Shown here one piece after another: positions 1 through 43,378 of a stretch of 43,378 nucleotides of DNA. The DNA comes from a virus. The position numbers were made by a program, and so were the translations under genes. Numbering within the stretch: the stretch's first letter is position 1; every line of letters begins with the position of its first letter. The notes under the pieces are model-generated. The model was given only the letters and a program-made list of their open reading frames with translations. It searched no databases and was not told the origin of the DNA. Where the stretch lies: positions 1-43,378 of IMG/VR virus record IMGVR_UViG_3300044815_000010. One strand, 5' to 3'.

Positions 1-1
1 C

Positions 2-256
2 TATGGCGATGAGTTGTGGTTCGGCGGGCGTGATTGCGGGCTGATAACTGTTAATGGCTGGTCGAACGGAGGATGCAAAAAAGACCCTATGGCATGGGCC
101 ACTTTGCAAAAAGAAGCCCTACTGATCGCCGCCGCGCCGGAATTGTTAGCAGCTCTGGTACTCGCAAAACGCGCATTACTGACCGATACGGCAGAAGACA
201 GGGCAATAGCTGCTGTTGAGATCGCAGCCGCCCTCGCCAAAGCAGGTGCCGCATGA
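2..256 (+). CDS. 5'-truncated phage hypothetical protein
   Basis: The frame is open from base 2, so the true start lies before the window; the TTG at 14 is probably not the start. The visible 84 residues hold a Trp/Gly-rich first half followed by an alanine-rich helix with the motif IAAAPELLAAL, which is common at the C-terminus of small phage early proteins of unknown function. The stop overlaps the next start (ATGA at 253), so the two are probably translationally coupled. It may be the remainder of the gene that begins at 43346 if the genome is circular; a direct join is out of frame, so some bases would have to be missing. No function can be given. Confidence 0.6.
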   Translation, partial: YGDELWFGGRDCGLITVNGWSNGGCKKDPMAWATLQKEALLIAAAPELLAALVLAKRALLTDTAEDRAIAAVEIAAALAKAGAA

Positions 257-498
257 TCTACGCAGCCTTGGTCGCTCTCAGCATCATCATCGCAATTTAC
301 CTGCTACGCGACGCGGAAAACGATCGTGATTACGGCATTAATAAATACCTGAAGCGCGCATGGCTGCGTCACACGATCACCGGCATCGAGCAAGCGATCG
401 AGCAGATCCAGGCGCAGCGCAAGAACGATTTCGACGCAGAGCGCATGCTTGGACGCGAGCTGATCCAGCTACGCGCCCAACTTGTTGACCTGAATTAA
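253..498 (+). CDS. small membrane-anchored coiled-coil protein
   Basis: This 81-residue protein starts at an ATG overlapping the upstream stop. Residues 1-18 form one hydrophobic, alanine/isoleucine-rich segment, likely a membrane anchor. The rest is charged and helical with many Glu, Gln and Arg residues, consistent with a coiled coil. I do not recognise the family. It ends 49 bases before the next gene, and that gap holds a small G+C hairpin. Inference: an inner-membrane early protein of unknown role. Confidence 0.6.
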   Translation: MIYAALVALSIIIAIYLLRDAENDRDYGINKYLKRAWLRHTITGIEQAIEQIQAQRKNDFDAERMLGRELIQLRAQLVDLN

Positions 499-505
499 AC
501 TACCA

Positions 506-522
506 CCCGCGTGTGAGGCGGG
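506..522 (+). promoter_or_regulatory. G+C hairpin before a ribosome-binding site
   Basis: CCCGC (506-510) can pair with GCGGG (518-522) across a 7-base loop. No T-tract follows, so it is unlikely to be a rho-independent terminator. It sits between a stop codon and the ribosome-binding site GAAGGG (537-542) of the gene at 548. The same arrangement occurs before the gene at 4417, which suggests an mRNA-stability or processing element. Confidence 0.35.
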
Positions 523-547
523 AAGTTCCACCAAACGAAGGGACAGT

Positions 548-766
548 ATGACAATCGAAAAATTAGAGGGCGATAAGGTTGCGGTATCGCCGGAAGCGAT
601 GCAGGCATTGGCAGAGCAATCTGGCGCGGATGAGCGCCAAAGCCTAATGGATGTAGTTATCGCGCACTGCGATGATCTTGATCGGGCAGCTCCTGTTTTG
701 CGCGAATATAACTTGATAGTAACAGCAGTTGAGTTTGAACGTGCCAGTGAGGCGGTGAAATCGTGA
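548..766 (+). CDS. hypothetical early protein (72 aa)
   Basis: It starts at ATG 548 behind a good ribosome-binding site (GAAGGG, 5 bases upstream) and ends in a GTGA overlap with the next gene, so it is probably coupled to the PP-loop enzyme. The product is a soluble, acidic 72-residue protein rich in Ala, Glu and Asp with no membrane segment or recognisable motif. It may be a partner of the downstream enzyme, but only the coupling supports that. Confidence 0.6.
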   Translation: MTIEKLEGDKVAVSPEAMQALAEQSGADERQSLMDVVIAHCDDLDRAAPVLREYNLIVTAVEFERASEAVKS

Positions 767-1545
767 GCACAGTTCTTTCGTATGGCGCGGGATCAAACAG
801 TAAAGCCATCCTTGCCGGCAAGGTAGAGCGCAGCGAGCCGCTGGATGCAACGGTGTTTTCTGACACTGGCGGCGAGCGCCCAGAAATATATGCCGACATT
901 GCGCTTACGTCGGCATGGTGCGTATCTAAAGGATACCCGCCGATCACAACCGTAAAACGCATTGCTCCGGTGAAGATTGATGGCGAAATCAAGAATGCCT
1001 ACACGCTGGAAGAAGAGTGCCTCATGCGCAAGCAATTGCCATCGATTGCCTATGGCTTTAAATCATGTTCGGACAAATGGAAGCAACAACCTTTCAAGGC
1101 GTGGCTGAAAGAAAGTGGACTGACAGATGTGACGGTTCTAATCGGCTTTGATGCTGACGAACCGCACCGAGCCGAACGCGGCGATTCATATGATAGTGGC
1201 TATGCCAAGCGTTATCCGTTGATCGAATGGGGCTGGAACCGTGATGACTGCATTGCCGCAATTGCGCGATCCGGTCTTGCGCAGCCAGGGAAATCATCCT
1301 GCTTCTTCTGCCCGAGTTCACGCAAGGCTGAAATCATCGCATTGCCGCAGTATCTGAAGGATCGCGCCGTTGCGATGGAGCAGAACGCCAACCTGACATC
1401 TGTAAAAGGTCTTGGCCGCAGATTCGCGTGGGCAGATTTGTTGGCGGCAGTTGATGCCCAAACCATTATCGAATTCCCTATCGAAGTGCCATGCGGTTGT
1501 CATGACGGTATCGCATCCACCCCTGCAATTACACCGGAGAAGTGA
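763..1545 (+). CDS. PAPS-reductase-like PP-loop (adenine nucleotide alpha-hydrolase) protein
   Basis: The 260-residue product has the hallmarks of phage members of the phosphoadenosine-phosphosulfate reductase superfamily. A PP-loop variant, SYGAGSNS, lies at residues 6-13, FSDTGG at 32-37, GFDADEPHRA at about 128-137, and the cysteines SCFFC at 179-183. Further cysteines at 102, 163, 244 and 246 could bind zinc or an Fe-S cluster. The family binds ATP and adenylates or reduces a substrate; what the phage enzymes act on is not settled, and sulfur transfer or nucleic-acid modification are both possible. The GTG start overlaps the previous stop. A small membrane protein and an HNH nuclease gene follow. 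Cytosolic. Confidence 0.8.
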   Translation: MSTVLSYGAGSNSKAILAGKVERSEPLDATVFSDTGGERPEIYADIALTSAWCVSKGYPPITTVKRIAPVKIDGEIKNAYTLEEECLMRKQLPSIAYGFKSCSDKWKQQPFKAWLKESGLTDVTVLIGFDADEPHRAERGDSYDSGYAKRYPLIEWGWNRDDCIAAIARSGLAQPGKSSCFFCPSSRKAEIIALPQYLKDRAVAMEQNANLTSVKGLGRRFAWADLLAAVDAQTIIEFPIEVPCGCHDGIASTPAITPEK

Positions 1546-1546
1546 A

Positions 1547-1711
1547 ATGAAAAACAGAATCCCATTTGCAGCATTGACGTTTGCTTTCACGATTGCCGGG
1601 GCATGTATTTCTTACGCATTCCGTGACTCGATTGAAGCTGGATGCGTTGTTATCATACTTATTGCTCTTGTGGGTGGGCTAGCATCTGCAGTCTGCGCTA
1701 TCGTTGATTAA
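1547..1711 (+). CDS. small two-helix membrane protein (54 aa)
   Basis: It begins at ATG 1547, one base after the upstream stop, with a ribosome-binding site (GGAGAAG) lying inside the end of the PP-loop gene. The 54 residues form two hydrophobic stretches (about 6-25 and 33-52) separated by a short charged turn (FRDSIE), so it is probably a two-span inner-membrane protein. No family recognised. Its tight coupling to the PP-loop enzyme is the only clue to its role. Confidence 0.55.
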   Translation: MKNRIPFAALTFAFTIAGACISYAFRDSIEAGCVVIILIALVGGLASAVCAIVD

Positions 1712-1723
1712 GGAGAAGTTGAA

Positions 1724-2554
1724 ATGAGTAACGCGAACGAAACCGTGCTGACACAAAGCGAAATTGAAGTAGCCCAAGCCTTAGCATATCAAGACCTGCG
1801 CGCTACTGGCTTCAATGGTGGGATGGGCGGCGCGACTTGGGATATGGCATCTGCACGCGCCATCGAACGCGCAGTGCTGGCAAAACTCGCCACGCAGCGT
1901 CCGATTGCCAATGATGCCGTACTTGGGGCAGATGAACATGTTTGCCGCAACGCTATTGCGCAGGTTTGTGAGGGATGGACGCTACCGCACGATGTAAGAA
2001 AGATTCTTGAGGCTGCATTGTGGTCGCAACCATCCGCGCAGCAGAGCGAAACCCTAATCTTCTCTGAACTTCCTAACGCTGGAAGCGGTGGCGGTCCAAT
2101 TGCCCATGAAAAGGCGCGGGTAGCACAGCCGAGCATTACGCCAGTATCCGTAGTAACAACGCGGGGCGATGAGTGGGCGGCAATACGTGATTTGCTTGGC
2201 ACGTTGGAGAAACACGACGGCACTATTGAACGTTGTGCTTGGCATGCCAACGCGATCCGCAAACTGCTCGCTTCGCAACCATCCGCGCAGCAGAGCGATA
2301 CGCCAGCCAGTTATCCTAGCATTGGCGATATGATCGAATCTGCAAAGCAGACTGGCGATGCTGTTCATCAAGCCGTTTATGGAGCCGCCCCGCAGGTAGC
2401 GCAGCCGAGCGCAGAGGCGAAGATTGACCGATTTTTATCAATGGTCAAACTATGGGTAGAGCGTGATGGTGGCGATATGGACGCCGCACTTTCTTGGATG
2501 TATTCCACGCCACCAACCGTCGATCAGTCGCAGGATGGGGTGGTGAAGCCATGA
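1724..2554 (+). CDS. mosaic hypothetical protein with QPSAQQS linkers
   Basis: This 276-residue protein starts at ATG 1724 behind AAGGAG. It looks like a string of short unrelated segments joined by low-complexity linkers: QPSAQQS occurs twice (coded by an exact 26-base direct repeat at 2024 and 2273) and VAQPS occurs twice more. The N-terminal 100 residues are helical and contain a Gly-rich stretch, FNGGMGGATWD. No catalytic motif was recognised. The repeats suggest growth by recombination between linker sequences. Its stop overlaps the HNH gene (ATGA at 2551). Confidence 0.6.
   Translation: MSNANETVLTQSEIEVAQALAYQDLRATGFNGGMGGATWDMASARAIERAVLAKLATQRPIANDAVLGADEHVCRNAIAQVCEGWTLPHDVRKILEAALWSQPSAQQSETLIFSELPNAGSGGGPIAHEKARVAQPSITPVSVVTTRGDEWAAIRDLLGTLEKHDGTIERCAWHANAIRKLLASQPSAQQSDTPASYPSIGDMIESAKQTGDAVHQAVYGAAPQVAQPSAEAKIDRFLSMVKLWVERDGGDMDAALSWMYSTPPTVDQSQDGVVKP
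2024..2298 (+). repeat. 26-base direct repeat (2024-2049 and 2273-2298)
   Basis: The sequence beginning TCGCAACCATCCGCGCAG occurs exactly twice, 249 bases apart (83 codons, in frame), inside the gene at 1724. A shorter pair with the core CAGCCGAGC lies near 2125 and 2400. The repeats code for linker peptides and give sites for in-frame deletion or duplication by homologous recombination. Confidence 0.85.
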
Positions 2555-2988
2555 GCGGGAAAATGAAGCCGCTGACAAAAGCGCAACGCGCCGAATTAAA
2601 ACAAAAGTATGGCGGTCATTGTGCTTATTGCGGCGTCGTTCTTGGCGACCGCTGGCACGCAGACCACTTTGAAGCAATTCAACGGAAGATTGCAATTGCC
2701 GGTAACAGGTTCGTTTCCACGAATGAATGCTATCGACCTGAATTGCATTGCATCGATAATATGATGCCAGCATGCGCTCCATGCAACATCAATAAAAGCG
2801 TGTTCGATCTGGAAACGTGGCGCGGCTATATCGCTAAACATGTCGAAAGTTTCAATGCACACAGCGCACCATATCGCATTGCAAAGGCATATGGATTGGT
2901 TGTCGAGACCGGCCTGCCTGTCGCGTTCTATTTCGAGCAGAGCGCCACCCATCGAGCCAATACGGATCAATCAGGAAAGGATGAATGA
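2551..2988 (+). CDS. HNH endonuclease
   Basis: The 145-residue protein carries a complete HNH signature. Zinc-binding CxxC pairs lie at Cys24/Cys27 and Cys75/Cys78, the catalytic motif HADH is at 36-39, and Asn70 and Asn79 flank the second pair. HNH enzymes cut DNA using one divalent metal ion. I chose ATG 2551 because it overlaps the upstream stop as ATGA and leaves a normal N-terminus; an upstream frame extension to 2494 is in the overlapping gene. It is a stand-alone nuclease in the accessory early region, away from terminase, so a role in host-DNA attack or homing is more likely than packaging. Confidence 0.85.
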   Translation: MSGKMKPLTKAQRAELKQKYGGHCAYCGVVLGDRWHADHFEAIQRKIAIAGNRFVSTNECYRPELHCIDNMMPACAPCNINKSVFDLETWRGYIAKHVESFNAHSAPYRIAKAYGLVVETGLPVAFYFEQSATHRANTDQSGKDE

Positions 2989-3152
2989 TGAAGATTAAAG
3001 ACCTAGTTAAAAACCTGAAGACAAAAGATCAGGATGCAGAGGTTGAATTCATCGTGTGCAAAACAACGGGTGAACTGGTTTGTATGCTGGTTGATAGTAA
3101 GGCCGCCACCGACATCATCAAAATGATGAAGCTGTTTGGTAATAAGGACTAA
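2988..3152 (+). CDS. small hypothetical protein (54 aa)
   Basis: A short reading frame starts at ATG 2988 (or at the adjacent ATG 2985) with AGGAAAGG 7 bases upstream; its start overlaps the HNH stop. The lysine-rich product has an alternating pattern (VEFIVCKTTGELVCMLVD) typical of a small beta-sheet protein followed by a C-terminal helix. I do not recognise the family. Position, ribosome-binding site and overlap make it a credible gene. Confidence 0.6.
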   Translation: MKIKDLVKNLKTKDQDAEVEFIVCKTTGELVCMLVDSKAATDIIKMMKLFGNKD

Positions 3153-3155
3153 ATC

Positions 3156-3515
3156 ATGACCACAAACACCGAAGGGCTGAAGCCTTACCCGTTCTGCGGT
3201 GAAGAAGCACAGACCGACTTTATTGAAGGTGAAAGCTACATTGTCGAATGTTCATGCATCGCATGCAACGCGCAAACTGGTCATCACGACGACGACAAAA
3301 GCGCCATCGCAGCCTGGAACCGTAGACCGACTGCGCAGGCAAGCGAGGCGATACTCAATGAGATAGAGCTTCCATTTCCGAATTATGTGATGCCATTTGC
3401 AGACGGCTCGATCAATTTCTACAACGAGGAAACGCTGAAGCATTACGCGCAACAACGTGTTGATGCAGCTATCCGCGCCTTATCTCCCACACAACCAATG
3501 AAGAATGGGTTATGA
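3156..3515 (+). CDS. Lar-like zinc protein with a lost cysteine
   Basis: The N-terminal 60 residues follow the Lar/restriction-alleviation family pattern: LKP-x-PFCG, then CxxC, then an AxxxWNRR end (Trp54). In the family the first motif is normally LKPCPFCG; here residue 11 is Tyr, so one of four expected zinc ligands is missing, while Cys14, Cys34 and Cys37 remain. The change is explained by one base (TGC to TAC). Lar proteins of lambdoid phages reduce type I restriction; whether this one works is doubtful. The C-terminal half is helical and unassigned. It overlaps its downstream neighbour by ATGA. Confidence 0.7.
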   Translation: MTTNTEGLKPYPFCGEEAQTDFIEGESYIVECSCIACNAQTGHHDDDKSAIAAWNRRPTAQASEAILNEIELPFPNYVMPFADGSINFYNEETLKHYAQQRVDAAIRALSPTQPMKNGL

Positions 3516-3640
3516 AAAAATTATTCTGGCGCTTTGGCTATCTGCATGTGCAGCCTGCTCACATGTATAAAGCATGGTTTGTATCAGGCGGAAGATATAT
3601 TCGACTTGCTGGAAGATTATATATTTATTTGAAAGGATAA
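3512..3640 (+). CDS. small basic aromatic peptide (42 aa)
   Basis: ATG 3512 overlaps the upstream stop (ATGA) and the frame runs 42 codons. The product is rich in Tyr, Trp, Phe, Arg and Lys, with no clear membrane segment. Not recognised. Support comes only from the overlap and from lying in an unbroken chain of coupled genes. Confidence 0.45.
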   Translation: MKKLFWRFGYLHVQPAHMYKAWFVSGGRYIRLAGRLYIYLKG

Positions 3641-3643
3641 GTT

Positions 3644-3826
3644 ATGACTACATAAAACGAAGAACTATGCCGACTTGCGGATGAGTGCATAGAAACGAAT
3701 GTACTAGATTCAGTATATCTTGAAGCCGTATTGCCTACCAAGGTAAAATACATGCTGGATCAGATTGATGCGCTGACGAAGGAAGTAAAAGAATTGAACG
3801 CAGCACTTGATGAGGCCTGTCCATGA
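3644..3826 (+). pseudogene. small early gene interrupted by an ochre codon at codon 4
   Basis: A good gene context is present: an upstream stop 3 bases before, AAAGGA before ATG 3644, and a 61-codon frame that ends in an ATGA overlap with the gene at 3823. Codon 4 (3653-3655) is TAA. After it the frame is open to the end and encodes an acidic, helical, coiled-coil-like protein (ELCRLADEC, LDQIDALTKEVKEL). One base change from AAA, CAA or GAA would explain the stop. Restart at a later TTG or at the ATG near codon 39 would give only a fragment. Either a recent pseudogene, a suppressed gene or a sequencing error. Confidence 0.65.
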
Positions 3827-4008
3827 CCAAAACCTGCGCAACATGCCGCTATTCGGATGAGCTTGATCCGCCTATGCCTGATGCTATTGCGTGCAACGTA
3901 GGCGATGTGACGCCGCCGACGACCGAGGATCGCGCTTCAACCTGCCCATCGTGGAAGATCAAGCATCACCTGAAGCCGTCGGTTCGATTTGCCAAGGCGG
4001 TAGGATGA
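3823..4008 (+). CDS. small cysteine-rich protein (61 aa)
   Basis: The protein begins MTKTCATCRY and has four cysteines (CxxC near the start, then single Cys residues near 24 and 41), a layout suited to one zinc site. Pro and Asp residues are frequent in the middle. Small zinc-binding early proteins of this kind are common in phages and are uncharacterised. Both ends overlap neighbours by ATGA (3823 and 4005), so it belongs to the coupled chain. Confidence 0.55.
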   Translation: MTKTCATCRYSDELDPPMPDAIACNVGDVTPPTTEDRASTCPSWKIKHHLKPSVRFAKAVG

Positions 4009-4121
4009 AGCTGACTAACTTGCCCTGCTACGAGTTCGCTATCCAGCGCCGGATCGTGAGCGCGGTTTTGCAGTTCGGGATTGTGTCACCTGTTGTATTT
4101 TTAGCGGAAGCGTTGCGATAA
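4005..4121 (+). CDS. small hypothetical peptide with CYEFA motif (38 aa)
   Basis: ATG 4005 overlaps the preceding stop. The 38-residue product begins with a polar part containing CYEFAIQRR and ends in a hydrophobic stretch (AVLQFGIVSPVVFLA) that could enter a membrane. A related motif, CYEFAFQPR, occurs in the small gene at 5071, and the DNA differs mostly at third codon positions, which supports selection on the peptide. Function unknown. Confidence 0.5.
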   Translation: MKLTNLPCYEFAIQRRIVSAVLQFGIVSPVVFLAEALR

Positions 4122-4171
4122 TCGCGACAGTGATCTATAATTCATTCATCGACGAACGTAACGAAAACCAA

Positions 4172-4372
4172 ATGAAGACCACCATCGAGATACTTGCTAA
4201 GGCAACGACAGAACTAAAACTCTGTAAAAGAAACAAGAGTGGATCTTTCAATGGCCACTCACTGAAAGCACCTCGTGATCGCGCGATTTCAGAGCTTATC
4301 GAATTAGGTATGAGCCGCAGCGATGCATGCAGGATTGTTTTGAAAGTTTGCCGCGAAGTGACGGCACTTTAA
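4172..4372 (+). CDS. small basic helical protein (66 aa)
   Basis: I chose ATG 4172; a GTG at 4130 in the same frame would add 14 residues and lies closer to the upstream gene, and neither has a strong ribosome-binding site. The product is lysine/arginine-rich and helical, with an ending (ELGMSRSDACRIVLKVCREV) that could be a short helix-turn-helix-like segment. No family recognised. Confidence 0.45.
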   Translation: MKTTIEILAKATTELKLCKRNKSGSFNGHSLKAPRDRAISELIELGMSRSDACRIVLKVCREVTAL

Positions 4373-4380
4373 ACCATCAC

Positions 4381-4401
4381 GCCCCGGCATCGCGTCGGGG
4401 C
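4381..4401 (+). promoter_or_regulatory. G+C hairpin before a ribosome-binding site
   Basis: GCCCCG (4381-4386) pairs with CGGGGC (4396-4401) around a 9-base loop. No T-run follows. The ribosome-binding site of the next gene starts a few bases later (ACGAAAGGAA). The stop-hairpin-ribosome-binding-site order matches 506-522. The ribosome-binding context also closely resembles that of the gene starting at 43346. Confidence 0.4.
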
Positions 4402-4416
4402 TCACGAAAGGAATTT

Positions 4417-4698
4417 ATGAATGCACCTACAAATGCCAGCGCGCTAAATGCCCTACAACAAGACGCGGCTGACGTATTAGCCGAAGTTCAGCAAGCCCGT
4501 GACAATTGGCCTGGATTCAACAGCGCACACGAAGGTTTCGCCGTGCTTTTGGAAGAGGTGGACGAGCTGAAGTCTCACGTTTGGACGAACCAGAAGCGGC
4601 GCGATCTTCCAGCGATGCGCAAAGAGGCGATGCAGGTAGCTGCGATGGCGCTCCGCTTTATGGGCGAGTGCTGCGATGAGTCGACAGGGCGGAAATGA
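4417..4698 (+). CDS. MazG-like phage protein
   Basis: The 93-residue product starts at ATG 4417 after AAAGGA. It is helical and has the segment HEGFAVLLEEVDEL (about residues 38-51) and, near the C-terminus, KEAMQVAAMALRF. This pairing resembles small phage proteins related to MazG-type nucleotide pyrophosphohydrolases, whose helices carry EExxE and ExxD metal-binding motifs. The match to those motifs is incomplete, so enzyme activity is unproven. It overlaps the next gene by ATGA. Confidence 0.55.
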   Translation: MNAPTNASALNALQQDAADVLAEVQQARDNWPGFNSAHEGFAVLLEEVDELKSHVWTNQKRRDLPAMRKEAMQVAAMALRFMGECCDESTGRK

Positions 4699-5069
4699 TG
4701 ACCCGCCAGATCAGCAAAACCGCGCAGCTAAAAGCAGACCGCGCAGCCCGCCAAGCCCAGCGAGACGCAGCCAGGATCGCAGCACGCGATCGCCTACTGG
4801 CAGCCCGCGCCGATGCGAAGGAAGCCTGCAGCAAGATACCGCCAGAGTTTCAGCAATGGGGCATCGTCCGCACGCGCGCCTTCATGAATATGGTCGAGAT
4901 CCTGAACTACCGCGCAGGGCTGGTCACGATCAAGGCCGCAGAGCTTGAGGCATACACGCGGCACCTGCGCAGCGTTTCGACGATGCCGCTGGATCAGTGC
5001 CAGGAACTTTCTGAGATCCACGTTCACGCCAGGCTCGGCGAAGGATCAGATACGGGGTTCTACATCTAG
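4695..5069 (+). CDS. hypothetical basic helical protein (124 aa)
   Basis: Starts at ATG 4695, or the adjacent ATG 4698, overlapping the upstream stop. The first 45 residues are a highly charged Ala/Arg-rich helix (AARQAQRDAARIAARDRLLA) that could bind nucleic acid or form a coiled coil; the rest looks globular. No family recognised. It is the last sizeable gene before the integrase control region. Confidence 0.55.
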   Translation: MMTRQISKTAQLKADRAARQAQRDAARIAARDRLLAARADAKEACSKIPPEFQQWGIVRTRAFMNMVEILNYRAGLVTIKAAELEAYTRHLRSVSTMPLDQCQELSEIHVHARLGEGSDTGFYI

Positions 5070-5070
5070 T

Positions 5071-5214
5071 ATGCCGAATCCAACGGGATACTGGATCACG
5101 TACGCCAACTGCTACGAATTTGCATTCCAACCGAGAAGCGCCAACGATTCCAGCGGAGGTGATCAAATGTCTCACCGAAAAATGAGCCTCCAGAAGCAGC
5201 CGGTAAATGCCTGA
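5071..5214 (+). CDS. small peptide with CYEFA motif and strong internal start
   Basis: The frame starts at ATG 5071, one base after the upstream stop, and encodes 47 residues including CYEFAFQPR, related to the peptide at 4005. Inside it, GGAGGTGATC (5155-5164) is a full match to the 16S anti-Shine-Dalgarno sequence and precedes an in-frame ATG at 5167 that would give only 15 residues. The full product is plausible but unproven; the internal start may produce a short leader-like peptide. Confidence 0.4.
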   Translation: MPNPTGYWITYANCYEFAFQPRSANDSSGGDQMSHRKMSLQKQPVNA

Positions 5215-5341
5215 AACATACGGTATTTCCCCTCTAGAATTGGGCGGTTTTCTCGTAGCACTCCCCGCATAAACCCGCTAGATTCCGCACGTTCCTGAAG
5301 CACCACTGCTACAGGTTTGCTACGAGGATCTAGCGGGCATC
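5215..5341. other. integrase upstream region, candidate attP
   Basis: This 127-base gene-free stretch holds two inverted-repeat pairs in interleaved order. CTCGTAGCA (5252-5260) pairs with TGCTACGAG (5318-5326), and CCCGCTAGAT (5274-5283) pairs with ATCTAGCGGG (5328-5337). The second arms abut the integrase start. A further TGCTAC lies at 5307-5312. Such sites fit integrase or excisionase arm and core sites, or a pseudoknot-forming leader that controls integrase. No bacterial tRNA end is visible. Confidence 0.4.
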
Positions 5342-6346
5342 ATGGCTTCGATAATCAAGATCAACGACAAGTGGCGAGCGCAGGTTCGCCAGCGCGGACA
5401 CAAGCCGCAGACACGGACGTTCAGCACCAAGGCGCTCGCGACCCAATGGGCGCGGCAGATCGAGTCCGACATCGATACCGGCAGAGCCACGACCACGCCG
5501 GTCAAGCGCGTCGTCACGATCGCCGCCCTGATCGAACGGTACGCCGAGGAAGTCGGCAGCGTCAAACCGATGGGCGTCAACAAGACCACCGTACACCGGT
5601 TGATCAAGCGCTACCTTGGCAAAGAGGATGCCTGTTCGCTGACCACGGATCGCCTCGTCAGGTACGTGACCAAGGAACGCGAGATTCGCGATGTCACCGC
5701 CGGGCTTGATCTGTCCTACCTGAAGGGCGTTCTGAAGATCGCCAAGGCGCTATGGCGTGAGCCGGTCATGCCGTCCGTCGTCGACGATACGCGAGAAGTG
5801 CTGCGCTACATGGGCCTGCTGAATAACAGCAACGAGCGCGATCGCCGCCCGACTGCTGCCGAGCTTACGGCAATCCGTGACTACCTCGAAAAGCGCCCGA
5901 CGCAGTTCAGGCCGGATATCCTCGATTTCATTCTGGCGTCATGCTTTCGCCCGCCGTCCGAGATCCTGCGCCTGCGATGGGCAGACCTGAATATCGAGGA
6001 CAGGACGATCGTGATCCATGACCGGAAAGACCCGCGCAAGAAGATCGGCAACAATCAGACCGTGCCGCTGCTGAATGGAAGCTTCGATATCGTCATGCGG
6101 CAGCCACAAGTGAGCGAGTTCATTTTCCCGCTTCACCGGGCGCAGCTATGCAACACATGGCCGGAAGCCTGCCGGGATCTGGACATCAAGGATTTACGTT
6201 TGTACGATATGCGCCATGAGGCGATCAGCCGCTTGGTCGAGGCAAACAAGCATTCGATACCGGAAATGATGCTCGTGACGGGGCACAAGAACCCGAAGCA
6301 GCTTATGAGATACACGCAGCTTCGGGCGAAGGATCTGCATCGTTAG
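5342..6346 (+). CDS. int: tyrosine-type site-specific integrase
   Basis: The 334-residue protein has the tyrosine-recombinase catalytic set: Arg203 (CFRPPSEIL), Lys229, Arg291 (YDMRHE), His315 (TGHK) and the nucleophile Tyr324 (MRYTQL). The position three before Arg291, usually His in box II, is Tyr288. Residues 1-50 form the arm-binding type N-terminus and about 60-160 the core-binding domain. It would catalyse recombination between phage and host attachment sites. It starts at ATG 5342 directly after an inverted repeat. It ends by overlapping the late operon tail-to-tail by 4 bases. Its presence, with the repressor, shows a temperate phage. Confidence 0.95.
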   Translation: MASIIKINDKWRAQVRQRGHKPQTRTFSTKALATQWARQIESDIDTGRATTTPVKRVVTIAALIERYAEEVGSVKPMGVNKTTVHRLIKRYLGKEDACSLTTDRLVRYVTKEREIRDVTAGLDLSYLKGVLKIAKALWREPVMPSVVDDTREVLRYMGLLNNSNERDRRPTAAELTAIRDYLEKRPTQFRPDILDFILASCFRPPSEILRLRWADLNIEDRTIVIHDRKDPRKKIGNNQTVPLLNGSFDIVMRQPQVSEFIFPLHRAQLCNTWPEACRDLDIKDLRLYDMRHEAISRLVEANKHSIPEMMLVTGHKNPKQLMRYTQLRAKDLHR

Positions 6347-6906
6347 GGCTTGATCTCGTCCACACTGATCGACGACAGGTAGACGCCGCCGAGATAGCGC
6401 GCACCTGTCGAGCCGTTCACTGTAACGGTAGCTGCGGCGCTTGGCCCTGCACGCAGCCGGAACGTGGTTGCCGCTACACTGGCAGCTGTCATGACGTACC
6501 GGATTCGGATGATCTCGCAAAACGACATCGGGCACGTCTGCATGACGGATGCCAAAGCATTCACGCCGGCATCAGCAAACAGGGATGCGATCACTGTGGC
6601 GGCGGCACCAGCATTCACACACAAATGCGCGTCGATGATCAGGATGTTGCCGGTTGCCTGCGGCGTGATCGCGACAGTCAGGATCTCAGTCCCTTCGGAT
6701 ATCTGCGGAATCGTGTCGTCGGCAGGGACCAATGCACTGAACGTCGACATGGCGCCGGTCTGCGTGTTGACACGCTGCACGAGCTTGCCAGTAACCGCAG
6801 CGACCGCCATACTGATAGCCGTATTCCGCGCCGTTACTTCACTATCTAACTCAGCTTGCGTAGCCAGATCAGCATCGACCATCGATGCAGGAATTCTTTG
6901 GACCAT
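6343..6906 (-). CDS. tail-fibre/spike-like beta-sandwich protein
   Basis: The 187-residue product has a short helical N-terminus (DADLATQAELDSEVTARN) and a C-terminal domain beginning LVQRVNTQTGAMSTFSALVP, with later DDTIPQ, SEGTEILT and GGVYLSS. This is the pattern of a widespread phage tail-fibre or spike tip domain. It lies after the lysis genes and not next to the main fibre, at the very end of the late operon, so it may be an additional receptor-binding or virion surface protein. The start has TAAGGA before ATG 6906. The stop overlaps the integrase stop. Confidence 0.7.
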   Translation of the reverse strand: MVQRIPASMVDADLATQAELDSEVTARNTAISMAVAAVTGKLVQRVNTQTGAMSTFSALVPADDTIPQISEGTEILTVAITPQATGNILIIDAHLCVNAGAAATVIASLFADAGVNALASVMQTCPMSFCEIIRIRYVMTAASVAATTFRLRAGPSAAATVTVNGSTGARYLGGVYLSSISVDEIKP

Positions 6907-6913
6907 ATATTCC

Positions 6914-7405
6914 TTACGGTTGGGCGTTCATTTTTTGGCCGGCATCGTACTGCCGGTAACATTGATCGAGCGCGGTACGGAGCTTGTCGGCACGGGCAGC
7001 TTCCCTTGTAAGAAACTCTGCATCTGACCGGAAAAGCTCGGCCCCGGTTGCTCCTTTGCAATCGGCGGGAGCGCCGGGCAAGCTACCTGTAACGGCGGTA
7101 GGTCTTTCGGGACGGTTCCGCAAGCTTGCAAGAGCAGCATCGCGCTCAGACTCAATACGATTGATTTCATCCTGTTTTTCCTGTGCAAAGTTAGCGGCGT
7201 CCTGCGTCAGCTTGCGCTCTTTATCGCGCGCAATTCGTTCATTCTCGGCCCGCTGATCCGACTGCTTTGCAAGAGCACCAGCATGCGTAGCCTTCATGTT
7301 CGCGATGTCAGTTTTCAAGCCAGCGACGCGCACCGTCTGCACGCCGATTGCTGCCAGTAGAGCGGCAAACACGACGGCGTAGACCCATGTCGGGATAAGC
7401 TTCAT
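6914..7405 (-). CDS. Rz-like inner-membrane spanin
   Basis: The 163-residue product has an N-terminal membrane segment (about residues 6-25, WVYAVVFAALLAAIGV) and then a long charged helix up to about residue 95, followed by a small C-terminal domain with cysteines. This is the i-spanin pattern: anchored in the inner membrane, with a periplasmic coiled coil contacting the Rz1 lipoprotein. ATG 7405 overlaps the endolysin stop (ATGA). The Rz1 frame is nested inside it. Confidence 0.85.
   Translation of the reverse strand: MKLIPTWVYAVVFAALLAAIGVQTVRVAGLKTDIANMKATHAGALAKQSDQRAENERIARDKERKLTQDAANFAQEKQDEINRIESERDAALASLRNRPERPTAVTGSLPGAPADCKGATGAELFRSDAEFLTREAARADKLRTALDQCYRQYDAGQKMNAQP
6928..7170 (-). 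CDS. Rz1-like outer-membrane spanin lipoprotein (nested)
   Basis: This 80-residue frame lies entirely inside the Rz-like gene in another frame, the classic Rz/Rz1 arrangement. It begins MKSIVLSLSAMLLLQACG: a signal peptide with the lipobox LQAC, so Cys17 would be lipidated. The mature part is proline-rich (PPLQVACPALPPIAKEQPG). Outer-membrane spanins pair with the inner-membrane spanin to fuse the two membranes in the last step of lysis. I chose the internal ATG at 7170 because it places the signal peptide correctly. Confidence 0.85.
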   Translation of the reverse strand: MKSIVLSLSAMLLLQACGTVPKDLPPLQVACPALPPIAKEQPGPSFSGQMQSFLQGKLPVPTSSVPRSINVTGSTMPAKK

Positions 7406-7920
7406 GCGATTTTCCCCTCGCACATATCGCGTTCAATCTTGCGTCGTTTCACCAAGCCTGGGAGTTGCTTGTCACCAGCCGACATCCAGCCTTCGGTTAG
7501 AGCGCGACATCCTCCTGCATAATCACCAGCATTGAAGCGGATTCTGATTTGCGGCTGCCGGCCATTTTTCAGCACGCAGAGCCCATCTTTTACGCCTTCC
7601 TTGCCAGGTCCGACGTTGAACGAAAAGCTGATCAGCGCCGCACGCTGCCCATCGTTGAGCGGCACGTTGATGCATCGGTTCACTGTGTCTGCGTACGTCA
7701 GAAGATCGGATTCGAGCAGCGCCGTGCATTCAGTAGTCGTGTATGGCCGTCCGAGCACTGCCGTTTTTGTATGACCCGCGCAGGCAGTCACGATACCGAT
7801 CGGATCTTTGTATCCGCGCAGGATTATGCCCTCGAACTGCGGCACATACGCCAGCAGCATCGCGCAGCAGCCGGCGCCGACCGTTCCCTGTAGTGTCCGC
7901 TTCTTTACGATTGGCGTCAT
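7402..7920 (-). CDS. SAR-type lysozyme endolysin (GH24)
   Basis: The 172-residue enzyme has the T4/P21-lysozyme catalytic triad with exact spacing: Glu30, Asp39 and Thr45 (E-8-D-5-T), followed by CAGHT. It would cleave the glycan strands of peptidoglycan. The N-terminus is a weakly hydrophobic, Gly/Ala-rich segment (GTVGAGCCAMLLAYV, 12-26) with Cys18 and Cys19, and Cys47 near the active site. This suits a signal-arrest-release endolysin held inactive in the membrane and activated by release and disulfide exchange. AAGGA precedes ATG 7920. It sits between holin candidates and spanins. Confidence 0.9.
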   Translation of the reverse strand: MTPIVKKRTLQGTVGAGCCAMLLAYVPQFEGIILRGYKDPIGIVTACAGHTKTAVLGRPYTTTECTALLESDLLTYADTVNRCINVPLNDGQRAALISFSFNVGPGKEGVKDGLCVLKNGRQPQIRIRFNAGDYAGGCRALTEGWMSAGDKQLPGLVKRRKIERDMCEGKIA

Positions 7921-7949
7921 GACATCATCCTTGCGTTATTCACATCAGT

Positions 7950-8162
7950 TCAGTCGAGATTTTGCTGCGCCACGATCCGAGATAGCGCGCCGCCGAGAGC
8001 GATCCCTGTGCCGATGATCGACATCACGGGCGTCTGTCCTAAAAGGTAATACTGCGCACCAGCTTCGACCGCTTGAATCGTAGCGAGGAGGATCGCAATT
8101 CTGAACGACCAGGCTTTCGCGATGACGCTTTTCCAGTCGTCGATCAGCTTTATTTTGCCCAC
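7950..8162 (-). CDS. holin-like membrane protein
   Basis: I start at GTG 8162, which overlaps the upstream gene and is preceded by GGAAAGG; earlier codons lie inside that gene. The 70-residue product begins KLIDDWKSVI, then has two hydrophobic stretches (about residues 17-38 and 46-62) and a short polar tail. It resembles small phage holin candidates that begin KLxxxW and have two membrane helices. Position directly before the endolysin supports a holin role: forming inner-membrane lesions at lysis time. Confidence 0.65.
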   Translation of the reverse strand: MGKIKLIDDWKSVIAKAWSFRIAILLATIQAVEAGAQYYLLGQTPVMSIIGTGIALGGALSRIVAQQNLD

Positions 8163-8509
8163 GGCAGTACACCTTTCCACATTGAATACAGCGCAACTAC
8201 AGCACCGCCCACAGCCGCCGTCCACTTGACGATGCCTCCGAGTACGCCGATCACCTTCAGTCCGCCCTTGACGGCGCGCAGGATATCCAGCACTTCGCGG
8301 ATTTCACCCTTACCCTCGGTCGTGATCAGCGTGTTCGTCGATATCTGCCCGCGCAGTTCATTGATATTCGACTCCATACTCGACATACGACGGTCGCCTT
8401 CGCGTAGCTTCTCGGCGAAGAAATCTTTGAAGGATTCATCATCCATCATAGGATTGCTACCTCGTGAGTACAGCGAAAGCGGATCATCGAATTCGAGTGC
8501 TTTATCCAT
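8150..8509 (-). CDS. coiled-coil membrane protein of the lysis cassette
   Basis: The 119-residue protein has a charged helical middle (MDDESFKDFFAEKLREGDRR onward) and a C-terminal hydrophobic segment (about 85-112, VIGVLGGIVKW...AVVALYSMW). This helix-plus-tail-anchor layout resembles XhlA-type holin partners or antiholins. It is coupled to the holin candidate by overlap. Which of the two small membrane proteins is holin and which is regulator cannot be told from sequence. Confidence 0.55.
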   Translation of the reverse strand: MDKALEFDDPLSLYSRGSNPMMDDESFKDFFAEKLREGDRRMSSMESNINELRGQISTNTLITTEGKGEIREVLDILRAVKGGLKVIGVLGGIVKWTAAVGGAVVALYSMWKGVLPWAK

Positions 8510-8524
8510 AATGGACCTTATCTT

Positions 8525-8875
8525 TTATGAGCCAGCAGGAAAATCAGGTGTCACCGGCCATTCAACCACAGGATCATACTCAGTTGCACTCGCCAGTTGG
8601 CGCAGCATATTGTCATAAGCCAGCCATTCCGGCGGATATGGCACTTGCGCTTTCTTGCAGCGCGTAGCCGTAATATCATTTTTTGTAAGTTGCGCTTTTG
8701 CTTTAGCTTGCTGCTGAAGAAGCAAGTTAATCTGTATCTGATCTTCAGTCGGTGGCAACTGTGGGTCGTCATTCTCTAGCCACTCTTCTGCATACCCTGG
8801 TTGTAGCATGGTATACATACCGATGATTTCCCTGCTCTCATTGCGTTGGACGTATGGCATTATTGATCCATTCAT
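8525..8875 (-). CDS. tail-fibre assembly-like protein
   Basis: The 116-residue product starts at ATG 8875, overlapping the tail-fibre stop (ATGA); a second ATG at 8860 begins MPYVQRNES. The pattern MPYVQR...IIGMY...QPGYAEEWL, then a helical Gln-rich middle and a C-terminal PYPPEWLAYD, is typical of small proteins encoded just after tail fibres, some of which are fibre chaperones. Location supports a role in folding or attaching the fibre at 8872-10719. Confidence 0.6.
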   Translation of the reverse strand: MNGSIMPYVQRNESREIIGMYTMLQPGYAEEWLENDDPQLPPTEDQIQINLLLQQQAKAKAQLTKNDITATRCKKAQVPYPPEWLAYDNMLRQLASATEYDPVVEWPVTPDFPAGS

Positions 8876-10719
8876 AGCGGGTCATACCAGCCTAGTGTGG
8901 ATACACTTAAATTAAGGGCAGCGCCCGCTTCGCGGTGCCGAATACGACCGGAAGTATCTGTCCATACCTGACCAGATGTAGAAGTTTGCGATTGCACATG
9001 CCCAACCGGAAAACCTGCGACGGCAGGTAGAATGTCCGCATTATCTGGATCGGATAAATAGGAGACTGCGTTACCTGCCGTGCCATTGATAACCGCATTG
9101 AAGTACAGCTTAACCTTGCGGCCTTTTGGCACAGACATGACGACAAGTGCTGCCGTGGTCGAGCAAGTTACGCCGTTAATATCACTGACCGGAGTCTTGT
9201 AATAGAAATCACCCCCTACTTGCGTCATTGGCAACCAGTTACTTGATGCATCTGTAGGCCACGCGCCGATGTATCGCGACTTCGTGTAGTTAGTTGGCAG
9301 TGTTGGTGCGCCTGTAGCAACGTCGAAACCTATATCAACAACGCCAGTATCAAGCCTGATGATTTCATGAAAGTAGTACATCGTATTCGGCGCTATAGCG
9401 GCAGTACTTAGCTTGCCGCCATTGCCAGAACCAACTGCCCAAGCTGCTGTAGTTTTTGCAATAGAGGACGCCAAATTCATTAGTGTCGTGTTGGTACTAT
9501 CTGTAGCCTGCCCAGGCGCTACGGTAATTGTTGTTGATGAACCAGCGGTGGATAGGCCAAGTCCTGAGAAATATGTACGTAATGGTAGCGTTGTAACGGC
9601 AGTACCATCTGCTCGCGTAAGCGTCAGAAATGTAGTCGTCCCATCGTAATAGATATCAGCGCTATCGCCAGCGGCAGTCGTGACACTTGTCCCGCCGTTG
9701 ATTTTATTAGTCGTGGCATTGTACGTGAGCGGCGTGTTGGCAGTGAAATTAACCCGAATACGCTGGCCGATATTCATCGTCCAGCCAGTCACCGGAACTG
9801 TGCCTGTCAGATTTACAGCAAGATATACTGCAGTCGAGAGATTGACAGTGCTGGCCGATGCAACATTCGCGGGCGCACCTAAGCCTAAGCCTATTGCAGT
9901 CCTTGCAGCAGAAGCATCCGCTGCAGTGATCAGCGCAGTGCCGACCACCGTCTGCCCTGAGACAGCAGTTGCTGCACCGAGCGCGATCGAATTGCCGTAA
10001 CGAGCCTGTATATTATTCGTACCAACAGGCGGCGCACCGGTTAGAAACCGCAGCGTGCGAGGCGGTATCAGCGTGTAATTTACTCCGGCAGTTTGCACCA
10101 CCCCGCCGACGGCAATGTCGAGATTGCCGATAATGAGTGGATCGCCCGTCAGAAGGAAGTCAACCTGCGCACCGGTGCCGTTGAACTTATCGACAACGAA
10201 CGTGCCATACGTGACAATGCCAGCAAGTCCGGCGGGATCGAGATTCGCCAGCCCATCACCAGCAAGGTTCCAGCTGATAATATTGTTCGGGACCGGCAAC
10301 GGCAGTTCGGTCGAGATCGAGCCACTTACTGTCGGCGGCAATGCAAGCGCGCGATCTTGCGCTTCCTTTATTTGCTGCGTCTGCATCGTCAGCAGATCAA
10401 GCGCCTGTTCGTGCGACTCGGCCGGGAACGCGTCATTGTCGACATAATCGGCATCCTGCACGAACGGTACGTTACGGATAATTGTCAGAGACTCGCCGAC
10501 TGCAAGCGCGATGACGAGCGTCACAGTTCCAGTCAACCCGCCTGCGCCAGTGACAGAATAATCAGTCGTCAGCGTCAGATCGGTATCGATGCTATCGATG
10601 CTGGTTTTAATCACGCGCAGATGTGTGTCTGCCAGAAACCGGAAGCCGACCGTGAACGGGCCAGTCGTGCCGGCACCGGCATACGGACCAGATCGTGAGA
10701 TTTCGGTTTCTACTGTCAT
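8872..10719 (-). CDS. tail fibre protein with T7 gp17-like N-terminus
   Basis: The 615-residue protein opens with a virion-anchoring domain like T7 gp17: FTVGFRFLADTHLRVI, later TIIRNVPFVQDADYV and SHEQALDLLTMQTQQIKEA (about residues 1-130). A Gly/Ala/Thr-rich beta-repeat shaft follows (about 150-400), then a C-terminal receptor-binding region with no recognised enzymatic motif. Trimeric fibres of this kind attach to the tail and bind the cell surface. The start ATG 10719 has AGGGCAGG just upstream. It is followed by its probable assembly partner. Confidence 0.85.
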   Translation of the reverse strand: MTVETEISRSGPYAGAGTTGPFTVGFRFLADTHLRVIKTSIDSIDTDLTLTTDYSVTGAGGLTGTVTLVIALAVGESLTIIRNVPFVQDADYVDNDAFPAESHEQALDLLTMQTQQIKEAQDRALALPPTVSGSISTELPLPVPNNIISWNLAGDGLANLDPAGLAGIVTYGTFVVDKFNGTGAQVDFLLTGDPLIIGNLDIAVGGVVQTAGVNYTLIPPRTLRFLTGAPPVGTNNIQARYGNSIALGAATAVSGQTVVGTALITAADASAARTAIGLGLGAPANVASASTVNLSTAVYLAVNLTGTVPVTGWTMNIGQRIRVNFTANTPLTYNATTNKINGGTSVTTAAGDSADIYYDGTTTFLTLTRADGTAVTTLPLRTYFSGLGLSTAGSSTTITVAPGQATDSTNTTLMNLASSIAKTTAAWAVGSGNGGKLSTAAIAPNTMYYFHEIIRLDTGVVDIGFDVATGAPTLPTNYTKSRYIGAWPTDASSNWLPMTQVGGDFYYKTPVSDINGVTCSTTAALVVMSVPKGRKVKLYFNAVINGTAGNAVSYLSDPDNADILPAVAGFPVGHVQSQTSTSGQVWTDTSGRIRHREAGAALNLSVSTLGWYDPL

Positions 10720-10784
10720 GGCCTGCCCTATAAAGATTTCGACGATCTTACCAGCGCTGAGAAATTAACACCATGCAACACGTG

Positions 10785-13700
10785 CTAACGCGCAACAGAG
10801 GACGGCGGCAGGTAAAACGTTTGACCATTCTCCCGTTCCGCACGCTTTTCCATCCTTCTCAGGAAGCCTGGATTCATTGCCTCCTGCATCCGGTAGATCA
10901 CCAGATAATCCAGTGCGGCCCGCGTGTAGAACAGGTTCATGAACGGCGTGTTCTGCAGTGCCGCGTTGAACGCCGTGGCGCCGAAGTCGTCGCCGGTACG
11001 GATGCGCGTCCATAGATCAGCGGCAGTATCGGCCATATTAACGACCGGTCCAGCCAGCGAGCCAGACAGCGTGCCGCCCATGCGGTTGTATTTCGCGAAC
11101 AGGAAATCACCGTAGATGCCGAGCCCGCCGCCCTGCACCATCGCCGCTGCCCAAGTGCGTGCGCTGTCGACCGGGCGCGGGTTCTTACCCTTGATCAAGT
11201 CCTTTATCGACATGGCGGCATAGCCCATCATGGTCGACAGACCGATGAATGTCGCCAGCCCTAGCATGTCTCCTAATGCTTGAACTCCTTGGTAGTTACC
11301 TGTCACGATACCCTTCACTTCATTCCAGCCTGCGCGTCTATATGCGCCTAGGGAATCATAGCCGCGCCCGTATATTTCGCGGCCGAGGACCATCTGAATC
11401 ATTGCAACAGGGAACGATTTGAACTGCCCAGCATAACGCAGGAATTCGCCGGCCACCGTACCCGGCTGCGTGCCGCGCAGCATGAAGGCCCGTGTGCGCG
11501 CGTTCGGCTCGATCACGGCATGGTGCATGCGATCAATCGTCATCGTGCGCAAGGCTGACGATAGATCATCATGCAAGTTCAGGATTGCGGCATCCGATGC
11601 CGTTCGACCGGCCTGCTTGATGTAGTTTTCGAGCGCCGCTGTCGGGACCGTTTTCAAGCCTTCCGGTGTCATGTATTTACGCCCGTCTGCTTCCGTCATC
11701 GAGGCGATACGCAGAATGTCCCACTTGCCCGCATCAATGTTGTATAAACCCAACATATCGTGTAAATCGGCCGGCAGCTTATCGAACGCATGCCTAGCAT
11801 TGGACGCCAGATAATTAGAGTGCCGCAACGCTGCGCCGTCCTGTAGCGATTCCGTCCACCATGTCAGGCCACCCAGTTTGAAGAACTGCTGCATCGCCCA
11901 GGCTGTTTTACCGCCAACCAGATCAGGCGAGTCAAACCGGTGGAACACGCTGCCGAGAACGGATTCATGAAACACGCCGAGCGAGTTCAGGATGGCGGCC
12001 TTTTCGCCTTTTGCCCTACCCTGCACCAGCGCACTCATCCCATCGAGCGTACCTGACAGCAGGTTTTTGCCCTGGCTCATGCGCATTTCGGCACCGTAAT
12101 TTACAAGATCGGTCATGCCAGAGATCAGCGCGCCACCGAGTTTTGCCATCGATTGCAAGGAGCGAAGCGTTGAACCGATCTTGGCACCAAGCGCATTGCC
12201 GGGAATATTCATCGAGCCGTCAACTACCGACAGCATATTTTCAATTTCCTTGCGCGACGACATAAATTTATTACGTTTAGCCCCGGTTAGGCTATCCGCA
12301 TATTCATCGAAAACCCGCAGCAAGGTCGCTTCTGGATTCGTGCCAAGAATTTTCAGCAAGCCAGCCGACTTCGCCGAGTGATCCAGACCGGTTAATACTG
12401 CATCAGCCAGCCGACCATTGCCGAACTTTTCGTTATATTCAAAAGCCGCATTACCATCCTTGAAGTACAGCGAGCGCGATGCCGATTCCCGTTTCGCCAG
12501 ATTCGACCCGCGACCCATCGCCGCGATGTCATCCTCGCCGGCCATCGGTTTCATGTGACTGCCAGCGGCGAAGTCGTCATACATGCCGCGCAGCGATGCC
12601 TGGATATCGTCTCCAACAATCCCGAGCTTACGCATTTTCACTAGATCGAGGCGCGGCAAGACGTGTTCAATCCATCCATTTTCGCCAGCATCGCGGATCT
12701 TGTACATATCGTGCGACTGCCGAACGATATAGCCCTGGGCATCGCGTATCCATGCGCCGAAGCGGTTGCGTGTTGCCCGAGCGTCAGACTGGTATTTGTT
12801 GATAATCTCGGCGATCTTGATGGCTTCCGGCGCCAGCTTGGAATTGTCCGCGCCTTCACGCCCGATATTCCACAGAGCCGTATAGGCATCACGATCGAAC
12901 TGTCCGGATACGAATGCCTCGCGTACGCCAGCTTTCTCGACATCAGCCAGAAGGCCGCCGATCCATTCGCCACGGAAGTTTTTCTGTTCAGCATCGACCG
13001 AGATGCGGCCGCCAGCCCGCTTGCGCTCCGTGCCGACTAGCAGACCACGGAAGCCTTCGACATCCAGCCCAGAAGCGCGGAATTGATTCACGAACGACGA
13101 TGCTTTCAGCCTGGCATTCAGGTTCAGCGATGCGTTCCGTTTGGCGATCACAGCCGCCAGTTCGAGATTGTTCGCCAGTTCGTCCGCCGCCTGCATTGCT
13201 TCATCTTGAAGACCGGTCGCTACATCCTCTGCACCCAGCGCATCACGCGTTGTGCGAGCGACGCCGCGCAAGCCCTTGACGGACTGGCGCAGTTGATCCA
13301 GCAGATCCTTTATTTCGGCAGACGAGATATCCGGCATTGCAGCGCGCATCGCTTCAGTCGCGGCAGCGTCATTGCCCAGCTTGTCGGCAGCGGCCCGGAG
13401 CACGCTAGCGAACTGCTTTGCTCGCACGATGCGTTCGTCGTGAACCTTCAGTTCTTCAGTTACCGTGGAATTATCCGGCGTCTCGCCGCGAGCATACATC
13501 GCTCCAGTACCACCATGCACATCCGCATCCCCACGCGCCACAGCATGCAGCGCCGATACCGCCAAGGCCTGATAGTCGGCCTCCGTCAGCTTCATTACCC
13601 CCTGTACAGATGTGAAATTCTTGAACACCCATGCCCTGATCGCGGCGATGATGCGCTTCACAAGCGGCAGTTCAGGCGACGACTGCACCAGATAGGCAAG

Positions 13701-16700
13701 CTGTTCCTCGCGCACCAGATGCGCAGGCGTGTCGGCAGGCACCGCAGCACGAGCAGCCTGTGCCCATTCAGCGCCGGACGTGATCGCGTCGTCAAGTTGC
13801 TTCAGTACCGCATCGAACGTCTCACGACCGAGCATCGTTTCCATGCCGACGTGAACGCCGACTTCATGCAGCACCAAGCCACGCGCTTCCTTAGCGCTGA
13901 CGTTCTCGGCAACGATATAGGCCTGATCGCGGTTGATCGTAACTGCTTTCACATCGGCCGGATGCGGGCCGCCAGGCAGATCGGCGACGGATTCGACTAC
14001 TTTCACCTTGCCGGAATCGAGCAGCGCCTGCGTACTTTTGCCAAACGCCTCGTTCAGTTTCTGCGTCAGGAATTCCACGCGGGCTGGCGCTTCAGCCATG
14101 CGCTCACCACGCGATGCAGCATCGCGGCTGTAGGCATTCAACCAAGCTTCGGCCTCGATTGCCGCGGCGCTTTTCTGTTTCGGCGCGAGATCGGCAGCAG
14201 TCACGCCGAGCGATTCCAGCGACTTTGCTTTCGCTAGTTCGTCAGCAGTGAATGGAATGTCGGTTTTATCGACCTTGTATGGCACGTCTGCAATGCCGGC
14301 CTGGCGGGCGGCAGCGAGACGGTTGTTCCCGTCGCTCACATACGCCATGCCGTCGGCTTCACTGACTTTCAGCGTGATCGGTTCTTTAACGCCATTCGTG
14401 CGCACATCCTCAGTCAGCGCTGCGAGATCGGTTGAACTCGGATCGACATTGCGATCGTGATCCTTCGCATTCCAGAGTGCGTCAGTTTTCAGCGTCGACG
14501 GCTTGTCGCCTGCGCGGCTATACTGAAACGCCCGATCGCCAGCCTTCAGCGTATCAGCCAGTGCCGTATCTGCGTCCGCCATTGCGGTATTCGCATCATC
14601 GAGCGCCCACGATTTTTTAGCATCCGCCTTCACGCGCGCCTCGACTGCTGCCGATGCCGCAAAATCCGCCGACTGCTGCGATTCCGGTTCAAAACTCTTG
14701 TCGGCTGCCGCCTTCACATCCTCGATCGTCGACGTGCCGACAGCATCATCCATGCCGACGATCGCCTCGACATCAACATTCCTGCCTTCCACAGACTGCG
14801 CTACGGCGCCACGTAGTGCCGCCTCACGCGTCTCCGGTGATACGCGGGCTAGTACCTCAGCAGCCGTATCGACAGACGACTCAGCGGCCTTTATGGATGC
14901 TTCCAGCATCGCCGTTTTGTCGGGCACTGCGCTACCGCCCAGCAGATCGCCCTGCTTCGGATTGCCGGCTTCAGTCAGCCGATCGTAAAAACCGTTAATC
15001 GCATCAGCAATCCGGCGCGGCGCCGAGATATTGCGGTCCATGAAATCCAGCAGCAGGCGAGATTCAGGCGTCATGCCATCGCCGAACGCATCCATCTGGT
15101 TCAGGTAATCCGGGATTTTTGTACCCTGGTCGCGCAGGGCATTATATTTTTCGACCGCTCCCTGTACATCGCCGGCAATATCAAGCGCGTGCAGATCGCC
15201 GGATCCGATCGCATCACGCGCCACGGCAATCGTCGGCGCGGTACGGCCAAGCGCCTGGGCTATATTCCGGCTGCCAGAATCCATCGATTCGACCAGTCGG
15301 CCTAGCGTCGGCGAATCACCGTATGCCTTATAGATCAGCGCACCGTTCAGTCGGCGCAGACCTTCGGCCGACAGTTTCCCATCACTATCGACCAACGCAT
15401 TACGTTTATTCTCAGGCTGCGCCTCGACCCACTGCCGTATCGCGCCACGGTTTTCAGGCGATTGCAGATCGCCATCGGCGCCAACTTTCAGACGCGCATC
15501 GCCCAGCCGTTCCGCATCGACCTTGGATTGTTCCAGCGCCGACATATCGGTACTGCCGCCCTCGTTTGAGAGCATGGCGGCTTTCTTTACGTCGACCTCG
15601 CGCTGCAGGCGGCGCACCAGCACCGGCTTTTTCATTCCTTGCACCGTGGCCGGATCGATGCCGAGTTCCTGCAGGCGCGATTCGAGCGATGCCCGGTAAT
15701 CGTTGCCCTTGCCGATCTCGTATGCCTTGTCGATGAACAGCGTGCGTCCGTTGCCGCCGATGATCCGGCCATCCGCCGCAACCGTCGGTGTGCCGACATC
15801 CATCAGCGGATTATCGGTCGACAGCACCAGATCGGGATCGAGCTCGTTCGCGCGCTTTTGGATTTCCGCCTGATATGCCGACCGGTTACGATCACGGAAT
15901 TGATTGTCAGCCTTGTCGACCGTCGCCTTTAGAGAGTCAGCTTCGACTACGGCAAACTGTGCAGGCTCGCGTGTGTCGCCGATTTTTACTTCTGTGTCAG
16001 CACCCATCGCAGCACCAGCCGGCGGCGCAATTGGATCGGCCGCAGGATTCGGCGTGACCATCTCACTCGCGCCACGGAAGTGTTTGAACGCATCACCGGC
16101 AGCACCGCCTATGACGTGCAGCCCGCCGCCGAAGGCCGTGCCGAACGCGATGTTCGACATCGAGTCCATCGCGGAATAATCGTCGCCTAAGTCTCGGCGC
16201 GCGCTGCCATAGAATGGCTCAAGAGCCGCTGTAGATATTCCACCATCTGCCGCACCCAAAACGGCTCGGGCACCTGACCTAGCAATGAATGATTCTGCAC
16301 CAACCGATGCGGCACGAATAGCGCGTAAAGCCGAAATGGATTTCGTCCACGGAACGAAGGCCGTGGCGAGATTGATCGGGTCAAGGATACCGGCGCCGAA
16401 CATTGCACCACCACGTACAACGCTGCCCATGTCCCAAGGCGTACGCTCACGCACGTCTTTCGCGGCAGTAAGTTGTCGCTGGCGTTCAAGAATAATATCG
16501 AGCTGGGATTTCGTGTATGGCGCGTTAGGGTCAATGCCTTTTACCGCAACACCTGAATCTTTGATAAGCGCCTTCGTTTCATCGACAGGTAACTTTTCTT
16601 GCCCTTCGCCGGCGCTTGATAATTTGAATTTTGTTTTTGTTACGTCGAAATACGACTCCATCCAGGCTTCTTTTACTGAAGCATTCAGCTTGTCTTTGAA

Positions 16701-16769
16701 TGATGGTTCAAAATCCTGCAGCGAGAACTGATCGGTTCCCGCATCTTCCGTGCCAAGGTAAAGCGGCAT
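10785..16769 (-). CDS. giant polyvalent internal virion protein (1,994 aa)
   Basis: One of the largest phage proteins expected at this genome size. Visible parts in order: an unassigned helical N-terminus; a DdrB-like ParB-superfamily region (about 270-560, with GNGR at 339-342 and AMLSNEGGS near 398-406); a second, classical ParB-like domain (about 768-832, with GNNRLAAARQAG); a zincin-like metallopeptidase (about 945-1045, HEVGVH at 968-973 and Glu1021/1022 as a possible third ligand); long helical regions; and a C-terminal LPD38-type domain (about 1,790-1,990). This matches polyvalent proteins thought to enter the cell with phage DNA. Position equals T7 gp16. Start overlaps the previous stop (TAATG). 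Confidence 0.85.
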   Translation of the reverse strand: MPLYLGTEDAGTDQFSLQDFEPSFKDKLNASVKEAWMESYFDVTKTKFKLSSAGEGQEKLPVDETKALIKDSGVAVKGIDPNAPYTKSQLDIILERQRQLTAAKDVRERTPWDMGSVVRGGAMFGAGILDPINLATAFVPWTKSISALRAIRAASVGAESFIARSGARAVLGAADGGISTAALEPFYGSARRDLGDDYSAMDSMSNIAFGTAFGGGLHVIGGAAGDAFKHFRGASEMVTPNPAADPIAPPAGAAMGADTEVKIGDTREPAQFAVVEADSLKATVDKADNQFRDRNRSAYQAEIQKRANELDPDLVLSTDNPLMDVGTPTVAADGRIIGGNGRTLFIDKAYEIGKGNDYRASLESRLQELGIDPATVQGMKKPVLVRRLQREVDVKKAAMLSNEGGSTDMSALEQSKVDAERLGDARLKVGADGDLQSPENRGAIRQWVEAQPENKRNALVDSDGKLSAEGLRRLNGALIYKAYGDSPTLGRLVESMDSGSRNIAQALGRTAPTIAVARDAIGSGDLHALDIAGDVQGAVEKYNALRDQGTKIPDYLNQMDAFGDGMTPESRLLLDFMDRNISAPRRIADAINGFYDRLTEAGNPKQGDLLGGSAVPDKTAMLEASIKAAESSVDTAAEVLARVSPETREAALRGAVAQSVEGRNVDVEAIVGMDDAVGTSTIEDVKAAADKSFEPESQQSADFAASAAVEARVKADAKKSWALDDANTAMADADTALADTLKAGDRAFQYSRAGDKPSTLKTDALWNAKDHDRNVDPSSTDLAALTEDVRTNGVKEPITLKVSEADGMAYVSDGNNRLAAARQAGIADVPYKVDKTDIPFTADELAKAKSLESLGVTAADLAPKQKSAAAIEAEAWLNAYSRDAASRGERMAEAPARVEFLTQKLNEAFGKSTQALLDSGKVKVVESVADLPGGPHPADVKAVTINRDQAYIVAENVSAKEARGLVLHEVGVHVGMETMLGRETFDAVLKQLDDAITSGAEWAQAARAAVPADTPAHLVREEQLAYLVQSSPELPLVKRIIAAIRAWVFKNFTSVQGVMKLTEADYQALAVSALHAVARGDADVHGGTGAMYARGETPDNSTVTEELKVHDERIVRAKQFASVLRAAADKLGNDAAATEAMRAAMPDISSAEIKDLLDQLRQSVKGLRGVARTTRDALGAEDVATGLQDEAMQAADELANNLELAAVIAKRNASLNLNARLKASSFVNQFRASGLDVEGFRGLLVGTERKRAGGRISVDAEQKNFRGEWIGGLLADVEKAGVREAFVSGQFDRDAYTALWNIGREGADNSKLAPEAIKIAEIINKYQSDARATRNRFGAWIRDAQGYIVRQSHDMYKIRDAGENGWIEHVLPRLDLVKMRKLGIVGDDIQASLRGMYDDFAAGSHMKPMAGEDDIAAMGRGSNLAKRESASRSLYFKDGNAAFEYNEKFGNGRLADAVLTGLDHSAKSAGLLKILGTNPEATLLRVFDEYADSLTGAKRNKFMSSRKEIENMLSVVDGSMNIPGNALGAKIGSTLRSLQSMAKLGGALISGMTDLVNYGAEMRMSQGKNLLSGTLDGMSALVQGRAKGEKAAILNSLGVFHESVLGSVFHRFDSPDLVGGKTAWAMQQFFKLGGLTWWTESLQDGAALRHSNYLASNARHAFDKLPADLHDMLGLYNIDAGKWDILRIASMTEADGRKYMTPEGLKTVPTAALENYIKQAGRTASDAAILNLHDDLSSALRTMTIDRMHHAVIEPNARTRAFMLRGTQPGTVAGEFLRYAGQFKSFPVAMIQMVLGREIYGRGYDSLGAYRRAGWNEVKGIVTGNYQGVQALGDMLGLATFIGLSTMMGYAAMSIKDLIKGKNPRPVDSARTWAAAMVQGGGLGIYGDFLFAKYNRMGGTLSGSLAGPVVNMADTAADLWTRIRTGDDFGATAFNAALQNTPFMNLFYTRAALDYLVIYRMQEAMNPGFLRRMEKRAERENGQTFYLPPSSVAR

Positions 16770-19435
16770 TATTGAACCCCTGTTTCGTTTTCTACCTGTT
16801 GCCGCGTCTCTAAAATACGCGCGCGTATCGCGTCATCTCGCGCTTTCATCTTACCACGCAGACCGCCGCTATTTGCCTGTACTGCCTTGGCGTTCTCAGA
16901 TTGCAATTCGGCCCATGAATATGAGACCGGTTGCCCGCCGCGAGTAACGCGGTATTTCGTGCCGTTATTGCCCATCGCGTAGAGTTGGACGCCACTATCA
17001 TCATCACGCGTATGCCAGAGTGGCCGCGACTGAACTGTACGCTGCCACTCTGCATTGACCGCAGCAGGGTCGCGCGACCCTGTCAGATCAGGAGGCGAAT
17101 CTACATCGCCGATTTTCTTGTCGAGTATGATCTTCTCGCCAGCCTTGGCTGCGCTGATATCGATCGATTTCGGAAACCGTGTGACGCCGTCGAATGCATA
17201 GTGACCCAGCACCTGGTTATAGGCTTGATCGACTGCATCTGCCGGCTTCGTGCCGCCCTGTGTCAGTTCATAGGCTCGCTTGCGCATGATCGATTCATAC
17301 GAGTTCGTCACACTGGCCGCCTGGTTCGTCATGTATGGTACAGCGCGAGCAAAGTCGCCGAGCTTTTCCGTCACGGCATCCTTGACGATTTTCTGTGCAG
17401 CGGAATCGATACCGACAGTCAGATCCGATTCCTTGATGCGCGATAGCCGCGACACGGACTCGCGCGCCGCCTGCGACGGGATATTCGGGATGATCAGCAG
17501 TTCGTTGGAAATCTTGTCCTCTTTTACCAGTTGCTGAAATACTTTCGGGAACAGGTCGGGGCCGTATTCCGCTTCCAGCCCAGCGATCAGTTTGGCGCTA
17601 TCGTCTGCTTTCAACGCCTTCGACGCCTGCGCCGCAATATGATCGGACTGTGCCGGCGTCAGGATGCGCGGGTTTTCGATACCCAGCCGCGTCTGTTCCG
17701 CCAACGAGTCGCGTGCGAACTGCTGCACCATACCGGGACGCGATGCCGCCTGATCTTGCGGCAGACTATCGATCGCCTTACGCTGCGCCGATAGCGAGTC
17801 TGAATTCGCCGTCACATAGCCGACTGGATCTTTCTTGCGTTGCTCCATTACCTGAGCCGCAGCCTTCACGCGCGTGTTATAGCGCTCATCGTCAGCAGCA
17901 TATCCACGGCCCGCTTGCGGCTTGTCGCTTTCAAGCTCGGCTTGTATTTCCGCCGACGACTGCGTTTTGAAGCGACCGATGTCGGCGGCCATGTCGCGCG
18001 ACTTCTGATAATTCTCATAGGCCCGCGCGCCGTCAGCGCCATATGCGCGCGCAAAGTAATCCTTCGACAGATTAAACGAGTCAACCACGCCGTCCTGATG
18101 CATCGCCACGGCGTCCTGCACGGTACGCGTCGCCTCGGCCTTGAACGTCGCCTCGGATTGCTTCAGGCGTGTTTCAGCATGGTTCTTCATGGCGAGTTGC
18201 TGTTCCCAATCCATGCCGGTAAATGTTTTCGGCTGCACTGGCTTGTCATCGCTGGCGATCGGTACGTTACCATTCGATGCTACCGTCGCGATTACAGGAT
18301 TGTTGCCCTGCTTCGATATACGCGCACGGATCGAATCGACATACTCGCCGATGGTCGGATCATTAGGCCGCGTCTTATTCTTCCAATCTCGGTTAATCGA
18401 GCCATCAGAATTCACTGCGCCCTCGCCGCCATAATAGGCAGCCGCGACTTTGTCGGTATCGCCGTTGTATTTCTTGCCGAGATATTCGACCCAGGCGTAA
18501 CCAGCGTTTTTATTGTCAGCCGGATTCTTCCAGTCGGCATCTTTCGGGATCAGCCCCTTGGCCTTGGCCGCATTGAACGTACCCTCCTGCATCTGCATCG
18601 GGCCGGTCACGTTCTGTGGGTTCACCTTCGACGTATCGGCAGAGCCGGACGAGGATTCCTGCCCGTAGATCGCATCGGCCACGGCTTTCGAACCGGGCGT
18701 GATGCTGCCGGACGGCGTGGCAGCACCCGTACCACCGACACCAGGATCGAACGTGCCGAACCGGCGCTTGTACCAGCCAGCCGGATCGCGCTCTAACTCG
18801 CCTTTTTCGATAGCAAGATCCATGCCGCGCTTGTATTTGCTGGCAGCGGTGATCTTTTCCGCTTCGCTAAGGTCGTTACGCGCGAGGATCGTTTCGATGC
18901 GGCGCGTGGTCACTTCGTTGTAGCGCGTGTTGTCGTTGTACACCGTGTTCTGATCGGCTAGGATGCCCACATCGGTATCGGCATTGAGCTTGTTCGTCGT
19001 TGCCGATTCCTGGAACTTGAACGCGCCCTGCTGCAGGCGTGACTTCATCGCGTTCGCCTGCACCTGGAAATACTGGCGCGATTTATCCGTCGGCAGTTTT
19101 GCGGACTGTTCAGCTGACCACTTGTCGAAATCAGTGCCGATCGTCTCGCGCATATCGGGATCGCCGACCTTGTACGCCTTGAAGCGGTCGGAGGTATTCT
19201 GCTGCCAGTAGACATCAGCCTCTGACAAGATATTCGAGGACTGCACTGCGCCAATATTCTCGCGCTGCTTTGCCTGCGCCTGTTCGTACTCAACCAGCGC
19301 ACCCTGGGTCTGCTGCGCCAGCCCGCCGAGAGCCGTAGCCATCGGGTCATTAGCCGAAACATTTGTCGTGGCGCGCGCCACATTCATTGGCGCGTCCATC
19401 GATTCGGTTCGCTGATATGTCGGGATCTTAGCCAT
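16769..19435 (-). CDS. internal virion protein with lytic transglycosylase domain
   Basis: The 888-residue protein has helical flanks and an SLT-type lytic transglycosylase domain at about 250-375. The catalytic Glu is likely Glu260 (YGQESSSG), followed by GPMQM (279-283), an AYAWVEYLG-like helix and the AAYYGGEG motif. Such domains in T7-like ejection proteins locally open peptidoglycan so the injection channel can cross the periplasm. The long remaining sequence is rich in Ala, Gln, Lys and Asp. Start and stop both overlap neighbours as TAATG, so it is co-translated with the gp14-like protein and the giant protein. Confidence 0.88.
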   Translation of the reverse strand: MAKIPTYQRTESMDAPMNVARATTNVSANDPMATALGGLAQQTQGALVEYEQAQAKQRENIGAVQSSNILSEADVYWQQNTSDRFKAYKVGDPDMRETIGTDFDKWSAEQSAKLPTDKSRQYFQVQANAMKSRLQQGAFKFQESATTNKLNADTDVGILADQNTVYNDNTRYNEVTTRRIETILARNDLSEAEKITAASKYKRGMDLAIEKGELERDPAGWYKRRFGTFDPGVGGTGAATPSGSITPGSKAVADAIYGQESSSGSADTSKVNPQNVTGPMQMQEGTFNAAKAKGLIPKDADWKNPADNKNAGYAWVEYLGKKYNGDTDKVAAAYYGGEGAVNSDGSINRDWKNKTRPNDPTIGEYVDSIRARISKQGNNPVIATVASNGNVPIASDDKPVQPKTFTGMDWEQQLAMKNHAETRLKQSEATFKAEATRTVQDAVAMHQDGVVDSFNLSKDYFARAYGADGARAYENYQKSRDMAADIGRFKTQSSAEIQAELESDKPQAGRGYAADDERYNTRVKAAAQVMEQRKKDPVGYVTANSDSLSAQRKAIDSLPQDQAASRPGMVQQFARDSLAEQTRLGIENPRILTPAQSDHIAAQASKALKADDSAKLIAGLEAEYGPDLFPKVFQQLVKEDKISNELLIIPNIPSQAARESVSRLSRIKESDLTVGIDSAAQKIVKDAVTEKLGDFARAVPYMTNQAASVTNSYESIMRKRAYELTQGGTKPADAVDQAYNQVLGHYAFDGVTRFPKSIDISAAKAGEKIILDKKIGDVDSPPDLTGSRDPAAVNAEWQRTVQSRPLWHTRDDDSGVQLYAMGNNGTKYRVTRGGQPVSYSWAELQSENAKAVQANSGGLRGKMKARDDAIRARILETRQQVENETGVQ

Positions 19436-19947
19436 TAGTATACAGCCCTTGGATTTTTTGCTTTGTAGTAACTTGTCGCGCCGCCTACCAGCGAACTTGC
19501 CGCGTTCAGGTAGCTAGCACTGACTGCATTGCTGCCTTGCGTGCGTGCCATTGATGCATTTGCCGTGCTAATCGCCGCCGATGAATCATATCCATCAGCC
19601 TGCAGCGCACCTTCGTACCTGATCGCTGCCGTATCCATTTCACCATCGTAGAGCGACGATCGGATCAGATCGGCGTTCAGACCCGCGCCGGCGGCAGACG
19701 ATGAGGCGATCTGTTCGCCGACTGATGCTCGCATCCGCCGTCGCTGATCATCCTCTTTGATGCCCGCCATCCTGTTGGCGTGATCGGCCTGCTGCAGGGC
19801 TTTTTTAGCGTTGTAATCATCCATGTTCGCCTGCGACTGCATAGCGGCATCGGTTTGCTTGCCTGATTGGATCGCGCTTACGGCACCAACCACTGCCGTG
19901 GCGGCAGCGGCCCACGCCAGAGCTGTAGTTGCGGTTACACCAAACAT
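19435..19947 (-). CDS. T7 gp14-like internal core protein
   Basis: I start at ATG 19947, just after the upstream stop; the longer open frame runs back into the previous gene. The 170-residue product has a hydrophobic Ala-rich N-terminus (TALAWAAAATAVVGAVSAIQSG), a helical middle (ANMDDYNAKKALQQADHANR) and a small-residue-rich C-terminus. This matches gp14-type core proteins that form the outer-membrane part of the ejection channel in T7-like phages. Gene order (before the transglycosylase protein) agrees. Confidence 0.7.
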   Translation of the reverse strand: MFGVTATTALAWAAAATAVVGAVSAIQSGKQTDAAMQSQANMDDYNAKKALQQADHANRMAGIKEDDQRRRMRASVGEQIASSSAAGAGLNADLIRSSLYDGEMDTAAIRYEGALQADGYDSSAAISTANASMARTQGSNAVSASYLNAASSLVGGATSYYKAKNPRAVY

Positions 19948-19949
19948 GC

Positions 19950-20405
19950 TTATTCCCCTTCGATCTGTTTTACCTGCGCCATATCCAAAGCGGGGCGGCG
20001 CGTCATCAGACGATCCGATTCGCGCGTCATCGCGTCCTCGATCTCGCGAATGTCTGTCAGATCGGTACGTAAGATCGTGCTCCACCAGGTATCGCTATGC
20101 GCTACGCCGACGCGCTTGAAGCCTTTGGCTGCCGGCAGCACATGAAAGCCGGTCAATCTCTTTGGTCCTAAGTCGGTTGTTACGGTGATATCGCCGAACA
20201 GTACGCAGATGTTGTCGATCTCGGTTTGCGCTCCGGTCATGGTTACGCCAGCCGGGATCATGCCTGTCCGCGCGCACATACCGCCGAAGACCAAGTGAGC
20301 AATTTCAATGTCGACCTGCGGTAATTGCAGCGTGAGATTTTCCAACGCATGCACCTTGTCCGGCGAAGGCATACCGGAAATGAAATCTTGAATAGCGTCA
20401 CTCAT
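19950..20405 (-). CDS. hypothetical virion-module protein (151 aa)
   Basis: ATG 20405 overlaps the stop of the gp13-like gene and gives a 151-residue acidic protein. It has an N-terminal helix (SDAIQDFISGMPSPDKVHAL) and mixed alpha/beta sequence with GVTMTGAQTEIDNICVLFGD. No family recognised. Lying between gp13-like and gp14-like genes, it is probably a virion or assembly protein without a T7 counterpart. Confidence 0.6.
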   Translation of the reverse strand: MSDAIQDFISGMPSPDKVHALENLTLQLPQVDIEIAHLVFGGMCARTGMIPAGVTMTGAQTEIDNICVLFGDITVTTDLGPKRLTGFHVLPAAKGFKRVGVAHSDTWWSTILRTDLTDIREIEDAMTRESDRLMTRRPALDMAQVKQIEGE

Positions 20406-20838
20406 CTTCAACCCTCGCAAATAAATAACTGTTGCCACCATCAGGCCGGTATGCGCGCATTGGCGTACCTGGCGTTTCGTTGTTAAATCCCAACATTTCG
20501 AGCCACTTGATGCCAGCCTCAAACCCTACGTCGACGGATGCCTCAATGCGCCGCCACTTCGCAGCCAGCAGGAACCCCGCAACTGCGCGATGTATGCCAA
20601 TCATGTGCCGCCCGGCGTCGCGTGAGACAAGCGCCCATATCTGCGCCCGGTTGTCCCAAATCTCTATGCAGCCGCCGCATCCTAAAACCTTGTCGCCATC
20701 CATCGCCGTAAATGCCTGCCCGCTTGCCTTCAGATAATCGCCATAGCCTTCACGCTGGATTTCAGCGCCGAAGTATTCCTGCGACGGTTGCAGCACGAGC
20801 GCTTTCAGATGCTCAGGTTTGAATGCAACGATGTTCAT
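20398..20838 (-). CDS. T7 gp13-like (GNAT-fold) internal virion protein
   Basis: The 146-residue product reads like an acetyltransferase-fold protein: GYGDYLKASGQAFTAMDGDK and VLGCGGCIEIWDNRAQIWAL near the start, an alpha-helix after RDAGRHMIGIHRAVAG, and the GNAT-like end GFEAGIKWLEMLGF. T7 gp13 (DUF2833) has this character and is needed for virion morphogenesis. The classical acetyl-CoA loop is not obvious, so a structural role is more likely than catalysis. Start overlaps the tail tubular protein B stop; order matches T7. Confidence 0.7.
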   Translation of the reverse strand: MNIVAFKPEHLKALVLQPSQEYFGAEIQREGYGDYLKASGQAFTAMDGDKVLGCGGCIEIWDNRAQIWALVSRDAGRHMIGIHRAVAGFLLAAKWRRIEASVDVGFEAGIKWLEMLGFNNETPGTPMRAYRPDGGNSYLFARVEDE

Positions 20839-23063
20839 CGTGCATCCTGCGTCACAACTTGTGGCATGTAAGCAATAAGTGTAGCAGGCGTCGGCTGATC
20901 GTTCTCGTACATCAGGTAGCCATCACCGTTATATCCTTCAGGCCATGTCACTACCTTGTCGCCAGAAAACAACGGAACCGGCGCGCTCATCGGATCAGAG
21001 GCAGAGCGGAACTGCAGCGCGTCGAGATTATCCGAACGAGATCCGTATTTGCCGCCGCCCGTATTCAGGAAGCGCAACACCGCCTTGTGAATTCTTTTTG
21101 TCTTGCCCTGTGACGTGCCATCGCCTGCGCCCGCTTCGATGCGCATCGAGCGCCACCGACATGGACACGGCAGGCCGATGTTCACAATCGATGCCGCGCG
21201 CTGTAGCGTAATCACGCCACCCGTCACGGTTTCTTGTGGAGCGGGAGCGCCGTCAGCCAGGATGTCGACAGTCATGCCTTCCAGATGCCCAAGCCCGGAA
21301 ATCGTTTTCGTCGGCGCGCCGTTGTAAGTCAGGCCGCAATCCATATAGAACGAGCTGGACTGCGCATCGCCTAGCCGCCACGGGTGTTCCATGTACTCGA
21401 CATAGCGCTTCGTCACGCCATTGATCGTACGACGCACCACCAGCCATAACTCATTGCGATCGCCTTCAGCCGCTGGCATCACCGCCAGAGACTCAACGAA
21501 CCCGTCGCCGCCGATCGGTTGCCGATGCCAGCCGCGCACATCCTGTTCATTATTCCATGTGAAGCCGATCAGCTTGCCGTCTGCACGGATTCCCCACACG
21601 ATAGGATCAGGTTCTTGTGCAAAGGCGATGTTGATGACGCCCGATGCGGTGATGTGTTCCGCGAGCACCGTGGCATCGCTTCCCTTGTATTTGTAATTCA
21701 GTTCATCATAGGACACGTCACGCGCCTTCAGACCGGAGCGCTGAATAAACATCGTCGCATCGCCGTTCTTGATCGGCTGAATCGCACGGCTGCCATACGA
21801 TGAAATCAGCCGCACGCGCACGTTGCCAGGACCGATCGGGTCGCCGTTCGTCAGTTCGCCGACCGTGAATTCGCCGCCTGCAGTGCCGCACAGCAGTTCT
21901 TCGTCGCCTGACATCCACTGGATACTGTTGATTTTTCCAGACACGAGCGTGATCGAGATCGCCATATCGGCAGTAACTTCGCCGAAATTACGAGGGCTGA
22001 AATCCTCAAAATCGGCAGATACCGAACCCCATGCCTGCTGCTTGCGCCCCCACCACAGACGTTCGCGGAAGAATGCCACATCCGTCGGCCAGCCGTTTGC
22101 CGTCGACCACTCGGAGAATGCCCATCGCGTTGTGGCGAGCGTAGATCCGACCGTCTGCGAAGGCAGCCGTTCGATGACATCAGCGGTCACCGCCGTGGGA
22201 CTGGTATAGGCCGTAATGCGAACATAACCGTAGCCTGGATCACGATATTGCCATTGCACGCCAGAATCACCATCCAGCAGTGCGCCTTCGGTATGCACAG
22301 GCTTGTTCGTCCCGGTCGTCGCAGCGTTCAGCGCTTCATAGGTTTTATTGTCGGACCGGCGCCGAGCACCAGCAGCAATGACCTTGCCCACTTCCCATGC
22401 CGGTATCGCATTCGTGTCGCGCGATTCAAGATAGAAAAGCGAGCCTACCATCGCCGCCGTGAAGATACCTGCACTCGCCGTCAGACTAATTCCTGTACCG
22501 GTTTCAGCCGACGCATACACCGTCGTCGCCGTATCGTTCAGCGACTGCCACGGGCCGCCTTTGGCAACATACAGGTCGATCGTGAACGTGACTGCCGACG
22601 TGCGCTTGAGGATACGCTGCTGATAATTTGGATGCGCAATGTACAGGAAGTCGCCAGACTGTTCGATGCCCAGCTTCGGCGTCATATCGGCATTGAACAG
22701 ATCCGCCGTCGTGTAGGGCGTGGCTACCTCGACCGGCACGCCAGGTGCTGATTCGAGGATGCCGCGAACCTTCGTCACCGCGTCCCATGTGTAGAACCGA
22801 ACGTATAGGTTTCCGAATTCGAGGATATACGCCTGATCGACAGAGAACTCGAACACCTGCAGGAACACGCGCGCCGAACTATCCTTGATCTCATGCACGA
22901 ACCGCGTACCGCCGCGTCGTACAATCGGCCCTTGCACAGTCGGAATGAAATTTTCGAGGATCGAGGCGCCGGAACCATACTTTGCGAAGTCAATACGGCC
23001 ATCGAGCATGGGCGAAAGTTCGCCCGAGTTGAAATTCCCAAGGATCGTTGAGGCTTTTCCCAT
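20835..23063 (-). CDS. tail tubular protein B-like (nozzle) protein
   Basis: This 742-residue protein opens with NFNSGELSPMLDGRIDFAKY and NFIPTVQGPIVRRGGTRFVHE, the signature N-terminus of podovirus tail nozzle proteins (T7 gp12 type). The rest is beta-rich, as expected for a multi-bladed structure, with WSTANGWPTDVAFFRERLWW in the middle. Six copies usually form the distal end of the short tail and connect to the adaptor encoded next to it. The start forms TGATG with the tail tubular protein A stop. Confidence 0.85.
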   Translation of the reverse strand: MGKASTILGNFNSGELSPMLDGRIDFAKYGSGASILENFIPTVQGPIVRRGGTRFVHEIKDSSARVFLQVFEFSVDQAYILEFGNLYVRFYTWDAVTKVRGILESAPGVPVEVATPYTTADLFNADMTPKLGIEQSGDFLYIAHPNYQQRILKRTSAVTFTIDLYVAKGGPWQSLNDTATTVYASAETGTGISLTASAGIFTAAMVGSLFYLESRDTNAIPAWEVGKVIAAGARRRSDNKTYEALNAATTGTNKPVHTEGALLDGDSGVQWQYRDPGYGYVRITAYTSPTAVTADVIERLPSQTVGSTLATTRWAFSEWSTANGWPTDVAFFRERLWWGRKQQAWGSVSADFEDFSPRNFGEVTADMAISITLVSGKINSIQWMSGDEELLCGTAGGEFTVGELTNGDPIGPGNVRVRLISSYGSRAIQPIKNGDATMFIQRSGLKARDVSYDELNYKYKGSDATVLAEHITASGVINIAFAQEPDPIVWGIRADGKLIGFTWNNEQDVRGWHRQPIGGDGFVESLAVMPAAEGDRNELWLVVRRTINGVTKRYVEYMEHPWRLGDAQSSSFYMDCGLTYNGAPTKTISGLGHLEGMTVDILADGAPAPQETVTGGVITLQRAASIVNIGLPCPCRWRSMRIEAGAGDGTSQGKTKRIHKAVLRFLNTGGGKYGSRSDNLDALQFRSASDPMSAPVPLFSGDKVVTWPEGYNGDGYLMYENDQPTPATLIAYMPQVVTQDAR

Positions 23064-23707
23064 CAGGAAACCTCAAAGCCAGACGCGTACGATGACCATG
23101 GATCGCCGCTGGCGTAGCCGGAATCTGTGCCGCGCGAATCAAGCCATGAGCCATTAGGCAGCTCGTCAGGGGCTTTCTCGATCGCATCCTGCCGTATGGC
23201 TTCACCGAGCGCATATTTATAGGCCTCGGCACAGCGCGTGTATTTTGTTTCGGACTGTGTAATCGTCTCGCAGGATTCCATCGCCAACTTGCAGGCGAAG
23301 ACTTCGACAAACAGCGGATCGAACAGCCCGGTATTTTCCAACCGGCTGATATAGCGTACCTTGAGCGGCGCTATGTAGTTGGTAAGGATCGAGCCGGATT
23401 CAATCGAGTATGGCGGCGATTGCTTGCCGGTGCGCGCGTAGTAATCATTCACCTGCACCATCGACAGATAATCAGATGGGAGCGGATACTGATACAGATA
23501 ACCCCATGCAGGCGGCGCTACGAGCACCAGTAGCGAATCGCGTTTCATCGCAAACTTCCAGCGATAGCGACGCAGCTCGGCATCGCGAACTTCATCGAAC
23601 ATGGTGTTCAATGTGCGCGCCGCCTTCGTGTCATCCGTCAGAAGCAGGATGCGGTCATCGCCCAGCTTGGCAAGCGCGCGGTTTGCGATGGAAACTTTCG
23701 ACGACAT
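23063..23707 (-). CDS. tail tubular protein A-like (adaptor) protein
   Basis: The 214-residue product begins SKVSIANRALAKLGDDRILL and continues with ARTLNTMFDEVRDAELRRYRWKFA, the typical pattern of T7 gp11-like tail adaptor proteins, in which helices bind the portal. The following segment (YLYQYPLPSDYLSMVQV) also fits. Length is near that of T7 gp11. It joins portal and nozzle. It overlaps the nozzle gene and follows the 105-residue capsid-associated protein after 2 bases. Confidence 0.85.
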   Translation of the reverse strand: MSSKVSIANRALAKLGDDRILLLTDDTKAARTLNTMFDEVRDAELRRYRWKFAMKRDSLLVLVAPPAWGYLYQYPLPSDYLSMVQVNDYYARTGKQSPPYSIESGSILTNYIAPLKVRYISRLENTGLFDPLFVEVFACKLAMESCETITQSETKYTRCAEAYKYALGEAIRQDAIEKAPDELPNGSWLDSRGTDSGYASGDPWSSYASGFEVS

Positions 23708-23709
23708 GA

Positions 23710-24027
23710 TTATTCGTCCTTGCTATAGAGCGCCTGCGCGGCCGACTTCTTGCTTTCGACTGCCGGCGACAATTCCATTTCAGTAATTTGCAGGCACATC
23801 GAGATGTCGTTCTCTTGCGAGTCGCCGTCATCTTCGACTGATTCAGACGATGAGCGCACGAATGCGACCGCCACTAGGTTGAGCTTCATGCCAGCCCGCA
23901 GCGGCTCAGTGATGCCGAGCGCCTTGCACTGTTCTTCGTTCAGGTTGATCAATGTTCCCCAGCCGTAAGGACTGGACGAACAGCACATCGAATCTGAATC
24001 GCTGGTTTTCATGCTGACGAGCGCCAT
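23710..24027 (-). CDS. small capsid-associated (staple-like) protein
   Basis: The 105-residue product begins MALVSMKTS, then PYGWGTLINLNEEQCKALGI and a basic-free, beta-type middle, followed by an acidic serine-rich stretch (SSSESVEDDGDSQEND). This resembles small capsid staple or decoration proteins of the MALVDMK...YGYGxxxxLxxEQCEALGI type. GGAGGAATT precedes ATG 24027, a strong ribosome-binding site suited to high expression. Function assigned by resemblance only. Confidence 0.55.
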   Translation of the reverse strand: MALVSMKTSDSDSMCCSSSPYGWGTLINLNEEQCKALGITEPLRAGMKLNLVAVAFVRSSSESVEDDGDSQENDISMCLQITEMELSPAVESKKSAAQALYSKDE

Positions 24028-24083
24028 AATTCCTCCGGTATTTAGATGCTGATTCTACATTGCTGCAGTGAAATTCTCAACGT

Positions 24084-24866
24084 TTAGCTGTCGGTTGCAA
24101 ACAGTTCGAGCGTGTAGTCTTCCAGTGTCGGCAGATCAGATCCCCCCGTTGTCATCTGCATGCTGATCGAGAAATACATCGCCGTGCTGTCCATGTTTGA
24201 AACAGTCTGCGCAGTCGAGTACACCGTCGTCGATGATCCGCTGTAGCCGTCGTTCTCGTTGCCGTTGCCCTGGCGACGCAGCGATGTCGCGGAGGTTCGC
24301 TTGAATTCATGAAACGCACCGTATGAGCGATCACTGGCAGCCATCACGATCGTCGCCATCAGCGGATCAGCTACCGTGCCGAGCGGACCGAATCGCAGTC
24401 GGATCGTGCAGATGTCGACCGCACCAGATTTCGATGCGCCGACAAACACGCGCAGGCGATCGAAACCTGCGATCACGCCAGCAGGGATCAGCGCATGCGT
24501 TGGATTGACCTGCGTTTCAGCCGTGGTCGTCACGCCAGCATTTGGCGTATCGATTGCATCGAGAATGCAACTGCCATTCGCCGGTTTGAAGCGCGTGCCA
24601 TTGCAGGCAAAAATATTGCCGCCGCCGACATCGGTCGCGAAGAAGCTGGAATAGAGTTGTGTCGCCGGCGGACGATTTGCCCAGGCCAGCGCCGGTACAC
24701 CATACGGCAGCAGTCCGGCAGGACCATTGACGCCGACGACTTTCCCGGTTGCATCGTTTGAATAGGTAGGAAGAAATTGCTCCTGACCGCCATCATGGAA
24801 CAGACCTACGATATTGCCGGTTGCGTCATATAAAAACGATGCGCCGCCTACGCGAAGATTGCTCAT
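24084..24866 (-). CDS. virion structural protein, unassigned (260 aa)
   Basis: The 260-residue product has an N-terminal repeat-like section (LYDATGNIVGLFHDGG and NDATGKVVGVNGPAG), then a beta-rich domain with many Thr, Ser and Gly, resembling head-fibre or decoration proteins. AAAGAGG precedes ATG 24866. A strong terminator hairpin lies just upstream, so this gene would be expressed below the capsid genes unless transcription reads through. Exact role unknown. Confidence 0.6.
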   Translation of the reverse strand: MSNLRVGGASFLYDATGNIVGLFHDGGQEQFLPTYSNDATGKVVGVNGPAGLLPYGVPALAWANRPPATQLYSSFFATDVGGGNIFACNGTRFKPANGSCILDAIDTPNAGVTTTAETQVNPTHALIPAGVIAGFDRLRVFVGASKSGAVDICTIRLRFGPLGTVADPLMATIVMAASDRSYGAFHEFKRTSATSLRRQGNGNENDGYSGSSTTVYSTAQTVSNMDSTAMYFSISMQMTTGGSDLPTLEDYTLELFATDS

Positions 24867-24884
24867 GCAAAAACCTCTTTATGT

Positions 24885-24910
24885 AAAAACAGGGGCGCGC
24901 GGCCCCTGTT
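24885..24910 (-). terminator. rho-independent terminator within the late operon
   Basis: AACAGGGGC (24888-24896) pairs perfectly with GCCCCTGTT (24902-24910) around a 5-base loop. On the minus strand a run of T follows (GTTTTTAC, to 24885). It lies after the capsid genes and before the 260-residue structural gene. Partial termination here would make more capsid protein than tail protein. Confidence 0.8.
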
Positions 24911-24929
24911 GTATTTGCGTTCAACTAGA

Positions 24930-25100
24930 TCAGATCACGTCTTCATCAGTCTTTGGCTTGCCGCTCTTTTTTGCGGCAGGCTCGTCCTTGAGTTCGACGA
25001 ACCAAGCATCTTTCAGGTCGGTATCGTCAGGAACATTGAACTCCGCATCCTTTTCACGCAATTCACCGAAGTAGCCTTTTTCGAGAGCTTTGACTTTCAT
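24930..25100 (-). CDS. small capsid-module protein (56 aa)
   Basis: ATG 25100 opens a 56-codon frame ending at TGA 24930. The product begins MKVKALEKGYFGELREKDAE, with FNVPD and later AWFVEL, then a Lys/Asp-rich tail. Short proteins of this pattern are frequent next to major capsid genes in podoviruses; their role is unknown. It starts 2 bases after the cement-protein stop and ends just before the terminator. Confidence 0.7.
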   Translation of the reverse strand: MKVKALEKGYFGELREKDAEFNVPDDTDLKDAWFVELKDEPAAKKSGKPKTDEDVI

Positions 25101-25102
25101 GA

Positions 25103-25537
25103 TCAAGCAATCACAAAGCCGCCGGCATAGTTGTTGTTTGCCTGAACGTCGAGCGTCAGATAAGCATCAACAGTACCCGCTGTCATCACGCCAGTCGCGA
25201 TGCGGTAAGCAAGGCGGAGGTAGCGGTTCAGACCAATCGGCAAAGCCGCACGAACGAGCGTGGTGTTCGCTGTCAGCGCCGCAACAGCAGTCACTGGTGT
25301 CAGAACTTGCACGTCAGTGAATGTCGAGTTATCAGTCGAATGCTGCAGAACCACCTGCAATGCGCCACCTGCAGCGGTAGTGAATGCCGCCTTCACTTTT
25401 GCGTAGACGTAAATCACTTCGTCACCGATGCCTTGGTCGGCGGTCGATCCGGTATCGTAGACATTGGTTGAAGGGGTATCGCCTACTGCCGTCACGGCTT
25501 GCGCCAGCGAGAAGGTTTCTTGAATATCGAGAATCAT
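25103..25537 (-). CDS. Bbp16-family capsid cement protein
   Basis: The 144-residue product matches the pattern of the Bordetella phage BPP-1 cement protein Bbp16: an opening MILDIQETFSLAQAVTAVGD, then STNVYDTGS, a beta-rich core, LPIGLNRYLRLAYRIATG, and the ending AYLTLDVQANNN. Cement proteins bind the outside of the capsid at symmetry points and stabilise it after expansion. GAGGG precedes ATG 25537. It lies right after the major capsid gene, as in BPP-1. Confidence 0.85.
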   Translation of the reverse strand: MILDIQETFSLAQAVTAVGDTPSTNVYDTGSTADQGIGDEVIYVYAKVKAAFTTAAGGALQVVLQHSTDNSTFTDVQVLTPVTAVAALTANTTLVRAALPIGLNRYLRLAYRIATGVMTAGTVDAYLTLDVQANNNYAGGFVIA

Positions 25538-25561
25538 GATGTAGCCCTCAGATAAAGGTGA

Positions 25562-26611
25562 TCAGACAACGCGCGCTTCGGTCGACAAGAGTCGATCGAT
25601 CGTGCGGATCGGTGTGCCGAAGAATTGCATGGAGCCGTTGTTCACGGAGCCAGGCGCAACGTCGCCAAATTGGTTAGTGGCTTCCACGACCTTGACCGCA
25701 GTGTTCGACTTGTCCAGCGCGGCGACAGAGAGGAATTCTTTGACGGTGCGGTTTGCATAGAATACCGGCTTGCCCATGCCCATCATCGGGATACGGGACT
25801 GCGCACGGATCATCAGCTTCATCAGCGCAGTTGCAGCCGTCGGCGCTTGCGTGCCGGTTTGCGCGACTAGATCGGTCATGTTGATGTTGCAGATGCGAAC
25901 GACATAGCGCCAATCGCGGACAGCTAGGCCGACTTTCCATTTCCACAAGTCAGCGAATGCGCGATAGCGATCGTTGTTTGCGTCAAATGCGTCAATCTCG
26001 CCGAGATCCTTGTGATCCAGACCGGCGCTCGAACCTTTTGGATAGATGCCGGTAATAGTATTCGGGCCCCAAACGACTAGCCAGACCGAGCTGTTATTTG
26101 ATCCAGTGCCGCCTGCGTCGATCACATTCTGCGAAGTCGGAACGGATGCAGAGACGGTATTGAAACGCGGTGTCAGGCCGGTAAAGCGTTCCGGGTTCAC
26201 GGAAGTGTCGCCGTAGATCAGGGTTTCGCCGAGCGACTGGTTCATACCTTCGATTTCGCCCATCGCTTCGGATAGACGGAATTCAGCCGTGTTGCCATTC
26301 AGGTTTGCCGCGTCAACGTCGATTTCATTGCGCGCTTCCAGCATACCGCAAGTGTCAGTGACTTGTGCGCGGATCGACTTGGTCGGCTGCACACCTTGAT
26401 ACAGCTTGCGCCATGTTGGCGCCGGCAGACCGACGCGGATCGAGGATTGATGTCCGGTAGGCAAATTGCCTTCGATAAACGTCATGTCGATCAGAATTTC
26501 ATTCGCCTGCGTCATCAGCTCGACGAGTTTTGCCGGCTTGCCATCAGGATCAATCGAGCGTGCGATGTCGGTCATTGTGACCGCGCCGGCCTTGCTTGGT
26601 AAAGTTGCCAT
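25562..26611 (-). CDS. major capsid protein (BPP-1 Bbp17-like)
   Basis: The 349-residue protein begins with MTDIARSIDPDGKPAKLVEL and has segments such as GHQSSIRVGLPAPTWRKLYQ and FGDVAPGSVNN. Length, neighbours and character fit the BPP-1-type major capsid protein, an HK97-like shell protein with rearranged topology. Hundreds of copies form the head. A 140-base untranslated gap (26612-26751) separates it from the scaffold gene; this gap has an imperfect dyad near 26670-26690 but no promoter I can support. CGGAGC precedes the start. Confidence 0.85.
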   Translation of the reverse strand: MATLPSKAGAVTMTDIARSIDPDGKPAKLVELMTQANEILIDMTFIEGNLPTGHQSSIRVGLPAPTWRKLYQGVQPTKSIRAQVTDTCGMLEARNEIDVDAANLNGNTAEFRLSEAMGEIEGMNQSLGETLIYGDTSVNPERFTGLTPRFNTVSASVPTSQNVIDAGGTGSNNSSVWLVVWGPNTITGIYPKGSSAGLDHKDLGEIDAFDANNDRYRAFADLWKWKVGLAVRDWRYVVRICNINMTDLVAQTGTQAPTAATALMKLMIRAQSRIPMMGMGKPVFYANRTVKEFLSVAALDKSNTAVKVVEATNQFGDVAPGSVNNGSMQFFGTPIRTIDRLLSTEARVV

Positions 26612-26751
26612 GTTTTAAGCTCCGAAAAAGGATATACGGGGTCACATACCTGATGCGATGTATCGCCCCATGGCGCGATATCCTCATCAATTAGATCAGG
26701 ATGGTACATCAGCGATGTTGTATCCACAATGCAACACCGCTAATTAGTCAA

Positions 26752-27516
26752 CTACTTGTTTGTGCCAGAATACAACAGTTCTGCAGTTGACGGTTTGACA
26801 CCATTACCGCCGTTATTCGCGCCCAATCCGGCAGCGTCGTGCTCGCCGATCGACTTGCCGATGTTCTGCCAGAACTTCATTGTTTCCTTGTAGCCGAGCA
26901 CAGACTCCATCGACGAGATCACCTGCATCTGTTTTGCCTGATCGCCAGCAATGAACTGCGTTACGCCACGGCGTGCGAGTTCCATGTTCGCGGTGGACTG
27001 CGTTCCCCACTCATTCGTGAGATCGGCAGCCTCGGCCTTATTCTTTGAATCCAGCGCCGTGATGCGATCGGCTTCGGACTTTTGCGCAGCGGCAGTCTGT
27101 TCTGAAAATATTTTGTTGCGGATTTCCAACAGTTTCGCCGCTTGTTCCGGCAGGATATTCGCCTCCTTGAACAGCGTTTGAATCAGCGCCGCGTTTTCAG
27201 GACTGTCGCCATCGGGCAACGTGACCTCGTACGCTTCGGCGGAATCAGGCGCACCAATCGCTTTGTAAAATTCGGCCCATTCTTCAGGCGTCGCATCCTT
27301 ACCTGGCCTTTTGACAGCAGGCGTTTCGAGCTTGGCAGCCTCGGCGGCGGCGAGTTCCTTGGCAGCCTGTTCTTCAGGCGTCAGCGCGACAGGCGTTTCT
27401 GCGCCTGCAGCAGCGCCATCGACAGCAGCGTCAGGCGCGCCAAACAGTGCGGCGCCGGCCAGGGAGCCTGCATCGGTAGGAGCGGCGACGGCAGCAGTGG
27501 TTACGGTATCAGTCAT
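26752..27516 (-). CDS. capsid scaffolding protein
   Basis: The 254-residue product is Ala/Glu-rich and mostly helical, with an Ala/Pro-rich N-terminus, the motif TPEEWAEFYKAIGAPDSAEAYE (only its helix character is diagnostic) and a helical C-terminal half. Composition and position directly before the major capsid gene fit a head scaffold, which guides shell assembly and then leaves. TGAGG precedes ATG 27516, two bases after the upstream stop. Confidence 0.75.
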   Translation of the reverse strand: MTDTVTTAAVAAPTDAGSLAGAALFGAPDAAVDGAAAGAETPVALTPEEQAAKELAAAEAAKLETPAVKRPGKDATPEEWAEFYKAIGAPDSAEAYEVTLPDGDSPENAALIQTLFKEANILPEQAAKLLEIRNKIFSEQTAAAQKSEADRITALDSKNKAEAADLTNEWGTQSTANMELARRGVTQFIAGDQAKQMQVISSMESVLGYKETMKFWQNIGKSIGEHDAAGLGANNGGNGVKPSTAELLYSGTNK

Positions 27517-27518
27517 GA

Positions 27519-27878
27519 TTAAACCTCAGAAAGTTGGTTGCGGAGTGCGTAGCCCATGAGCGGCCAAATCTTTTGCACGGCATTATTGCGCGCGATCTTT
27601 CGACCGATCTCTGCGTCGAAGTTCTCCGGGCTGGCGCAGGCCGATTCGCCAGTGACGGTGAAGCCGTTGCGCAGGACCAGGACGCAGAAAGTCAACAGAT
27701 CAAGAGAGGGCGAATAATCCTTGAGGCCGCCGACGCCTACAGGGTCGTCGTTTGCCTCTGCACCTTCCCTGGCAGTGAAGTAATGCTCGCTGGCGATATT
27801 CGCCTCGATGTCGTCCGGCGTGATGCGCGGCTCCGTTAATCCCTTGGCTTGTATCTCAGCTTCTATATTTTCATTCAT
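27519..27878 (-). CDS. Gp49/Sf6 gene 66-family phage protein
   Basis: The 119-residue product contains LLTFCVLVLRNGFTVTGESA, then CASPENFDAEIGRKIARNNA and VQKIWPLMGYALR. This is the clear signature of the small phage Gp49 (N4 gp49/Sf6 gene 66) family, which is widespread but of unknown function. I chose ATG 27878, which overlaps the Bbp19-like stop; an in-frame TTG two codons earlier is less likely. Here it is encoded between portal and scaffold genes. Confidence 0.85.
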   Translation of the reverse strand: MNENIEAEIQAKGLTEPRITPDDIEANIASEHYFTAREGAEANDDPVGVGGLKDYSPSLDLLTFCVLVLRNGFTVTGESACASPENFDAEIGRKIARNNAVQKIWPLMGYALRNQLSEV

Positions 27879-28161
27879 TTTCAAGTTCCTTCATGCGGTT
27901 GAGAGCTTCATCGCTCAGGTTGAGAATCGAGGTAATGCGCAGCCATACTTCACGCCGCCCTTCCAGAATCGCCGAGGCGTGCGTGTCATACGTGCCGTTT
28001 CGATCGAACGTGCTGCAGCTTGAATCAGCACGACAGAACTCGCGCAGATCATCGAGCATGGATTTCACTACGCGCGGATCACGGTTCTCGCGCAGGAATA
28101 CCCAGCGAAAGATCCGGCGCTTGTTGAGCCAGATATGGAATTGGGATTTCTCGGCTGCCAT
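27871..28161 (-). CDS. Bbp19-family protein
   Basis: The 96-residue product has the pattern of the BPP-1 Bbp19 family: DPRVVKSMLDDLREFCRADS, STFDRNGTYDTHA, and ILEGRREVWLRITSILNLS. The family lies between portal and capsid genes in related phages; function unknown. It starts in a TGATG overlap with the small HicB-like gene and overlaps the Gp49-like gene at its end, so it is part of a translationally coupled set. Confidence 0.8.
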   Translation of the reverse strand: MAAEKSQFHIWLNKRRIFRWVFLRENRDPRVVKSMLDDLREFCRADSSCSTFDRNGTYDTHASAILEGRREVWLRITSILNLSDEALNRMKELENE

Positions 28162-28319
28162 CAGTGCAGAATCCTATCATCCATCTGATCGAGGAAGTCG
28201 TCGACTGCCTCATCGTGACCATTGCCATGACCGACTAGTTCAGGAACATCAGCACAGTGAGCAATGAAGCCAGGAAAGCCGTCATCGAACTCAGTCGATG
28301 TGACCGTCAGGCTTTTCAT
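28161..28319 (-). CDS. small HicB-like protein (52 aa)
   Basis: A short frame coupled on both sides: ATG 28319 overlaps the portal stop and its TGA overlaps the next ATG. The product pattern (DGFPGFIAHCADVPELVGHG, then DEAVDDFLDQMDDRI) resembles the start of HicB-type proteins, where GYxAxxPDLPG is followed by a DEA-starting helix. HicB antitoxins neutralise HicA toxins and bind DNA. No HicA-like gene and no DNA-binding tail are present here, so it is either an orphan fold reuse or a chance resemblance. Confidence 0.5.
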   Translation of the reverse strand: MKSLTVTSTEFDDGFPGFIAHCADVPELVGHGNGHDEAVDDFLDQMDDRILH

Positions 28320-29977
28320 TTCGGCACCACGCCAGGCAATTGCTGCCCTTCAGCAGTAGCCGAGATTGCACCAGCCTGCGCCAGGCTCTTGGCTGCATCA
28401 GCCGCTACCGGCGCCGCAGCGAGAACCTGATCCATCTGCGCTTTCTGCTGCTGCGCCGCATCGATCGCTTGCATATCCTCGTCTGAGTACAGGCATTTCG
28501 CCGGCATGCCGTTGACGCGCGCCAGGTACTTCGATGCCTCATCGACGTTGAAGCGCTTGAATGCGGATGGGCCTGCCACCTGTGCAATCGGCGCGAGCTG
28601 TTCAAACGTCCGCAGGATCGCGACGCCGCCCTCGGCTTCACGCATGCGGGACAATGGCGAGTCGAATTCGATCGCATACAGACCGCCAGCATCAGCCAGT
28701 TTCTTCGGCATCTCAGGCAGTTGACCGGCCATCGCCAGAATGTCCAGCTCACGCTTGAGCATCGGCGTCAGGAATTCGGTTTCAATGCGGCTGCCGGTCG
28801 GGCCGATCAGTTGGCCTTTTTCCTGCGCGCGCAGCATCGCTTCGGTCGCCGTGATGTTCGGCTTGTCGATCAGGATCTGGAACAGGGTTTGCAGCAGCGC
28901 GTCATTGATGACCGAGCGCTTTTGATCCATCAGTTCAATGCCGACTTGCAGGTTCTCGCCGAGCTTCATTGGCACGATCATCTGCCGGCCTTGATCATCG
29001 AGCCCGCCGTAATTGATCGCGGCCGGCATCATCTTGATCGCGTCGAGGATGCCGTCACGCCCAGCCAGCAACGGCGGCAGGACCGCGAGCTGAGCAGCCT
29101 GAATCGTCGTGCGGTTCATTTCGTTGAGCATCTTCACGTCAGGATTAATCGTCATGCATGGTGAACGGCCATAAACCTCGCCAGGCAATAAATCGTAACG
29201 ACCTACCGGATATGGGAACGTGCGGAAGCCGCCTTCCTCGATGATCTCGCGCGTGTCATAGCAGACGTAATACGAAATAAATTCCATCCCGCGATGATCC
29301 TTGCGGTTCACGTCGGCATCGAGCCGTGGCTTGACGCAGTGCAGGAAGCGGAATTCTTGATCAGGGGTTTTCTCAGCAGCGCGCTTTATGATCGCCGGCA
29401 GCTTGTCACCCCATTTCTGGAATGCCTGGCGCGCCGTCCAGTACCAGTCGCGATGCACCAGGTCGACATTGCCGAATTCGTTCTCAGCGAAATAGAGCTG
29501 CTTCATCGGCACAGATCGATAGAACAGCGACTTGCCGGTTTGCTCACCGACAAACATGCCGTACGAGCCGTATTTGCCGCCGTTGTAGTAGCAGCCTTGC
29601 ACCTCGGAATCGAAGTTTGCCGCATAGCGGGCGCGGAACAGGATGGATGTCACTTGTTCCAGGTAGCGCGTGACCTCCATATCCTCAGCCAGGCCTTCAT
29701 CGACCGGCTTGAGCTTATGCCATGTTTGATTGCGCGGCGTGACGAGCGAGTGAATCGCCGCCTTGAAGCGATCGAGCGCCAGGCCGGGCGTGGCATCGAA
29801 TGCCTTCTCGGTGCGCTGTTGGCCTTTTGAAGCAGTCGGCGACATCGATCCGAAGTCGGCGGCAGACGGATTGATGCGCTCATCGATCTCGGTCCACACG
29901 CGTTCGAAGTTCGACGAACGCAGGTTTTGCATGCGTCCGTGTTGCGAAATGAGTTCGTCCGCGCGCAGATCGGCCAT
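28316..29977 (-). CDS. portal (head-tail connector) protein
   Basis: The 553-residue protein has the podovirus portal pattern: an N-terminal helix ending in RVWTEIDERINPSAADFGS, FDATPGLALDRFKAAIHSLV, YGSYGMFVGE and the C-terminal helical LLQTLFQILIDKPNITATEA with MLRAQEKGQLIGPTGSR. Twelve copies form the ring through which DNA enters and leaves. Length agrees with T7 gp8-type portals. It overlaps the HicB-like gene and follows the small structural gene by 3 bases. Confidence 0.9.
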   Translation of the reverse strand: MADLRADELISQHGRMQNLRSSNFERVWTEIDERINPSAADFGSMSPTASKGQQRTEKAFDATPGLALDRFKAAIHSLVTPRNQTWHKLKPVDEGLAEDMEVTRYLEQVTSILFRARYAANFDSEVQGCYYNGGKYGSYGMFVGEQTGKSLFYRSVPMKQLYFAENEFGNVDLVHRDWYWTARQAFQKWGDKLPAIIKRAAEKTPDQEFRFLHCVKPRLDADVNRKDHRGMEFISYYVCYDTREIIEEGGFRTFPYPVGRYDLLPGEVYGRSPCMTINPDVKMLNEMNRTTIQAAQLAVLPPLLAGRDGILDAIKMMPAAINYGGLDDQGRQMIVPMKLGENLQVGIELMDQKRSVINDALLQTLFQILIDKPNITATEAMLRAQEKGQLIGPTGSRIETEFLTPMLKRELDILAMAGQLPEMPKKLADAGGLYAIEFDSPLSRMREAEGGVAILRTFEQLAPIAQVAGPSAFKRFNVDEASKYLARVNGMPAKCLYSDEDMQAIDAAQQQKAQMDQVLAAAPVAADAAKSLAQAGAISATAEGQQLPGVVPK

Positions 29978-29980
29978 GTC

Positions 29981-30187
29981 TTATTGCCCCAGCAGTGTTT
30001 TGCCAGCCACCGCACCAGCAGTCGTGCCGCTGTCAGGCGTAGTCAGCACAGTCGCTGCCGAGCCTTTGCGCTTGCGCATGATGTCCGCTGTATCGCGATC
30101 AACTTGTTCCTGATTGACGACCGGTACTTGTACCTCTGTGACTGCAGGCGCTTGCTGCACCTGTGGTGAACTGAACAATCCGCCCAT
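29981..30187 (-). CDS. small phage structural-module protein (68 aa)
   Basis: The product begins MGGLFSSPQ, has a Pro/Val/Gln-rich part, then ADIMRKRKGSAATVLTTPDS and a Gly/Ala tail. Small proteins of the pattern MGGLFS...RRxxxKGxxxTxLT are common beside portal genes. Role unknown; possibly a virion component. GAGG lies before ATG 30187. Confidence 0.65.
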   Translation of the reverse strand: MGGLFSSPQVQQAPAVTEVQVPVVNQEQVDRDTADIMRKRKGSAATVLTTPDSGTTAGAVAGKTLLGQ

Positions 30188-30220
30188 TGTGATAATCCTC
30201 GTTGTAATGTGAAATTCGCA

Positions 30221-31783
30221 TCAGCCTAGAACTGAATACGCTGTCTCGGCATGTGTCCGCAAGGCACCATTATGCCCCGACTTCGTGATCAGGTTTGCAC
30301 TTTTTGCCTGCGCCCATTGCCGGAACGCGTCCGCGCCTTCGGAATTGGCATCGTGTTTCGGCTCGTCCGACCAGCGTGCATCCTGCGCATTCCAGCGTTT
30401 CTTGTAGTTTTCGAGGCGTTGCAGTCCAAGCTTACAGCCAGCCTCATCGAAGTACGCCGAGCCGAACGCCTCGCGCGTGATCTGGATCCCGGTGTTGACA
30501 TCGGTTATCACCGGCACGATCACAATGTTCCGAAGGCCAATATCCTCAAGCATCTGTTTCGTCGACTTATTCGTGTCGGATAGGCGCTTGTGCGCCGCAT
30601 CATGCGGCAGGAAATGCTTGTTCCAGACATGGCCAGTTTTCTGCAATTCAGCAACGTAATGCTTCAACGTCTCGCCGTGCGCTTCGATATAGCCGACGAA
30701 GCGATCCTCCATGCCAACCTGCTGATGCAGCCAGATCGCGCAGCCGTCGCTGTTGCCGATGTCCCAAAACGTATTCACCGGCACCGAGATTTCAGGAATC
30801 GACAGGATGCGGCCTTTCTTGCGCGCCGCCGTGAGCTGATCGGTGTAGTAGCAGCCTTCGGTCGACACCTGGAATGCCTCGCGTGGAGTCGACGGGTATT
30901 CCTGCCACATGCGTTCGGCACTACCGGCGAAGTCCGTATCGCGCGTCGCTACGTACCAGGCGCGTTGTTCGTCATCGAGCGCGCATTGCTCAGTGGCTTC
31001 GATGCGGTCGAAATATTCGTGATCCTTCGGCGTGATCAGCACGTTGGCTGTCGCCATGCGGTACGAGTCGTCGCCATGCCACGGGAAGAAATGAAACCGG
31101 TAGTCGCGTTCAGTGAGCGGACGACCCTGATCAGCCACGGCCATCGCACGCTGCGACATATCGTGGAACTCGCCCTCAGCGCCCTCAGCAGTCGATTCGA
31201 TGATCGTGATGCCGTTCAGCGGCACCGCCGGGATCGAGCCCGTGATGACTTCCTTGGCCTTGTCGGGATACTTCGCGCAGATTTTGCCGAATTCGGAAAT
31301 ATGGAGGCGATGGATCGTGCCGGATCGCATCGATGTCGCCACACGAACGGATGAATTGTTGTGTGCGAACAACAGCTCGGTTGCCGAGTCGCGCGCCAAC
31401 GGCATCGCGGCCTTCAGATCCGGCGGCAGGTTGTCGTACGCGAATTTCACTTTGTCACGGAAGATGACCTCGGCCGCCTCGCGATCTTGCGCAATGATGC
31501 CGCAGCGGCTGTTTGCGTTGAACAAGGCATGATCCAGCCAGACTATCGCGATCAGCGTCGTGAAGCCTAGCTGCCGTGCCTTGAGGATGATGTTTCGATG
31601 ATGCAGGCGATCGATGAAGCGACGCTGCGCCCGGTTTGGCTTGAACTGCATGACCAGTCCTGCAGCGTCGTCATCCGTGCCCTTAACGATGATTTTGTAC
31701 AGATTCGATATGCGCCACATGGGATCGCCCAGGCGCTTGCGCAGTTCGACCGCAGCGGCCTTGTCTGCGTCAGTCTGTTTCAT
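30221..31783 (-). CDS. terL: terminase large subunit
   Basis: The 520-residue protein has an N-terminal ATPase domain with a Walker A variant KARQLGFTT (68-76), a Walker B LHISEF (160-165, catalytic Glu164) and motif III near ESTAEG (196-201). The C-terminal nuclease domain has FWDIGNSDG (first metal-binding Asp341) and the conserved HDAAHKR. It drives DNA into the head and cuts the concatemer. It overlaps the small-subunit gene by 14 bases. No pac or cos site can be recognised by eye. Confidence 0.95.
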   Translation of the reverse strand: MKQTDADKAAAVELRKRLGDPMWRISNLYKIIVKGTDDDAAGLVMQFKPNRAQRRFIDRLHHRNIILKARQLGFTTLIAIVWLDHALFNANSRCGIIAQDREAAEVIFRDKVKFAYDNLPPDLKAAMPLARDSATELLFAHNNSSVRVATSMRSGTIHRLHISEFGKICAKYPDKAKEVITGSIPAVPLNGITIIESTAEGAEGEFHDMSQRAMAVADQGRPLTERDYRFHFFPWHGDDSYRMATANVLITPKDHEYFDRIEATEQCALDDEQRAWYVATRDTDFAGSAERMWQEYPSTPREAFQVSTEGCYYTDQLTAARKKGRILSIPEISVPVNTFWDIGNSDGCAIWLHQQVGMEDRFVGYIEAHGETLKHYVAELQKTGHVWNKHFLPHDAAHKRLSDTNKSTKQMLEDIGLRNIVIVPVITDVNTGIQITREAFGSAYFDEAGCKLGLQRLENYKKRWNAQDARWSDEPKHDANSEGADAFRQWAQAKSANLITKSGHNGALRTHAETAYSVLG

Positions 31784-32261
31784 CGGCTACCGGCTTGAGT
31801 GCAGAGCCGCCAAGCGATGCGAGGATGTCGGACAGGCCCGTATGATGCACTTCGGCTTGGACGCGATCGCCGTACACCTTCGGCAGCATTTTCGAAAGAA
31901 TCCACTTGCGGGTATCGACGCGAAGCTTTGAGCGCGCGATTACGTCGTGATCGGTACGCTGCTCGCCAGACGAAGGATCGACGTAGGTATCGTTCGCCCC
32001 GTCGTCGCTGATCGACAGGATTTCAGAGGCTAGAAGTTCCGCCTGCATCTGCTTCCCGCGCGTGTATTGCGCGGAAAGCGCGTCGTGATCCGAAACCCAC
32101 TGCAGGAACGTGGTAAGCGGAACACCAACATCGAGGCAGATGGAACGCAACGATTCATGCCCAGCAACGCGTTCGATGATCGCATCAGCCTTTGCCTGAT
32201 CGTACGTGCTAGGGCGGCCTGTTGGCTTTTTCGGCACAGCAGGCTTTTTCTCGATGCTCAT
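31770..32261 (-). CDS. terS: terminase small subunit
   Basis: The 163-residue product has the small-subunit layout: basic N-terminus with GRPSTYDQ, a helix-turn-helix (about residues 30-55, ESLRSICLDVGVPLTTFLQW), then helices and WILSKMLPKVYGDRV, the usual signature before the C-terminal segment. It recognises the packaging start and stimulates the large subunit. I chose ATG 32261, which overlaps the small membrane gene by ATGA, over GTG 32279. Confidence 0.88.
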   Translation of the reverse strand: MSIEKKPAVPKKPTGRPSTYDQAKADAIIERVAGHESLRSICLDVGVPLTTFLQWVSDHDALSAQYTRGKQMQAELLASEILSISDDGANDTYVDPSSGEQRTDHDVIARSKLRVDTRKWILSKMLPKVYGDRVQAEVHHTGLSDILASLGGSALKPVADETD

Positions 32262-32353
32262 CGCCGATCCACCAAACACAACACGCCCACGTACAGCAGG
32301 CCGAGTAAAGCCGTGTAAGCCAATAATTCGATTGCTTGAATGAAATTTTCCAT
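32258..32353 (-). CDS. 31-residue membrane peptide coupled to terS
   Basis: ATG 32353 has AGGA upstream and the frame ends in an ATGA overlap with terS. The product is almost one membrane helix (IELLAYTALLGLLYVGVLCLV) with a basic end. Such coupled micro-proteins are rarely annotated. It could be a membrane effector or simply serve translation coupling of terS. Confidence 0.5.
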   Translation of the reverse strand: MENFIQAIELLAYTALLGLLYVGVLCLVDRR

Positions 32354-32363
32354 GATGGGAATC

Positions 32364-32594
32364 CTACAGCGATTTTCCGGTTTCAGCAACACGTCTGCGC
32401 TCACGACGCCAGACCACGACGGCATGTTCCAAAATTTCGAGAACGTCCGATCCTGCGCCCTGGTTGATCATGTGCTGCCGAAGTTCATCGTGACCCCATA
32501 AACCGTGCGGAGGACTGATCGCGGCATCTGTTGCGATGTTTGCAATGCCGCTATCGCCGCCGCGATAGTTTTGCAGCCAGTTCGCGAAACTCAT
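32364..32594 (-). CDS. YozE/SAM-like small protein
   Basis: The 76-residue product begins SFANWLQNYRGGDSGIANIA and continues with GHDELRQHMINQGAGSDVLE and LEHAVVVWRRERR. This pattern (xFxxWLxxxRxxDxxIxxLAxDA ... LxxHMxxxGA ... LExAxxxW) resembles the YozE SAM-like fold found in many phage small proteins. Function unknown. It overlaps its upstream neighbour by ATGA. Confidence 0.6.
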   Translation of the reverse strand: MSFANWLQNYRGGDSGIANIATDAAISPPHGLWGHDELRQHMINQGAGSDVLEILEHAVVVWRRERRRVAETGKSL

Positions 32595-32794
32595 GCTGTT
32601 CTCACGCAGACCGAAAGACCAAGGCGCGGGACGGTATTGACCTGAACCTCGAACCCTTCTCGAAATCGGGCAAACGATCGAGCCGCGTTTCGGATGACAC
32701 CAGGCTCAACAGGCGCAGTAAAAATATCGCCTACAGCCATGTCGCAAAATGGGTAGAGTTCTTGCCCAACAGAAATATCTAAAACGTTTGTCAT
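32591..32794 (-). CDS. small hypothetical protein (67 aa)
   Basis: ATG 32794 has AAAGGCGATC upstream. The 67-residue product appears beta-rich: LYPFCDMAVGDIFTAPVEPG, then a basic helix RNAARSFARFREGF and VQVNTVPRL. It resembles small KTSC- or DUF-type phage domains but I cannot name one. It is the first gene of the leftward packaging operon after the AT-rich intergenic region. Confidence 0.55.
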   Translation of the reverse strand: MTNVLDISVGQELYPFCDMAVGDIFTAPVEPGVIRNAARSFARFREGFEVQVNTVPRLGLSVCVRTA

Positions 32795-33047
32795 GATCGC
32801 CTTTCGAGTGTTGCGTTTTTGGTTGGTGCAAGTGGCACTGGCACAGGCAGCTTATAAACCTTTTCTAGAGACCCCTTATTATACTTATATATGTTGCATT
32901 TATATATACACTAAATTACTTACTGCTCCTTCCTTATTCTTCTTGTGACCTTGTGCCAAAAAGAAGAAAGAATATAATAAACAAGGACTTACGTAATTTT
33001 CGTTCTTGTGCCAAATCCTGTGCCGGCACAAGCTTCGTCCTGTGCCA
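32795..33047. other. AT-rich intergenic region, candidate origin or control region
   Basis: This 253-base gap separates the replication operon from the packaging operon, both leftward. Its centre (about 32870-33000) is markedly AT-rich for this genome, with stretches such as TTTATATATACACT. It carries several TGTGCCA words (listed separately) and a perfect -10 hexamer on the minus strand. These traits suit a replication origin next to the primase-helicase or a late promoter region. Confidence 0.45.
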
Positions 33048-33141
33048 CTACAATGGACGCTCGGCATGCCGGTAATCTGCCGATGCAAAGTCTGCAACAC
33101 CGCGAATGCGCAAGCCGGTATAGCAATTTCTTCTTGTGCCA
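32833..33141. repeat. cluster of TGTGCCA / TGGCACA repeats
   Basis: TGTGCCA occurs at 32952-32958, 33007-33013, 33041-33047 and 33135-33141, its reverse complement TGGCACA at 32839-32845, and a half copy TGGCAC at 32833-32838. A perfect palindrome TGTGCCGGCACA lies at 33019-33030. The last copy is inside the primase C-terminal coding sequence. Such a density of a 7-mer in about 310 bases is far above chance and suggests binding sites (iterons or operators). Confidence 0.75.
32878..32883 (-). promoter_or_regulatory. candidate -10 element for the packaging operon
   Basis: The minus strand reads TATAAT here, a perfect -10 hexamer about 85 bases before the ATG at 32794. No good -35 hexamer is present at 16-18 bases, so use would need an activator. 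A late promoter is plausible but unproven. Confidence 0.3.
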
Positions 33142-35633
33142 TTTTCCCTTGGTTGAGCGCGTCCGATGCCGCTTACACCTGCGTTTAAAAGCTTGCCAAA
33201 ACGCGCCATCGTACCCGGATGATCCATGCCCTGCGACTTGCACCACTCACGCCAAGCCTCGAAAATCTCACCTCTTTCGACTTCGTATTCCGGTCCAATA
33301 ATGCATTTTTCAGCAACAAATTCGCTGATCGGCGATGATGTTTCGCGCAGCTCGTCAGCCAGTTCACGGCTTGATTCCGGCTGGATCAGGTAGCCGCGAG
33401 CCTTTAGGCGATCAAGCCCGGCCAGCGCCCACAGAACGATGCCAGGCAGCTCTTGCAACAGCCTGGATGTCAGCGAATGATCCTCGCGGCCGAGAAACGA
33501 CGTGTTGAATTTGAACAGGATGAAGCGGTTTGCCAGCGCGGCGGAGGCATCTGTGAAGCCAGGCGTCTCGTTGGATGCCAGCACGAACCGCGTGGAGAGC
33601 TTGCCAGTCCAGTCGCCAAGATACTTGCGCGGCACCGATAAGGCGTCCTCGCCAGTGATGCGCAGCAGGTTTTCAACGATCGGCTGCTGATCGACTTTGC
33701 CCGACAGGCGTGCGTCGGAGATCATCGCGACGCGCTTGCCGACGAGCGGCTGCAGGCCGAACTGTGTACCGATGGACGCCAGCGACGGCGACACGCGGTT
33801 ATGCTGCCCGACGAGGTTTTCGAGCACGCGCAGGATGGTTCCTTTGCCGCAGCGTGGCGGGCCGATCATCATGAAGGCTTTCTGCTGGCTCGTGTCATCC
33901 GTCAGCATGTAGCCAAACATATCCGCCAGACCTTCAATCGACTGTGCATCGTTCTGCCACATCGACGCGAGGAATTTCAGCCAGGCTTCAGGTGCGCGCG
34001 CGCGCGGATTGTAGTCGAAGTCGAGCGCCGAGATCACGAACAGACGCGGATCGGAGCGCATCAGGCGGCGCGTCGGCCAGTGCAGGAGGCCGTTACGGAA
34101 GGCGATAATCTCGCCGGCAGGTACGTCGCCGTCCATATTGATGATCCAGGTAGGCGGCTCATCCAGATCGACGTAGCAGACCGCCGTGAGAGCATGCATG
34201 ACATCCTCGACGTTGCTGCGCTTTGGAGAAAAGCCGACGACTTCCTTATCGCCGGTTTTCTGATCGACCTTGATCGTCATGCAGGACGCCATAAAGCGGT
34301 AGAGCTGCTGAATCAGGTATTGCTTGTCGCGCACAACGTAACGATGCCCGTTCCATGTGTAAAACTCGCCGCGCCAGAACAGCACCTTGCTATCGGCGGC
34401 GAGTGTGTCCTGGTAATGTTGTGCCGTGAGCAGCGGCGTCGCGGAGAATATGAAGATTTCCTCATCGTCGTCAGAGGCGCGATGATAGGAGTGTGCCGGC
34501 GGATTCTGATCGTACACGTTGTCAGACCCCTGATCGTCGTCAGCGTGAGAGTCCGCTGATACAGGCTGACGATCAGGTTCCGTGACAGCGTTGCCTGCAA
34601 GGGTAAAGGAATGCCCCACAGCGCGGCTTGCGGAGTTATTCGGCACGGATGCCTCGACACTGCCCGCATGATCGAGCGGCTTAACGGATGCCGCGCCCGA
34701 CTTGGTACGCCGTGTATCTAGTGGCGTATCGTTTGTGTCTGAAAAACAACGCTTGACGGCTTCGATGCCCTCGTCAGCGTGCAAATCGTTGAAATCGGTA
34801 TGTTTCACCGGACGTTCGTCGCGCCACATAGGCAGCACAACGAACGCCTGAATTTCTGCTGCCGCATCCTGCGCCGCCGTGATGCCGGGGTTGCCATCGG
34901 TCCACGCGTCGTCGTCGGCCGCCATGAAGATAGTAGCAGATGGCAACGCCGCGCGTATCTTGCGGGAAATATTTAACAGATTGCCGGCCGAAATTGCGAC
35001 CACGCAGCAGTATCCGGTTGCCAGGTGAATCGATATTGCCGTGGCATAGCCTTCGCAGATCACGATCGGGCCGAGCTTGTTCGGCTTGCCGATCACGTGA
35101 TAGGCGCCGCCAGACGGCGTACCCTTGATGAAGAACTTGCCGCCGTCCGGTTGAATGCGCTGCAGGCCGACGAGCGCGCCGGGACCGTGACGCAGCGGGA
35201 TCAGCAACTCGCCGTTCAGGATGCGTGCACCAGTGCCGGGAATCAGTTTGCGTTTCAGGTACGGATGATCGTCGGACTCAGTAGCAGCAGCCCACAGGCG
35301 CGCCGCCTCGGTTGCCGCGTACTCACGTTCGAGCAGAGATTCAGCCTCGCGTACGAGTTTCGCCGCCCGCATTTTTGCAGCGTACTCGCGCTTCTGTTCA
35401 TCGGTCAGTGGCGTCGTTTGTTTCTGGCTCCACTTCACGTCGATGTCGGTATCGCGGTTGCAGCCGAAGCGGCCGGCCGGGATGCCGTCGGAATGCAGAA
35501 TGTACCAGCCAGCCGTATCGGATTTTTTGCCCGAGCTGCTGAATCTGTGAATTTTGCCGTCGTCGATGATGTCGTCAGGGGCAATGAGCCCCGTCGCCGC
35601 GATCGCGTCGCGGAATTCGGATATGTGATTCAT
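33048..35633 (-). CDS. Toprim/SF3 primase-helicase
   Basis: The 861-residue protein joins a Toprim-type primase-like half and an SF3 helicase. Toprim motifs: CEGYATAIS (Glu194) and AADDDA (Asp240-242), as in P4-alpha-like proteins. A D5-type region follows, then Walker A GPPRCGKGT (591-599), an ISDARLSG segment near 637 and sensor 1 FVLASNETPGF near 690. The C-terminus ends in a winged-helix-like part with GTRRNCYTG. It would unwind and prime the phage DNA. It starts in an overlap with a 34-residue gene and ends against a TGTGCCA site. Confidence 0.93.
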   Translation of the reverse strand: MNHISEFRDAIAATGLIAPDDIIDDGKIHRFSSSGKKSDTAGWYILHSDGIPAGRFGCNRDTDIDVKWSQKQTTPLTDEQKREYAAKMRAAKLVREAESLLEREYAATEAARLWAAATESDDHPYLKRKLIPGTGARILNGELLIPLRHGPGALVGLQRIQPDGGKFFIKGTPSGGAYHVIGKPNKLGPIVICEGYATAISIHLATGYCCVVAISAGNLLNISRKIRAALPSATIFMAADDDAWTDGNPGITAAQDAAAEIQAFVVLPMWRDERPVKHTDFNDLHADEGIEAVKRCFSDTNDTPLDTRRTKSGAASVKPLDHAGSVEASVPNNSASRAVGHSFTLAGNAVTEPDRQPVSADSHADDDQGSDNVYDQNPPAHSYHRASDDDEEIFIFSATPLLTAQHYQDTLAADSKVLFWRGEFYTWNGHRYVVRDKQYLIQQLYRFMASCMTIKVDQKTGDKEVVGFSPKRSNVEDVMHALTAVCYVDLDEPPTWIINMDGDVPAGEIIAFRNGLLHWPTRRLMRSDPRLFVISALDFDYNPRARAPEAWLKFLASMWQNDAQSIEGLADMFGYMLTDDTSQQKAFMMIGPPRCGKGTILRVLENLVGQHNRVSPSLASIGTQFGLQPLVGKRVAMISDARLSGKVDQQPIVENLLRITGEDALSVPRKYLGDWTGKLSTRFVLASNETPGFTDASAALANRFILFKFNTSFLGREDHSLTSRLLQELPGIVLWALAGLDRLKARGYLIQPESSRELADELRETSSPISEFVAEKCIIGPEYEVERGEIFEAWREWCKSQGMDHPGTMARFGKLLNAGVSGIGRAQPRENGTRRNCYTGLRIRGVADFASADYRHAERPL

Positions 35634-35734
35634 CGGCAGCCCGGCAGCAAAGAACTGTTGCCGATCGGCAGCGATTTATTGTTTTTCCGACAACGTGCCA
35701 GCGGATTCCTACATGAGAGCAGTTTTTTTTTCAT
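35630..35734 (-). CDS. 34-residue basic peptide coupled to the primase
   Basis: ATG 35734 overlaps the upstream stop and TGA overlaps the primase ATG, so the frame bridges two genes. The product is Lys/Arg-rich (MKKKLLSCRNPLARCRKNNK). Codons 2-4 are a run of nine A residues on the coding strand (35723-35731), which is prone to slippage. It may exist mainly to couple primase translation. Confidence 0.4.
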   Translation of the reverse strand: MKKKLLSCRNPLARCRKNNKSLPIGNSSLLPGCR

Positions 35735-36006
35735 GCTGGCACCCTGAGATCTGCGCGGGTTGGCAGGGAGTCGCCAGTAGCGGGAGGATCGATTTTCTTG
35801 AGTCGGCTAGGTGGACAGGCCGTGCCACCACTTAGATATAAGTGGGTATCAGAGGGGATAGTGTTATAACAGGAATCGCAAAATGTTGTTGGATTAATAG
35901 CAGGGCCGATGACGGTGAATATCATGCCGATAGCGTCCGAGTTCCCGCAGCACGCACGCGGCTTCACCACCATCACCAGATCGCCGGACTTAATCCCGGC
36001 GCTCAT
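35731..36006 (-). CDS. hypothetical protein with cysteine pairs (91 aa)
   Basis: The product begins IKSGDLVMVVKPRACCGNSD, an SH3-like opening common in small phage proteins, then CDSCYNTIP and GGTACPPSRLKKID. Several Cys residues (CC, CxxC, C) could bind zinc. The start overlaps the upstream gene (ATGA at 36006) and the stop overlaps the next. Function unknown; member of the replication operon. Confidence 0.6.
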   Translation of the reverse strand: MSAGIKSGDLVMVVKPRACCGNSDAIGMIFTVIGPAINPTTFCDSCYNTIPSDTHLYLSGGTACPPSRLKKIDPPATGDSLPTRADLRVPA

Positions 36007-36434
36007 ATTGCACCGCCCAGCTCGATCGTGTCGCCAGAATTCGACTGTACGAAATATCGCATGGCCGCGATCAGTGGCGTCTCACCCATCATCGGCACGC
36101 CGAATACATCGCTATTCGCCGACTGCCAGCCATCGTCCAGCGAGGCGATCAGTGCGATGCGCTTCGCTTCGATCAGCGGCCCACCATGCTCCCATTTCGT
36201 CGACGGCGAATAAACAAGCCGATACTGCAGTTTATATTCTCGGCAGATTTCTAGCAGGCGATGGAAATTACCGTCGAAAATAATTGTGCAGATAGTTTTG
36301 GTATAGTTCTCGTTGTACAGCCCGACATAATGATCGCCACGCAGTTCCCACGTAAGACCCTCGCAATGCGAATCGAATTGTGCGCACGCGAAATCGAGCA
36401 TCATTCCCGTTAGTGCTGAAGTCTGAAATTTCAT
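36003..36434 (-). CDS. NinX/DUF2591-like protein
   Basis: The 143-residue product opens MKFQTSALTGMMLDFACAQ, has SPSTKWEHGGPLIEAKRIAL in the middle and ends MMGETPLIAAMRYFVQSNSG. This is the recognised layout of phage DUF2591 (NinX-like) proteins: TSxLxGxxLDxAVA, then S-x-W-x-x-GGPLIE, then PLIAAMRxxV. Their function is unknown. AGGGGAT precedes ATG 36434; an earlier in-frame start lacks such a site. Confidence 0.75.
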   Translation of the reverse strand: MKFQTSALTGMMLDFACAQFDSHCEGLTWELRGDHYVGLYNENYTKTICTIIFDGNFHRLLEICREYKLQYRLVYSPSTKWEHGGPLIEAKRIALIASLDDGWQSANSDVFGVPMMGETPLIAAMRYFVQSNSGDTIELGGAI

Positions 36435-36480
36435 GCCATCCCCTAAATAGTTGCCCTGGTTAATTAGAAACTCACGCGGC

Positions 36481-36499
36481 AACCGTCAGGGATACGGTT
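36481..36499. other. short hairpin downstream of the VRR-NUC gene
   Basis: AACCGT (36481-36486) pairs with ACGGTT (36494-36499) over a 7-base loop. It lies in the 103-base gap between two leftward genes. On the minus strand no T-run follows, so terminator function is doubtful. Confidence 0.25.
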
Positions 36500-36537
36500 T
36501 TCAGTGGCGAACCTAGCCGAGCTTGAAACTGATAATA

Positions 36538-36909
36538 CTACTTTCCTGGCATCAATGGGGCGATTTTCGCAACATCGTCGGCAGAACGTGCGATCAGCGC
36601 CACACCGCCCGCCCGCTCGACGACGGCGAGGAACTGTTTCTGCTGATCCGTGGCGCGACCTTTTGCGGCTTTCACTTCACATGCCACGAACTGCGCGACC
36701 TTTTGCCCAACCATATCTTGCGTCACCGTGATCGAGCGAAACCCGATGCAGTCGGATACGCCAGGCGTGCCGATTTTCACCGGCCTGCCGTCGACCGTCT
36801 TAAAATTTCCGACGTTGTATCGAAGCAACAGCATGCCGAGATCCGATGCACGCAGCATACAGTCGCGCATGATGCCGCCCTCGCTTACTGGTTTTGATTT
36901 AATTGCCAT
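36538..36909 (-). CDS. VRR-NUC domain nuclease
   Basis: The 123-residue protein is one VRR-NUC domain: an N-terminal helix (SEGGIMRDCMLRASDLGMLL), GTPGVSDCIGF with the metal-binding Asp, and FVACEVKAAKGRATDQQKQF with the catalytic E-x-K pair and following Gln. Phage VRR-NUC enzymes act on branched DNA such as Holliday junctions or as nickases. It may resolve replication or recombination intermediates made by the helicases and RecT. It overlaps the preceding gene by 25 bases. Confidence 0.88.
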   Translation of the reverse strand: MAIKSKPVSEGGIMRDCMLRASDLGMLLLRYNVGNFKTVDGRPVKIGTPGVSDCIGFRSITVTQDMVGQKVAQFVACEVKAAKGRATDQQKQFLAVVERAGGVALIARSADDVAKIAPLMPGK

Positions 36910-37133
36910 ATCTGCAGCACTTTCGCTTTGAGTTCGTCGGCCGCAGGTTGCCCACGGTGCTGCAGTACACCCTTGACGATCCTGCCCGTATTTGGATCAG
37001 TCCACCCTTCCATGTACCGGATGCGATGGCTGCGTGTCGGCATGGCGAGCACGGCCCGCGCTTCGGTTTCGTGACGCCAGGCTTCGGAATCGTTGGCGAC
37101 GATGGTTCCGTCAATCAGCGTTACTGTCTGCAT
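36885..37133 (-). CDS. small hypothetical replication-operon protein (82 aa)
   Basis: The product has SEAWRHETEARAVLAMPTRS in the N-terminal half, followed by HRIRYMEGW and a helical end. The WRHExEARAVLxMP segment recurs in small phage proteins encoded beside VRR-NUC genes, though I cannot place it in a named family with certainty. It overlaps both neighbours. Possibly a partner of the nuclease. Confidence 0.6.
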   Translation of the reverse strand: MQTVTLIDGTIVANDSEAWRHETEARAVLAMPTRSHRIRYMEGWTDPNTGRIVKGVLQHRGQPAADELKAKVLQIWQLNQNQ

Positions 37134-37297
37134 GATTTGATCGGCGTCTTATTTTGTCTCCACCAGTTGTTCCACGTAGAGAACTGCCACCGCTGACTAT
37201 TTACTCCCTTGAAGAAGCAGAACATTTTCCCGTTGATCAGAATCCAGATGCCACTTCTGGCCAGTATGAAATTGTAACCATAGCCTCTGTATTTCAT
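37121..37297 (-). CDS. small aromatic basic protein (58 aa)
   Basis: I chose ATG 37297, which has GGAG six bases upstream; ATG 37309 directly after the previous stop is the alternative. The product is rich in Trp, Phe, Tyr, Lys and Arg (RGYGYNFILARSGIWILING), probably beta-type. The Trp-rich tail (WQFSTWNNWWRQ) is unusual. Not recognised. It overlaps the gene at 37133. Confidence 0.45.
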   Translation of the reverse strand: MKYRGYGYNFILARSGIWILINGKMFCFFKGVNSQRWQFSTWNNWWRQNKTPIKSCRQ

Positions 37298-37309
37298 AAG
37301 ATTCTCCAT

Positions 37310-37711
37310 TTAGATTCCCATTTCCTCGCAGTGAACCGCCGTTACAACCTCAGCATTGATCAGCACGTTCGCTGGTACAGTCGCCAGCAGTCGGTCGATG
37401 TCGCCAATCACGGCGCGCAGTCCCATTGCCTCGGCATCCGACACGCCGACCTTGCCGACACGCTCATATCGATCGCAGATATCCCGCACGATCGTATTCG
37501 CCGGCAGCAGTGCGTCAGCAGGCATGCCGGCATTCGCAAGCGTGCAGAGCTTCGTCGACAGCGAGTTATAGGTGCCGGCAGACGGCGCCAGGATCAGCGC
37601 TTCGACCGCCATGTGAAGCTGCAACGCCAGGCGATCGCGTGTCGCTGCCATCATCGGCAGATTCACCGGCCGCGCCTGATGCGGCTTCCTTGGTTTCTTG
37701 TTCTTAGCCAC
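37310..37711 (-). CDS. hypothetical protein (133 aa)
   Basis: I start at GTG 37711, which overlaps the helicase stop and begins VAKNKKPRKPHQARPVNLP; the longer open frame lies inside the helicase gene. The basic N-terminus is followed by helices (RDRLALQLHMAVEALILAPS, ATVPANVLINAEVV). No known motif. It is part of the replication operon and might bind DNA through its basic start. Confidence 0.6.
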   Translation of the reverse strand: MAKNKKPRKPHQARPVNLPMMAATRDRLALQLHMAVEALILAPSAGTYNSLSTKLCTLANAGMPADALLPANTIVRDICDRYERVGKVGVSDAEAMGLRAVIGDIDRLLATVPANVLINAEVVTAVHCEEMGI

Positions 37712-39212
37712 GTGCGGACCTCGCTTGCATATCAGCCATGATCTGCGCTTCACGAGCGTCGCGCGTTGCCCTACCCGCCAGTACGTGATCGGCACGACGC
37801 GCGGCCTTGTCTGGCGTCGACCCTCGCTTGATGAATAACGCCGTGAGCTGATCGCGATCCTTCGCGGAGCCCTGTTCCATGCGTACGATTTTCTTCTGCT
37901 TCATTTCGGCGGCGATCTGCAGCGTGAGACCGACTTCGTTGAGTTCGCCTTCGACCTGTTCGAGTTCGCGTCCGACCGTCTGGAATTCGTGGCCGCAGCG
38001 TTCGCCCGTCAGGATCGACGTTGCGCCGCACACCGTCGCAGCAGCAGCCACCGTGCCGAAGCACTTCGGGCATTGCTTGACCGGCATTTCCTGCTTGCCA
38101 GATCCGCGCTTGCCTTCGGCGGCATCGAGGCTCCATTCGCGCAGCATCAGCGGATTGCCGTGGCGCTGCAGATTCCCGGCGTGATCGGCGTAAATCAAAT
38201 CCCGCTTGCCGTCACAGGTGCGCAGCCCCCGGCCCAGCCCCTGCAGGTAGCGCGTCAGGCTTTCCGTCGGCGCAAGATCAGCGATGTACGACAGCGCAGG
38301 CGCATCGACGCCCGCCACCCACAGCTTGCAGTTGAATACGAAATCGAGCTTGCCGTTCTGAATCCAGTCGAGCGCCTGATACCGCGTGTCGTCGTGATCG
38401 TCGCCGCTGATCGCCATCGTGCGCAGACCAGCGCCCGCGAATTCTTCGGCAAACTGGCGCGCCGATGCGATGTCGACGCAGAACCCGAGCCCAGGCCGAC
38501 CGCGACCGTGCTTCAGGTAGTGGTTCAGCGCCGAGCCGACAATCGACGGTTTGCGCATGATCGCCGCCGTGTCGACCGGATTGAACTCACCGCCCAGGTG
38601 TTTCGCCCGCGACATATCCGGCGTATCCGGCGTCAGGTAGCGCACCGGAGCGAGCAGCCCCTCATTGATCAGATCCTGCGTCGAGCACGTCAGCACGATA
38701 TCGTCGGCGACCTCGCCCATGCCGCGCCCGTCGAGCCGTTTCGGTGTCGCAGTCAGGTGCAGGATTTTCGCGCCACCCTTGGCGAAGTATTTCGGTCCGG
38801 CCTGCGCCCACTTGAATACGTCCTGATATGTCCCTGCGACCGCCAGATGCGCTTCGTCGCAGATGATCAGGTCAGGGCGTTCTAGCCGTTCCAACCGCCG
38901 CGCCGCCGTCTGGACGGAAACAACCTGCACCTGCTGGCGCCGATCGGACAGATGCCCCGCCCATATATAGCCATGCTTGATTTTTGAGACGATGAGCCGG
39001 TCGGCGGTATCGTTCAGGATTTCCTTCAGATGCGCCAGAAACCAGACGCGCAAGCCCTTCGACGTGGCGTTCTGGATCATGTTGATCGCCGTGGCCGTCT
39101 TGCCGAAGCCGGTGCTGGCGACAAGGATCGGCGCCACCGCACCGTTTTTGTACGACCGCCGCAGATCGTGTATCGCCTTTTCCTGCCGTGGCCGCAGGGT
39201 GAGCGCTGTCAT
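37704..39212 (-). CDS. SF2 DEAH-box helicase
   Basis: The 502-residue helicase (start ATG 39212, coupled by ATGA to the upstream micro-gene) has a Q-like LRPRQEKAI, Walker A ASTGFGKT (32-39), DEAH (119-122), motif III LTATP, and motif VI QGLGRGLR. A zinc-ribbon-like part follows (CPKCFG, then C and C about 380-405), and the C-terminus is helical. The family includes UvrB/RecG-related phage helicases such as UvsW-type enzymes that move or remodel DNA branches. It probably unwinds or restarts phage replication forks together with the primase-helicase. Confidence 0.9.
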   Translation of the reverse strand: MTALTLRPRQEKAIHDLRRSYKNGAVAPILVASTGFGKTATAINMIQNATSKGLRVWFLAHLKEILNDTADRLIVSKIKHGYIWAGHLSDRRQQVQVVSVQTAARRLERLERPDLIICDEAHLAVAGTYQDVFKWAQAGPKYFAKGGAKILHLTATPKRLDGRGMGEVADDIVLTCSTQDLINEGLLAPVRYLTPDTPDMSRAKHLGGEFNPVDTAAIMRKPSIVGSALNHYLKHGRGRPGLGFCVDIASARQFAEEFAGAGLRTMAISGDDHDDTRYQALDWIQNGKLDFVFNCKLWVAGVDAPALSYIADLAPTESLTRYLQGLGRGLRTCDGKRDLIYADHAGNLQRHGNPLMLREWSLDAAEGKRGSGKQEMPVKQCPKCFGTVAAAATVCGATSILTGERCGHEFQTVGRELEQVEGELNEVGLTLQIAAEMKQKKIVRMEQGSAKDRDQLTALFIKRGSTPDKAARRADHVLAGRATRDAREAQIMADMQARSARG

Positions 39213-39316
39213 GTAGGCCCCCACCAGATAAGGCTGACGATCACCACCCACAGCCCGACCGAAATCGGCAGCCCCCAAACGAGTCCGCCGAACCCGCTAC
39301 TGTTGTTTTTCTGCAC
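39209..39316 (-). CDS. 35-residue membrane peptide heading the replication operon
   Basis: GTG 39316 has a strong AGGGGG (plus-strand 39323-39328) upstream; TGA overlaps the helicase ATG. The product has a polar N-terminus (QKNNSSGFGG) and one hydrophobic segment (LPISVGLWVVIVSLIWW). Translation of this peptide probably sets that of the helicase. Confidence 0.55.
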   Translation of the reverse strand: MQKNNSSGFGGLVWGLPISVGLWVVIVSLIWWGPT

Positions 39317-39334
39317 GTAAAACCCCCTGAATGA

Positions 39335-39347
39335 TGCGAATTTCGCA
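39335..39347. promoter_or_regulatory. operator-like palindrome before the replication operon
   Basis: TGCGAA-T-TTCGCA is a perfect 13-base palindrome 19 bases upstream of the first leftward replication gene and just after a terminator. Its place suits a repressor or Cro-like binding site. No clear promoter hexamers accompany it. Confidence 0.4.
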
Positions 39348-39359
39348 CCGCATATTGTG

Positions 39360-39382
39360 TTAAAAACGGGATGTCTCCCGTT
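39360..39382 (-). terminator. rho-independent terminator after the Cro-like gene
   Basis: AACGGGA (39365-39371) pairs with TCCCGTT (39376-39382) around a 4-base loop. On the minus strand TTTTTAAC follows. It would end leftward transcripts of the Cro-like gene before the replication operon, and could be a target for antitermination. Confidence 0.7.
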
Positions 39383-39460
39383 AATGATTATTAATTATCT
39401 TTAGAAACCGACAAAAAAGACACTGTTCATTGCGCAAGATCGCGCTGTAGATCGTATTGT

Positions 39461-39715
39461 CTACGCCGCAGTCGAAAAGATCAGATCTTCGGCAGTGAGT
39501 GTTAGACCCCGCGATCGTGCAGCCTGGATAACCGCCTCCTGCAGATTGCTCGGAATGCGACCATCAGTGCCACCGTCCTCACGGCTTTTACGCCACCGAG
39601 ATACGCTGGATGGATTGCGGCCTAGCGCACGAGCAGTTGCGCGAACACCGTCGAACGCTTCGATTACCTTATCGGCCGGCGTGCTCTTCGCTGCGCCTAT
39701 GATTTTATCGTTCAT
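39461..39715 (-). CDS. Cro-like HTH protein (carph-isopro type)
   Basis: The 84-residue product has the pattern TPADKVIEAFDGVRATARAL, GRNPSSVSRWRKSREDGGTD, then GRIPSNLQEAVIQAARSRGL and TAEDLI. This is a lambda-Cro-like helix-turn-helix found in many prophages (carph-isopro domain proteins). It is divergent from the repressor gene and probably plays the Cro role, turning down repressor transcription. AAGGACG precedes ATG 39715, about 29 bases after its predicted transcript start. Confidence 0.82.
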   Translation of the reverse strand: MNDKIIGAAKSTPADKVIEAFDGVRATARALGRNPSSVSRWRKSREDGGTDGRIPSNLQEAVIQAARSRGLTLTAEDLIFSTAA

Positions 39716-39750
39716 TTTCGTCCTTGGAGAGTGATGTGATTAACGCACCG

Positions 39751-39781
39751 ATCATAGCACAGGATCACAACCCTGTTGCAA
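39751..39781 (-). promoter_or_regulatory. leftward lytic promoter of the switch
   Basis: The minus strand has an extended -10, TGC-TATGAT (hexamer at 39751-39756). The best -35 is TTGCAA (39776-39781) with a 19-base spacer. Predicted start near 39744, giving a leader of about 29 bases to the Cro-like ATG. The region also holds ACAGG and CCTGT arms (39759-39763, 39772-39776). Confidence 0.55.
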
Positions 39782-39804
39782 TCCCCACATCAATGGGGTA
39801 TTTA
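39776..39804 (+). promoter_or_regulatory. repressor promoter, leaderless
   Basis: TTGCAA (39776-39781), a 17-base spacer and TATTTA (39799-39804) make a good sigma-70-type promoter. The expected start falls at about 39811-39812, that is, at the repressor ATG, so the mRNA would have no leader. The spacer is an inverted repeat. Confidence 0.6.
39783..39798. promoter_or_regulatory. operator inside the repressor promoter
   Basis: CCCCA (39783-39787) and TGGGG (39794-39798) form an inverted repeat with a 6-base centre that fills the promoter spacer. A second dyad, ACAGG-N8-CCTGT (39759-39776), lies in the opposing promoter. Both are candidate sites for the repressor or the Cro-like protein. Confidence 0.5.
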
Positions 39805-39811
39805 ACCGTCC

Positions 39812-40408
39812 ATGCCAGTAAAAACCCAATGGTTCAAAGACCGCCTCGCCGATCGCCGCCTTTCTCAGCGCGGCCTTGCCCGTGCGATGGGCCTCGATTC
39901 CGCTGCCGTTTCCCTCATGTTCAGGGGGAAGCGTGAAATGCGGATATCCGAAGCAATCGAAATCGCCCAGCTCTTGGGACGCTTGCCGGACGAAGTGATG
40001 GAAGCGGCGGGCGTCGACATACGCTCACGCGGTACTACGATCACCATGTGCGGATATGTCGATGGCACTGGCGAGGTCCATCAGTTCGATACCGAGGACC
40101 GCAAACAGATACCGCATCCGGGCGGCGATCTGCCGCCGAACGCCAGGGCGATGCAGTGTCGCACCGCAGGTACGCTGCTGGATCACATGGACGGCTGGAT
40201 CTTATTTTTAGCCAGCGATCCGAAGGCCGGGGTTCCAGCCGAAGCCGTCGGCAGGTTGTCGGTCTGCAAATTCGACAGCGGAATCATATATCTGGCAAAG
40301 CCGACACGCGGGTATGCACGCGGGAAATGGAATCTCAGCGGACCCGCCGCCAGCGCGCAGGACGCCGTGCTTGAATGGGCAAATCCGGTTCTACTGATCC
40401 AGACATAA
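39812..40408 (+). CDS. phage repressor (XRE-type HTH, S24-like C-terminus)
   Basis: The 198-residue protein has an N-terminal helix-turn-helix (about residues 16-38, LSQRGLARAMGLDSAAVSLM) and a C-terminal part laid out like S24/LexA repressors (GWILFLASDP, GRLSVCKFDSGIIYLAKPTR). The G-x-S-M catalytic serine motif expected before this part is not present (the matching place reads CRTAGTLL), so self-cleavage is doubtful. It should keep the lytic genes off in lysogens. No ribosome-binding site is visible, in line with a leaderless transcript. Confidence 0.85.
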   Translation: MPVKTQWFKDRLADRRLSQRGLARAMGLDSAAVSLMFRGKREMRISEAIEIAQLLGRLPDEVMEAAGVDIRSRGTTITMCGYVDGTGEVHQFDTEDRKQIPHPGGDLPPNARAMQCRTAGTLLDHMDGWILFLASDPKAGVPAEAVGRLSVCKFDSGIIYLAKPTRGYARGKWNLSGPAASAQDAVLEWANPVLLIQT

Positions 40409-40449
40409 CGTGTTGTAATTGCACGACTATGCGAAATAAACGTTAACTT

Positions 40450-40497
40450 ACGTTGCGTTTCGTGTTTTTTGTCTGTATCGTTGTGGTTATCGCATCA
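40450..40497 (+). promoter_or_regulatory. early promoter element, copy A
   Basis: A 48-base element, 79% identical to 43277-43324. It contains TTGCGT (40453-40458), a 17-base spacer and TATCGT (40476-40481), and the conserved downstream block GGTTATCGCATCA (40485-40497), which covers the predicted start. It lies before the recombination operon. Confidence 0.6.
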
Positions 40498-40525
40498 GCC
40501 GATGCATTATCTCAGCGGAGTGTAT

Positions 40526-40699
40526 ATGTGTGGCTTCAGTATTTTTCATAAGTGGTCAGATTGGTCCCAAGAAAAACGACCAGGCTACACCGTCTGGATC
40601 TTCAAAATAAAAGCCGATTTCTCACCAGCCATTTATGCCGTGCGAGTGTGCGAACGATGCAAGGAAAGCCAAGAGAAATTTGTTAGAGCCATTAGATAG
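40526..40699 (+). CDS. small zinc-type early protein (57 aa)
   Basis: I chose ATG 40526 with CGGAG upstream, about 38 bases after the predicted transcript start; the longer frame runs back through the promoter. The product has FSIFHKWSDW near the start and VCERCKESQEKF at the end. Small phage proteins of the type xxHKWSxW...RxCxxCGxxQ have this form. Function unknown. Confidence 0.55.
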   Translation: MCGFSIFHKWSDWSQEKRPGYTVWIFKIKADFSPAIYAVRVCERCKESQEKFVRAIR

Positions 40700-40709
40700 G
40701 AGAGAACCC

Positions 40710-40889
40710 ATGAACAACGTCCACCCACTTTTCCAGCAACTGCTGCGCCCGATCGCGCCGCATCACACGAGCTATGCCGCTGTTCATGTCGAGCCACCAA
40801 TCTGCAAAGGATGCGGGCGCGCCATGTTCAGCGGGTTAGTCGATCGCGATCTCTGCAAAGATTGCCAGCCAAAGGAAGCCAACGCATGA
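40710..40889 (+). CDS. small zinc-ribbon protein (59 aa)
   Basis: ATG 40710 follows AGGAGAG. The C-terminal half has two CxxC pairs (CKGC near 32-35 and CKDC near 50-53), a classic small zinc ribbon. The N-terminus is Pro/His-rich. It overlaps the exonuclease gene by ATGA, so it could be a cofactor of the recombination system, though no function is known. Confidence 0.6.
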   Translation: MNNVHPLFQQLLRPIAPHHTSYAAVHVEPPICKGCGRAMFSGLVDRDLCKDCQPKEANA

Positions 40890-41845
40890 CCGCACAAATC
40901 ATCCCCTTCACAACCGAATCCGAATGGCTTCAGCATCGACTCGCCGATGTCACCAGCACCGAGTCTGCTGCGCTGTTCGGCATGAGCCCGTACGTCACGC
41001 GGTTCGATTTGTGGCATCGCAAGAAAACCGGCATAGTGCCAGAGTTCGAGACAAACGAGCGCATGGAGTGCGGCAACTTCCTCGAACCCGGTATCGCAGC
41101 GATGATCGCCAGTCGCCACGGCTGGCAGATCCGACCGATGAAGGACTACCGCAGACTGCCCGGCGCCCGCATCGGTTCCAGCTTCGACTTCGAGATACTG
41201 AATCATCCGGACGGCTACGCGCATCTGGAAATCAAGAACGTCGATTATCACGCATACAAGGACGGCTGGCTGATCGACGAGGATGGCAGCATCGAAGCGC
41301 CAGTCCATATCGAACTGCAGGTGCAGCACCAGATGCTCGTATCCGGCTATCCGCGTGCATTCATCGGCGCGCTTGTCGGCGGCAACCAGGTGCTTGTCAT
41401 CGAGCGCGTTCGTGATGAACCCGTGATCGCCGCTATCTGGCACAAGATCGCCGAGTTCTGGCAATCGGTCGACGCCGGCATCGAGCCCGAGCCGATCATG
41501 CCAGAAGATGCGGCGGCCGTAATTTGGATGCATCAGCACGCCGAACCGGGCAAGGTTTTAGACGCGTCGGGTGATGAGAAAATAGCATCGATCGTGGCGA
41601 GATTGGCAGCAGCGAACAAGGCAAAGAAACTCGCCGAGGAAGATGCCGAAGTCGCAAAAGCCGAACTTCTGATGTCGATCGGCGATGCCGAGAAAGTTCT
41701 GCTGGCCGGTTATTCGATCAGCGCCGGATCGGTGCAGGACTCGGTGCCGACAGTGATCACTGCCGACATGGTTGGCACTACGTACGGCGGACGTAAGGGT
41801 TATCGGAACTGCCGACTTTATCCACGGAAGGAAGCTACGAAATGA
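40886..41845 (+). CDS. YqaJ-like phage recombination exonuclease
   Basis: The 319-residue protein (ATG 40886, overlapping the previous stop) has the lambda-exonuclease/YqaJ motifs: DVTSTESAALFGMSPY near the start, ECGNFLEPGIAAMI, GSSFDFEI, HLEIKNV (the metal-binding Asp/Glu...E-x-K) and ELQVQHQML. It is a 5'-3' exonuclease of double-strand DNA that leaves 3' single strands for the RecT-type protein four genes along. The last third, after about residue 215, is a helical extension. Confidence 0.92.
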   Translation: MTAQIIPFTTESEWLQHRLADVTSTESAALFGMSPYVTRFDLWHRKKTGIVPEFETNERMECGNFLEPGIAAMIASRHGWQIRPMKDYRRLPGARIGSSFDFEILNHPDGYAHLEIKNVDYHAYKDGWLIDEDGSIEAPVHIELQVQHQMLVSGYPRAFIGALVGGNQVLVIERVRDEPVIAAIWHKIAEFWQSVDAGIEPEPIMPEDAAAVIWMHQHAEPGKVLDASGDEKIASIVARLAAANKAKKLAEEDAEVAKAELLMSIGDAEKVLLAGYSISAGSVQDSVPTVITADMVGTTYGGRKGYRNCRLYPRKEATK

Positions 41846-42009
41846 ATACGATCTGGATATTAATTTTATTTTACGGCGACTCTCGCGGAGGCGTGACCGC
41901 TGCAGAGTTCTCTAACGAAAAGTCTTGCCGATCCGCGATCGTGTCCGCGCAAGTTGCTCCCTTGATTGCCACAGTCAAAGCAATCTGCGTACCCAAGGAA
42001 ATCAAATGA
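41842..42009 (+). CDS. small hypothetical protein (55 aa)
   Basis: ATG 41842 overlaps the exonuclease stop and TGA overlaps the next ATG. The product begins with a short hydrophobic run (NTIWILILFYGD), followed by a polar part with two cysteines (KSCRSAIV, KAICVPKE). It looks like a small secreted or periplasmic protein. Not recognised. Confidence 0.5.
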   Translation: MNTIWILILFYGDSRGGVTAAEFSNEKSCRSAIVSAQVAPLIATVKAICVPKEIK

Positions 42010-42206
42010 AACTCCCAGGAAGCAATACGATCGCCCTAAACGACGCGGCACTTATGGAGCTTATGCGGCGGTGCCTGCTGTGTGATGTTGAGGCCGGCAG
42101 CAGCGAAATTCGCGTCACCGCAGTTCGCCACACGTATAACGAAACGATTTTCACCGTCACAACTGATGCGGAAACCGCACCAACAACCATAAAGGAAGCA
42201 CCATGA
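42006..42206 (+). CDS. small hypothetical protein (66 aa)
   Basis: The frame from ATG 42006 is coupled at both ends. The 66-residue product has an N-terminal helical part (LNDAALMELMRRCLLCDVEA) and a beta-type, Thr-rich C-terminal part (VTAVRHTYNETIFTVTT). No family recognised. It sits between exonuclease and RecT and may assist them. Confidence 0.5.
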   Translation: MKLPGSNTIALNDAALMELMRRCLLCDVEAGSSEIRVTAVRHTYNETIFTVTTDAETAPTTIKEAP

Positions 42207-43027
42207 CACAAGTAACAGTAATCGACGAAGTACGCGGCGCACTCACCAAAATGACCCCGCAATTCAAAGCCGCCCTGCCCGCACACGTCAGCGTAGAGCG
42301 CTTCCAGCGCGTCGTGATGACCGCGATCCAGATGACACCTGCCCTGCTGAACGCAGACCGCCGTACGCTGTTCATGGCAGCCACACGGGCCGCGCAGATG
42401 GGCTTGCTGCCAGACGGACGCGAAGGCGCTATCGTCACGTTTGGCAAGGATGCGCAGTTCATGCCGATGGTTGCCGGCATCATGAAGCTCGTCAGAAATT
42501 CAGGCGAGATCAGCACCTGGTCCGTTCAGGCGGCGCACGCGAATGACGATTTCGAAGTAGTGTTCGGCGACGACGAGCGCATCACGCACAAGCGCGCCCT
42601 GAAAGATCGCGGTGCATTCATCGGCGCATATTCAATCGTCACCATGAAGGACGGCGAAAAGTCCCGCGAGTTCATGGACATTGACGAGATTGAAGCTATC
42701 CGCAAGCGCAGTCGATCCGGTAACGCCGGACCGTGGAAAACGGACTTTGAGCAGATGGCGCTGAAAACCGTGATCCGCCGCCATAGCAAACGCCTGCCGA
42801 TGTCGACTGACCTCGACGAGCTGCTACGTGCTGACGACGAACAGTTTCTACCGGCCGATCCAGAACCCGCACAGGCCGACGACACGACGAAGCCGAAGGG
42901 CCGCGCGTCTCGACTGGCTGCCGTGGCCGAGCAGGCGCCAGCACACGACGAGGATTGCGTGATCGATATGCAGCAGAATCCGCCGATCGACGATAGCCCG
43001 CGTGACGATAACGATTCACCGATCTGA
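42203..43027 (+). CDS. recT: RecT single-strand annealing protein
   Basis: The 274-residue product is a clear RecT family member: a helical start, FMAATRAAQMGLLPDGREGA, then FMPMVAGIMKLVRNSGEIST, the IGAYSIVTMKDGE segment and MALKTVIRRHSKRLP. RecT coats single strands and anneals homologous DNA. Together with the YqaJ exonuclease it forms a Red-like recombination pair. The acidic, Pro-rich tail (about 215-274) fits binding of host SSB or other partners. Confidence 0.94.
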   Translation: MTQVTVIDEVRGALTKMTPQFKAALPAHVSVERFQRVVMTAIQMTPALLNADRRTLFMAATRAAQMGLLPDGREGAIVTFGKDAQFMPMVAGIMKLVRNSGEISTWSVQAAHANDDFEVVFGDDERITHKRALKDRGAFIGAYSIVTMKDGEKSREFMDIDEIEAIRKRSRSGNAGPWKTDFEQMALKTVIRRHSKRLPMSTDLDELLRADDEQFLPADPEPAQADDTTKPKGRASRLAAVAEQAPAHDEDCVIDMQQNPPIDDSPRDDNDSPI

Positions 43028-43037
43028 AAGGCGCACC

Positions 43038-43250
43038 ATGACAACCGATAAAAAGCCAGATCCTGCCGAGCTGTTGACGCCACGCGAAGTCGCCGCGATC
43101 TTGAAAGTGACGGTCTACACGCTGGAAAACTGGCGCGGCCTGCGTACCGGGCCGAAGTACACGAAACTTGGCGAAGGAATTCGTGCGCCAGTCCGGTATC
43201 GGCGTAGTGATGTCGATAAATATTCTGGACAGAGCAGCGTCGCAGAATAA
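43038..43250 (+). CDS. excisionase-like HTH protein
   Basis: The 70-residue product (ATG 43038) has LLTPREVAAILKVTVYTLEN, WRGLRTGPKYTKLG and VRYRRSDVDKYSG, the MerR/AlpA-like winged-helix DNA-binding domain (HTH_17). In phages such proteins often act as excisionase or transcription regulators. It may direct excision with the integrase, or control copy B of the promoter just downstream. The end of the recT gene lies 11 bases upstream. Confidence 0.8.
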   Translation: MTTDKKPDPAELLTPREVAAILKVTVYTLENWRGLRTGPKYTKLGEGIRAPVRYRRSDVDKYSGQSSVAE

Positions 43251-43276
43251 CAACAATAATAAATAAGCGCAATTAA

Positions 43277-43324
43277 ACGTTGCGTTTATTTATATTGACC
43301 TGTATTGTTGCGGTTATCGCATCA
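43277..43324 (+). promoter_or_regulatory. early promoter element, copy B
   Basis: The second copy of the 48-base element: TTGCGT (43280-43285), 17-base spacer, TATTGT (43303-43308), and the identical downstream block GGTTATCGCATCA (43312-43324). It precedes the gene that starts at 43346 and so could drive the accessory genes at the left end of the window. Confidence 0.6.
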
Positions 43325-43345
43325 TGTTATCAACGAAAGGAACTT

Positions 43346-43378
43346 ATGAATGCGCATGAAATAGAGACTTGGGTAATA
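43346..43378 (+). CDS. start of an early gene cut by the window end
   Basis: AAAGGA precedes ATG 43346 and the frame reads MNAHEIETWVI to the last base. The ribosome-binding context (ACGAAAGGAAcTTATGAATGC) closely resembles that of the gene at 4417. The rest of the gene is outside the window; if the molecule is circular it may be the gene whose end lies at 2-256. Confidence 0.5.
   Translation, partial: MNAHEIETWVI

Follow-up and report, generated by a model that had tools for sequence, protein, structure and literature searches.

The 1,994-aa ORF and its neighbourhood

The stretch of DNA analysed here (the window) is a 43,378-base IMG/VR virus record, in which a 1,994-aa ORF is present as a single copy (Table 1). 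The ORF is one uninterrupted frame, as the original prediction held, and it is encoded on the minus strand. Its ATG shares one base with the stop codon of the 888-aa gene upstream. The minus-strand order is terminase-like genes, portal (Head-tail_con match, E=8e-102), capsid, tail proteins, a GNAT-like internal virion protein, a gp14-like protein, the SLT-bearing 888-aa protein (the counterpart of epsilon15 gp15 and Ab31 ORF14), the 1,994-aa ORF and the tail fibre. Integrase, RecT and YqaJ genes are present elsewhere in the window, which suggests that the phage is temperate. Two ORFs on the plus strand resemble, judged by eye, a PAPS-reductase-type protein (763-1545) and an HNH-type endonuclease (2494-2988).

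Table 1. Features of the 1,994-aa ORF and of the adjoining genes in the window.
Feature	Residues	Position	Strand	Remarks
Tail fibre protein, adjoins the ORF downstream		8872..10719	-	phrog_1640
Whole ORF	1-1994	10785..16769	-	1,994 aa, 213.8 kDa; ATG at 16769
N module, gene-A type ejection module	1-255	16005..16769	-	phrog_3003; Ab31 ORF15 E=3e-80
Slot 1 cargo, DdrB-like ParB module	256-610	14940..16004	-	PF18763; GNGR at 339
M module, conserved helical gene-A module	611-750	14520..14939	-	
Joint peptide YSR	750-752	14514..14522	-	
Slot 2 cargo, candidate second ParB-type domain	778-835	14265..14438	-	GNNRLAAARQAG at 814
Joint peptide YSR	880-882	14124..14132	-	
Z module, zincin-like metallopeptidase	890-1081	13527..14102	-	
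HEVGVH (HExxxH motif)	968-973	13851..13868	-	
Joint peptide YAR	1092-1094	13488..13496	-	
C module, gene-B type	1147-1994	10788..13331	-	phrog_684 / epsilon15 gp17 family; all-helical
QFKSF segment, shared in place with T7 gp16		11412..11426	-	
888-aa core protein with SLT transglycosylase		16769..19435	-	PF01464 E=2.8e-9
gp14-like internal virion protein, 194 aa		19435..20019	-	phrog_418 E=1e-17
GNAT-like internal virion protein		20398..20838	-	phrog_308 E=1e-7; counterpart of epsilon15 gp13

Terminal modules and ParB-type domains

The N module has two hydrophobic stretches (121-139 and 207-225). It is followed by a DdrB-ParB domain (PF18763 at residues 267-388, E=4.5e-25, above the Pfam cut-off). 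The GNGR sequence from which a ParB-type region had been predicted lies inside this domain, and it was kept in 20/20 homologues, active-site Arg included. Residues 290-600 are homologous to phage P1 DdrB (~310 aa, E=7e-23), and pLDDT is mostly >85 in the predicted structure of this module.

The second ParB-like region, proposed from the GNNRLAAARQAG sequence, was matched weakly by three libraries, and the Pfam and TIGR scores were below the curated cut-offs (ParB_N, E=0.0036, 17.8 bits vs. 26.3; TIGR00180, E=4e-5, 23.4 vs. 58.45; PHROG, E=0.0016). We therefore treat this domain as a lead. It was found neither in other viral contigs, using a pattern search, nor in phage records.

The C-terminal 848 residues (matched over 1147-1992) belong to phrog_684, ‘virion structural protein’ (E=1.9e-179), and are homologous over the full length to epsilon15 gp17 (E=1e-115). 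The AF2 model of the C module is essentially all-helical (pLDDT 84, pTM 0.86). The LPD38 identity that had been proposed for this end of the protein was rejected after three tests, in which PF18857 gave no match in the window at E<=10 and none of the 22 records holding relatives was above its cut-off (0/22); the region is phrog_684 instead. Foldseek searches with the two AF2 models, the one containing the Z module and that of the C module, returned no significant PDB match (C. crescentus ParB, second in rank, had E=0.75, which we do not take as evidence). Sequence searches of the PDB with the whole protein, the C-module profile and the Z-module profile also gave nothing significant.

The ejection module had further been described as T7-like. 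This term is loose: gene order and homology fit epsilon15 and Ab31, the synteny being with epsilon15 more than with T7, and what stands of the T7 likeness is a short segment similar to T7 gp16, QFKSF. When the C profile was compared with seven T7-type gp16 proteins, QFKSF or the adjoining sequence was the best segment in all of them. Its distance from the C-terminus is 212 residues in T7, mostly 196-216 in T7 relatives and about the same in the window. The match to T7 gp16 reached E ~1e-4 within this seven-protein search, in which no reversed control did better than 0.15 and the weakest gp16 matches were at E 0.09 only; hhalign of the C module against T7 gp16 gave Prob of only 8-10%. A hydrophobic stretch (1835-1853) comes after QFKSF in the window, at the place that matches the second putative membrane region of T7 gp16 (PMC8954989). 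Beyond this segment, no wider similarity to T7 gp16 was found by profile or fold. Remote homology between the C module and T7 gp16 is a lead, not proof.

Fusion of two ejection genes

We searched ~190 loci with HMMs for the N, M, zincin and C modules; some of these loci are overlapping stretches of one contig. The majority layout is a gene A (N and M modules, ~600 aa) followed by an adjacent and often overlapping gene B (C module, ~860 aa). Among the 148 classifiable C-module rows, A and B were separate and adjacent in 117 and fused in 31. In a tree built from 156 distinct C modules, the fused and split states change at least five times. The clade of the window is well supported, and all its classifiable rows are fused; no member of it turned up among the listed phage isolates.

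In Ab31 and epsilon15, the two-gene state is found at the corresponding place, between the SLT core protein and the tail fibre (Ab31 ORF15 and ORF16, 579 and 858 aa; epsilon15 gp16 and gp17, 634 and 918 aa); unlike the window, both keep A and B apart and have neither cargo nor zincin. The N module is homologous to Ab31 ORF15 and the C module to both Ab31 ORF16 and epsilon15 gp17. The N module has no detectable homology with epsilon15 gp16, to which it corresponds by position only. Like T7 gp16, the protein of the window is the last and largest core protein; the SLT domain is located on the neighbouring protein in the window. Fused zincin-bearing proteins have ~1.8 to 2.9 thousand residues, and the gp16-like proteins that PMC8954989 lists span 609-1337 residues. 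Table 1 of the same paper gives epsilon15 gp11-gp13 (229, 499 and 708 aa) as the counterparts of T7 gp14-gp16, which disagrees with the epsilon15 record (L289), where the cassette is gp13-gp17.

The ORF is thus two ejection genes fused around exchangeable cargo slots, a layout that the original prediction had missed.

Cargo slots

The module order N, M, zincin, C is constant, and it defines three slots (N/M, M/zincin and zincin/C). In the window, slot 1 carries the DdrB-type ParB, slot 2 the candidate second ParB, and slot 3 is empty. A DdrB-ParB is located between N and M in the window and in loci L003, L007, L009, L028, L030, L036 and L194. ART-PolyVal is present between M and zincin in L004, L006 and L194, and between zincin and C in L008, L014, L028 and L030. 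PBECR5 lies between M and zincin in L030. RadC lies between M and C in L043, which belongs to a group of fused proteins without zincin.

The largest fused relative (L014, 2749-11490; 2,914 aa) has ~900 residues of unassigned cargo between M and zincin, plus ART. The zincin-less group consists of L043 (4456-11478) and its near copies L055, L057, L059, L060 and L084, which run from N to C with ~900 residues of other cargo and joints without the YSR peptide; L043, where RadC was found, was the sole member scanned. A protein of ~2,480 aa at the same position of the ejection cassette (L205, 3805-11247) is annotated in MW202473 as ‘crystallin beta/gamma motif-containing protein’; it has a DdrB-like module and an HEGGH motif, and the annotation looks uninformative.

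The zincin-like module

The motif HEVGVH is exactly where it had been predicted, and its form is HExxxH rather than the usual HExxH. Loss of the His, Glu and His residues in homologues would have spoken against a zincin; HExxxH was kept in 35/35 distinct sequences. A further invariant Glu is found downstream (residue 1022, alignment position 143, all ten rows), and it sits in a predicted helix (1016-1030). The predicted order of the module is helix 894-909, strands 922-953, motif helix 959-997 and glutamate helix 1016-1030, and this helix-strands-helix order fits the description of zincins in Iyer et al. 2017 (PMC5512222). The profile of the Z module matched zincins from phage giants, P1 DdrB among them (Prob 93%, E=2.9e-7), but Foldseek gave no significant hit for the model that contains this module.

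We considered that the zincin might be confined to fused proteins. This idea was rejected because the split genes of L011 and L012 also carry a zincin; gene A of L012 has a zincin and an ART domain. A zincin relative with 29% identity is also present in an otherwise different giant, a 4,262-aa ORF of a viral contig (L202, 1-12786).

A peptide repeated at the joints

A short peptide, Y/F-S/A-R, recurs at four joints of the zincin-bearing proteins: the end of M, either side of the zincin, and a point 52 residues ahead of the C module. Each joint carries it in 20-22 of 23-27 proteins, and these copies, coming from relatives, are not independent. When all tripeptides were ranked across the four joints, YSR was first and SRG second. 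Outside the modules of zincin-bearing proteins, Y/F-S/A-R reached 4.39 per 1,000 aa. Five permutations of the motif reached 0.52-1.72, and gene A proteins without zincin had 0.57 copies of Y/F-S/A-R per 1,000 aa. The 84 motif copies comprise 49 different 9-mers with codons at background, and their serines use both AGY and TCN codons near background frequency. The diversity of 9-mers and the background codon usage indicate that it is the peptide that is constrained.

The window has copies at 750, 880 and 1092, which bracket the candidate second ParB and the zincin. In the predicted structure, copy 750 ends a long helix where a low-confidence stretch borders it, and copy 1092 is inside a low-confidence stretch. 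Computed cuts after each Arg give 79.7, 13.8, 22.6 and 97.9 kDa. The first and last predicted fragments (~80 and ~98 kDa) are near the products of genes A and B; the slot-1 cargo would stay on A.

The motif was absent from two more distant zincin-bearing proteins (L200 and L201) and from phage P1 DdrB. It is also found at the end of ART domains in unrelated giants in which no such zincin was detected; DIRYSR is a frequent ending of the ART tail itself. Across many unrelated phage giants (L209-L288), ART cargo ends IKSATGNxGTFDPxNPDIRYS(R), and this tail travels with the domain. That the motif is a general feature of ART proteins was rejected: in 61 proteins with no zincin by a simple pattern, there was no overall enrichment (0.76 vs. 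0.73 per 1,000 aa).

Discussion

Several domains of unrelated activity are present in one chain encoded among virion genes, as in the polyvalent proteins described in PMC5512222: large multidomain late-gene products with a DdrB-ParB, an HExxxH zincin and virion structural parts. ART-PolyVal, PBECR5 and RadC, present in relatives of the window, are likewise shared with those proteins. The polyvalent reading of the original prediction stands on the ejection cassette beside the SLT protein, the virion family of the C-terminal half and the polyvalent-type domains in the middle; its LPD38 part does not, and the channel-building C-terminus and the delivery of nuclease and peptidase activity that it also proposed are conjectural. 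The window differs from those proteins in that its frame is a fused podovirus ejection pair with a fixed order and slots bounded by a peptide, an arrangement not found in the excerpted text of Iyer et al. 2017 (PMC5512222).

We consider it likely that the ORF encodes a polyvalent ejection protein, in which a fused epsilon15-type pair surrounds a cargo bay and which is injected. In a podovirus of the epsilon15 type, it would be the last of the ejection proteins, with the A part (N and M) at the position of Ab31 ORF15 and epsilon15 gp16, and the B part (C) at that of ORF16 and gp17. Epsilon15 gp15 and gp17/16 are parts of a packaging and injection device according to PMC12391199, citing Guichard 2013. 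The structural ends would be packed in the virion core, exit through the tail and help to form a path across the envelope. By analogy with what is established for related proteins, the cargo bay would probably be carried along with them into the bacterium with the viral DNA and be enzymatically active there.

The zincin may then trim the chain at the Y/F-S/A-R joints. The products would be an A-like chain of 80 kDa, the ParB cargo (14 kDa), the zincin itself (23 kDa) and a B-like chain of 98 kDa. Self-processing is plausible, and we put this four-chain outcome forward tentatively, as somewhat doubtful. A stricter version, a virion polyprotein in which the built-in HExxxH metallopeptidase recognises [KRAQ]-[YF]-[SA]-R-[GAD] at every joint and frees interchangeable cargo, seems to us rather unlikely; if true, the phage could take up new effectors in its slots and deliver them at a set ratio to the ejection machinery. 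Zincins were proposed to cut polyvalent proteins into working parts by Iyer et al. 2017, whose excerpted text (PMC5512222) gives no recognition site. Phage P1 DdrB, which the same paper reports as processed and packaged, is homologous in its DdrB-ParB and has its own HExxxH zincin (HELGHH) near the C-terminus, whereas it differs in size (~995 aa), in belonging to a myovirus and in lacking ejection modules and joint peptides.

The protein might instead be packaged and injected as one uncut chain, with the peptide as a linker or docking element and the zincin directed at host proteins or serving encapsidation. This alternative is a strong one, of not quite even probability. Its precedent is N4 virion RNA polymerase, a giant injected virion protein that has an MPTase domain as well as a functional middle part and that, according to PMC5512222, is packaged unprocessed; the cargo and ends of that protein are unrelated, and we set it beside the window by literature description. 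The motif at ART ends in proteins without a detected zincin of this kind, and its lack in two zincin relatives, also favour an uncut chain. However, among relatives the motif accompanies the zincin (4.39 vs. 0.57 per 1,000 aa), two of the three window copies fall within or next to stretches of low confidence that are probably flexible, and cuts at the joints would give back the products of the two-gene state.

A purely structural core protein, whose ParB and zincin modules are degenerate or used in assembly and do nothing inside the host, appears improbable. Most relatives do have A and B without cargo, and ParB folds may be non-catalytic binders, but the catalytic residues are invariant (HExxxH and GNGR alike), and the swap of cargo for other enzyme families (ART, PBECR5) is not what such a protein predicts. 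Least probable is a DNA recombination joint for cassette exchange with no protein-level signal: the repeated peptide does sit where cargo differs between close relatives, but a recombination site was rejected on the diversity of 9-mers and serine codons.

For the injected polyvalent ejection protein that we favour, the family supplies a candidate cut site, fragment sizes and a comparison of fused with two-gene states, which makes the idea of zincin processing directly testable. The fused proteins may represent a route by which podoviruses gain injected effectors, fusing two ejection proteins and loading enzymes between the conserved modules.
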